47,881 nucleotides of DNA from a bacterium (GTDB lineage Bacteria; Desulfobacterota; Deferrisomatia; Deferrisomatales; BM512): contig SCTA01000025.1 of assembly GCA_004322275.1 (NCBI GenBank), positions 1 to 47,881 on the forward strand. The letters run 5' to 3'. The position numbers and the translations under genes were made by a program. Below the pieces are notes generated by a model. The model was not told the origin of the DNA. It did no database searches and saw nothing but the letters and a program-made list of their open reading frames with translations. This document shows positions 1-47,881 of this stretch, piece by piece; the first letter of the stretch is position 1; every line of letters starts with the position of its first letter.

Positions 1-148
1 AGGAGTAGAGATGGTAATGCCGGGCGACAACGTAAACCTCACCATCGAACTAATCACGCCCATCGCGATGGCCGACGGCCTTCGCTTTGCGATACGCGAA
101 GGCGGCAGAACCGTCGGCGCAGGCGTCGTCACCAAGATAATCGAGTAG
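1..148 (+). CDS. tuf: Elongation factor Tu, C-terminal end (partial)
   Basis: The first 148 bases hold the last 48 codons of EF-Tu in frame 2, ending in TAG. The translated tail contains VMPGDNV, the beta-barrel domain 3 strand [11 protein letters not shown] and the usual terminal I-x-E. EF-Tu delivers aminoacyl-tRNA to the ribosome as a GTP complex. The 5' part lies outside the window. The order tuf-rpmG-tRNA-Trp-secE-nusG is the classic bacterial arrangement and supports the call. Confidence 0.95.
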
Positions 149-193
149 TGAATGTTCGCGGCCAGCCGAGCCGGCCGCGAGGAGACTTGAGAG

Positions 194-343
194 ATGCGCG
201 ACAAGATCCAGCTTGCCTGCACTGAGTGCAAGCAGAAGAACTACCAGACCACGAAGAACAAGAAAAACACTCCGGGAAAGCTGGAGCTGAAGAAGTTTTG
301 CCGCTTCTGCTCAAAGCACACGCCCCACAAGGAATCGAAATAA
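194..343 (+). CDS. rpmG: 50S ribosomal protein L33
   Basis: A 49-codon gene that is too short for most ORF filters. It starts ATG 45 bases after tuf, behind a GGAGA Shine-Dalgarno. The protein begins [13 protein letters not shown] and has two CxxC pairs (CTEC near residue 9, CRFC near residue 36), the zinc-ribbon form of L33. The C-terminus HTPHKESK is typical. It is a structural protein of the large ribosomal subunit near the E site. The position between tuf and secE is conserved across bacteria. Confidence 0.95.
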
Positions 344-358
344 TTTACGTCAGGATAC

Positions 359-434
359 AGGCCAGTAGCTCTAATGGTAGAGCGCCGGACTCCAAATCCG
401 GATGTTGGGGGTTCGAGTCCCTCCTGGCCTGCCA
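359..434 (+). tRNA. tRNA-Trp (anticodon CCA)
   Basis: A complete 76-nt cloverleaf. The acceptor stem AGGCCAG pairs with CTGGCCT, the D-loop contains a GGTAGAGC variant, the anticodon loop is CTCCAAA (anticodon CCA), and the T-arm carries GGTTCGAGTCC. The 3' CCA is encoded. Its place between rpmG and secE is the usual tRNA-Trp position in proteobacterial tuf-secE-nusG clusters. Confidence 0.97.
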
Positions 435-454
435 TCTTGGTGAAGGGACCTTTC

Positions 455-640
455 ATGCTAGCTAAAGCGCAGGATTTTCTGAGGGAAGCGAAAGCCGAGC
501 TCCTGAAGGTGACCTGGCCTGACCGCAAGGTCACGGCGGCGTCAACCGTGGTGGTGGTCGCGGTCTCCCTTATCATCGGCATCTATCTTGGTATACTGGA
601 TGTCATTCTGAGCAAGATTTTTGAAATTATTTTCAAATAA
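455..640 (+). CDS. secE: Preprotein translocase subunit SecE
   Basis: A 61-aa single-membrane-span SecE. The N-terminal amphipathic region ends in the family hallmark ELLKVTWPDR (about residues 15-24). It is followed by one hydrophobic segment rich in V, I and G (about 32-55). SecE clamps SecY in the SecYEG channel. I chose the ATG at 455 because GAAGGGA lies just upstream and because it gives the usual short bacterial SecE. It is probably cotranscribed with the upstream tRNA and with nusG 31 bases downstream. Confidence 0.95.
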   Translation: MLAKAQDFLREAKAELLKVTWPDRKVTAASTVVVVAVSLIIGIYLGILDVILSKIFEIIFK

Positions 641-671
641 AGCGCTAGACGACGGAGCGGGTGACCTATAA

Positions 672-1202
672 ATGGCGAAACAGTGGTACGTCGTTCACAC
701 ATACTCGGGCTATGAGAATCGAGCCAAGCTTGCGCTCGAACAGCGCATCAAGGAATTCAACAAACAGGATTTCTTCGGCGACGTTCTCGTTCCTTCCGAA
801 AAGGTGGTCGAGGTCGTAAAGGGAGAGAAGCGGACAAGTTCCCGCAAGTTTTTCCCCGGCTACATACTTGTGCAGATGGAGCTCAACGACGAGACCTGGT
901 ACGTGGTGAAGAACACTCCCAAGGTAACTGGTTTCATCGGCGGTACGACGAATCCGACTCCGGTATCCGACGACGAGGTGAAGAAGATACTCGGTCAGAT
1001 GGAAGAGGGGCGCGTCAATCCCCGTCCGAAGTTCGAGTTCTCCCCCGGCGAGCAGATCAAGGTCATCGACGGACCTTTCAGCAATTTCACCGGCACGGTG
1101 GAGGACGTTCATCCCGAGAAGGGCAAGCTTCGCGTCCTTGTAAGCATCTTCGGACGCTCGACCCCCGTCGAGCTGGAATTTTTTCAGGTAGAAAAGACCT
1201 GA
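672..1202 (+). CDS. nusG: Transcription termination/antitermination factor NusG
   Basis: A 176-aa full-length NusG. The N-terminal NGN domain starts [17 protein letters not shown] and contains the FPGYILVQM strand (about residue 60). The C-terminal KOW domain has [19 protein letters not shown] (about residues 122-140). NusG binds the RNA polymerase clamp, suppresses pausing and couples to Rho or ribosomal S10. The start is fixed by the family N-terminus. Confidence 0.97.
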
Positions 1203-1251
1203 GCGGCGCCGCCGCCACAGGCCGGCACATTTAGTTCAAGGAGTTCTCGTC

Positions 1252-1677
1252 ATGGCCAAGAAAGTAACGGCTATGGTCAAATTGCAGATTCCGGGAGCGC
1301 AGGCAAACCCTTCGCCGCCCATCGGTCCCGCGCTCGGCCAGCACGGCGCCAACATCATGGAATTCTGCAAGGCGTTCAACGCCGCGACCAAGGATAATCC
1401 CGGCCTCATCATCCCGGTGGAGATCACCATCTTCTCCGACCGCTCCTTCACCTTCATCACGAAGACCCCGCCCGCTGCGGTTCTTCTCAAGCTGGCGGCG
1501 AAGATACCCAAGGGCTCCGGCGAGCCCAACAAGAACAAGGTCGGCAAGATAAAGCGCGAAGAAGTGCGCCGCATCGCCGCCGAGAAACTTGTCGATCTTA
1601 ACACGACCGATCTCGAGGCCGCCGTGCGCACCATCGAAGGCAGCGCGCGTTCAATGGGCCTCGAAGTAATAGACTGA
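1252..1677 (+). CDS. rplK: 50S ribosomal protein L11
   Basis: A 141-aa protein of typical length. It starts [18 protein letters not shown], followed by the conserved [11 protein letters not shown] (about residues 22-32), and ends with the rRNA-binding domain motif [11 protein letters not shown]11 forms the GTPase-associated centre with 23S rRNA and L10. The start has AAGGAG eight bases upstream. It heads the rplKA pair. Confidence 0.97.
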
Positions 1678-1719
1678 ACAAAAGCAGTAGATTAAACCCG
1701 AGTAATTTATTAAACCGAG

Positions 1720-1775
1720 GTTGTTTAAAAACGTAACGAGAAGTAAACGGGTCTCGCAGCAGTTATTAAACAACC
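1720..1775 (+). repeat. R2 repeat, miniature copy inside the rplK-rplA gap
   Basis: A 10-bp perfect inverted repeat (GGTTGTTTAA at 1720-1729 and TTAAACAACC at 1766-1775) encloses AAACGTAACGAGAAG-TAAACGGGTCTCGCAGCAG. That interior matches the two ends of the longer R2 copy at 37549-37670 (left AACGTCGCGAGAAG, right TAAACGGGGCTCGCAGCACG) with the central core missing. It sits in an unusually long 135-bp gap between rplK and rplA. Confidence 0.6.
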
Positions 1776-1812
1776 TTCAAACAACGCAAAGCTTCGCGGT
1801 GGGAGACTAAGT

Positions 1813-2517
1813 ATGGCAAAGCGCGGTAAAAAAACTCTTGCGGCTCGCCAGAAGGTCGACAGGACCACCAAGTACACTCTCGATCAGGCTGTACAGCTGG
1901 TCACCGAGTCGGCCTTCGCGGGCTTTAACGAATCCGTCGATCTGGCGGTGAACCTGGGCGTCAACCCCGCCCACGCGGACCAGATGGTACGCGGCACCGT
2001 CGCACTTCCCCACGGCACCGGCAAAACCGTGCGCGTCCTCGTCTTCGCCAAGGGCGACAAGATGGCGGAAGCGCGCGACGCCGGAGCTGATTTCGTGGGC
2101 GCGGAAGACCTCGTCGAAAAAATCACGGGCGGATGGCTCGATTTCGACAGCGCGGTCGCAACCCCGGACATGATGGGCGTAGTGGGCAAGCTGGGCAGAG
2201 TGCTCGGTCCCCGCGGCCTCATGCCCAACCCCAAGACCAACACGGTGACTTTCGACGTTGCCAACGCCGTCAAGGAATTGAAGGCCGGCCGCGTGGAGTT
2301 CCGCGTCGAGAAGGCAGGCATCATTCAGGTGCCCGTCGGCAGGAAATCCTTCACGCCCGAGCAGATTCGCGAAAACGTCGAGGCCGTCATGGACAGCCTC
2401 GTCAAGGCGAAGCCCTCCACGGCGAAGGGAACCTACATCAAGGCCGTGGGCATCTCCACCACGATGGGCCCCGGCATCAAGATCGATCCGATTGAATTCG
2501 TCAAGGTGGCGAAGTAA
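1813..2517 (+). CDS. rplA: 50S ribosomal protein L1
   Basis: A 234-aa L1 of normal length. It carries the signature region [19 protein letters not shown] (about residues 128-146) and the C-terminal [10 protein letters not shown]1 binds the mobile L1 stalk of 23S rRNA and in many bacteria represses its own mRNA. The ATG follows GGTGGGAGAC. The 135-bp gap from rplK holds an R2-type hairpin, so translational coupling with L11 may be altered here. Confidence 0.97.
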
Positions 2518-2529
2518 GTAAATCCGTGC

Positions 2530-2640
2530 CTTCCGGGCCGTACGAAGACAGCAGGCGCCCTCGGGCTTAAAGTTAAAACGCCTGCCAAGTCGGCTGGATG
2601 GGATGGGGATTGGCTCTCCCCCCCTCTTTAGCGGCTGACC
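2530..2640 (+). promoter_or_regulatory. L10 leader (autoregulatory mRNA element of rplJL)
   Basis: The 175-base gap before rplJ contains the L10-leader signature: CGAAGACAGCAGGCG (2543-2557), an unpaired TTAAAGTTAAAA stretch, then CGCCTGCCAAG (2579-2589). GCAGGCG and CGCCTGC form a 7-bp stem. This matches the known ribosomal L10(L12)4 binding element, which represses translation of rplJL when free L10 accumulates. A covariance-model match to Rfam L10_leader would settle the exact limits. Confidence 0.85.
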
Positions 2641-2692
2641 GAAGGTATAATTGGCAAACCCTGGCTAAAGGCGAAAGGGGGTAGTAGACACA

Positions 2693-3211
2693 GTGGACAA
2701 ACAGAAAAAAGATCTGGAACTGGTCGAACTCCAGGCAAAGTTCAAAGCCGCCGGAGCCGTCTATTTTACCCACAACAAGGGTATGACGGTAAAAGCGACA
2801 AACGAGCTGCGCCGCTCCATAGACAAGAGCGGCGGAAAATACCGCGTGGCGAAGAACACCCTTCTTCGCATCGCGATCAGGGACACAGAGTTCTCTGTCC
2901 TCGAAAACAGCTTCAAGGGCCCGACGGGAATCATCTTCATCAGCGGTGATCCGGCGGCTGTCGCCAAGACGCTCCTCGAATTCGCGAAGAAAAACGACAA
3001 GCTCGAAATTCGCGGCGGCGCGCTCGGCGGCAAACTCCTCAGCGCGGACGACGTAACCGCGATAAGCAAGCTTCCCGGCAGGGAACAGCTTCTCGGAATG
3101 CTCGTCGGCGTCATGCAGGGGCCGCTCCGCAACCTCGTGGGTGTTCTCTCCGGTGTTCCGAGAAGCTGCGTGCAGGTTCTCAAGGCCATCGAAGAGAAGA
3201 AGGCTGCCTGA
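2693..3211 (+). CDS. rplJ: 50S ribosomal protein L10
   Basis: A 172-aa L10. It starts with GTG (MDKQKKDLELVELQAKFK) behind AAAGGGGG, and contains the conserved KNTLLRIA (about residues 57-64) and GPTGIIF motifs. The C-terminal helix that binds L7/L12 dimers is present (LKAIEEKKA). L10 forms the base of the ribosomal stalk. Translation is probably controlled by the leader just upstream. Confidence 0.96.
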   Translation: MDKQKKDLELVELQAKFKAAGAVYFTHNKGMTVKATNELRRSIDKSGGKYRVAKNTLLRIAIRDTEFSVLENSFKGPTGIIFISGDPAAVAKTLLEFAKKNDKLEIRGGALGGKLLSADDVTAISKLPGREQLLGMLVGVMQGPLRNLVGVLSGVPRSCVQVLKAIEEKKAA

Positions 3212-3278
3212 GTCCTTCCGGCTCGCAGACCAAAAAAGTTCACAATCCTCGTTTCATTCAGAATAGGAGAAAAGAAAA

Positions 3279-3659
3279 ATGTCCGTTACCAAAGAAGATG
3301 TCGTCAAGTTTATCGAGAATATGACCGTGCTTGAGCTTTCCCAGCTCGTCAAGGAGCTGGAGGAAAAGTTCGGCGTCACCGCTTCGGCCCCCATGGCTTT
3401 CGCCGCCATGCCCGCCGCCGCCGCTGAGGCCGCCGTTGTCGAGGAGAAGACTGAATTCAACGTCAAGCTCACCGATTCCGGCGCCAACAAGATCCAGGTC
3501 ATCAAGGTGGTCCGTCAGATCACCGGCCTCGGTCTCAAGGAAGCCAAGGACCTCGTCGATGGCGCTCCGAGCCTGGTCAAGGAAGCAGTCTCCAAGGACG
3601 AAGCCAACGAAATCAAGGCCAAGATTGAAGAGGTTGGCGGCAAGGTCGAAATCGCCTAG
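3279..3659 (+). CDS. rplL: 50S ribosomal protein L7/L12
   Basis: A 126-aa acidic stalk protein. It has an N-terminal dimerisation domain ([17 protein letters not shown]), an Ala-rich hinge (about residues 38-52) and the C-terminal domain with [24 protein letters not shown]12 recruits translational GTPases. The start ATG follows AGGAGAAAAGAAAA. Confidence 0.97.
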
Positions 3660-3696
3660 CTCCATAAGGGCGGCGAATAATCTCTCCAGAAAGTCT

Positions 3697-3745
3697 GGGG
3701 GCTCACGAGCCTTGATGGGTTCGTGCGCCCCCTGTTTTGGCTTTT
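3697..3745 (+). terminator. Attenuator-like hairpin between rplL and rpoB
   Basis: GGGGGC (3697-3702) pairs with GCCCCC (3727-3732), with an inner CACGA/TCGTG stem. It is followed by TGTTTTGGCTTTTT. This is a fairly strong hairpin with a broken T tract. It is well placed to act as the partial terminator/attenuator that in many bacteria lowers rpoBC transcription relative to rplJL. Confidence 0.6.
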
Positions 3746-3869
3746 TAAAACCGGTAACCCCAGGGCGCGCTTCGCGCGTCTAAGGGGCTTGCTGGACAGA
3801 TTGCTGAAATGCCTTAAATTTAAAGGGGTTTTCAGCTTCTGCACTCCGTCCCTGCGAAGGGGCGCGAAA

Positions 3870-3947
3870 ATGGCTGTAATTCAGCCATCTTGCGAGTGCC
3901 GGGTTTTCCCGGCGCCAAATGAAAAACCCCGCCTGGGGAGTTTTTCA
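3870..3947 (+). promoter_or_regulatory. Cluster of three further hairpins before rpoB
   Basis: Three adjacent palindromes lie in the 352-base rplL-rpoB gap. ATGGCTG/CAGCCAT is at 3870-3888. GCCGGG-TTTT-CCCGGC is at 3898-3913. TGAAAAAC-CCC/GGG-a-GTTTTTCA is at 3920-3947, 11 bp with one bulge and ending in T5. Together they could be an RNase processing site and/or a second attenuator. I see no open reading frame and no clear -35/-10 pair here. Confidence 0.45.
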
Positions 3948-4011
3948 TTCTACTGTTAGACAAGGCCCGCAAGGCCTTTGCACCTGATTCTCCAGAAGGA
4001 GTTGACACGGA

Positions 4012-8136
<4,125 letters not shown>

Positions 8137-8196
8137 TCCCGGCCGTAACGGAAGTTAACCGAGATTAAGCCTTTTCTTGTTAAGGAGGTCAACGCC

Positions 8197-12294
<4,098 letters not shown>

Positions 12295-12302
12295 ATAGCG
12301 AT

Positions 12303-12334
12303 AACGGCCTTCCCGATGGGAAGGCCGTTTTTTT
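12303..12334 (+). terminator. Intrinsic terminator after rpoC
   Basis: A perfect 12-bp stem AACGGCCTTCCC / GGGAAGGCCGTT with loop GAT, followed by a run of seven T. It marks the 3' end of the ribosomal protein-RNA polymerase operon. Confidence 0.95.
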
Positions 12335-12417
12335 GAGGCCCCGGGCCTTTCTTTAATCCGGCGTTGCGCTATCCTGAGCGGGGCCGGGTGAAAGATTGCG
12401 AAAACGGTTCGCGGGCG

Positions 12418-12446
12418 TTGACCGTGAAACCCGCCGGTGATATATA
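12418..12446 (+). promoter_or_regulatory. Sigma70-type promoter of the pyrimidine operon
   Basis: TTGACC (12418-12423), a 17-base spacer, and TATATA (12441-12446). This is close to consensus in a GC-rich background. Transcription would begin near 12453, giving a leader of about 100 bases ahead of pyrR that contains a short ORF and a terminator. Confidence 0.75.
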
Positions 12447-12475
12447 CGCACGAACTAAATGGAGGAATCCTCATC

Positions 12476-12544
12476 ATGGGATGCCCGGTAAAGAACCATC
12501 ACAAACAAGACCTTCCGCCTCGCGGCGAGAAGGTTTTTTTTTGA
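12476..12544 (+). CDS. Putative 22-aa pyr operon leader peptide
   Basis: ATG at 12476 with GGAGGA ten bases upstream opens a 22-codon frame (MGCPVKNHHKQDLPPRGEKV followed by FF) that stops at TGA 12542-12544. The last codons GTT TTT TTT are the U-tract of the terminator itself, so the ribosome would read through the whole terminator stem. This resembles the logic of the enterobacterial pyrBI leader, where a ribosome close behind a UTP-starved polymerase prevents hairpin formation. That such a peptide is made is inferred. Confidence 0.5.
   Translation: MGCPVKNHHKQDLPPRGEKVFF
12510..12542 (+). terminator. Attenuator terminator before pyrR
   Basis: The stem ACCTTC-CGCC / GGCG-a-GAAGGT (10 bp, one bulged A) has a TCGC loop and runs directly into eight T. 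It lies between the promoter at 12418 and pyrR, so it must be read through for operon expression. Control could be by UTP-sensitive translation of the overlapping leader ORF or by PyrR protein. I do not find a convincing copy of the PyrR-binding loop known from Bacillus. Confidence 0.8.
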
Positions 12545-12554
12545 GGTGCGCAAG

Positions 12555-13124
12555 ATGAGCGAGGAACTCCCGAAAAACATCATGGACGCGGCCGCCCTCA
12601 AGAGGACGGTCGAGAGGATGGCCCACGAGATACTCGAAACGGAGGGAGGGGCCGAAGGGCTCGCCCTCATCGGAGTGGTGAGGAAGGGCGATTACCTCGC
12701 CGCGAGGCTCAAGACGGTGATCGACCGCGTAGAGGGAGTGACGGTGCCTCTGGGCAGGCTGGACATCACCCTCTACCGCGACGACCTCGGAAGGTCGGGT
12801 TCCTCTCCGGTCGTCAGAAAGACCCAGATTCCCTTCGACATCACCGGCAAGACCATAGTCCTCGTGGATGACGTTCTTTTCACCGGCCGCACCACAAGGG
12901 CCGCCCTCGACGCCATCATGGATTACGGAAGGCCAAGGGCGATACGCTTCGCGGCCCTCATCGACAGAGGCAACAGGGAGCTTCCCATCCAGCCTGATTT
13001 CACGGGGATGAAGGTGAAGACCGGACGGGGCGAGAGGGTCATGGTAGAATTGTCGGAGGACGGGCTGGAGGATTCGGTCTACCTTATGAACGCGAAAGCC
13101 GGATGGATTCCGGGGGAGGACTGA
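12555..13124 (+). CDS. pyrR: PyrR: pyrimidine operon attenuation protein / uracil phosphoribosyltransferase
   Basis: A 189-aa PyrR. It has the PRPP-binding loop TIVLVDDVLFTGRTTRAA (about residues 98-115), the family N-terminal region LKRTVERMAHEILE, and the PyrR motif ALIDRGNRELPIQPDFTG. PyrR senses UMP/UTP and regulates pyr mRNA; some members have weak uracil phosphoribosyltransferase activity. I prefer the ATG at 12555 over the GTG at 12546 because GAGG lies 9 bases before it. It is the first gene of the operon, and pyrB starts 3 bases after its stop. Confidence 0.93.
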   Translation: MSEELPKNIMDAAALKRTVERMAHEILETEGGAEGLALIGVVRKGDYLAARLKTVIDRVEGVTVPLGRLDITLYRDDLGRSGSSPVVRKTQIPFDITGKTIVLVDDVLFTGRTTRAALDAIMDYGRPRAIRFAALIDRGNRELPIQPDFTGMKVKTGRGERVMVELSEDGLEDSVYLMNAKAGWIPGED

Positions 13125-13127
13125 TCG

Positions 13128-14054
13128 ATGGCTTTCTCCGGCAAGGACCTCCTCGGCATGGCGCCCCTCGGGGCCGAAGAGATAACCGCGATACTCGATT
13201 CGGCGGAAGGGTTCGCCGACGTGAGCAAGAGGGACGTGAAGAAGGTGCCCGCCCTTCGCGGCAAGACGGTGGTCAACCTCTTCTTCGAGCCCTCCACGAG
13301 GACCCGCGTCTCCTTCGAGATAGCGCAAAAGCGCCTTTCGGCGGACGCGGTGAACTTCACCTCCTCGGGCAGTTCGACGACGAAGGGAGAGACCCTTCTC
13401 GATACGGTTAAGAATATCGAGGCGATGGCCCCCTCGGTGCTGGTCATACGCCACTCTGCCGCCGGGGCCCCGCACTTCGTGGCGAAGCGCACCCGCGCGG
13501 CGGTGGTCAACGCTGGCGACGGCAGGCACGAGCACCCCACGCAGGCGCTCCTCGACCTCTTCACCATAAGGAAGAGCAAGGGGGCGATAGCCGGGCAGAA
13601 GGTCTCGATAATCGGCGACATAGCCAACAGCAGGGTCGCCCGCTCGGACATCAATGCCCTTAATAAGCTCGGGGCTAAGGTGACTATCTGCGGCCCCGCG
13701 ACTATGCTCCCGCCGAGGCCGGAGGTGCTGGGGGTGAGGGCGGTGACGCGGCTGGAGGAGGCTCTTGAGGGGGCTGACGTGGTCATTGCCCTGCGGATAC
13801 AAAAGGAGCGCCAGACGGGGGGTAACTTTCCCTCAAACCGCGAATACGCGACTTTTTTCGGTATCACCCCGCGTAAACTCGAAATGACCGCGAAAGACTG
13901 CATAGTGATGCACCCCGGCCCGATAAACAGGGGGGTCGAGCTTTCTTCCGACGTGGCCGACGGCCCCCGCTCGGTTATACTTGACCAGGTTGAGGCGGGT
14001 GTCGCGGTGCGCATGGCGGTTATCTACATGCTGGCCGGAGGCGACTTCAAATGA
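13128..14054 (+). CDS. pyrB: Aspartate carbamoyltransferase catalytic subunit
   Basis: A 308-aa ATCase. It carries the carbamoyl-phosphate loop [11 protein letters not shown] (about residues 52-62) and [10 protein letters not shown] (about 135-144). It condenses carbamoyl phosphate with aspartate in the second step of UMP synthesis. No pyrI regulatory subunit is present nearby, consistent with the pyrR-linked class of operon. The stop codon overlaps the pyrC start (ATGA), implying translational coupling. Confidence 0.96.
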
Positions 14055-15349
14055 AAACGGTCATAAGGGGCGCTCACGTAATCGACCCGGCGAACGACGT
14101 GGATTCGGTGATGGAAATCCGCGTCGAAGACGGGATTATAAAGGCGGTCGCGCCATCCGTGGACAGGGCCGGAGCCGAGGTCATCGACGCCGGAGGGCTC
14201 CACCTCTTCCCCGGCCTCGTGGACATTCACGTCCACCTTCGCGAGCCGGGTCAGGAGTACAAGGAGACGATAGCAACCGGCACGAGGGCGGCGGCGGCGG
14301 GAGGCTTTACCTCGGTTGCCTGCATGCCCAACACCCTGCCGGTTAACGACAACGCCTCGATAACCGGGTATATTCTCGAAAAAGCCCGCGAGGAGGGCGT
14401 CTGCCGGGTCTACCCGGTGGGGGCGATATCGAAGGGTCAAAAGGGCGAGGAGCTCGCCGAGATGGGGGAACTGCGGCAGGCCGGGTGCGTCGCGGTGAGC
14501 GACGACGGAAGGCCGGTAGACTCCTCCCTCCTCATGCGGAAGGCGCTGGAATACGCGAAGGGCTTCGGCCTCACGGTGATAAGCCACTGCGAGGACCTGG
14601 AGCTGGCGCGGGGCGGGGCGATGAACGAGGGGGCGGTCTCCTCCCTTCTCGGGATGCCCGCCATTCCCTCGGAGGCCGAGGAGATAATGGCCGCCCGCGA
14701 CATAATGCTGGCGCGGCGCGCCGGGGCCAGACTCCACCTCGCCCACCTCTCCACCGCCGGGTCGATGGAGCTTCTGCGCTGGGGCAAGGCCATCGGCGTG
14801 AAGGTGACGGGGGAAACCGCTCCTCATTATTTCACCCTCACGGAAGAGCTTGTAAAGACCTTCGACTCGGTTTACAAGATGAACCCGCCGCTTCGGGCGG
14901 GCGAAGACCTCGAAGCGGTCACTAGGGCGCTTGCGGAGGGGGTTATCGACGCGATAGCGACCGACCACGCCCCTCACGGCAGGGACGAAAAGGAGGTAGA
15001 GTTCGAGGCCGCCCACAACGGCGTAATCGGGCTCGAAACCAGCTTCGCCCTGGCCCTTTCGCTCTGGCGCGAGGGGAAGGCGGGGCTGTCCACGATAATC
15101 CGCGCGCTCACCATCGGGCCTTCAAGGGCGCTCGGACTCCCCTCGGGAACCCTCTCCCCCGGCGCGAGGGCGGATATCGTTCTCGCCGACCTCGGGGCGA
15201 AGTGGCTTGTGGAGCCGGAAAAATTCAAATCGAAGGCGAGGAACTGCCCCTTCGCGGGGATGACATTGACCGGAAAGACGGTAAGGACGATCGTCGGCGG
15301 CAAAACTGTGTATCTCGATGGAGAGATAACCGCCGATAATATCATATAG
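14051..15349 (+). CDS. pyrC: Dihydroorotase (class I)
   Basis: A 432-aa amidohydrolase. The metal-binding motif [10 protein letters not shown] lies near residue 57, DDGRPV near 155, the third-site histidine in ISHCED near 177, and TDHAPHG near 303. It cyclises N-carbamoyl-aspartate to dihydroorotate. The length and the HVHLREPG motif place it with the longer PyrC/allantoinase-like class I enzymes and not with E. coli-type class II. It is active-looking, with no missing ligand. Confidence 0.95.
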
Positions 15350-15362
15350 CGGAGATTTCTGG

Positions 15363-16499
15363 ATGGATAAGGCGATTCTGGCCCTCGCGGACGGGACGGT
15401 CTACGAAGGGATATCCTTCGGCGCGAAGGGCGAAACCGTCGGCGAAGTGGTCTTCAACACCGCGATGAGCGGTTATCAGGAAGTGCTGTCCGACCCCTCC
15501 TACAAGGGGCAGATGGTTGCCATGACTTATACCGAGATAGGAAACTACGGCCTCAACGACGAGGATTTCGAGTCCTCGGGCATTCAGGTCGAGGGTTTCA
15601 TAGTCAAGGAGGCGTGGAAAACCCCCTCCAACTGGCGAGCCAAGACCTCCCTTCACGAGGGGCTCTTGAAGGCGGGAGTCCTCGGCATCGAGGGGATAGA
15701 CACGCGCTCCCTGACAAAGCACCTGCGCGACTACGGGGCCCAGATGGGGGTCATCTCCACCATCGACCTCGACCACAAGAGCCTTGTGGAGAAGGCCAGA
15801 AACGCGCCCTCCATCGAGGGGCGCGACCTCGTCGGCGAAGTGACCTGCAAAACCCCCTTCAAGTGGGAGATCGGCGACTGGAGCCTCGAAAAGGGGTATA
15901 CCAGGCCCCGCTCCTCCCGCTACAACGTCGTCGCTTACGACTGCGGCATAAAGTACAACATCCTCCGGCGGCTCACCTCGGTCGGCTGCGCGGTAACGGT
16001 AGTCCCGGCCTCTACGAGCGCCGAAGAGGTGCTCGCGCTGAATCCCGACGGGATATTCCTCTCCAACGGCCCCGGCGACCCCGCGGCGGTTCCCTACCTC
16101 GCCGAAAACGTGCAAAAGCTCCTCGGCAAGAAGCCGATCTTCGGGATATGCCTCGGGAACCAGATACTCGGAATCGCGCTCGGAGCGGTCACCCGGAAGC
16201 TCAAATTCGGCCACCACGGCGCGAACCAGCCGGTAAAGGACCTCACAACGGGAAAGGTCGAGATAACCAGCCAGAACCACAATTTCGTGGTGGACATGGA
16301 GAGCCTCAAAAACAGCCCCCACGGCGAGCTGGTCAGGGTTTCGCACCTGAATCTCAACGACAACACTGTGGAGGGGATGGAGCACCTCGAAATGCCGGTT
16401 TTCAGCGTCCAGTACCACCCCGAGGCGAGCCCCGGCCCGCACGACGCCTCCTATCTTTTCAAGCGCTTCACCGATATGATTGAAAAAGCGGGCAAATAG
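15363..16499 (+). CDS. carA: Carbamoyl-phosphate synthase small (glutamine amidotransferase) subunit
   Basis: A 378-aa CarA. The N-terminal CPSase_sm domain begins [10 protein letters not shown] with [11 protein letters not shown]. The class I amidotransferase domain has the nucleophile in [11 protein letters not shown] (Cys near residue 262) and the His-Glu pair in [11 protein letters not shown] (near 353). The elbow reads GNQ where most CarA have GHQ, a modest variation outside the triad. It supplies ammonia to CarB, but the two genes are separated here by about 700 bases of foreign-looking DNA. Confidence 0.95.
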
Positions 16500-16521
16500 C
16501 CCGGATTTTTAGGAGATGTAG

Positions 16522-16640
16522 AAAAACGTCGCGAGAAGATCCGGTTACAAGGAGACGTCTAGCGAGAAGCGAGACGAACTGGTAGTTAGACGAGCTTTCG
16601 ACGACCATCAGGCGCTACTGGATATCGTTTACGCCCTCAC
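16522..16640 (+). repeat. R2-like repeat variant between carA and the inserted gene
   Basis: Begins AAAAACGTCGCGAGAAG, identical over 15 bases to the left end of the R2 copy at 37549, then CGGTTACAAGGAG as in that copy. After this it diverges but keeps an alternating GCGAG/CGAAG texture. No matching right arm is adjacent. A right-end-like segment (AAGTAAACTGGTTCACAGCAGTTTTT) appears only beyond the next gene at about 17144-17168. Confidence 0.5.
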
Positions 16641-16655
16641 GCGAAGGAGATTTTA

Positions 16656-17060
16656 ATGGCCGGCTCGAAAAAATCAATCTATCTGGCCCCGGATACCCTT
16701 AGAATCCTCGGCAAAAGCGACAGCCTTAGCGGTCGGGTAAACAGCATTGTCACTCGTTACGCCGCCATCACCGCAGACGAGCGCCCGAAGTTATCTACCA
16801 GCGAGTGGATGCTCCTTTGCGATGTGCTTAACGAGTCGATACTCGATACTGACAACAGAGGCAACGATCCTGCCCGCTTTATCTGGGCCTTTGTCGCCGA
16901 CTCCAAGCCGAACGGAACGGGCGAGAAACGGGGAGTTGACACCAAGGCTCTTTCCGCCCGGATCCGCGAGATGAGTTATGCTCAGCAGGTGTCCATAATT
17001 GAGGTGGTAACGCGTTTTTTGGCGCAAGGCGGGACGGATGATTTTGATTTCGCTGAATAA
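16656..17060 (+). CDS. Unknown 134-aa protein inserted between carA and carB (possible ribbon-helix-helix N-terminus)
   Basis: I do not recognise the family. ATG at 16656 follows GAAGGAGATTTTA, a good ribosome-binding site. The first 40 residues (KKSIYLAPDTLRILGK, then SLSGRVNSIVTRY) look like a short strand followed by two helices, the pattern of ribbon-helix-helix DNA-binding proteins such as antitoxins. The rest is mostly helical and ends acidic (DDFDFAE). No membrane span or signal peptide. carA and carB are normally adjacent, and here R2-like sequence lies on both sides of this gene. I infer a recent insertion, or a cassette carried by the repeat. Confidence 0.7.
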   Translation: MAGSKKSIYLAPDTLRILGKSDSLSGRVNSIVTRYAAITADERPKLSTSEWMLLCDVLNESILDTDNRGNDPARFIWAFVADSKPNGTGEKRGVDTKALSARIREMSYAQQVSIIEVVTRFLAQGGTDDFDFAE

Positions 17061-17069
17061 AATAATCCA

Positions 17070-17168
17070 GTCCTAAACGGGCCGGAAGGCGTAGCCATGC
17101 AGATACTTTGCCTGCGTCTGATCCGGCTTCCGAGGTCAAGAAGAAGTAAACTGGTTCACAGCAGTTTT
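17070..17168 (+). repeat. R2-like segment between the inserted gene and carB
   Basis: The segment ends AGAAGTAAACTGGTTCACAGCAGTTTTT, which aligns with the right end of R2 at 37640-37670 (GAAGTAAACGGGGCTCGCAGCACGTTTT). CCGGAAG and CTTCCG form a small inner inverted repeat. With 16522-16640 it brackets the 134-aa gene. Confidence 0.4.
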
Positions 17169-17194
17169 TCAAAACCTCTTAGCGGAAAGATAAG

Positions 17195-20100
17195 ATGCCT
17201 AGAAGAACAGACATCAAGAAGATACTGATTATCGGCGCGGGGCCCATCGTCATCGGTCAGGCGTGCGAGTTCGACTACTCGGGCTCTCAGGCCTGCAAGG
17301 CGCTTCGGGAGGACGGCTTCACCGTCATACTCCTCAATTCCAACCCGGCCACCATAATGACCGACCCGACGATGGCCCACCGCACCTACGTCGAGCCGAT
17401 AACGGTGGACGTTCTGGAAAAGATAATCCAGGCCGAAAAGCCCGACGCGATACTCCCGACCCTCGGCGGCCAGACGGCGCTGAACACGGCGGTGGACGCG
17501 GCGAAGATGGGGATACTCGACAAGTACAACGTCGAGCTCATCGGCGCGAAGCTCCCTGCGATCCAGAAGGCGGAGGACAGGGCCAAGTTCAAGGAGGCGA
17601 TGGAGCGGATAGGTATCGACCTTCCCAAATCCGGCTACGCGCACAACCTCTCCGAGGCGCAGAGGATAGTCGAGCACATCGGCTTTCCCGCAATCATCCG
17701 CCCCTCCTACACGCTGGGCGGCATGGGCGGCGGCATAGCCTACAACAAGGAGGAATTCGACAGGCTCGTCTCCTGGGGGCTCGACATGTCGCCGGTGAGG
17801 GAGATACTCATCGAGGAGTCGATAATCGGGTGGAAGGAGTTCGAGCTCGAAGTGATGCGCGACATGAAGGACAACGTCGTCATCATCTGCTCCATTGAGA
17901 ATTTCGACGCGATGGGCGTCCATACCGGCGATTCCATCACCGTCGCCCCGGCGCAGACCCTCACGGACAAGGAATACCAGATAATGCGCGACGCCTCCCT
18001 CGCCATCATCCGCGAGATAGGCGTAGACACCGGCGGCTCCAACATACAGTTCGGCGTTTGCCCCGATACCGGCAGGCTCGTCGTAATTGAGATGAACCCC
18101 CGCGTCAGCCGCTCCTCGGCGCTGGCCTCCAAGGCCACCGGCTTTCCGATAGCGAAGATCGCGGCCCTCCTCGCCGTGGGCTACACCCTCGACGAGATAA
18201 TGAACGACATCACCGGCGAGACCCCCGCCTGCTTCGAGCCCACCATCGACTACGTGGTGACGAAGATTCCGCGCTTTGATTTCGAGAAGTTTCAGGGCGC
18301 GGATTCCACCCTCACCACCCAGATGAAATCGGTCGGCGAGGCGATGGGAATAGGCAGGACCTTCAAGGAATCCTTCCAGAAGGCTATCTCCAGCATGGAG
18401 AAGGGAATGCCCGGCCTCGTCTCCCGCATGGGCAAGTACGCCCATTTGCCGGAAGAAGACCGTTTTGACCTTCTCCGCGAGAAGATACGGGTGCCCAACT
18501 GGGAGCGGATCTGGTTCATCGGCGACGCCCTCCGGCAGGGGTTCACCATTAAGGAGATTTACGACCTCTCCGGCATCGACCCGTGGTTTTTGGAGAACAT
18601 GGAGCAGCTCATCAATTTTGAGGGCGAGCTGAAGGGTTTTCGCGGCGCGAAGGAAAAGCTCACCCCCGCGCTGCTGCGAAAGGCGAAGGAGTGGGGCTTC
18701 TCCGACATCCGCATCGGTCAGCTTCTCGGCGTCTCCGAGAGCGAAATATCCGGGCTCCGGCGCGAGTTTTCCATAATTCCGGTCTTCAAGCGGGTGGATA
18801 CCTGCGGCGCGGAGTTCTTCGCCAAGACTCCCTACCTCTACTCCACCTACGAGAGCGAGTGCGAGGCCTCCCCCACGGACAAAAAGAAGGTCATCATCCT
18901 CGGCGGCGGCCCCAACCGCATAGGGCAGGGGATAGAGTTCGACTACTGCTGCGTCCACGGCGTACAGGCCCTGCGCGAGGACGGCTTCGAGACGATAATG
19001 GTCAACTGCAACCCCGAGACCGTTTCGACCGACTACGACACCTCCGACCGCCTCTACTTCGAGCCCCTCACCTTCGAGCACGTCATGAACATAGTAGACG
19101 TGGAAAAGCCGTGGGGCGTAATCGTCCAGTTCGGCGGGCAGACCCCGCTGAAGCTGACAAAGGCGCTGGAGGCCGCGGGAGTCCCCATCATCGGCACCTC
19201 GCCCGACGCCATCGACGTGGCGGAAGACCGCGAGCGCTTCCAGAAGCTGCTGAACGACCTCGGCCTTCGCCAGCCCAAAAACGGCATAGTGCGCAGCATC
19301 GAGGAGGCCATAGCCAGCGCGAAGGTTATCGGCTACCCCGTCGTAGTCCGCCCCTCCTACGTGCTCGGCGGCAGGGCGATGGAGATAGTTTACGAGGAGA
19401 AGAGTCTTCGCACCTACATGGCCGAGGCGGTGGACGTATCCCCCGAGCATCCCGTCCTCATCGACAAGTTCCTGCGCGACGCGATAGAGGTTGACGTTGA
19501 CGCGGTGTGCGACGGCAAGACCGTGGTCATAGGCGGCGTGATGGAGCACATAGAGGAGGCCGGAATACATTCCGGCGATTCCGCCTGCTCGCTGCCGCCT
19601 TACAGCCTCTCAAAGGAGCTGGTGGACGAGATACGGGAGCAGACGGCAAAGATGGCCCTCGGCCTCGGCGTCGTCGGCCTCATGAACGTACAGTTCGCCA
19701 TACAGGGCGACGTGATCTACGTCCTCGAAGTCAACCCGCGCGCCAGCCGCACCGTCCCCTTCGTCTCAAAGGCCACCGGCGCGCAGCTCGCCAAGATCGC
19801 CGCCCGCGTCATGAGCGGCAAGACCCTGGCGCAGGCGGGCTTCACAAAAGAGATAATTCCTCCCTACGTCTCGGTGAAGGAGGCTGTCTTCCCCTTCATC
19901 AAGTTCCCCGGCGTAGACCCCATCCTCTCCCCCGAGATGCGCTCCACCGGCGAGGTGATGGGCATAGACAACGATTTCGGCATGGCCTACCTCAAGAGCC
20001 AGATAGCGGCGGGCAACCGCCTTCCCCTCTCCGGCGCTGTCTTCATCTCCGTCAAGGACGAAGACAAGAATGACGCCGTGCAGCTCGCCAGGCGTCTCGT

Positions 20101-20437
20101 CGAGGACGGCCTCAAAATAATGGCAACGAAGGGCACGGCCGCCAGCATGCGCGCGGCGGGTATAGAGGTGCGCGAGATAAAGAAGATCGCCGAAGGGCGC
20201 CCCCACGTCGTGGACGCGATAGTCAACGGCGAGGCCTCGCTCATAATCAACACCATCCTCGGCACCAAGGCGCGGGACGACTCCTACAAGATCCGCAGGG
20301 CCATTCTGGAGTACCAGATACCCTACTTCACCACCATGGCCGGCGCGCGCGCAGCCGTGAGCGCCATCCGCTCGACGCGCAAGACCGAGATGACAGTCAC
20401 GCCCCTTCAGGACTACTACAAGCGCCTGGAGAAGTAG
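17195..20437 (+). CDS. carB: Carbamoyl-phosphate synthase large subunit
   Basis: A 1080-aa CarB of full length with two ATP-grasp halves. The first opens with [23 protein letters not shown] (written across residues 6-28) and has [10 protein letters not shown] near residue 176. The second opens [21 protein letters not shown] near residue 565 with [14 protein letters not shown] near 790. A C-terminal MGS-like allosteric domain ([16 protein letters not shown]) follows. It makes carbamoyl phosphate from bicarbonate, ammonia and two ATP for both arginine and pyrimidine synthesis. Confidence 0.97.
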
Positions 20438-20440
20438 GCG

Positions 20441-21238
20441 TTGAGCGCACAGGGGTTTCTCACCACCTGCCGGGTGACGCGCACCGAAAACCTTGGCGGC
20501 GGCTACCACCGCCTTGCGGTTCGCCCCGATTTTAAGTGCGATCCCGCGCCGGGGCAGTTCGCCATGCTGAGGGTGAGGGGAGGGATGGGAGGGGTGAATC
20601 CGGTTGACCCTCTCCTTCGCCGCCCGCTCTCCATTCACCGCCACGGCGGCGGCGAGCTTGAATTTCTCTTCCGGGAAAAGGGTCTCGGGACGAAGATACT
20701 CGCCGGACAAAAGGCGGGAGACACGCTAGACATCCTCGCCCCCCTCGGCAAGGGCTTCAAGGTCGAACGGGAATATCCCCTCCTCATCGGCGGAGGCATC
20801 GGCGTCGCCCCCCTTCTCTACCTGGCGGAAGACTGCCTCGCGAGGGGGTTTCGGCCCAAGCTTCTCCTCGGAGGCAGAACAGACCGCGACATCCTCTGCC
20901 ACGGCGAATTCTCCTGCATCAACGTCCCCGCCCTCTACTCCACCGAAGACGGGAGCCTCGGAGAAACCGGCCTCGTCACCGAACTTCTGCTTAGGGAGAT
21001 CGAGGCCAGGGACAAGACGAAAATGAGCGTCCACGCCTGCGGCCCCGTCCCCATGCTCGCCGCCCTCGCCCGCATCTGCGAAGCGGAATCCGTACCCTGC
21101 GAAGTCTCCCTCGAATCCCACATGGCATGTGGAGTCGGGGCTTGCCTCGGATGCGTGGTAAAGGGAAGGAATGGTGCGAATCTTCGCGTTTGCAAGGAAG
21201 GACCTGTTTTCGACTCCCGCGAGATTCTCTGGGGGTAG
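20441..21238 (+). CDS. pyrK: Dihydroorotate dehydrogenase B electron-transfer subunit
   Basis: A 265-aa FAD/2Fe-2S protein. The ferredoxin-reductase fold includes RRPLSIH (FAD, near residue 61), GGGIGVAPLLYLAE (NAD-binding, near 125) and ACGPVPML. The C-terminal 2Fe-2S site is CGVGACLGC near residue 229 plus a fourth Cys in RVCKEGP. PyrK passes electrons from PyrD to NAD. The start is TTG, three bases after the carB stop. The usual partner pyrD is not next to it; the operon is followed by repeat DNA. Confidence 0.92.
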   Translation: MSAQGFLTTCRVTRTENLGGGYHRLAVRPDFKCDPAPGQFAMLRVRGGMGGVNPVDPLLRRPLSIHRHGGGELEFLFREKGLGTKILAGQKAGDTLDILAPLGKGFKVEREYPLLIGGGIGVAPLLYLAEDCLARGFRPKLLLGGRTDRDILCHGEFSCINVPALYSTEDGSLGETGLVTELLLREIEARDKTKMSVHACGPVPMLAALARICEAESVPCEVSLESHMACGVGACLGCVVKGRNGANLRVCKEGPVFDSREILWG

Positions 21239-21280
21239 GCGCTTTCTGACGGCTTTCGGCTTTTGGCGTTTTGCCAGCAA

Positions 21281-21317
21281 ATGTAGGTTGTGGTTGAGCG
21301 AAGCGAAACCCAACAAA
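21281..21317 (+). repeat. REP-like palindrome (TGTAGG family)
   Basis: TGTAGGTTGTGGTTGAGCGAAGCGAAACCCAACA forms a GGTT/AACC-based hairpin around GAGCGAAGCGA. It is one of several TGTAGG-headed short palindromes in intergenic DNA of this window (also near 22504, 35631 and 35947). Confidence 0.5.
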
Positions 21318-21323
21318 ACATTA

Positions 21324-21623
21324 GTGTAATTCTATACTTGCGGGGCTCTGCCCCGCTCCCCCTGGCACTTCTTTTAGAAAGAAGTGCCCAAGAAATCGGC
21401 CCGGACCCGTCGCTCGCGCTATAAAAAGCGCGACCACTTCGTTCCGGCTGGGCCGTACGGGGCACTCGCTCCGCTGTCGCTTCGCTAAGACCCCGCGCCG
21501 GCCCGACGCCTCCACTCGTTGCGCCGCGTACGGGCCCCGAAGGGGAACGAAAAGAAAGCTCGCCGATAAGAGGAGTAAATTTTTCTCTTATCGGCTCGAA
21601 GGTAGTTTGTTTACAGCTAGCCA
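21324..21623 (+). repeat. R1 structured repeat, copy A
   Basis: Order of parts: GTAATTCTATACTT; hairpin GCGGGGC/GCCCCGC (21340-21356); an 11-bp hairpin GGCACTTCTTT/AAAGAAGTGCC (21364-21388); a GC-rich core with GGCTGGGCCGTACGGGGCAC and AAGACCCCGCGCCGGCCCGA; GAACGAAAAGAAAGCTC; an 11-bp hairpin GCCGATAAGAG/CTCTTATCGGC (21562-21595); then CTCGAAGGTAGTTTGTTTACA. Core type 1, shared with copy B. It lies 85 bases downstream of pyrK in the same orientation. Confidence 0.8.
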
Positions 21624-21655
21624 AAGTGTAGATAATATTGCCTTAGGAGGCTGAC

Positions 21656-21940
21656 ATGACCCAAAATCCCCCTCATCCCGGCGAGGTGATCCGGGAACTG
21701 TGCCTTAACCCCCTCGGCATCACCGTAACCGAGGCCGCTAAATCCCTTGGCGTTTCCCGCAAGGCCCTTTCCGAACTTCTCAACGGACACGCGGGCATAA
21801 GCCCCGAAATGGCCGTGCGCCTCTCCATCGCCTTCGACACTACCGCCGAAAGCTGGCTCACCCAGCAGATGCAGTACGATTTGTGGCAGGCGGAGAAAAA
21901 GAGGGGAGAGTTGAAGGTCAAGAGGTTGTTGGCGGCATAG
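21656..21940 (+). CDS. HigA/VapI-family antitoxin-like XRE regulator (orphan)
   Basis: A 94-aa protein with the HigA signature HPGEVIRE at residues 7-14, then a helix-turn-helix ([21 protein letters not shown], about 21-41), [14 protein letters not shown] and [11 protein letters not shown]. HigA antitoxins bind their own promoter and neutralise the HigB RelE-like mRNase. No HigB reading frame is present: the upstream 400 bases are repeat DNA and the downstream gene is unrelated. It is therefore an orphan, perhaps a remnant or a stand-alone regulator. The ATG follows TTAGGAGGCTGAC. Confidence 0.88.
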
Positions 21941-21989
21941 AGGCGGCTATAAATATTTTAATCGCGAAAACAAAGAAAAGAGGCGCTTT

Positions 21990-22493
21990 ATGACAGGAAA
22001 TTCTTGGCTAAGCGACATAGCAACCATTTTGAGCATATTGACCCCTCTTTTAGTCATTGGATTTGGAGTTTACTTTCATAGGCGTTTGGAGGGCATCAGG
22101 GCTGAGGCTTCGAGGCAATCTGATTTCCGCACGAAATGGGCGGAGCAGTTCTTTAACTGCTGCCAGGATTTTCTTCGTGCAAATGAACGCAATTTGGCTC
22201 TTATATGCCGTTTCCCCGGTCTTCCAGACAAGAACGGTAGTTCGGCAATTGAATTGACAAAAGAGGTGGAGCAATTGCATATACAGATAACCGAACTCTC
22301 AGTGCGAATACGAAGGTGTTTGGTTTTTGCTCCGAAGACAGGACAGGTAGCGGTAGTTGCCGCAAAAGAGTGTCTAGACCTCGTCAGCAATTCACTAAAG
22401 GCAAAACATGTTAATGTTGACGAAATTATCGAGAGCATGAACCGGTTCAATAAATTGTCCCGTGATTCGCACGCTGAAATGCTTGGCATTTGA
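21990..22493 (+). CDS. Small membrane-anchored protein of unknown function
   Basis: 167 aa, family not recognised. One N-terminal hydrophobic span (about residues 9-28, IATILSILTPLLVIGFGVYF), then a basic, mostly helical cytoplasmic or periplasmic part with possible coiled coil (LTKEVEQLHIQITELSVRIRR is near residues 89-109). Codon use and base composition are clearly more AT-rich than in neighbouring operons, which suggests transfer. It follows the HigA-like gene by 49 bases with GAAAAGAGGCG before the ATG, so the two may be cotranscribed. Confidence 0.75.
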   Translation: MTGNSWLSDIATILSILTPLLVIGFGVYFHRRLEGIRAEASRQSDFRTKWAEQFFNCCQDFLRANERNLALICRFPGLPDKNGSSAIELTKEVEQLHIQITELSVRIRRCLVFAPKTGQVAVVAAKECLDLVSNSLKAKHVNVDEIIESMNRFNKLSRDSHAEMLGI

Positions 22494-22503
22494 TCTTCAG
22501 CCA

Positions 22504-22528
22504 TGTAGGGTGGGCTCGGCCCACCTAA
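22504..22528 (+). repeat. REP-like palindrome (TGTAGG family)
   Basis: TGTAGGGTGGGCTCGGCCCACC: GGTGGGC pairs with GCCCACC around a two- to three-base loop. It sits 10 bases after the stop of the preceding gene, where it may act as a 3'-end hairpin. Confidence 0.5.
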
Positions 22529-22541
22529 TAAAAAAACCTAA

Positions 22542-22822
22542 TGTAATTCTATAATTGCGGGGCTAATCCCGCCCCGCGCCCCGGACCCCATTTCCTTTGA
22601 CCGCCCAAAGGAAATGGGGGAAAGGAAAGGCGCGCCCCCTTTGCGCCAAAGCGCTCGTTCGTCGCTCGGCGAGCGCGCAAATCGCCACGGGCTCATGGCG
22701 CGCTCGGAACACCCTCGCTCTCTCACTCGCTGGCGCCGGAGGGCGTGGGGAACGAAAAGAAGGCTCGCACACGAGCAGAGATTTTTTTGCTCTTGTGCTC
22801 GAAGGTGTTTTTACAGCTACAA
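22542..22822 (+). repeat. R1 structured repeat, copy C
   Basis: Starts GTAATTCTATAATT; hairpin GCGGGGC/GCCCCGC (22557-22577); a 14-bp hairpin CCCCATTTCCTTTG/CAAAGGAAATGGGG (22586-22619); core type 2 (GCGCCAAAGCGCTCGTTCGTCGCTCGGCGAGC and so on, in pieces); GGGGAACGAAAAGAAGGCTC; hairpin GCACACGAGCA/TGCTCTTGTGC with one mismatch (22767-22798); then CTCGAAGGTGTTTTTACAGCTA. The core is nearly identical to copy D. It lies downstream of the 167-aa gene in the same orientation. Confidence 0.8.
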
Positions 22823-22847
22823 ATACAACAGAGTGATAGGCACCGGA

Positions 22848-25800
22848 CTACCTCTCCTGCACCTTCACCTCGGCCGACATCTCGCTCTCTCCCCGTTTCC
22901 AGGTCAGCTTTACGGTATCTCCGGGCTTTTGCTTCCTGAGTAGCTCGGAGTAGCCCTTCAGGTCGGCGGCCTTCTCGCCGCCTACGGCGGTTATCACGTC
23001 TCCGGCCTCAATCCCCGCGCCCTGCGCGGGCGAACCCTCGGCGACAGAGGAGACCTTTACCCCTTCGCCCTCCCAGGAAAAATCGGGGATGATGCCTATG
23101 CTGACCTTTCTGCTCCCCCCCGGCTGTCCGGGGTGGGACGGGGCGGCTGAAGGCCGGGACGCTCCGGCCAGAGTGGAAGTCAGCGGTGTCTCCCTCGCCG
23201 AAAGGTATTCCACAGCCTCTTTCGCGACGGCGGCGACGGCGGCGAGGCCCTCCGGGTCGATCTTTTCAGGGGTATCCGCCGGGGAATGGTAATCCGGGTG
23301 GGCTCCGGTGAAGAGCTGAACTGCGGGAATCCCCTTTTCGATGAAGGAGGCCTGATCGCTTGAGCCGAAATCTTTCGAGACGGATTCGACCTTCGCCCCC
23401 GTCACGAAAGCGGCTCCGTTGAAGATATGCACCCATTCCCTGGCCGACCCGGCCCCGAGGGCGAGGAGTTTGCCGTCTCCAAGACGCCCCACGGTGTCGA
23501 GATTGACCATTCCGATAGTCTTTTCCGGCGGGAAAGAGTTCGGAGCCGAGAGATAGTGGAGAGAGCCCGCCCTTCCGGCCTCCTCGCCTGAGAAAAGGAC
23601 GAAGACAAGCGCCCTTTCGGGCGAGCTTTTCGCGAAATAGCGTGCCAGTTCGAGAAGGACGGCGACCCCGGAAGCGTTGTCGTCGGCCCCCGGATGGAGC
23701 TTTCCCTCGTTGCCTTTCTTCGCCTCCGGCCAGCCGAATCCCAGATGGTCGTAATGGGCTCCCACCACCACGCTTTGCCCGGCGTAGGCGGGATTCGAGC
23801 CGGGAACCATCGCCGCGACGTTTTGGAGCGTCACCGTAGCGCCCTCCGGTCCCTTCATTCTGAATTCCTGAAAGTATCCCTCCGGGAAGGCCGGAGCCAA
23901 CCCCTCCTTTTTCAGTTCCTCCGCGAGGAGCCCCGCGGCGAGCGAAACCCCCTTCGTCCCCGCGCCCCGCCCCTCCATCTCGTCCGAGGAGAGCTTTTCG
24001 ATTGTCTTTTGCATCCTTTCGCCGGAGAAAACCGGGGGAAGGTCCGCGAGAGGCCTGGTTTTCGGCAGCTTTCCGCGCTCGGACAGGGGGGTGAGGTAAA
24101 AGGTCAGCGGCGAGCCCACGGCGGGCCAGCGTCCCTTGACGATGTTGGCGGGCTCTTGCCCCTCGAAGCCGAGGTAGCTGTACTTGTTGTAGTGGGGGAG
24201 CTTGCGGGTGAGGCCGTCGAGCGGCTCCGGCCCGTCGGCGGCGAGAAAGGCGACAGGGGCCTTGGGATTGTCCGGATTTCGCCCGGTTACGACTACGGAA
24301 TGTCCCGCCCGCTCTACGGTGGAGCGCTCAAGGTCTGTTGCGCTATCCGAAAATACCGCCGGGTAGGTTGAAATCGCCTTTCTGAATTCCCCGAAGAAGT
24401 TGTTCTCCCACCCGAGGACCCAGACCGCCCTGTCGCCGGGTAGTTTTTCGATTTCCGAGTCCAGCGTCACTTTAATCTCCGACTCCCCCGAGGACGCCCA
24501 GTTTTCGGCGAGTTTTCGATAGGCCGAAAGCAGCTTTTCCTCCGCCTTCGAGGGAAGGACCATCAGCACCTTCGGGTAGCCGAAGACCCCCGAAAGCGCG
24601 GGCGGGGTCTCGCTTGCGTCGAGAAGGCGGAAGAGGTCGAACTCCGGGTCAACGTCTACCCGGAGGGGGGGATTGGGAAGCTCGAACTCGAAGGAGAGCT
24701 TGTCCCCCTCCAGACGAAGCTGTTTCAGCTCGGTCGAGCCGTCTTCGAGAGTTATCTGCACGGGCACGGTGACTATGTAATTCTTGCCGCCCTGCACTTG
24801 CTCGATCGTTCCCCGGAGCTTTCCGCCGGAATAAGAGGTTCCCGACAGTTTCATGGAGAGAGCGCCGGTTTCCTTCACCCACTGGTCGAAAAACCACCCC
24901 AGCTCCTTTTGCGAGACCTTTTCAAAGGCCGCGCGAAGGTCTTCCCAGGAGGCGCTTTGCCACTTGTTTTCCTCGTAAAAGGTTCCAAGCCCCTTGCGAA
25001 AAGCGTCGTCCCCCAGCTCCCGCCGGAGCATGTGAAAGACCATCAGCGCCTTACCGTAGCCGAGCGCTTCGGAGGCCGAGCCGTGGCGGGAGACGAAGGA
25101 GGTGAGGGGTGCGTCGGCCTCACCGGCGACGTAATCGGCGTATTTTTGCAGGGTCGATTCCCTGTACTCGTGGCCCTGCCCTGCCTGTTCCCTAAGGAGG
25201 TGGTCGGCGAGGTAGGCCGTCAGCCCCTCCGACCAGTTGCCGGTGGCGTAATCCGCGTAGACGCTGTTTCCCCACCAGTTGTGCAGTATCTCGTGGGGAT
25301 AGGAGGTGCGAAGTATGAAGGGGAAGCGGATTATCTTCGGGCCGAGGAGGGTGAAGGAGGGCATGCCGAAGCCGGTCTCCCAGAAATTCTCCACCAGCGC
25401 GAATTTCGAGAAGGGGTAGGAGCCTATCAGGGCTTCGTACATCGTCACGTACTGGATGGTCGCGTCGAGGTATTTCTGGGCGAGCGCGTCGTCCGGTTCG
25501 CGCAGGTACGCTTCCGCGAGAACTCCCTTTCCCTTTTGGACGTACCTTTTGAAGGGGGCGCTGATGAGCCAGATGTCGTTCTGGGCGCTCCTCGAGTCCC
25601 AGACGACCTCGCCCTTCCCCCCCTCGCCCTTCCCCCCCTCGCGCCGCTCCCCCTGACTCACTGCGTCCCACCCCTTTGGGAGGGTGACGGTCATGGTGAA
25701 GGTGGAAAGCGATTCCTCGCCGGTCACGGGGTACCAGAAAGACGAGGAGGAGAGAACGACCCCCTCACTGCTGATGATTCCCGGCGTCGAATTGAACCCC

Positions 25801-26165
25801 CGGGCGTATTCCTTCCCCACGGGTTCCAGCTCGTGAAAGATCACCCCCGAATACTCGATGGTGAAAGAGTTTTTACCCTTCTCCGGCACGGCGCGGTAAG
25901 CCTTTGCCCACTGCGGCCCTCCACTTTCGGGGAGTTGTTCCAGAGCGGCTCCGTAGGCTTTCGGGTCGAGCCCTTCGTGTAGCCGGAAGACGAATTCGAC
26001 GCTCCCTTCGGGAAGGGTGACTGTGTCTTTTACGCCGAGCGAGCGCGTTTCGGGCGAAAGCGAGACCGCAAGCTCGTGGTTCACCGCTTCTGAAATTTTC
26101 TGACCGGCGAGCGAGGCCGGTGCCGCTGCGAGAAAAGCGATTAAAAGCGCCATGCAAAGCCTCAT
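22848..26165 (-). CDS. Secreted M1-like/M28 fusion aminopeptidase with C-terminal PDZ domain
   Basis: An 1105-aa exported protein. A signal peptide (MRLCMALLIAFLAAAPASLA) comes first. An M1-type gluzincin domain has HEILH near residue 291 and a downstream WSEGLTAY glutamate. Next is an M28 zinc aminopeptidase domain (GAHYDHLG, GADDNASG near 825, GEEAG, NLDTVGR, HPDYHSPADT). A PDZ domain fills the last ~90 residues (IEAGDVITAVGG). Both metal sites look intact, so it may carry two peptidase activities in the periplasm or outside. The start overlaps the TPR gene stop (ATGA), implying cotranslation. Confidence 0.9.
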   Translation of the reverse strand: MRLCMALLIAFLAAAPASLAGQKISEAVNHELAVSLSPETRSLGVKDTVTLPEGSVEFVFRLHEGLDPKAYGAALEQLPESGGPQWAKAYRAVPEKGKNSFTIEYSGVIFHELEPVGKEYARGFNSTPGIISSEGVVLSSSSFWYPVTGEESLSTFTMTVTLPKGWDAVSQGERREGGKGEGGKGEVVWDSRSAQNDIWLISAPFKRYVQKGKGVLAEAYLREPDDALAQKYLDATIQYVTMYEALIGSYPFSKFALVENFWETGFGMPSFTLLGPKIIRFPFILRTSYPHEILHNWWGNSVYADYATGNWSEGLTAYLADHLLREQAGQGHEYRESTLQKYADYVAGEADAPLTSFVSRHGSASEALGYGKALMVFHMLRRELGDDAFRKGLGTFYEENKWQSASWEDLRAAFEKVSQKELGWFFDQWVKETGALSMKLSGTSYSGGKLRGTIEQVQGGKNYIVTVPVQITLEDGSTELKQLRLEGDKLSFEFELPNPPLRVDVDPEFDLFRLLDASETPPALSGVFGYPKVLMVLPSKAEEKLLSAYRKLAENWASSGESEIKVTLDSEIEKLPGDRAVWVLGWENNFFGEFRKAISTYPAVFSDSATDLERSTVERAGHSVVVTGRNPDNPKAPVAFLAADGPEPLDGLTRKLPHYNKYSYLGFEGQEPANIVKGRWPAVGSPLTFYLTPLSERGKLPKTRPLADLPPVFSGERMQKTIEKLSSDEMEGRGAGTKGVSLAAGLLAEELKKEGLAPAFPEGYFQEFRMKGPEGATVTLQNVAAMVPGSNPAYAGQSVVVGAHYDHLGFGWPEAKKGNEGKLHPGADDNASGVAVLLELARYFAKSSPERALVFVLFSGEEAGRAGSLHYLSAPNSFPPEKTIGMVNLDTVGRLGDGKLLALGAGSAREWVHIFNGAAFVTGAKVESVSKDFGSSDQASFIEKGIPAVQLFTGAHPDYHSPADTPEKIDPEGLAAVAAVAKEAVEYLSARETPLTSTLAGASRPSAAPSHPGQPGGSRKVSIGIIPDFSWEGEGVKVSSVAEGSPAQGAGIEAGDVITAVGGEKAADLKGYSELLRKQKPGDTVKLTWKRGESEMSAEVKVQER

Positions 26166-26872
26166 TTAGCCATCTCTCCGTTCGTCGGGGGCTTGCCCGC
26201 CGGGATTATCCAGAGGTAAACCGTGGCGGGTTCCTTCTGCCGGGATACCATAAGCTCCGAGGGTGCCGAATCGAAGCGAAGCTCCATCGCCCGTTCGACC
26301 GCCTCGGGCATTATCCTCATCATATCCCCGTTCTGCTCCAGAAAGGGGAACTCCGAGAGGTAGCGGAGGGTGTCGCCCGTCCCAACCTCGCCGAGGGTCA
26401 CCCAGCCGGGGTTTTCAATCACGACTTTTTTCGCCGGACCGAATCTCTTCTCGTACCAGCCGAGGGAGGAGGCGAGAACGGCCCCAGCTCCCGAAAAGGG
26501 TATGGCCCGGTGCGCCAGCCTCATCCGCGCGTTTTCTTCGGATACCACCGCTCCCGCCGCCAGAAGCGCCTCCCCCGCGCGCGGCGCGAGATCGCCGTTG
26601 AAGTAGACCGCTTTTGAGAACATCGCGGAGGCGGAGTCGAATTCGCCTTTGGAAATCCTCAGTTCGGCTTCCCCGAACCAGAGAGCGCCGACTTCTTCGT
26701 TGAGGCGCGGCTCAATCTTCACCGCCTGATCGAAATACTCCTCGGCCAGGATGAAATCGCCCTCTAAAAGGCGGTTCTTTCCCTTTGAAAGCGCGTCTTC
26801 TCCCTCGCCTGCGAACGAAAAGGCGGGCGTCAGAAAAAGCAGAAGAATTACGAGGATATTTCTAAGAGACAT
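26162..26872 (-). CDS. Exported TPR-containing protein
   Basis: A 236-aa protein. The N-terminal signal peptide is NILVILLLFLTPAFSFA. At least two tetratricopeptide-like repeats follow (LSKGKNRLLEGDFILAEEYF and FDSASAMFSKAVYFNGDLAP). The C-terminal half (about residues 110-236) is not recognised. It overlaps the peptidase gene by 4 bases and probably assists it or shares its substrate; that link is inferred from coupling only. It could be a lipoprotein, but no lipobox cysteine is present. Confidence 0.75.
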   Translation of the reverse strand: MSLRNILVILLLFLTPAFSFAGEGEDALSKGKNRLLEGDFILAEEYFDQAVKIEPRLNEEVGALWFGEAELRISKGEFDSASAMFSKAVYFNGDLAPRAGEALLAAGAVVSEENARMRLAHRAIPFSGAGAVLASSLGWYEKRFGPAKKVVIENPGWVTLGEVGTGDTLRYLSEFPFLEQNGDMMRIMPEAVERAMELRFDSAPSELMVSRQKEPATVYLWIIPAGKPPTNGEMAK

Positions 26873-26961
26873 GTTCTCTCCCGAAAACGGGCCGAAGCGG
26901 TCATTTCAGGGAGAGATTCTATCAGCTAGGAGTGAGCGTTTCAGGAAAAAATTAGGGGGAT

Positions 26962-27891
26962 TTACTTTGAGAGGAAGGCGAGCGCCCAGGAGCCCGTGAG
27001 GAGCGCCAATCCCGCAAGCCCCGCAAGGGGCTGCAGCCAGCGCGACCGGTAGAAATTCTTTCCTGAAACCTGTTCGAGGGGTAGCCCCAGGAGAAAACCG
27101 CAGAGAAGACCGGCGATGTGGGCCGTGAAATCCACGTTTTCGCCGGGGCCGCCGATCATCGAGAGGAGGGCCGCGCCCGCCCCCAGAGGGGCCAGCCAGC
27201 GCCGCCAGGAGATCGTATTTCTCCTTCGCGCGGCGAAGGCGCAAAGGCCGCCTATGAGGCCGAAGACAGCGGTGGAAAGGCCGATGCTGGAGTGGGGCAT
27301 GCCCTCGATGAAGACGGTGAGGAGGTTCCCGAGCCCCCCGGCGAGGAGAAGGAACAAAAATCCCACGCCTATCCCCGCCTCCCTGCTGAGCCAGGCGAGA
27401 AAAAAAGCCCCGGTCAGCGCGTTCGCGCCGAGGTGCTGGAAGCCGGAGTGAAGGGTGAGGGCGGTCACCGACCTCCACCACTCTCCGTAGAGGAATATCT
27501 TGAGGGCGCTGACCCGGCCCGCCTCCCTGAGGTGCGAAAAGACAGGCTTGGTGGTGAGGTCGTGAAATACCGCAAGGCCGCTCATCACCGCCACAGAGAA
27601 GAGAAGCTCGTCCCCGGCGGGCTTTTCGTCGGCGGGGAGGGCGGGGGGAGGCCAGTCCAGGTTTTCCTTTTCGTAGAGGGCTATCTCCCTTTCGGCGCGG
27701 GCTATGTCGGAGGGCAGGACGTAAATAGAGGTAATTTGCCCGAGCCTGCGCATGCGGTGAGGTATTCCTCTGGCCTTGAGCACGAGCGACCAGACGGCGC
27801 CCTTTGAATCCCCCGCGCTTGCCGCTTCGCGCCACCCCGGAATTTCTTTTTGCGCTTCTCCGGGGTAGCCGCCGTTTTTGGGTTCGTCCAT
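26962..27891 (-). CDS. Rhomboid-family intramembrane serine protease
   Basis: A 309-aa membrane protein. A soluble N-terminal ~85 residues (containing a region resembling a DUF2007-type fold) precedes about six to seven membrane spans. The rhomboid features are EWWRSVTALTLHSGFQHLGAN (residues ~137-157, given in part), the nucleophile in SIGLSTAVFGLIGG (Ser near 206, GLS in place of the usual GAS) and the histidine in TAHIAGLLCGFLLG (near 256). It cleaves membrane substrates within the bilayer. It ends 89 bases upstream of the TPR gene start, same strand. Confidence 0.88.
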   Translation of the reverse strand: MDEPKNGGYPGEAQKEIPGWREAASAGDSKGAVWSLVLKARGIPHRMRRLGQITSIYVLPSDIARAEREIALYEKENLDWPPPALPADEKPAGDELLFSVAVMSGLAVFHDLTTKPVFSHLREAGRVSALKIFLYGEWWRSVTALTLHSGFQHLGANALTGAFFLAWLSREAGIGVGFLFLLLAGGLGNLLTVFIEGMPHSSIGLSTAVFGLIGGLCAFAARRRNTISWRRWLAPLGAGAALLSMIGGPGENVDFTAHIAGLLCGFLLGLPLEQVSGKNFYRSRWLQPLAGLAGLALLTGSWALAFLSK

Positions 27892-27994
27892 AGCTCTTTA
27901 GCCGTCCACAAAAAGCAAAGAGGCTTTTCGCCCCGGTGTAAGCGCAGGTCGCCTGTGCCGCGCACGAATAAACATAAGTCTCAAATTTTAAGTG

Positions 27995-30214
27995 TCAATT
28001 GAGGGAGGAGAGCCAATTCAGAATCGCCGCTTCGGGAAGGGGCTTTTCGAGAAAACCGTTTGCGCCTAGGGCGAGCGCGCCAGCTCTGGCTTCTTCGAGG
28101 GCGCAGGAACTGAGGACGAGAATCCGGCACTCTGGCGAAAGTTCCTTCACGGCCTCAATCACCTTTCGCCCGCCCGCTCCCGGAAGCAGAAGCTCGGTGA
28201 CCACTCCGCAGACGTTTTCGCCGCTTTTTGAAAATTCCCCGAGCGCGGATTCCGCGTCTACGAAGTGCAGGGCGTTAAGACCGCTTTGGAGGGCGAGGTC
28301 GCTCACGCGGGCGCGTACGACAGGATCGGGATCGACGACGATGATGCTGTCGCGAAGCCTGGGAAGGATTATCTCGAAGCGCGTGCCGGAGGGTGAGGGA
28401 AGGAGCGAAAGGGTTCCGCCGCACCGCTCGATGAGGACTCTGGATACCGCCAGCCCGAGCCCGCTACCCTTGCCGGAGGGTTTCGTGGTGTAAAAGGGCT
28501 CGAAAATCCTCTCCCGCTCCCCCGGCGGTACGCCGGGGCCGTTGTCAAAGACCCGTAGCGACACCCCGCTCCCGCTCTTTGCCGCTTCGACCCTTATGAC
28601 GCCGCCTTCTTTATCGCCGAGGGCGTCGCGGGCGTTAAGGAGCAGGTTTATGATTACCTGTTCGAGGTGGCAGCCGTCGGCGGCTACCGGAGGGAGGCTT
28701 TCCGCCAGGGAAAGTTCGAGGGCGACATTTCCCGGAAGCGCCTTTTTTTGAATTTTAGCGACGGCGGGGAGGAGTGCGGAAAGTGAAACCGCACTCTTTT
28801 CGCCCTTTGCGCCGTTGCCGGGTTTTGAAAGCCGCCTTGCGATTTCCCCGCCCCGGAGGGCCGCTTCCCTCGCTGCATAAAGGGCTTCTTCGTCTTTTTG
28901 CCCCTGAGCCTCGTCGCAGCAGGCCACGATGGTCTGGAGGATGTTCCCGAGGTCGTGGGCGACCCCCGCCGCGTATATCTCCTCCGAAAAAAATCCCTTT
29001 TGCCTTACCCCGCCGATAACCACCCTGAGGGCTTCCCCGGAGGCCGTCTTTATCCAGACAGCCCTGACGAGACCTTCAAACTCGCCCGACTTCCCTGAAA
29101 AAACCGACCTGAAGGGCGGGGTCCCCTCTGTAAATCCCGCCACCGATTCCCGCAACTCGCCCGACCCTCCCGCCCTGGCGAAACTCCAGAATGTTCTGGA
29201 GAGAAGCTCCTCGCTACCGAGGCCGAAGAGTTTTTGGGCCTCCCTGTTCGCGGAGAGGACAAGCCCGCTCTCCGGGTCGATGACGAGGGAAGCGTCCCCC
29301 TCCAGCTCCTCCCTTATTTTCCGGGTGTTTCCCTCGCCGTTTACGTTAAGGAAGAAAAAGTAGCCGTAAAAGGAGTCGGCGACGCTCAGCCGGAGGGTCT
29401 TCCCGCCCTCTTTTTCCAGAGTAAGGGCGCCGCCCCGCCCCCCGGAGACCCACTCCGAAAATTTTTCGCGGTCTTTGCCTGAAAAAAGCCCGGCGGCCGG
29501 CGCTCCCAGAATTTCATCGGGCTCTTTTCCCGTCGCCCGGCAAAAGCCGCCGCTCGCGAAGACCACCCTCATTCCGAAATCCGCCAGCAGCACCCCGGAA
29601 GGAGAAGCCTCCGCGCTCGAAAGCAGCTTTGCCGCCGCCCTTTCGCCCACTGCGCGAAAGATGAGAAAGCCGAGGCAGAGGTAGCCTCCGGTGACGATAA
29701 AAATCAGCGCGCCGTCCCATCCCGTAATGAAGCGCTGTCCAAGGCCGAGGAGTGACAGCGCGGCGGTCAGTCCGTCGCACCGGATGACAAGAGAGCTTCC
29801 GGCTCCCCCTTTCGGGGAAGGCAAAAAACCGCTCGCGGAGACGATAAACGCACAGAGGTAAACGGGAAGGGAGGAGGCGGAGGGGGAGAGCCCCAACAGG
29901 TTTGCTGCGATTCCCCACAGGACCAGCGCGGCGGGGAGCGCAAGGAAAACGGGAGAGGGTTTGACGCCCTGAAACCTCCGGTTTCCGAGCGCGAAAAAAA
30001 GAAGGGCGAGCGCGCCGAGAGTCTGGAGAAGCCCCGCAGGCAGCGAGGAATAAAAGTTAAGGGAGAGGATTCCCGTCAGATACCTCAGCGAGAGGAGAAG
30101 AAAGGCAACGGGCCAGAAGCGCGGGGCGTCGCGCCCTCTGGCGAGAAGGTACGCCGCTGCGGCGGAGGCGAGGGCGGCGACTCCCCCGAAGGAGACCAGA
30201 AAGCTCACCCACAT
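27995..30214 (-). CDS. Hybrid sensor histidine kinase with degenerate receiver
   Basis: 739 aa. About six to seven N-terminal membrane spans (residues 1-195) come first, then two PAS-like regions (SGVLLADFGMRVVFASGG; SLVIDPESGLVLSANREA). A HisKA-like dimerisation helix has AAGVAHDLGNILQTI (His near residue 419). The HATPase domain follows with an N box (QVIINLLLNARDAL) and G boxes (DNGPGVP, GKGSGLGLAV). The C-terminal receiver lacks the phosphoacceptor aspartate: VVTELLLPG has Glu where LLDLMMPG has Asp (near residue 673). Its lysine (LEKPLP) remains. No partner response regulator is adjacent. Confidence 0.9.
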   Translation of the reverse strand: MWVSFLVSFGGVAALASAAAAYLLARGRDAPRFWPVAFLLLSLRYLTGILSLNFYSSLPAGLLQTLGALALLFFALGNRRFQGVKPSPVFLALPAALVLWGIAANLLGLSPSASSLPVYLCAFIVSASGFLPSPKGGAGSSLVIRCDGLTAALSLLGLGQRFITGWDGALIFIVTGGYLCLGFLIFRAVGERAAAKLLSSAEASPSGVLLADFGMRVVFASGGFCRATGKEPDEILGAPAAGLFSGKDREKFSEWVSGGRGGALTLEKEGGKTLRLSVADSFYGYFFFLNVNGEGNTRKIREELEGDASLVIDPESGLVLSANREAQKLFGLGSEELLSRTFWSFARAGGSGELRESVAGFTEGTPPFRSVFSGKSGEFEGLVRAVWIKTASGEALRVVIGGVRQKGFFSEEIYAAGVAHDLGNILQTIVACCDEAQGQKDEEALYAAREAALRGGEIARRLSKPGNGAKGEKSAVSLSALLPAVAKIQKKALPGNVALELSLAESLPPVAADGCHLEQVIINLLLNARDALGDKEGGVIRVEAAKSGSGVSLRVFDNGPGVPPGERERIFEPFYTTKPSGKGSGLGLAVSRVLIERCGGTLSLLPSPSGTRFEIILPRLRDSIIVVDPDPVVRARVSDLALQSGLNALHFVDAESALGEFSKSGENVCGVVTELLLPGAGGRKVIEAVKELSPECRILVLSSCALEEARAGALALGANGFLEKPLPEAAILNWLSSLN

Positions 30215-30336
30215 CTTTTTTCGCCCCCTTTCCCCAGCTTTGAAGAAAATCGCCCGCGAACCAAGAGATTGTCGCGCCGTTTCGGTTTTTCGTCAATCGT
30301 TTGCGGTGAAAAGGCAAGGTTCCGCGAAATCAGGGC

Positions 30337-30373
30337 AAAAAAATGCCCGCTCCGCAGGAGGGCGCGGGCGGGC
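30337..30373 (-). terminator. Intrinsic terminator, minus strand
   Basis: Read on the minus strand, GCCCGC pairs with GCGGGC around a GC-rich loop and is followed by A then seven T (plus-strand A run 30337-30343). It would end transcripts coming from the TolB-like gene and isolate the histidine kinase gene from upstream transcription. Confidence 0.7.
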
Positions 30374-30456
30374 TAAAACAGGGAAGGTTTATTGTTCCTT
30401 CATTTGTTTAGACGCTATCTCCTTAAAAAAGATTACAAAGGTTTTAATTATTTTTT

Positions 30457-30577
30457 CCGGCGCGGTTTTTCCGCCCCCGGCGTCGTCATGTCCTCGCTCA
30501 AGGGCTCGCCGTAGCGCCGCTACTGCTTCGCCTTTTCGCTGCGGGATTCCTCGCCGGGAACGGAAAAACCGCGCCGG
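30457..30577 (-). repeat. R2 structured repeat with perfect 17-bp terminal inverted repeats
   Basis: CCGGCGCGGTTTTTCCG (30457-30473) and its exact complement CGGAAAAACCGCGCCGG (30561-30577) enclose 87 bases. Read on the minus strand, the interior contains GGCGAAGCAGTAGCGGCG and CTACGGCGAGCCCTTGAG, almost the same as the core of the copy at 37549 (GGCGAGGCAGTAGCAGCG, CTACGGCGAGCCCTTGAG). The terminal arms share nothing with that copy. Confidence 0.75.
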
Positions 30578-30682
30578 GGCGAGGCCTGGGCGCGGGAGTG
30601 ACGGCTATTATAAGATAACCATACGGCTACGGAAAAACGTCGCGAGAGCCAGATGAGAAGCGCTTTTCAATCCGGCAAACTA

Positions 30683-30784
30683 TTTTGGCGAAGGGCAAGG
30701 AGTCCGCAGGGCGCGTGGTCGAAGGCAGTATCGCGTAATACGCCAAGACCCGCGCCCGAGAAACGACGCAGCCATTCGCCGAAA
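30683..30784 (+). repeat. R2 repeat variant
   Basis: Arms TTTTGGCGAA (30683-30692) and TTCGCCGAAA (30775-30784) pair with one G.T. The interior has AAGGAGTCCGCA, GGCAGTATCGCGTAATACG and GACGCAG, a recognisable but diverged R2 core. It lies 121 bases after the previous copy, in opposite orientation, just beyond the 3' end of the TolB-like gene. AAAAACGTCGCGAG, an R2 left-end motif, also occurs at 30632-30645. Confidence 0.55.
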
Positions 30785-30800
30785 GAGGAAGCCGGAAGTG

Positions 30801-31862
30801 CTACTCCCTCCAGTCGGCGATGAACACGTCGGTCGCTCTCGGCTTCTGCGGATTCCTGTTCGAGCAGAAGGAGAGCTTTTTTCCGTCGGGGGAGAACATC
30901 GGGAAGGAGTCGAAGGTGTCGTTGTAGGTGAGCCTTTTGAGGTTGGTTCCGTCGGCGTTCATCAGGTAAAGCTCGAAATTGTGGCCGAATTTTCCTATGT
31001 CCGCCCGCCAGTCGTCCATGTTCGAGCTGAAGATTATCCTCTTGCCGTCGGGGTGCCAGGAGGGCGACCAGTTCGTCGCGCCGTTGTCGGTCAGCCTCAC
31101 CTTGTTCGAGCCGTCGGCGTCCATCAGCCAGATGTCGAGCCGCATCGGAAAGATGTAGTTGAAGTCCATGCAGTCTTTCCACTGCGCCTTTTCCTCGGGG
31201 GTCTGCGGGTGCCAGGCGCGCCAGACTATCTTCTTGCCGTCGGGTGAGAACCACGGCCCGCCGTCGTAGCCGTAGGTGTCGGTGAGTTTTTTGACGTTTC
31301 CGCCGTCCGCGTCCATCGTGTAGATGTCGAAGTCGCCTCCGCGTTTGGAGCCGAAGACGATCTTTTTGCCGTCGCTGGAGACTATCGGCTCCGCGTCGTA
31401 TTCGGGATTGTCGGCGGTGAGGTCTTTGGGGTTGCCGCCGTCGGCGTCGGCGATGAAGATGTCGTAGGGGAAGAGCGCCCAGACCATGTGCTTGCCGGGG
31501 AGGTCGGGCTTGGGGGGGCAGTCCTCCGGCAGGTGCGCCGTCGAACCGTAGACGATTTTCTTGTCGCCGGGCAGGAAAAAGGAGCAGGTGTTGGCGCCGT
31601 GGTCGGGGCTGACCATCTTCTTTTCGGAGCCGTCAGCCTTCATCGTCCATATCTTGTCGCAGCCGCGGCCCCCGCGGTTCGACTGCCAGATCAGCATCGA
31701 GCTGTCCCAGCTGAAATAGGCCTCCCCGTTGTCCCCTTCGCCGGTGAGCTGGGTGACGTTTTTAATATAGCGCTCTTTCGGGTTGTCGAGAGAGGGGGTG
31801 TCCGCTCCGAAAGCATCCGCCGCCGAAAGGATAATAACGAGCAAAAGCGCTCTTCTTAGCAT
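30801..31862 (-). CDS. TolB-like WD40/PD40 beta-propeller protein, exported
   Basis: A 353-aa protein with a signal peptide (LLLVIILSAADAFGA). At least five PD40-type repeats follow, with the form DIYTMDADGGNVKKLT...FSPDGKKIV (for example near residues 185, 245 and 300). Such propellers resemble the C-terminal domain of TolB and of the DPP/IV-like peptidases, but here there is no catalytic domain. It is probably a periplasmic binding or scaffold protein. Several cysteines (GCDKIW, NTCSFF, EDCPPK) could form disulfides. Confidence 0.85.
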   Translation of the reverse strand: MLRRALLLVIILSAADAFGADTPSLDNPKERYIKNVTQLTGEGDNGEAYFSWDSSMLIWQSNRGGRGCDKIWTMKADGSEKKMVSPDHGANTCSFFLPGDKKIVYGSTAHLPEDCPPKPDLPGKHMVWALFPYDIFIADADGGNPKDLTADNPEYDAEPIVSSDGKKIVFGSKRGGDFDIYTMDADGGNVKKLTDTYGYDGGPWFSPDGKKIVWRAWHPQTPEEKAQWKDCMDFNYIFPMRLDIWLMDADGSNKVRLTDNGATNWSPSWHPDGKRIIFSSNMDDWRADIGKFGHNFELYLMNADGTNLKRLTYNDTFDSFPMFSPDGKKLSFCSNRNPQKPRATDVFIADWRE

Positions 31863-31924
31863 GGCTGTCCTCCGTTCGTTTTTGCGAAGGAATTATAGCA
31901 CGCGGCGTTTTTATTTTGGAGCTT

Positions 31925-32242
31925 TCAGCCGTCTTTTGAGGAGGCGATAAAGTCATAACGCAGAAGAAGAGAGGCGAAAGCGACGAGGATGAGGGCGGTG
32001 TACATGAAGACGGCCGCGATGTCGCATTCCGTGGAATCGAGCAGTTCCAGAGCCCCTAAAAGGGGAAGGAGGCCGAAGACGGCTATCGTCAGGGCCGAAA
32101 GAGGGGTGCCTTCGGTTTCATAGCGCTCGGTGATTCTTTTTAAAGGCGGCAGAAAAAAAGAGATGAGTTTTGAAAAAAACAACGGCAACCCTGCTATAAA
32201 CAGGATTACAGCGGTAGCCCCGGTTGTCGCCCTTCCCCTCAT
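31925..32242 (-). CDS. Small membrane protein, unknown
   Basis: 105 aa from the ATG at 32242 (the frame is open further upstream, but the added residues are not hydrophobic and no ribosome-binding site precedes the earlier start). Three hydrophobic segments: AVILFIAGLPLFFSKLISFF, LTIAVFGLLPLLGALELL and AAVFMYTALILVAFASLLL. No family is recognised. It is divergent in spacing from its neighbours: 63 bases before the TolB-like gene, and a terminator separates it from the cytochrome gene. Confidence 0.55.
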   Translation of the reverse strand: MRGRATTGATAVILFIAGLPLFFSKLISFFLPPLKRITERYETEGTPLSALTIAVFGLLPLLGALELLDSTECDIAAVFMYTALILVAFASLLLRYDFIASSKDG

Positions 32243-32342
32243 CCCACCCAAGAGCGCCCTCGGCCGCCAAGATGCGGCTAACGGGCACACGCCGTATTTT
32301 ACTACGTTCAAAATAGCCGATAAGTTACCGGTGAATTCCAAT

Positions 32343-32375
32343 AAAAAAGGGCTCCCCCGGGGGAAGCCCTTTTTA
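32343..32375. terminator. Bidirectional intrinsic terminator
   Basis: AAAAAAGGGCT-CCCCC / GGGGG-AAGCCCTTTTT: an A/T-flanked palindrome with a GC core and T runs on both strands. On the minus strand it lies 18 bases past the cytochrome stop and would end that transcript. Confidence 0.85.
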
Positions 32376-32393
32376 TGGTTTTCGGTAACGCTA

Positions 32394-33509
32394 TCAGTCG
32401 TGGACTTTCTCCCTGCCCTTCCAAGAAGAGAGCTGTTCCTTGGCCTTGTCTATGCTCCAGGTCGTATGGCAGATGACGCAGGCTTTGGTGTAGTCCTTGT
32501 CGTAACAGGTCTTCTTGTGGACAAGGAAGTAGGAGATCGAGTGGACGTTGTCATCCGCGTCGTCCTCGGTGACCACGCTGACCTTCTTGTGGCAGTCGAG
32601 GCAGTCGAATTTGGTCTCCTTGGCGTGGTTCGTGTGCTCGTAAAACTTGTCGCCGAACTTGTGGCAGCCCATGCAGTACTCCGTCTGGGATTTGGTCTTC
32701 GCCTTGGCCTTTCCGGAATCGTCGTTTCCGTAGAGGCCGCAGACCTCGCACTCGGCGACCTCCGTGCCCGCGTTGCCCCACCACTGGCGGAACTGGCGCA
32801 GGAGGGAGTCGGAGATGGGCTCCCCCGGTTCGAGTTTGGCGGGAATGTAGTAGTCGGCAAGGTTTCGCCCCGGATAGTAGCCGATCGGAAACTGGAATTC
32901 GCCGGAAGGGTCCTTGCCGCGAACGTGGCAGGAGGCGCAGATCATCTCCATCTCGACTCCGCCGAGCTTGGAGGGGTTGACTATCTGCCCCTTTCCCTCG
33001 GTTTCGGCGTGACCCTTGCCGGGTCCGTGGCACGATTCGCAGCCTATCTTATGCTCGACGAAAGAGCCGTCCTTCGGGTCGTAGCGCGTTACGTGGCAGC
33101 CGATGCAGAATTTGGAGTAGGGCATCTTCTTCCAGCCCCAGACGTTGTAAGGCTCCCAACGGCGGCTTGAGATCGACCACGATTTCGGCAGTATGTAGAA
33201 ATCGTTGTCGATTTTCTTCATATAGCGCTGGTTCCAGTGGGCGCCGATGGTGAACTCAACCTCTTCTTTTTTGAAACCGAGCCCCTCCACCGAAAAGTCG
33301 CCGAGAATGGCCGAGGGCTCCGCCTTCGCGTCCCTGACGGCGGTGGAATGGAAGGTCTTTTTCCACCCGTCGTACTTGTCCTGGTGGCAGACCTTGCAGC
33401 CCTCCGCACCTACGTAGGCGTCGAGAGAAGGAACGGTCCTGAGCTCTTCGGCCATCGCGGACAGGGGTAAAAGCAAAAGTGAAAGCAGCGCTAAAAACTT
33501 GATCTTCAA
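32394..33509 (-). CDS. Periplasmic/extracytoplasmic multihaem c-type cytochrome (7 CXXCH)
   Basis: 371 aa from the TTG at 33509, chosen because it puts a clean signal peptide first (KIKFLALLSLLLLPLSAMA) with GGAACCGGAA upstream. Seven haem motifs: CKVCH, CIGCH, CESCH, CASCH, CMGCH, CLDCH, CVICH. An eighth CxxC (CEVCG) lacks the histidine. It resembles cytochrome c554/c3-type electron carriers; conserved blocks (DYKxWKKTxH-like start, GCESCHGPGKGH, FQFPIGYYPG) recur in the paralogue at 42862. It probably moves electrons in anaerobic respiration; partners are not visible here. Confidence 0.88.
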   Translation of the reverse strand: MKIKFLALLSLLLLPLSAMAEELRTVPSLDAYVGAEGCKVCHQDKYDGWKKTFHSTAVRDAKAEPSAILGDFSVEGLGFKKEEVEFTIGAHWNQRYMKKIDNDFYILPKSWSISSRRWEPYNVWGWKKMPYSKFCIGCHVTRYDPKDGSFVEHKIGCESCHGPGKGHAETEGKGQIVNPSKLGGVEMEMICASCHVRGKDPSGEFQFPIGYYPGRNLADYYIPAKLEPGEPISDSLLRQFRQWWGNAGTEVAECEVCGLYGNDDSGKAKAKTKSQTEYCMGCHKFGDKFYEHTNHAKETKFDCLDCHKKVSVVTEDDADDNVHSISYFLVHKKTCYDKDYTKACVICHTTWSIDKAKEQLSSWKGREKVHD

Positions 33510-33559
33510 TTCCGGTTCCTCAAAAAAACCTGAGCCGGCTCGCCGGCTGCCGTGAAAAA

Positions 33560-33942
33560 GTTTAACCAGAGACATGCCCGGCCACACAAGGGCGATGCCG
33601 CGTGTATTCGAGGCAAGGAGATACGCAAGGCAGGCTCCGGTATGGTCCCTCGCGGAGAAGTTGCAGCGTCTCTAGCCCGAATGAACTGAATGTCGCGTAA
33701 GAGCCAAGGATCCCGATGAAGACGAAAGAGCGGGCCGCGGGAGACCATCCGCTTCTTTCGCTCAGTCCCCAAAGAAGGCCAATCAAAAGGCATCCGGTGA
33801 GAGTGATCGTCAGGGCTTTCCAAGGATAACCGCCGCGAACCCCGGACGCAATAGAACCGCCCGATATATACCGGGCAAAAGCGCTTGTTGTTGCGCCTGA
33901 AATGACCGCGATTAATTTCATCAGCGAAAGCCGCTTTTTCAT
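33560..33942 (-). pseudogene. crcB: Frameshifted crcB/fluC-like fluoride channel remnant
   Basis: The readable frame starts MKKRLSLMKLIAVISGATTSAFARYISG and reaches GSYATFSSFGLETLQLLREGPY, which fits FluC (GA..ARY, and the TTFSTF/Phe-box helix). After GPY the frame turns to Cys/Pro/Arg-rich residues and stops. Skipping one base at about 33644 restores a hydrophobic helix (ACLAYLLAS...GIALVWPGMSLVK) expected for the last span. The conserved Asn of the second helix is also Thr (ITLTGCLLIG). I therefore call a decayed gene; a sequencing error would explain the shift but not the missing Asn. Confidence 0.55.
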
Positions 33943-33960
33943 GGGGGCGGCAACCCTCAT

Positions 33961-34465
33961 AAAGACCAGGGGATTATGACAAATACCGGACGATTTTGAA
34001 ATAGCCTTTTGTGGCGGATTTCGTCACCCCCGGAGGCCCCCAGAGGAGGGCCACGGTCCTTGAAAGAGTCTGATTTTGGTTTATACAGTCTTTATAATAA
34101 CTTTCACAAGCCCGGGCATGTATCGGGTGCGCCTTGTCCGGAGGTCTCCACAGGCGATTGTGGAAAACCTGCCGAAAACTTTCAGGGCGCGGCAGCGGAT
34201 ATGGAAAAACAGGAGAATACCGGGCAGTGCACACAAAATGTGCAATAAAATAATCCAGTAATTACGGCAACTTGTAATTAGCGCTCGTTTTTCTCTAAAG
34301 TTTTCAAACCGAGTTTTAATGTATCAACAGGTTTTCAACACCGCCCCTTTGAAACGGCGGAAAATCCGGTTTTTTATCGTTTCTTCTCGTCCTGATAAGA
34401 GCTAACATTCACTTTCGCGGCAGAAATTTTGTCGTGTTTAAATTTTCTGGTTACCGGAGGCTTTG
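33961..34465. other. 505-bp intergenic region upstream of terC, no gene seen
   Basis: AT-rich relative to the flanks. It contains GTCTCCACAGGCGATTGTGGAAAACCTG (about 34142-34169) and CAACAGGTTTTCAACACC (about 34325-34342), which are loosely similar to DnaA boxes. There is also GTGCACACAAAATGTGC, a small palindrome. No open frame has a ribosome-binding site. I find no yybP-ykoY-type manganese riboswitch signature and no fluoride riboswitch. It may hold promoters for terC (plus) and the crcB-like gene (minus). Confidence 0.4.
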
Positions 34466-35359
34466 ATGGAATTAGATATGCTTGGAAGGGTTGGAGCCGA
34501 GTTCGCCGCGCTTGCGCCCGTTGATCTGCTCACGGTGTTCACCCTTGCGATGGTCGAAGGCATTTTGTCGGTAGACAACGCCCTCGTGCTCGCGATCCTG
34601 GTCCGCGAGCTCCCCTGCCACCAGCAGAAGAAGGCTCTTTTGTACGGCATTGTAGGGGCGTTCGTCTTTCGCGCTCTTGCCGTCGTCTTCGCCGCCTACC
34701 TTATGGACCTGTGGATTTTCAAACTGCTCGGAGGGGGATATCTGCTCTACCTCTCAATGCGTCACATGTTCTTCGTCTCGATGGAGGACGCCTATCACGG
34801 CCCTCCGAAGGCGCAGGCAGGCTTCTGGCGCACAGTGATTGCGGTTGAGCTTACCGATATCGCTTTTTCCATCGACTCGATAACGGCTGCGGTGGGAATG
34901 ACCGACAAGCTCATAATCGTCTGGGCCGGAGGGATTCTGGGGATAATCTGTTTGCGTTTCGCGGCGAACATGTTCATCACGCTGCTCGAAAAGCTTCCCA
35001 AGATGGAGGACCTTGCCTACCAGATAGTATTTTTCGTCGGCATAAAGCTGACCCTCGAGACCTTCAAGATAGAGATAGGCAAAGAGACATTCTGGATGGT
35101 GATGGGGATAATCGCTGTACTCGGCGCATCTCTGGTCTACAAGGACTGGCTGGAGCGGCGGACCCACCAGAGCCTGGAGGGGAGGCTTATCGAGGGTTTG
35201 CGGGACGGGACCACCACGGTTGCCGAACTCACCTGCCAGCCGGTAATCCCCTCCGGCGTACTTCGCTGGCTCGTCGAAAAAGGCTACCTGCTTTTGCCCT
35301 GTAAGGAGGTAAAACAGGAAGCTGCGAAGCAACCGGAGCCCGCCGCGCCGGAAGGATAA
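34466..35359 (+). CDS. TerC-family integral membrane protein
   Basis: A 297-aa protein with about seven membrane spans. The family hallmarks are EGILSVDNALVLAILV (near residue 31) and the paired VELTDIAFSIDSITAAVGMT (near residue 131), whose acidic residues in membrane helices are typical of TerC/Alx metal exporters. The C-terminal ~60 residues form a cytosolic tail ending in Pro/Ala/Glu-rich sequence. The family is linked to manganese efflux and to tellurite resistance. Start ATG follows CCGGAGGCTTTG. Confidence 0.9.
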   Translation: MELDMLGRVGAEFAALAPVDLLTVFTLAMVEGILSVDNALVLAILVRELPCHQQKKALLYGIVGAFVFRALAVVFAAYLMDLWIFKLLGGGYLLYLSMRHMFFVSMEDAYHGPPKAQAGFWRTVIAVELTDIAFSIDSITAAVGMTDKLIIVWAGGILGIICLRFAANMFITLLEKLPKMEDLAYQIVFFVGIKLTLETFKIEIGKETFWMVMGIIAVLGASLVYKDWLERRTHQSLEGRLIEGLRDGTTTVAELTCQPVIPSGVLRWLVEKGYLLLPCKEVKQEAAKQPEPAAPEG

Positions 35360-35387
35360 AGGGGCCGGGAGGATTTGAACAACGCAG

Positions 35388-35417
35388 AGGCCGCGCCGAA
35401 GGGTGCGGCCTTTTTTT
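35388..35417 (+). terminator. Intrinsic terminator after terC
   Basis: AGGCCGC (35388-35394) pairs with GCGGCCT (35405-35411), followed by seven T. It lies 29 bases past the terC stop. Confidence 0.9.
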
Positions 35418-35529
35418 GTCTTGTCCCCGCTGCAAAAAAGGCCAGGGAGCGGCTGCCTTAGTGTGTAAGGGTTAGGACAGGTGAAACGGGGAAATCCGCG
35501 ATAGGGTAACTTTCCGGTTCGATATGGTG

Positions 35530-35564
35530 AAAAAGGGGAATCGCTGAAACCTTCCCCTTTTTTA
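35530..35564 (+). terminator. Second terminator-like hairpin after terC
   Basis: AAAAAGGGGAA / TTCCCCTTTTT is a perfect 11-bp stem with T6 on the plus strand and A5 on the 5' side, so it could work in both directions. No gene separates it from the first terminator. It may belong to a lost gene or insulate the repeat region. Confidence 0.7.
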
Positions 35565-35630
35565 TGGGAAATGTAGGTCGCGCTTGAGGAACGAAAGCCG
35601 ACAAAACCTCAAATTATTTTTGAGTGCTTA

Positions 35631-35656
35631 TGTAGGATGGGCTTTAGCCCATCGGG
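35631..35656 (+). repeat. REP-like palindrome (TGTAGG family)
   Basis: TGTAGGATGGGCTTTAGCCCATC: GATGGGCT pairs with AGCCCATC around TT (35636-35653). It abuts the 5' end of R1 copy B. Confidence 0.5.
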
Positions 35657-35939
35657 CTACAACTTGCGAGGCTCTGCCTCGCGCTCCTAGCCACCTTTTG
35701 AATGAGCAAAAGGTGGCCCAAAACTCAGCCCGGACTCGTCGCTCGCTCTTGCGAGCGACCACTTCATTCCGGCTGGGCCGTACGGGGCACCCACTACGCT
35801 TCGCTCCGTTAAGACCCCGCGCCGGCCCGACGCCTCCACTCGTTGCGCCGCGTACGGGCCCCGGGGAGGACGAAATGAAGGCTCGTCCAAAAACGAATTA
35901 ACGAAATGTTTTTGGACTCGAAGGTAGTTCGTTTACACG
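35657..35939 (+). repeat. R1 structured repeat, copy B
   Basis: Hairpin GCGAGGC/GCCTCGC (35666-35682); hairpin CCACCTTTTG/CAAAAGGTGG (35691-35716); type 1 core as in copy A (GGCTGGGCCGTACGGGGCAC; AAGACCCCGCGCCGGCCCGA; GCCGCGTACGGGCCCC); GGACGAAATGAAGGCTC; hairpin GTCCAAAAAC/GTTTTTGGAC (35885-35917); then CTCGAAGGTAGTTCGTTTACA. Every hairpin arm differs from copy A, yet each stays paired. It lies downstream of terC in the same orientation. Confidence 0.8.
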
Positions 35940-35946
35940 TATCCAA

Positions 35947-36030
35947 TGTAGGGTGCGTTAGGCGTTAGCCGTAACGCACCAAGAGAAATATGACGGGGTG
36001 TGGTGCGTTACGCCTGCGGCTAACGCACGT
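35947..36030. repeat. Two tandem GTGCGTTA REP-like palindromes
   Basis: First: GGTGCGTTA-GGC...GCC-TAACGCACC (35952-35980). Second: GTGCGTTA-cGCC...GGC-TAACGCAC (36003-36028). They are about 23 bases apart between R1 copies B and D. A third relative is at 47715-47748. Confidence 0.6.
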
Positions 36031-36044
36031 ATTCTTGGAGATAG

Positions 36045-36324
36045 TTGTAAACAAATTACCTTCGAGCAAATGAGCAAAAACAACCTTGCTCATTTGCGAG
36101 CCTTCTTTTCGTTCCCCACGCCCTCCGGCGCCAGCGAGTGAGGGAGCGAGGGTGTTCCGAGCGCGCCATGAGCCCGTGGCGATTTGCGCGCTCGCCGAGC
36201 GACGAACGAGCGCCTTGGCGCAAAGGGGGCGCGCCTTTCTTCTCCCCCATCTTCTTTTGGCGCTAAAAGAAGATGGGGTCCGGGCGCGGGGCGGATAGCC
36301 CCGCAAGTATAGAATTAATTAAAT
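36045..36324 (-). repeat. R1 structured repeat, copy D
   Basis: Read on the minus strand: TTAATTCTATACTT; hairpin GCGGGGC/GCCCCGC (36286-36304); a perfect 14-bp hairpin CCCCATCTTCTTTT/AAAAGAAGATGGGG (36245-36278); type 2 core nearly identical to copy C; GGGGAACGAAAAGAAGGCTC; a 12-bp hairpin GCAAATGAGCAA/TTGCTCATTTGC (36068-36099); CTCGAAGGTAATTTGTTTACA. It begins 29 bases downstream of the DUF4238 gene, same orientation. Confidence 0.8.
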
Positions 36325-36352
36325 ATTTTAAGTTGACGGGCCGAAACCATGG

Positions 36353-37441
36353 CTACCTTCTAATCTTTTCAAGTCGCTCGTTCAAGAGATCCCGGAGCGT
36401 ATTTTCGGACAATTCATTAACTTCCGTAGCATCCATTAAAAGGCTCATTTGCCCGATAAAATTAGAAAGTGGCAAGTGTTTTCTATCGGATGCAAATATG
36501 CACTCAGTGGACATCTTAGCCGATAACTCATTTATCTCCTGCGTTGAAAAGCTGTGCTTTGCATTGGTATCGCCCCGTTCAGCAATCAAGACGCAGCTAT
36601 CTGATATCGGTAAGTAGATTTCAGACCAATCTTTTTCTCTAGCCCTCGATACGCCAAACACTTTTCCATCGGCATCAGAACAAAAAATACAAGAATCGCC
36701 AAGTATAAAGCTGTTTGAAGCATCTCTTTGAATGCGCAACCGTGATGGGACAAAGTTGTCTGGATGTGTTTTGCCCGAATTAATCATTTCTCGCACAGCG
36801 CCATTCATGGATTGGCTTATACTATCCTTAAGTTGCTCAGGCATACGATCACAAACACCAGCCCAATGTTGTCCCATGACAGGGATCGCATGATCCCTTA
36901 AAAATGCTATCATTTTTGTTTTGGTCTCTGGGTTCGATAGAAGAGCTTTTATCGTGCTATGATGCGTTTGAGGAAAATCTTTCAGATAAGAATCAAGGTT
37001 AGTTTCAAGCTCAAGGAGTAGAAGTCTCTCCATCAAAGCATTATTTGTTTGCCCGAACATGGTTTGACCCATGCTTTCCATGAAAAGGGAACCAGATACA
37101 ACGCCCGCTTCGCGGAGCGATAAGGTCCGCCAATGCATGAGCCATAAGAAGGGTATAATACTGTCTAAATGATTATTTGGGTCGTCACCATGATGGAGAA
37201 TAGCGTCGATGGCTAAACTGGCCCTGTTCTCCATATTCGACAAGAAGTTCTCGATATCGCCTTCCTTGCCGTAAAACCACGCAGATACTGCTACATTATT
37301 TATGTTTGGCTCAAAAGGCTCTTTTGATTTACTGAAGCACCAGACCAAACTGTTTTTTTTGCGAGTGCGTGATGCAAAACGCTTCAGAAGCATCTTTGGA
37401 ATGTAGTGTTGTCGGCGGACCTCTTGTGGAGAAGTAGGCAT
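36353..37441 (-). CDS. DUF4238-family protein
   Basis: 362 aa from the ATG at 37441, preceded by GAGGAGTTGTATA. The N-terminal RRQHYIPKMLLKRFA (about residues 9-23) is the DUF4238 signature (QHYVPxFYLRxFA). The rest is consistent with the family: an early aromatic/basic strand region (NSLVWCFSKSK), then a long helical domain, and CIFCSDADGKVFG near 270. The function of DUF4238 is not established; members often sit in accessory or defence-like islands. The gene is strikingly AT-rich beside its neighbours and lies between an R1 and an R2 repeat, so it was probably acquired. Confidence 0.82.
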   Translation of the reverse strand: MPTSPQEVRRQHYIPKMLLKRFASRTRKKNSLVWCFSKSKEPFEPNINNVAVSAWFYGKEGDIENFLSNMENRASLAIDAILHHGDDPNNHLDSIIPFLWLMHWRTLSLREAGVVSGSLFMESMGQTMFGQTNNALMERLLLLELETNLDSYLKDFPQTHHSTIKALLSNPETKTKMIAFLRDHAIPVMGQHWAGVCDRMPEQLKDSISQSMNGAVREMINSGKTHPDNFVPSRLRIQRDASNSFILGDSCIFCSDADGKVFGVSRAREKDWSEIYLPISDSCVLIAERGDTNAKHSFSTQEINELSAKMSTECIFASDRKHLPLSNFIGQMSLLMDATEVNELSENTLRDLLNERLEKIRR

Positions 37442-37548
37442 TATACAACTCCTCTCAGAGTCTAGTGAATCGAGAGACCTGCGTATCTCAAAAATGAATG
37501 GATTTCCACTTGTTAAATTCGATGGTTCTTTTAAGAGGATGCACAAAA

Positions 37549-37670
37549 AAAACGTCGCGAGAAGCCACGGTTACAAGGAGCCGCGCAACGAGAGGGCGAG
37601 GCAGTAGCAGCGCTACGGCGAGCCCTTGAGTGAGCACGCGACGAAGTAAACGGGGCTCGCAGCACGTTTT
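37549..37670 (+). repeat. R2 structured repeat, reference copy
   Basis: 122 bp. Left arm AAAACGTCGCGAG and right arm CTCGCAGCACGTTTT are complementary apart from two small bulges. The interior is GGTTACAAGGAGCCGCGCAACGAG, GGCGAGGCAGTAGCAGCG, CTACGGCGAGCCCTTGAGTG, AGCACGCGACGAAGTAAACGG (described in pieces). It begins about 108 bases upstream of the DUF4238 start and ends 3 bases from the stop of the pseudo-ATPase gene. Confidence 0.75.
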
Positions 37671-37673
37671 AAC

Positions 37674-39362
37674 TTATAAAGAGGCGTGTACCTGCTCGTA
37701 AGAAACCTTCCCCTCCAATGCTTTCATCATCCCGTCCTGTATCAGGAGCCTGAGCCCCGCCTTGCGGGCGACTTCTTCTACGGCGCTTGCGGGGGGCGGG
37801 TCCATGATGATTTTCTGGAGGGTTTTGCCCGCCGGGAAGAACTCGAAGATGCCGAGGTTGCCGACCCTGCCGGTCTTGCCGCAGTTTTTGCAGCCCGGCG
37901 CGCGGTGGAGGAGCGGGTCTTCGATGCCGGTGAGCTTTTCGAGTTCGTTCCGAATCTGCTCGACAGGTTCGTAGTGTTTGGCGCAGGCAGGGCAGAGCAT
38001 TTCGACGAGCCTCTGGCCGACGACGCCGACGAGCGCCGAGGCCAGTATCGCCGGGGATACGCCGGAGTTGGCCATCTTGACGACGAAGCCGAGGGCGCTT
38101 TTCTCCTTTACCCTCGCGAGAACCAGCGTCCCCCCGAGGGCGGCGTGAACGGCGGAGCGCATCGCCATGTGCGTGGATACGTCGTCTATGAGGAGATAGT
38201 CGGAATCCTGGCTGAGGAGGATGCGCAGCCCTTCTCCCTGCTCGACGTTTGGAGAGAGGTCGGGGTCGACCTGGAGTACGCCGGGCAGCCTGGCCTTCGA
38301 GTCGCGCTCGTAGGATATCGCGATCGAATCGGGCTTCATCACCTCTTTTAGGGTCGCGTACATCGTGGTGGTGACGCCGTTCAGGGAGGGGGCGACGTAG
38401 AGTATCAGCCCGTGCTTGCGGGCGATCGTTTTTTTGTAGTTGGCCAGCATGTTTGGGTAAAAGCCGAGGTCGGCGAGGGTGAGAGTCTCGGCGTCCGGCT
38501 CCTTGACGCAGGAGAGGACGAGGTGCTCGCCCTCGTGGGTGGGGAGCCCCGAAATCGTGAAGCGGTAATGGTTCTGGTTTATTTTCGCGGTAAAAGCCCC
38601 CTCGAAGGGGGAGCCCTCGGCGGAGTAGACCCCGGCGCGGACCTTGAGGATGGAGATTACGTTGAGCATCGGGTGGCGGGCGGAGCGGTAGGTCTTCTCG
38701 ATGACGCCGCCGACCCTCGCGCTTATCTCTATCTTGCTCGGCTTCTTTAAAAAGTGCAGGTGGGAGAGCTTTTCGAGCGCCATCGTCGCGAGAATTCTTC
38801 TGGCGGTCTCCGAATTGGGGGTCGAGGCCGCCTGGGTGAGGATATCCTCGACCCTCGGCTGGAACTCCTCGCCGTCGGTGAGAAGATCCATCCCCTCGCG
38901 GAGCGCCTCCCCCTCGTCGTCGCTCTCTTCCTCGACTTTTTCGCCCAGAAAGCGGATGAGCGCGTCCCTTATGTTGTAGACCGAGGCGACAACGGGAGAG
39001 ATGCGCTTTCCCGTCATGAAGCGAAGCTCGTCGATGAGCTTGAAGTTCCTCGGATCGGCCATCGCGACCGTGAGGGCCTTTTCGGTAAGCTCCACCGGGA
39101 CTACAAGATTCTTCTTCATGTACCAGTTGGGGATGAGGGAGAGCGCCTCGGGAGAGGGCTGGTAATTGTGCAGATTTAGAGAAGGGGTGGCGAACTGCCG
39201 GGAGAGGATGTATTCAAGATCGTCGGCGCTGACCATGCCCCGTTTGATGATGATGTCGCCAAGCTTGTCGCCGGTTCTTCGCTGCTCGGCCATAGCGTCT
39301 TCAAGCTGGTTTTTCGAGATCAACTGGTAATCGAGTAGCATCTCGCCAATGCGCTTGCCCAT
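37674..39362 (-). CDS. GspE/PilB-like protein with degenerate Walker motifs (pseudo-ATPase)
   Basis: 562 aa from the ATG at 39362 behind GGGAGGACAG. The N-terminal MshEN/GspE_N domain is clear (IGEMLLDYQLISKNQLEDAM; LGDIIIKRGMVSADDLEYIL), a c-di-GMP-binding fold in other members. The NTPase region aligns with type II secretion/type IV pilus ATPases. However, Walker A reads GLILYVAPSLNGVTTTMYATL (given here over residues ~317-337), with no GxxGxGKT lysine, and the Walker B/Asp region reads LLIDDVSTHM instead of ILIGEIRD. The zinc site survives (CPAC near 456, CKNC near 490). A structural or regulatory role is likely. Confidence 0.88.
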   Translation of the reverse strand: MGKRIGEMLLDYQLISKNQLEDAMAEQRRTGDKLGDIIIKRGMVSADDLEYILSRQFATPSLNLHNYQPSPEALSLIPNWYMKKNLVVPVELTEKALTVAMADPRNFKLIDELRFMTGKRISPVVASVYNIRDALIRFLGEKVEEESDDEGEALREGMDLLTDGEEFQPRVEDILTQAASTPNSETARRILATMALEKLSHLHFLKKPSKIEISARVGGVIEKTYRSARHPMLNVISILKVRAGVYSAEGSPFEGAFTAKINQNHYRFTISGLPTHEGEHLVLSCVKEPDAETLTLADLGFYPNMLANYKKTIARKHGLILYVAPSLNGVTTTMYATLKEVMKPDSIAISYERDSKARLPGVLQVDPDLSPNVEQGEGLRILLSQDSDYLLIDDVSTHMAMRSAVHAALGGTLVLARVKEKSALGFVVKMANSGVSPAILASALVGVVGQRLVEMLCPACAKHYEPVEQIRNELEKLTGIEDPLLHRAPGCKNCGKTGRVGNLGIFEFFPAGKTLQKIIMDPPPASAVEEVARKAGLRLLIQDGMMKALEGKVSYEQVHASL

Positions 39363-39579
39363 CTGTCCTCCCTGACCTGCGGTCTTTACGGTCAAATCTC
39401 CCGTATTGTTAACCGAATTTGTAAAAAACACAATATTTGGCTGTTAAAGGCTATTGCGATGCGCGACGCCAAAACACGCCTTTCAAATTCATTTGGCATC
39501 CCACCCTCCCGGAAGTATATTCAAAGGGTTTTGAAAGTGCGCCCTGGATTTTGGGGCGATTTTATTCGGAGTTGCGGGA

Positions 39580-40434
39580 ATGGGTACGCAAAATCTAAGG
39601 ATTATCGAGCAGTTGGCCGCGATGGAGTTTGCCGTCGGCAGGCTTTACAGGACGTACGCGGAGAAGTTTCCCGAAGAGCGCTCCCTCTGGGAGGGGCTGG
39701 CCGAGGAGGAGGAGCAGCACCATCAGTGGGCGAATACCCTCCTCGAATCGGCAAAGGTCGGGAAGGTAAAGGTCAGGGAGGACGCAGGCGTCAGCGCGCA
39801 GATGATCGCTCAGGCGATAAGGGAGGTCGAAGGCCACACGTCGGAGGCCAAAGCCGGCTCCGTATCCCTTCGCGGCGCCCTGATGATCGCCTACTCGCTG
39901 GAAACTTCGCTGATCGACGGCAAGGCGTTTTCCCTGCTGGAAAGCCCTTCTTTCGGCAAGAACCTTTCGGTCTGCGAGGAACTGGCGAGCGCCACCTCAA
40001 CCCACGCCCTGCGGCTAAAGATGCGCATCGAGGACGAATTCGGCTCCCTGGAATCCGCGCCGCCGTTTTATGACGTTCTGGCTCAGGACAAAAAGCCGAA
40101 GGAAGAGTACGTTGTCGCCTTCTGCGGCCTTCTTTGCTCCCTTTGCCGCAAGTACAAGGATAAGAAATGCCCCGGCTGCGCCGAAAACGAAAAGGCGAGT
40201 TGGTGCAAGGTGCGCCTGTGCTGCCTCGGCAACGGCTACAAGACCTGCGCCGAGTGCGAAAAATTCGCCGATCCCAGGGAGTGCCGGGATTTTGACAACT
40301 TCATCGCCCGCGCCTTCGGGATGCTCTTTAATTCCGACCGCGCCGAGTGCATAAGGCAGATAAAGAGGATAGGGCTGAAGGAGCACGCGAAGAAGTTGAC
40401 CGAATCGGGGAATATGACGATTCCGCGCCGTTAG
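39580..40434 (+). CDS. Ferritin-like domain fused to Cys-rich DUF3795-like domain
   Basis: 284 aa. The N-terminal ~155 residues form a rubrerythrin/ferritin-like helical bundle: AAMEFAVGRLYRTYAEKF, then EEEEQHHQWANTLL (residues 42-55), then SLETSLIDG. A possible di-iron set is present, but not every ligand is certain. The C-terminal part (from about 183) has FCGLLCSLCRKYKDKKCPGC, WCKVRLCCL, CAECEKF and ECRDFDNF, matching DUF3795, a Cys-rich domain common in anaerobes. It is likely an iron- or metal-sensing or redox protein. The start follows GAGTTGCGGGA and no operon partner is evident. Confidence 0.8.
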   Translation: MGTQNLRIIEQLAAMEFAVGRLYRTYAEKFPEERSLWEGLAEEEEQHHQWANTLLESAKVGKVKVREDAGVSAQMIAQAIREVEGHTSEAKAGSVSLRGALMIAYSLETSLIDGKAFSLLESPSFGKNLSVCEELASATSTHALRLKMRIEDEFGSLESAPPFYDVLAQDKKPKEEYVVAFCGLLCSLCRKYKDKKCPGCAENEKASWCKVRLCCLGNGYKTCAECEKFADPRECRDFDNFIARAFGMLFNSDRAECIRQIKRIGLKEHAKKLTESGNMTIPRR

Positions 40435-40443
40435 CGGACGCCT

Positions 40444-40690
40444 CATTCCTCTTGTCCGGCTTCCTCTTTCGTCCTCCCCGTGGCCCGTAGGTGACGCAGG
40501 GAGCTTAAGGCGGAAAGGGCGGCGGGGGGGTCTTAGCGAGCGTAGCGAACGGGTGCCCCCTCACGCCCCCGCCGCAGCGACCGGTCGCTCGAAGAGCGAG
40601 CGGCTCCTTCCGGGCCGAGTTTTGCCCCACTTTTTCGACAAAAAGTGGGGCGCGGGTGCGGGGTGCGCCAAGCCCCGCAAATTGTAAAAG
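40444..40690 (-). repeat. R1 structured repeat, copy E (decayed)
   Basis: Minus strand: TTTTACAATTTGCGGGG; hairpin GCGGGG/CCCCGC (40658-40678); an 11-bp hairpin CCCCACTTTTT/AAAAAGTGGGG (40625-40650); a diverged type 1 core (GGCCCGGA, CGCTCG, GGGGCAC, TAAGACCCCCC, TACGGGCC, GGGGAGGACGAAAGAGGAAGCC). The terminal hairpin is weak and CTCGAAGGTA is missing. It is the only copy not downstream of a same-strand gene. Confidence 0.6.
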
Positions 40691-40779
40691 TGCGAAGCAC
40701 ACAAAAGTCACTGGTTTCCCGCCTTCGCGGGAATGACGGGGTTAAGGGTCGAGCCCCGCCCTACACACTTTTGTAAATC

Positions 40780-40808
40780 TTGTAATGATGAATCGAAGGG
40801 TATATATT
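40780..40808 (+). promoter_or_regulatory. Possible promoter of the DAHP synthase leader
   Basis: TTGTAA (40780-40785), 17-base spacer, TATATT (40803-40808). This would place the transcript start near 40815, almost at the leader-peptide ATG, so either the leader is leaderless or the real promoter lies slightly upstream. Confidence 0.4.
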
Positions 40809-40817
40809 TCACCAACG

Positions 40818-40904
40818 ATGAAAACTTATTCCCGCTTTTATTTTTCCGGCTGGTTCTTTTTTGGGGGCTTCTTTACGAAGTCTGCCCGGCCGGCGGAGGT
40901 TTGA
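40818..40904 (+). CDS. Aromatic leader peptide upstream of DAHP synthase
   Basis: A 28-codon frame. Between codons 4 and 19 it contains eight Phe, two Tyr and one Trp (MKTYSRFYFSGWFFFGG, then FF), and ends TKSARPAEV with TGA at 40902-40904. An in-frame ATG at 40788 would add ten residues. This density of aromatic codons is the signature of amino-acid attenuation leaders such as the pheA leader. The weak point is the lack of an obvious Shine-Dalgarno next to either ATG. Confidence 0.65.
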   Translation: MKTYSRFYFSGWFFFGGFFTKSARPAEV

Positions 40905-40980
40905 GCGGGAAAAACCGATAACAAACCACAAAACAACGGCCACGGGCGGACGCGAAAGCAAAAGCCGGTGGCCGTTTTTT
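40884..40980 (+). promoter_or_regulatory. Transcription attenuator of DAHP synthase (antiterminator and terminator)
   Basis: Terminator: AACGGCCAC (40935-40943) pairs with GTGGCCGTT (40968-40976), with an inner GGC/GCC and then six T. Competing stem: GCCCGGCC (40884-40891, within leader codons 23-25) can pair with GGCC-ac-GGGC (40938-40947), which contains most of the terminator's left arm. A ribosome stalled on the Phe codons leaves 40884-40891 free and favours antitermination. One that reaches the stop codon covers it and lets the terminator form. Confidence 0.7.
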
Positions 40981-41024
40981 ATTTTGCCGGTTTTGTTTGC
41001 GCGCCCCCCAAAAAAGGAGAAAAG

Positions 41025-42164
41025 ATGATAGTAATACTCAAAAACCAGCTCAAAAAGGGGTCGCCGGAATTAAAGCAGCTTGAAGGGGTCGCCGCCCGCT
41101 ACCCCGGACTCACCCTCAGCACCCACAACGTCAAGGGCGCGATAGAGACCATAAGCGAGGTCTACGTCTTCGGGCCGACCTTGCAGGTGCCCACCGCTCC
41201 CTTCGAGGAACTTCCCTTCGTCCAGAAGGTGGTGAGGGTGAGCTCGAAGTACAGGATTATCGGGAGCCACGAGGGGCAGGTGGACGCGGTGGGATTCGAG
41301 TACAAGGGCCTTAAGTTCCATCAGGATTCCTTCCACGTTTTCGCGGGCCTTTGCGCCGTCGATACCCGTCAGCACGTCGAGATGATGATGAAGGCGCTCC
41401 GGGACGCGGGTCTCGATACTACCCGCATGGGCGCCTACAAGCCCCGGACTTCGCCCTACGAGTTCCAGGGCCACGGCAAGGAGTGCCTCCCCTACGTCTT
41501 CGAGCTCGCCGGTAAATACAAGATAAAGGCGATAGCGATGGAGGTCACCCACGAATCCCAGCTGGAGGAGATAAGGGATGCTCTTCGCAGCGCGGGCGAC
41601 CCTACCGGGGTCATCGTCCAGATAGGGACCAGAAACGCCCAGAACTTCGAGCTTTTAAAGCACGTCGGAAGGCAGACGGAGTTTCCCGTCCTCTTCAAGC
41701 GCGGGATGGGGATAACCCTGGAGGAATCCCTCAACGCCTGCGAGTACATCGCCAGCAACGGCAATTCCCGCATCATCTTCTGCCTGCGCGGGATGAAGAC
41801 GAACCTGGGCGACCCGCACCGGAACCTCGTCGATTTCGCCCACGTCCCCGTGGTGAAAAGGCTGACCCGCCTGCCGGTCTGCATCGACCCTTCCCACTCG
41901 GTGGGCAAGAAGGTTCTGGCTCCCGACGGACTGCTGGACATCCAGCACGCGGGGGCGCAGGGCATAATCGCCGGGGCCAACATGCTCATCGTCGATTTCC
42001 ATCCCCGCCCCGAGGCCGCCCTCTGTGACGGCCCTCAGGCGCTTCTCCTGAAAGAGCTGGAGTTCTTCCTTGAGGACGTGAACATCTGCCGCGACGCCTA
42101 CGAAAAGCGCAAGACGGCCGCCTCCCGCTTCGCCCGGTCTTCGGGCAAGTGCGAGTGCAAGTAA
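41025..42164 (+). CDS. aroF: 3-deoxy-7-phosphoheptulonate (DAHP) synthase, type I-beta with N-terminal regulatory domain
   Basis: 379 aa from the ATG at 41025, behind AAAAGGAGAAAAG. Residues 1-70 form the ferredoxin-like regulatory domain of type I-beta enzymes (MIVILKNQLKKG start). The catalytic barrel has AYKPRTSPYEFQGHG (near residue 142), CLRGMKT and CIDPSHSVGKK. It condenses PEP with erythrose-4-phosphate, the first step to chorismate. In relatives the N-terminal domain binds Tyr or Phe for feedback inhibition, so this gene seems controlled both by attenuation and by allostery. The symbol is the one commonly used for the family. Confidence 0.93.
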   Translation: MIVILKNQLKKGSPELKQLEGVAARYPGLTLSTHNVKGAIETISEVYVFGPTLQVPTAPFEELPFVQKVVRVSSKYRIIGSHEGQVDAVGFEYKGLKFHQDSFHVFAGLCAVDTRQHVEMMMKALRDAGLDTTRMGAYKPRTSPYEFQGHGKECLPYVFELAGKYKIKAIAMEVTHESQLEEIRDALRSAGDPTGVIVQIGTRNAQNFELLKHVGRQTEFPVLFKRGMGITLEESLNACEYIASNGNSRIIFCLRGMKTNLGDPHRNLVDFAHVPVVKRLTRLPVCIDPSHSVGKKVLAPDGLLDIQHAGAQGIIAGANMLIVDFHPRPEAALCDGPQALLLKELEFFLEDVNICRDAYEKRKTAASRFARSSGKCECK

Positions 42165-42183
42165 GAATCAAAGCAGCGAAAAG

Positions 42184-42214
42184 GCCGGGGCAAAGGCTGC
42201 CCCGGCTTCTTTTC
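42184..42214 (+). terminator. Intrinsic terminator after DAHP synthase
   Basis: GCCGGGGCA (42184-42192) and TGCCCCGGC (42198-42206) form a perfect 9-bp stem, followed by TTCTTTT. It lies 19 bases past the stop codon. Confidence 0.85.
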
Positions 42215-42308
42215 GCCGTTTCCGGCAAAAATAATGGGGGGTGGGAAGTCCGCGCGTGCGGTAGTATAAGGGGAACGTAAATTTCACTCCGTCTTTTTGG
42301 AGGATGAA

Positions 42309-42860
42309 ATGTTTTCCATCGTGCGCCGCAAGCTGCTCATCGAAAAAGAATTCCAGATCAAGTTCATATTAAAAGTTCTGGCGGTTATAGTCGTCGGAAC
42401 CGCCCTCACCGGAATTTTTCTCTACAAATTCGGAAATTACCAGTTCGACAGGACCTACTACCTCGCCCACCAGGATGTGCGCGAGAGCTGGGAGGTCTTC
42501 TGGGAGGCGGTTCTCGGCGCTTCGCTCGCCTCGATGGCCCTCGTCACGGCCCCTATAATCTTTTTCACCCTTTACGAGAGCCACCGGATAGTCGGCCCCC
42601 TTTACCGGGTGCGCGTCAACCTCGACAAGATCAGCGGCGGAGACCTCACGCTCGAAACGAAGCTCCGCAAGGACGACGAGTTTCTGGTCTTTAACGACGT
42701 AATGAACAACCTCACCCATTCCCTCCGGGACAAGGTGGCCGGGATACGGGAGGCGAAGGAGGCGCTCGGGAAGGAGCTGGAGGAGGGTGAAACCGACAGG
42801 GCCCGCCTCCGGGAACGTCTGAACGCCCTCGATGAGAAGATCTCCGCCTTCCGCATCTGA
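42309..42860 (+). CDS. HAMP-domain-like inner-membrane protein
   Basis: 183 aa from the ATG at 42309, which has GGAGG five bases upstream (the TTG at 42297 overlaps that site and is unlikely). Two membrane spans (about residues 19-41 and 67-93) flank a short periplasmic loop. They are followed by a HAMP-like helix pair (YRVRVNLDKISGGDLTLETKLRKDDEF) and a C-terminal coiled coil (EALGKELEEGETDRARLRER). It looks like a sensor stripped of its output domain. It ends one base before the 11-haem cytochrome start, so the genes are probably coupled. Confidence 0.8.
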   Translation: MFSIVRRKLLIEKEFQIKFILKVLAVIVVGTALTGIFLYKFGNYQFDRTYYLAHQDVRESWEVFWEAVLGASLASMALVTAPIIFFTLYESHRIVGPLYRVRVNLDKISGGDLTLETKLRKDDEFLVFNDVMNNLTHSLRDKVAGIREAKEALGKELEEGETDRARLRERLNALDEKISAFRI

Positions 42861-42861
42861 A

Positions 42862-44364
42862 ATGCGCACAGTCGTTCTCGCCCTCGCGGCCCTCATCCTT
42901 CTTTGCTCCCCGGCGCTCGCCAAGGACCCGCACGAGCGGCTTCGCGACCCGGAGTACTGCAAGGAATGCCACGTAACAAAGGAGGGGAGCGGCGCGCCCG
43001 CAAAACCTGTCTCCCTGAACGCCGACGTGATAAGTCTCTGCCTCAAATGTCACGACCGGAAGATGGTCTTCGGAACCCATCCCGTCGAGATACGCCCCGA
43101 GATGAAGCTCCCGGAGGGAATCCACCTCTCGGAAGAGGGGGCGATGACCTGCGCCACCTGCCACGATCCCCACATGGAAAGCGAAAGCGAGACGCCCTAC
43201 GTCGCCGAGCCTTTTTTTCTTCGGCTCAGGAACTTTTTCACCGCCGGGGAAAAGCACCGGACCTACTTTTTGCGCCTTCCCAACGACGAAGGGCAGCTTT
43301 GCAAGCTCTGCCACGACATGAAAACCCTCGGCTCGCGCTCCCCCCTCTGGGAGGTGCTGCGTTTCGAGGAATTCATCGGCTCGAAGAGCTGCGAGGGTTG
43401 TCACGCGGATATCTACGGCGAGTGGAAAAAGACCCCCCATGCGCGGATGGTGAGGGACGCGCGCGAAGAGCCTTCGGCGGTCGCCGGCGACTTCTCCAAA
43501 AATCCCCCCCTCCCGCTGAAGGAGGTTTCTCTGGTCCTCGGAAGCCATTGGAAGCAGCAGTACGTCGAAGAAACGGACGGGGAGCTTTACGTCAAGGGCA
43601 AGGGGTGGAACATGAAGGCGGGGGGGTGGGAGACGATGGCCTGGGAGGACAAGCCCTGGAGCCTCTCCTGTCAGGGTTGCCACACCACCGGCTTCGTTAT
43701 GGAGGAAAAGCCGAAGTACGTTGAAGCGGGGATAGGTTGCGAGGCTTGCCACGGCCCCGGCAGGAGCCACGCCGGGAGCGGCGGAAGCTCCCCGATAGTG
43801 AACCCCGCCCGCCTCACCGCTGAGCGCAGGGAGATGATATGCCAGGCGTGCCACACCACCGGCCACGACGTGAGCGGCCAGTTCCAGTTTCCCCTCGGCT
43901 ATCTTCCGGGGCAGGATCTCTCCTTCTACTTCAAGGGGCTGATGCCCAAATCCGGCCAGTCCGACGACACCTTTTACGGCGACGGCAGCTATGAAGACCG
44001 CCGGAGACAGTACGAGTGGTGGAAGACCACGGTGCTGGAGGCGAGGGGAGTGGCGTGCAGCGCCTGCAACGATTTTCGGTCGAGGGGGAAAAAAGAGGTA
44101 AAGCCCCTGATGTCCATCCCCGAGTACTGCCAGAGCTGCCACAGGGATTTTCCCGGCAAGACCGCCGTGCACAAAAAGCACCGGATGGCGTCCACCGGTT
44201 GCACCTCCTGCCACATGGCGAGGGTGGCGAAATCCACCGGAGGGTACTCCGTTCACGACCATAAGTTCCTCTTTTTGACCCCGCCGGGAAGTAAGATAGA
44301 AAAACCGTCGGAAACCTGCGATAATTGCCACAAGGTCTCGCCCGCTACTTCGGGCGTGCGATAG
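42862..44364 (+). CDS. Exported multihaem c-type cytochrome (11 CXXCH)
   Basis: 500 aa with a signal peptide (VVLALAALILLCSPALA). Eleven haem motifs: CKECH, CLKCH, CATCH, CKLCH, CEGCH, CQGCH, CEACH, CQACH, CQSCH, CTSCH, CDNCH. A twelfth CxxC (CSACN) lacks His. The central region is paralogous to the 7-haem cytochrome at 32394: GEWKKTPH...VRDAREEPSAVAGDFS, LGSHWKQQYVEE, FQFPLGYLPG. The N-terminal four-haem part is extra and resembles decahaem/doubled CXXCH modules. It is likely an electron conduit in the periplasm or outer membrane. Confidence 0.9.
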   Translation: MRTVVLALAALILLCSPALAKDPHERLRDPEYCKECHVTKEGSGAPAKPVSLNADVISLCLKCHDRKMVFGTHPVEIRPEMKLPEGIHLSEEGAMTCATCHDPHMESESETPYVAEPFFLRLRNFFTAGEKHRTYFLRLPNDEGQLCKLCHDMKTLGSRSPLWEVLRFEEFIGSKSCEGCHADIYGEWKKTPHARMVRDAREEPSAVAGDFSKNPPLPLKEVSLVLGSHWKQQYVEETDGELYVKGKGWNMKAGGWETMAWEDKPWSLSCQGCHTTGFVMEEKPKYVEAGIGCEACHGPGRSHAGSGGSSPIVNPARLTAERREMICQACHTTGHDVSGQFQFPLGYLPGQDLSFYFKGLMPKSGQSDDTFYGDGSYEDRRRQYEWWKTTVLEARGVACSACNDFRSRGKKEVKPLMSIPEYCQSCHRDFPGKTAVHKKHRMASTGCTSCHMARVAKSTGGYSVHDHKFLFLTPPGSKIEKPSETCDNCHKVSPATSGVR

Positions 44365-44376
44365 ATGGAGGGAAAA

Positions 44377-44913
44377 ATGAAAAAGAATTTCCGCTTCGCG
44401 CTGGTGCTGCTCTTCCTGACCCTCTTGCTCCCGTCCGCCTCTCTTGCCCTCTGCATCGGGACCGGGCAGCAGATGCCCGAATTCTGGGCTTACGACCTCG
44501 AAGGCAAAAAGGTCAGCATCAACGACTACAGGGGCAAGGTGGTCATGCTCGCATTCTGGGCCTCCTGGTGCCCGAGGTGCATGGACGAGCTTGCCTACCT
44601 GCAGAAGAACTTCGCCGGGGCCAACGGGGATCTGGTCGTTCTGGCCGTGAACCAGGAGACCAAGATGCTTTCCCCCCAGCACGTCGAAAAGCTGAAGGTG
44701 GAAGTCAAGCAGATGGGGCTGACCTTCCCCATCATCCTCGACAAGGATTTCGACGCCTACAAAAAGCTCTGCATAGCCGCCCTGCCGACCAGCATAGTCA
44801 TCGACCGGGACGGAAAGGTTATTTACGCCGCGACCACCTATTACACCGATACGGCGAATTCCCTGAAAGAGACCCTGAAGTCGCTCGGAATCTCCACCGA
44901 TCAGGGCAAATAA
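44377..44913 (+). CDS. TlpA-like thiol-disulfide oxidoreductase (CPRC)
   Basis: 178 aa from the ATG at 44377. The ATG at 44365 is less likely because the GGAGGG ribosome-binding site lies between the two. A signal peptide (FALVLLFLTLLLPSASLA) precedes a thioredoxin fold of the AhpC/TSA-Redoxin type with the active site FWASWCPRCMDEL (near residue 68) and the cis-Pro in IAALPTSIVIDRDG. Such proteins keep apocytochrome haem-binding cysteines reduced. Being directly downstream of a multihaem cytochrome, it probably assists maturation. Confidence 0.88.
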   Translation: MKKNFRFALVLLFLTLLLPSASLALCIGTGQQMPEFWAYDLEGKKVSINDYRGKVVMLAFWASWCPRCMDELAYLQKNFAGANGDLVVLAVNQETKMLSPQHVEKLKVEVKQMGLTFPIILDKDFDAYKKLCIAALPTSIVIDRDGKVIYAATTYYTDTANSLKETLKSLGISTDQGK

Positions 44914-44921
44914 GGATGACG

Positions 44922-45443
44922 ATGAGCCCAAGGGCGTCTTTTCGCCTCGCTGCTGCGGTCTTTTTGGCCGCCTGCCTACTCTTGTCGGGGTTTCCCGCCC
45001 GGGCAGCCGACTATCCCAAAACCCTCCCGGAGATACGGCTCAGCGACTGGGACGGGAAGGAATACGTAATCACAAGAAACGGTGACGGGGGAAACGTCCT
45101 CATATTTTTCTGGTCGGTCTTTTGCCCGAACTGCAAGGAAGTGATGCCGAAGCTTGCGAAATACGCCTCCTCGGAGGCGTCGCGGGGAACGAAGTTCTAC
45201 GCGGTAAACGTTGACGGCGAAAATTTCAAGAACGCTGTAAAGGCTTTTCTCGACGATGTCAGGCCCGGGTACACCGTGGTCCTCGACCGCTTCGAGAAGG
45301 GGGCGATGGTAGCGGCGGATCCGCTTAACGTCGCGAAAACCCCGACGCTCTATCTTGTGACCTCAACCGGCAAGGTTATACTGCGACAGGAGATATCTAT
45401 AGACCTCGACCGTTTTGAGAAGGCGAATTCGGCAAAAAAATAA
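44922..45443 (+). CDS. TlpA-like thioredoxin-fold protein (CPNC)
   Basis: 173 aa from the ATG at 44922; the ATG at 44916 abuts the AAGG site and is less well spaced. A signal peptide (LAAAVFLAACLLLSGFPARA) precedes a thioredoxin domain with FFWSVFCPNCKEVM (near residue 63) and the cis-Pro in VAKTPTLYLVTSTG. It overlaps nothing but begins 8 bases after the preceding TlpA-like gene. Two different active-site dipeptides (PR and PN) suggest distinct redox potentials or partners, such as one reductant and one relay. Confidence 0.85.
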   Translation: MSPRASFRLAAAVFLAACLLLSGFPARAADYPKTLPEIRLSDWDGKEYVITRNGDGGNVLIFFWSVFCPNCKEVMPKLAKYASSEASRGTKFYAVNVDGENFKNAVKAFLDDVRPGYTVVLDRFEKGAMVAADPLNVAKTPTLYLVTSTGKVILRQEISIDLDRFEKANSAKK

Positions 45444-45617
45444 GTTAATTTTTTCTCAAATACGGTCGATAAGTTAATCAAGAGGAAACGTCAGGCGAAA
45501 TCGAATTTTCGGCAGTTACTCGATGTAAAAGACTTAACCTCGCCCGGCGCGGTTGAAAATCTGCTCAATGTGTGGAATAGTTATAGAGTGGGTTTACAGC
45601 AGGCACCGGACGGAAAC

Positions 45618-45980
45618 ATGGAAGACACAGCCGTGAAAAGAAGATTTCAAAGAATCAAGACTCAGGCGAGGGTCAGAATGTCGGCGCCGATAACCGGCGG
45701 CGTGCCGGACAGCGCGGAGGTTCGCGAACTCGGCCTCGGAGGTTGCCTCGTCTCCACCCCGATGAAGATAGGGGTCGGAAGAATGGTGATGCTCTACCTC
45801 GACCTCGAAGGGGATGAAGTGAGCGCGGTGGCCAAGATTCTCTACGAATACACCAACGAAGAAGGCTCCTTTAACTGCGGAGCGGAATTTCTCGATGTCG
45901 AGGAGGCCGATTTCGCCAGACTCTCGATCTACATCAACGACCGCATCTCCGACTATTCCAGGGAAAGATACACCTGCTGA
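45618..45980 (+). CDS. PilZ-domain protein
   Basis: 120 aa from the ATG at 45618, which follows ACCGGACGGAAAC; a GTG start at 45570 would add 16 residues. PilZ features: RRFQR (the RxxxR c-di-GMP motif, near residue 9), VRELGLGGCLVST (position of the D/NxSxxG motif, here E-L-G-L-G-G, so the serine is missing), then MVMLYLDLEGDEVSAVAKILYEY and NCGAEFLDVEE. It may bind c-di-GMP weakly or not at all. It stands alone, with 174 bases of non-coding DNA upstream in which I see nothing else. Confidence 0.82.
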   Translation: MEDTAVKRRFQRIKTQARVRMSAPITGGVPDSAEVRELGLGGCLVSTPMKIGVGRMVMLYLDLEGDEVSAVAKILYEYTNEEGSFNCGAEFLDVEEADFARLSIYINDRISDYSRERYTC

Positions 45981-46022
45981 CGACAAACTTCGTCTTTTCT
46001 CGGGTTTACTTCGTCAGGCTTC

Positions 46023-47057
46023 CTACTCGATCCGCAATAATCCCTCGCCCGCCATTACCCTTCCTATAACCGCGCTCTCGGGAAATTCTCCGCCGATCTC
46101 TTCCAGAACCCTTTTCGCGCCCTCTTCGGGTATCGCTATAAGAAGACCGCCGGAGGTCTGCGGGTCGCAGGCGAAAAGGCTGGTCTCGGCGGAGTCGCAC
46201 CTTTCGTTGACGATCTTTTTGGCGTAGGAAGAGAGGTTCGCGTAAGCCCCGGCGGGCACGAGCCCCGCCTGCCAGGCCTCTTTCGCGCCCGGCAGCATGG
46301 GAACTTTCTCCCAGTTTATGAGGATGTCTACGGAACTCTCTCGGCAGATGCCGAGGGCATGGCCCGCGAGGCCGAAACCCGTCACGTCGGTGGCGGCGGT
46401 CGCGCCGTGGCGCGCCATCGACTCGGAGGGGAGGCGGTTCAGCCGCGCCATCGAGAGCGCCATCTTTTCGGCGTGTTCGGGCTTCGCGAGACCTCCCTTT
46501 ACGGCGGTGGCGACCATCCCCGCGCCGAGCGGCTTGGTCAGAACGAGAAGGTCGCCGGGTCTTGCGCCCCGGTTGGTGAAGAGTTTCTCGGGGTTTATCG
46601 TGCCGGTGACGGAGAGGCCGAAGAAGAGCTCCCGGCTCTCCACGGTGTGGCCGCCGACGAGGGCGGCCCCGGCTTCGAGAATTTTTTCCAGCGCTCCCGC
46701 CAGAATCGCCGAGATATCCTCTTTTTCCACGTCGCAGGCGGGAAAACACAGGATGTTCATCGCCGTGAGCGGTTTTCCGCCCATCGCGTAGACATCGGAA
46801 AGGGAGTTGGCGGCGGCTATCTTACCGAAGAGAAAAGGGTCGTCCACCACGGGGGAAATGAAGTCGAGAGTCTGCACGAGGGCGGTCTTTTCGTCCAGAA
46901 GGTAGACCCCGGCGTCGTCGCCGGTGGAAAGCCCCACCAGCACCCTTTCATTCGCCGGGACTTTAAGCCCCGAAAGAACTCCGGCCAGAACCTCCGGCCC
47001 GATTTTCGCTCCTCAGCCCGAGGCGCGAGAGAGAGAAGTAAGTCTTTTCTTCTCCAT
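46023..47057 (-). CDS. selD: Selenophosphate synthase, itself a selenoprotein (Sec at UGA 47013-47015)
   Basis: 344 residues if the in-frame TGA is read as selenocysteine. The ATG at 47057 follows AAAGGG. The first residues are MEKKRLTSLSRASG-U-GAKIGPEVL, where other SelD have ASGCGCK or SGUGxK, so U15 is the catalytic Cys/Sec. Downstream motifs: GDDAGVY (ATP/Mg), TLDFISPVVDDPFLFGKIAAANSLSDVYAMGG (in pieces), and GGHTVES. It makes selenophosphate from selenide and ATP. A stop-terminated caller would begin at the GTG at 46943 and lose the active site. It lies 9 bases after yedF. Confidence 0.93.
46983..46999 (-). promoter_or_regulatory. SECIS-like hairpin in selD mRNA
   Basis: On the minus strand, 13 bases after the UGA, GGCCGGA pairs with TCTGGCC (7 bp, one G.U) around the loop GGU. 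Bacterial SECIS elements are hairpins with a G-U-containing apical loop about 16-25 bases past the UGA, recognised by SelB. The spacing and loop fit. Confidence 0.75.
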
Positions 47058-47066
47058 TTTTCCCTT

Positions 47067-47654
47067 TCAGGAGATGGTGGTAACCCGGTAGCCGCCGGTC
47101 ATGGTTTCGATGGTGTCGAAGATGTTGGTCACCTTCCCCGTCTTCAGAGCTTCTTTTTTGCCGAAGAAATCGAGGCAGGTGCCGCAACTCAGTATCTCGA
47201 CCCCCAGTTTCTCAAGGGCACAAAGCTCTTCGAGAACCGGCGAGCCTTCCGTGGTAAGCCGGACCGAGGAATTAAGGAAGATCAGCTTCGCCGGGAGTAC
47301 TGTGGCCTTGGGCAGCGCCCCGAAAAAAGCGCGCATGAGTATAGCGCCCAGCTCCGGGTTTTCCCCGAGGGTGTCGGACAAAAAGAGAATCGCGCTTTTC
47401 GCCGGCTCCATCGTCGCGGGCTGTTCCGGGGTTTCGCAGGTCAAACCCTTTACGATGGTGATCTCGTAAGCCTCCCCGTGTTCCTTCGCGTTCACGTAGC
47501 AGCCGAGGTTCGCCGCGAAGCGCGAGACGTTTTCCTTCGCGGCGAGGTCATCCACCAGCACCGTGAAAACCCCCATCCCCGCGCTCTCCAGCAGTTCCTT
47601 CGTCTTTATTACCGGCTCCGGGCAGGGGAGCCCCCTCAGGTCCAGGATTCCCAT
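47067..47654 (-). CDS. yedF: YedF-type sulfurtransferase-like selenium metabolism protein
   Basis: 195 aa from the ATG at 47654, behind CCGGAGAAAAATTC; the longer open frame upstream has no such site. The N-terminal TusA/SirA domain has MGILDLRGLPCPEPVIKTK with the active CPxP cysteine. The C-terminal DsrE-like domain carries SCGTCLDFFGKK (near residue 155). This two-domain form occurs with selD and the selenocysteine machinery, and is thought to deliver selenium or sulfur. The gap to selD is 9 bases, so they form an operon. Confidence 0.92.
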   Translation of the reverse strand: MGILDLRGLPCPEPVIKTKELLESAGMGVFTVLVDDLAAKENVSRFAANLGCYVNAKEHGEAYEITIVKGLTCETPEQPATMEPAKSAILFLSDTLGENPELGAILMRAFFGALPKATVLPAKLIFLNSSVRLTTEGSPVLEELCALEKLGVEILSCGTCLDFFGKKEALKTGKVTNIFDTIETMTGGYRVTTIS

Positions 47655-47714
47655 GAATTTTTCTCCGGGTTTGTTGTACCTTCTTTTTATACCACAAAAG
47701 CCCTCGGAATGCAG

Positions 47715-47748
47715 GGTGCCGTTAGCCGCAAAAGCGGCGTAACGCACC
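47715..47748. repeat. GTGCGTTA REP-like palindrome, imperfect
   Basis: GGTGCCGTTAGCCGC-AAAA-GCGGCGTAACGCACC: a near-perfect hairpin with the same GGTGCGTTA/TAACGCACC ends as the pair at 35952-36028. It lies upstream of yedF. Confidence 0.6.
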
Positions 47749-47791
47749 ACCCCGCCTTCCCCGTCATTCTCGCGCGAAGCGCTAATGGGAT

Positions 47792-47870
47792 GGTCGCCCC
47801 TTTCCTGAACGGCATCTAAGTGCCAAAGTGGTAGATGTGCATCAACCACTTGAAAGAGAAAGGGGCGACC
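47792..47870. repeat. Nested inverted repeat at the window edge
   Basis: Outer arms GGTCGCCCCTTTC (47792-47804) and GAAAGGGGCGACC (47858-47870) are perfect 13-bp complements. Inside is a hairpin AAGTGGT-a-GATG-tg-CATC-a-ACCACTT (47826-47851, 11 pairs). It could be an insertion-sequence end, an operator or a structured repeat. The window stops 11 bases later, just after a possible ATG (GGGATGAAGGT), so I cannot tell which. Confidence 0.55.
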
Positions 47871-47881
47871 GGGATGAAGGT

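Follow-up and report, generated by a model that had tools for sequence, protein, structure and literature searches.

What controls the expression of the DAHP synthase gene encoded towards the end of this 47,881-nucleotide stretch of DNA (the window), and does the short aromatic-rich open reading frame (ORF) that precedes it take part in that control? The window belongs to a genome of 2.88 Mb in 45 contigs (G000) from the phylum Thermodesulfobacteriota; the nearest named relatives of this genome are metagenome-assembled genomes (MAGs) filed under Deltaproteobacteria or Deferrisomatales. The region ahead of the gene very probably acts as a ribosome-mediated transcription attenuator of the trp/pheA type, a reading that draws, at the level of sequence, on the ORF itself, its codon enrichment, the alternative pairings, their conservation and covariation, and the matching genes found downstream. 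The features are the following:

40780..40808, + strand: predicted sigma-70-type promoter, TTGTAA-N17-TATATT (consensus scan)
40818..40904, + strand: leader peptide ORF of 28 codons, MKTYSRFYFSGWFFFGGFFTKSARPAEV followed by a stop (orthologous leaders in six further genomes)
40827..40874, + strand: putative regulatory codons Tyr4, Phe7, Tyr8, Phe9, Trp12, Phe13-15 and Phe18-19
40829..40911, + strand: region 1:2 hairpin (protector/pause), formed from the leader coding region, predicted by minimum free energy (MFE) folding
40880..40892, + strand: region 2, 5' strand of the antiterminator, within the leader ORF
40935..40951, + strand: region 3, shared strand with region 2 (antiterminator) or region 4 (terminator) as partner
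40935..40985, + strand: intrinsic terminator (regions 3:4) with U tract
41016..41019, + strand: GGAG, Shine-Dalgarno sequence of the DAHP synthase gene, as read from the sequence
41025..42164, + strand: type I-beta DAHP synthase (aroF-like) with an N-terminal ferredoxin-like domain and a catalytic barrel

The 28-codon ORF proposed in the earlier note is present at 40818-40904. Ten of the sixteen codons at positions 4 to 19 are aromatic, namely seven Phe, two Tyr and one Trp, so that the Tyr and Trp counts given before stand and the count of eight Phe is one too high. Within the 47.9 kb it is the sole ORF of 8 to 45 codons with at least eight aromatics per 12 residues, and 30 dinucleotide-shuffled versions of the full window contain none equally rich. 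If aromatic residues occurred as often as in the DAHP synthase, an ORF of 28 codons would have ten or more of them with a probability of about 2e-5. A longer leader starting in frame at 40785 or 40788 was considered and rejected, as the start codons of the relatives align with 40818.

The promoter scan yielded one site against a mean of 0.1 in shuffles and no other sigma-70-like candidate. Its position implies a transcript that would start about 3-4 nt 5' of the leader ATG, i.e. a near-leaderless one. A well-placed Shine-Dalgarno sequence was not found upstream of this ATG in the window, and the doubt expressed earlier about the ribosome-binding site is thereby justified for the window genome; inspection of the aligned leaders by eye reveals an AGGA, GGAGAGG or GGAAGG 5' of the leader in most relatives, that is, a Shine-Dalgarno-like sequence. 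The site may be unclear here because the promoter would start the transcript some 3 nt before the ATG. For ilvBNC of Corynebacterium glutamicum, the title of reference 42 in PMC4046766 reports that the leader peptide is made without a ribosome-binding site. Just 5' of the promoter lies CCCGCCTTCGCGGGAATGACGG (40712-40745), which resembles a short palindromic dispersed repeat, and the gene further upstream (39580-40434) encodes a weak rubrerythrin-like region fused to a cysteine-rich DUF3795 region.

The leader RNA is more stable than its shuffles (z -2.8 for the MFE) and forms the large hairpin in the coding region and the terminator in this fold. In the terminator, 40935-40943 pair with 40968-40976 and 40945-40947 with 40964-40966, followed by the U tract, in agreement with the terminator previously placed at 40935-40980. 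The antiterminator consists of 40880-40887 paired with 40944-40951 and of 40888-40892 paired with 40937-40941; a competing stem that takes up part of the leader coding region had been noticed correctly and proves longer than was claimed (40880-40892 versus 40884-40891). A ribosome positioned on an aromatic codon leaves the antiterminator as the predicted fold, and one at the stop codon leaves the terminator alone; it should be kept in mind that such folds are static and assume a ribosome footprint.

These structures suggest how the element would work. The ribosome translating the leader would report the supply of charged Phe-tRNA, and also that of Tyr- and Trp-tRNA. Stalling on the aromatic codons (40827-40874) would disrupt the 1:2 hairpin, leaving region 2 free to pair with region 3, so that the terminator is blocked and the DAHP synthase gene is transcribed. 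A ribosome that reaches the stop codon would instead cover region 2, upon which the terminator (40935-40985) would form and transcription end. The transcription start, the translation of the ORF, the stalling and the termination or antitermination in vivo are steps that we infer.

The downstream gene codes for a protein that matches PF00793 (4.5e-44), with PF18152 just under its cut-off. Its AlphaFold model has a mean pLDDT of 84 and aligns with the Thermotoga maritima enzyme (1rzm) over 358 alignment columns (TM 0.71/0.79), with the ferredoxin-like domain within the aligned length; together with the PF00793 match this agrees with the class, type I-beta, that had been named before, and the N-terminal domain may be the allosteric one mentioned there. 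The start at a GTG inside the terminator, as given in an automatic ORF list, was rejected since the orthologues align from 41025. The combination of attenuation with feedback inhibition is ordinary, as exemplified by pheA and trpE of E. coli.

Comparison of the orthologous leaders had been proposed before as a check, and its outcome supports the attenuator reading. An orthologue of the DAHP synthase with at least 75% identity is encoded in 8 of the 12 genomes of the order, and all seven with readable upstream DNA keep an aromatic-rich leader and the hairpins, the alignment of the seven showing compensatory changes, where it must be added that several of these genomes are closely related. All seven also fold as required for both the stalled and the stop position of the ribosome, and a 1:2 hairpin similar to that of the window is predicted in the other six. 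In the alignment of the seven sequences, made with MAFFT and thus without structure information, 90% of the antiterminator cells are paired, with three double-changed pairs (slid control 25-43%), and 96% of the terminator cells, with two double-changed pairs. At columns 138, 200 and 223, four sequences have C-G-C where G002 and G004 have A-U-A, which implies that region 3 changed jointly with its two competing partners; the window sequence has a G-G mismatch at the terminator pair of columns 200 and 223. The compensatory changes, the conservation within the order and the stall and stop folds all support the ribosome stalling that the earlier note had put forward.

No convincing leader was found at the relatives of this DAHP synthase outside the order (57-70% identity), and no such leader at the other DAHP synthase copies of the order. 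Likewise, no aromatic leader was found at the pheA of the window genome. A second leader was observed elsewhere in that genome: a Trp-rich ORF, MSDQRHVNSNWLWWTWR, lies upstream of trpE-trpG-trpD (L131, contig 37, minus strand, reverse-complement position 471), and the trp operon thus seems to be attenuated as well.

The element had been described as a single case, and in this respect the picture has widened considerably. A second subfamily of I-beta DAHP synthases in the same phylum (35-42% identical) has an aromatic-rich ORF plus terminator in 19 of 59 upstream regions, against none in antisense and none in 590 shuffles. When 297 genomes of the phylum were searched with a covariance model built only from the seven order members (R1), 56 of them contained a match, and the better matches mostly span the model from end to end. 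Fifty of the R1 matches were then aligned to build a further model (R2); it has matches in 211 of 395 genomes of Thermodesulfobacteriota and in 139 of 246 genera, about 45 of the matched genomes having also supplied its training set. The E-values of the models are rough because of a short calibration. In 38 comparison genomes, with 76 candidates scored in each, R2 found no match, an empty answer that by itself proves little; these genomes were reached via DAHP synthase loci and their titles name almost entirely other groups (Acidobacteria, Myxococcales, Acidithiobacillus, Betaproteobacteria and others), a few reading just Deltaproteobacteria or Candidatus Binatia.

In the alignment of the 50 matches, 95% of the antiterminator cells are paired, with four double-changed pairs, this stem being absent from the model structure; for the terminator, to which the alignment was fitted, these numbers are 94% and nine. 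The matches have a strongly conserved core, GUCUGCCC ... GGCCAUGGGCAGAC ... GCCCAUGGCC, as is partly to be expected since they were selected by similarity to the model. In the loci that were opened, the strand pairing with the terminator arm lies in the final part of an ORF with many cognate codons. Model matches on the opposite strand of the window are explained by the self-complementary terminator, and the weak matches L255-L257 were set aside because no aromatic gene lies downstream. Judged by these sequence matches, the window element represents a large RNA family, and this member of it matches no family in Rfam 15. Common ancestry of all leaders is likely in view of the shared core.

Which genes does the element precede? 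Among 85 non-redundant matches outside the seven order members, 81 are followed by a gene of the aromatic pathway or by one for an amino-acid binding protein, the family assignments having been confirmed by NCBIfam for representatives only. The genes are those of type I-beta DAHP synthase of the second subfamily (47/85), ADH synthase (TIGR01949, the archaeal-type entry; 14/85), phenylacetate-CoA ligase (8/85), ABC substrate-binding proteins (5/85), type I-alpha DAHP synthase (4/85), a shikimate kinase-like protein recognised from sequence (2/85) and, as a partial match, trpE (1/85). In the remaining 4/85 the downstream gene is unclear or missing. L280 is a match without a clear adjacent gene. 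The ABC binding proteins presumably carry aromatic amino acids.

The codon mix of the leader follows the target: it is nearly all Phe before phenylacetate-CoA ligase (on average 8.2 Phe, 0.6 Tyr and 0.5 Trp) and a mixture of Phe, Tyr and Trp before the pathway-entry enzymes (4.9 Phe, 3.5 Tyr and 1.0 Trp for the second-subfamily DAHP synthases). The Phe-dominated leaders before the ligase are those of L218, L219, L223, L237, L249, L278, L292 and L301. At two phenylacetate-CoA ligase loci the next gene is ACT-domain-like, and one of these also has an amino-acid-type ABC transporter. L283 and L304 have Tyr-rich leaders (GYSYYGY and GYYYYGY) before ABC substrate-binding proteins, hinting at Tyr-specific versions of the element.

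Could the locus be explained otherwise? It is very unlikely that the ribosome is arrested by the nascent leader peptide sensing a free aromatic metabolite, in the manner of TnaC or SpeFL and with the conserved C-terminal A..EV before the stop as the arrest motif, instead of stalling on the codons for want of charged tRNA. The leader does end in EV or DV just ahead of the stop in all seven order members, as such a motif would; beyond the order, however, the C-terminus varies widely whereas the aromatic codons stay, and the conserved GGAGGU lies in the predicted 1:2 hairpin, so that a constraint on the RNA can account for its conservation. Moreover, the codon type tracks the target pathway, and a ribosome arrested on the last leader codons would mask region 2, which favours termination.

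A switch controlled by a metabolite-binding riboswitch, a T-box or an RNA-binding protein instead of by translation of the ORF deserves even less credence, although the terminator and antiterminator pairings by themselves leave the sensor unspecified. Comparison of the window element with Rfam 15, including Phe_leader, Trp_leader and T-box, gave no family above the gathering threshold and chance-level matches only at a relaxed threshold, and the pairing strand sits at the end of an ORF with cognate codons whose residue types shift with the target gene. Phe codons are T-rich and so are, locally, the surroundings of the leader, yet the possibility that a T-rich stretch is by chance read as Phe codons beside an ordinary terminator has practically vanished: the shuffles contain no such ORF, seven genomes show compensatory changes and the arrangement recurs phylum-wide before aromatic genes, so that the comparative data refute it. 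Ribosome-mediated attenuation thus stands as the preferred reading.

The attenuator resembles those of E. coli pheA (pheL) and trp (trpL) in having a short ORF with regulatory codons, a mutually exclusive antiterminator and terminator and a biosynthetic gene downstream, and differs from them in its target, a DAHP synthase. R2 matches pheL weakly (15.8 bits, E 0.037 in 73 kb) and end to end, and does not match E. coli trpL. An attenuator on a type I-beta DAHP synthase with an allosteric domain had been called less familiar, yet attenuators on DAHP synthases have precedents in the literature. At aroR-aroF of C. glutamicum (Neshat et al. 2014, via PMC11802643; PMC4046766), a leader peptide with Phe and Tyr precedes a DAHP synthase gene that is subject to ribosome-mediated attenuation; going by that description, the leader of this actinobacterium is Phe-Tyr-Phe, whereas that of the window has ten aromatics including Trp. 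The uORFC-13-1 motif before aroF of Acholeplasma, a member of another phylum, is likewise similar by description, with a predicted uORF containing at least one Phe codon and a terminator ahead of a DAHP synthase (PMC8632094). Within Thermodesulfobacteriota, the Merino database has a single prediction, a putative attenuator ahead of aroA'-aroB' in Desulfovibrio vulgaris (table 7 of PMC1173090, 2005); it shares one target, the archaeal-type pathway entry, and the table entry describes neither a leader peptide nor a family. Searchable full texts, which leave out most subscription papers, gave no further reports of attenuation for Desulfovibrio, Geobacter or deltaproteobacteria. The proposed mechanism is textbook attenuation, and the RNA family, looked for in Rfam by way of the window element, was found neither there nor in the searchable papers; what is added to the single case is one attenuator design that, phylum-wide, heads different entry routes of aromatic biosynthesis with codons fitted to the target.

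The reading that we consider reasonably probable is that one ancestral attenuator RNA was kept on aromatic-pathway control across Thermodesulfobacteriota, while the downstream gene was exchanged and the codon mix retuned for each target, the targets being the two I-beta DAHP synthase subfamilies, I-alpha DAHP synthase, ADH synthase, shikimate kinase, phenylacetate-CoA ligase and binding proteins. In the order of the window, the element precedes an I-beta subfamily whose relatives outside the order are without it.

The element offers a testable mechanism by which the synthesis of aromatic amino acids may be controlled in a phylum whose members are mostly anaerobic and hard to grow; hardly any published work on such control there came to light. 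Its covariance model could form the basis of an entry in Rfam. With a single RNA design and target-matched codons, the leader would serve to predict regulons and the roles of substrates; the Phe-dominated leaders before phenylacetate-CoA ligase, for instance, suggest a role of this enzyme in the supply of phenylalanine in these cases.
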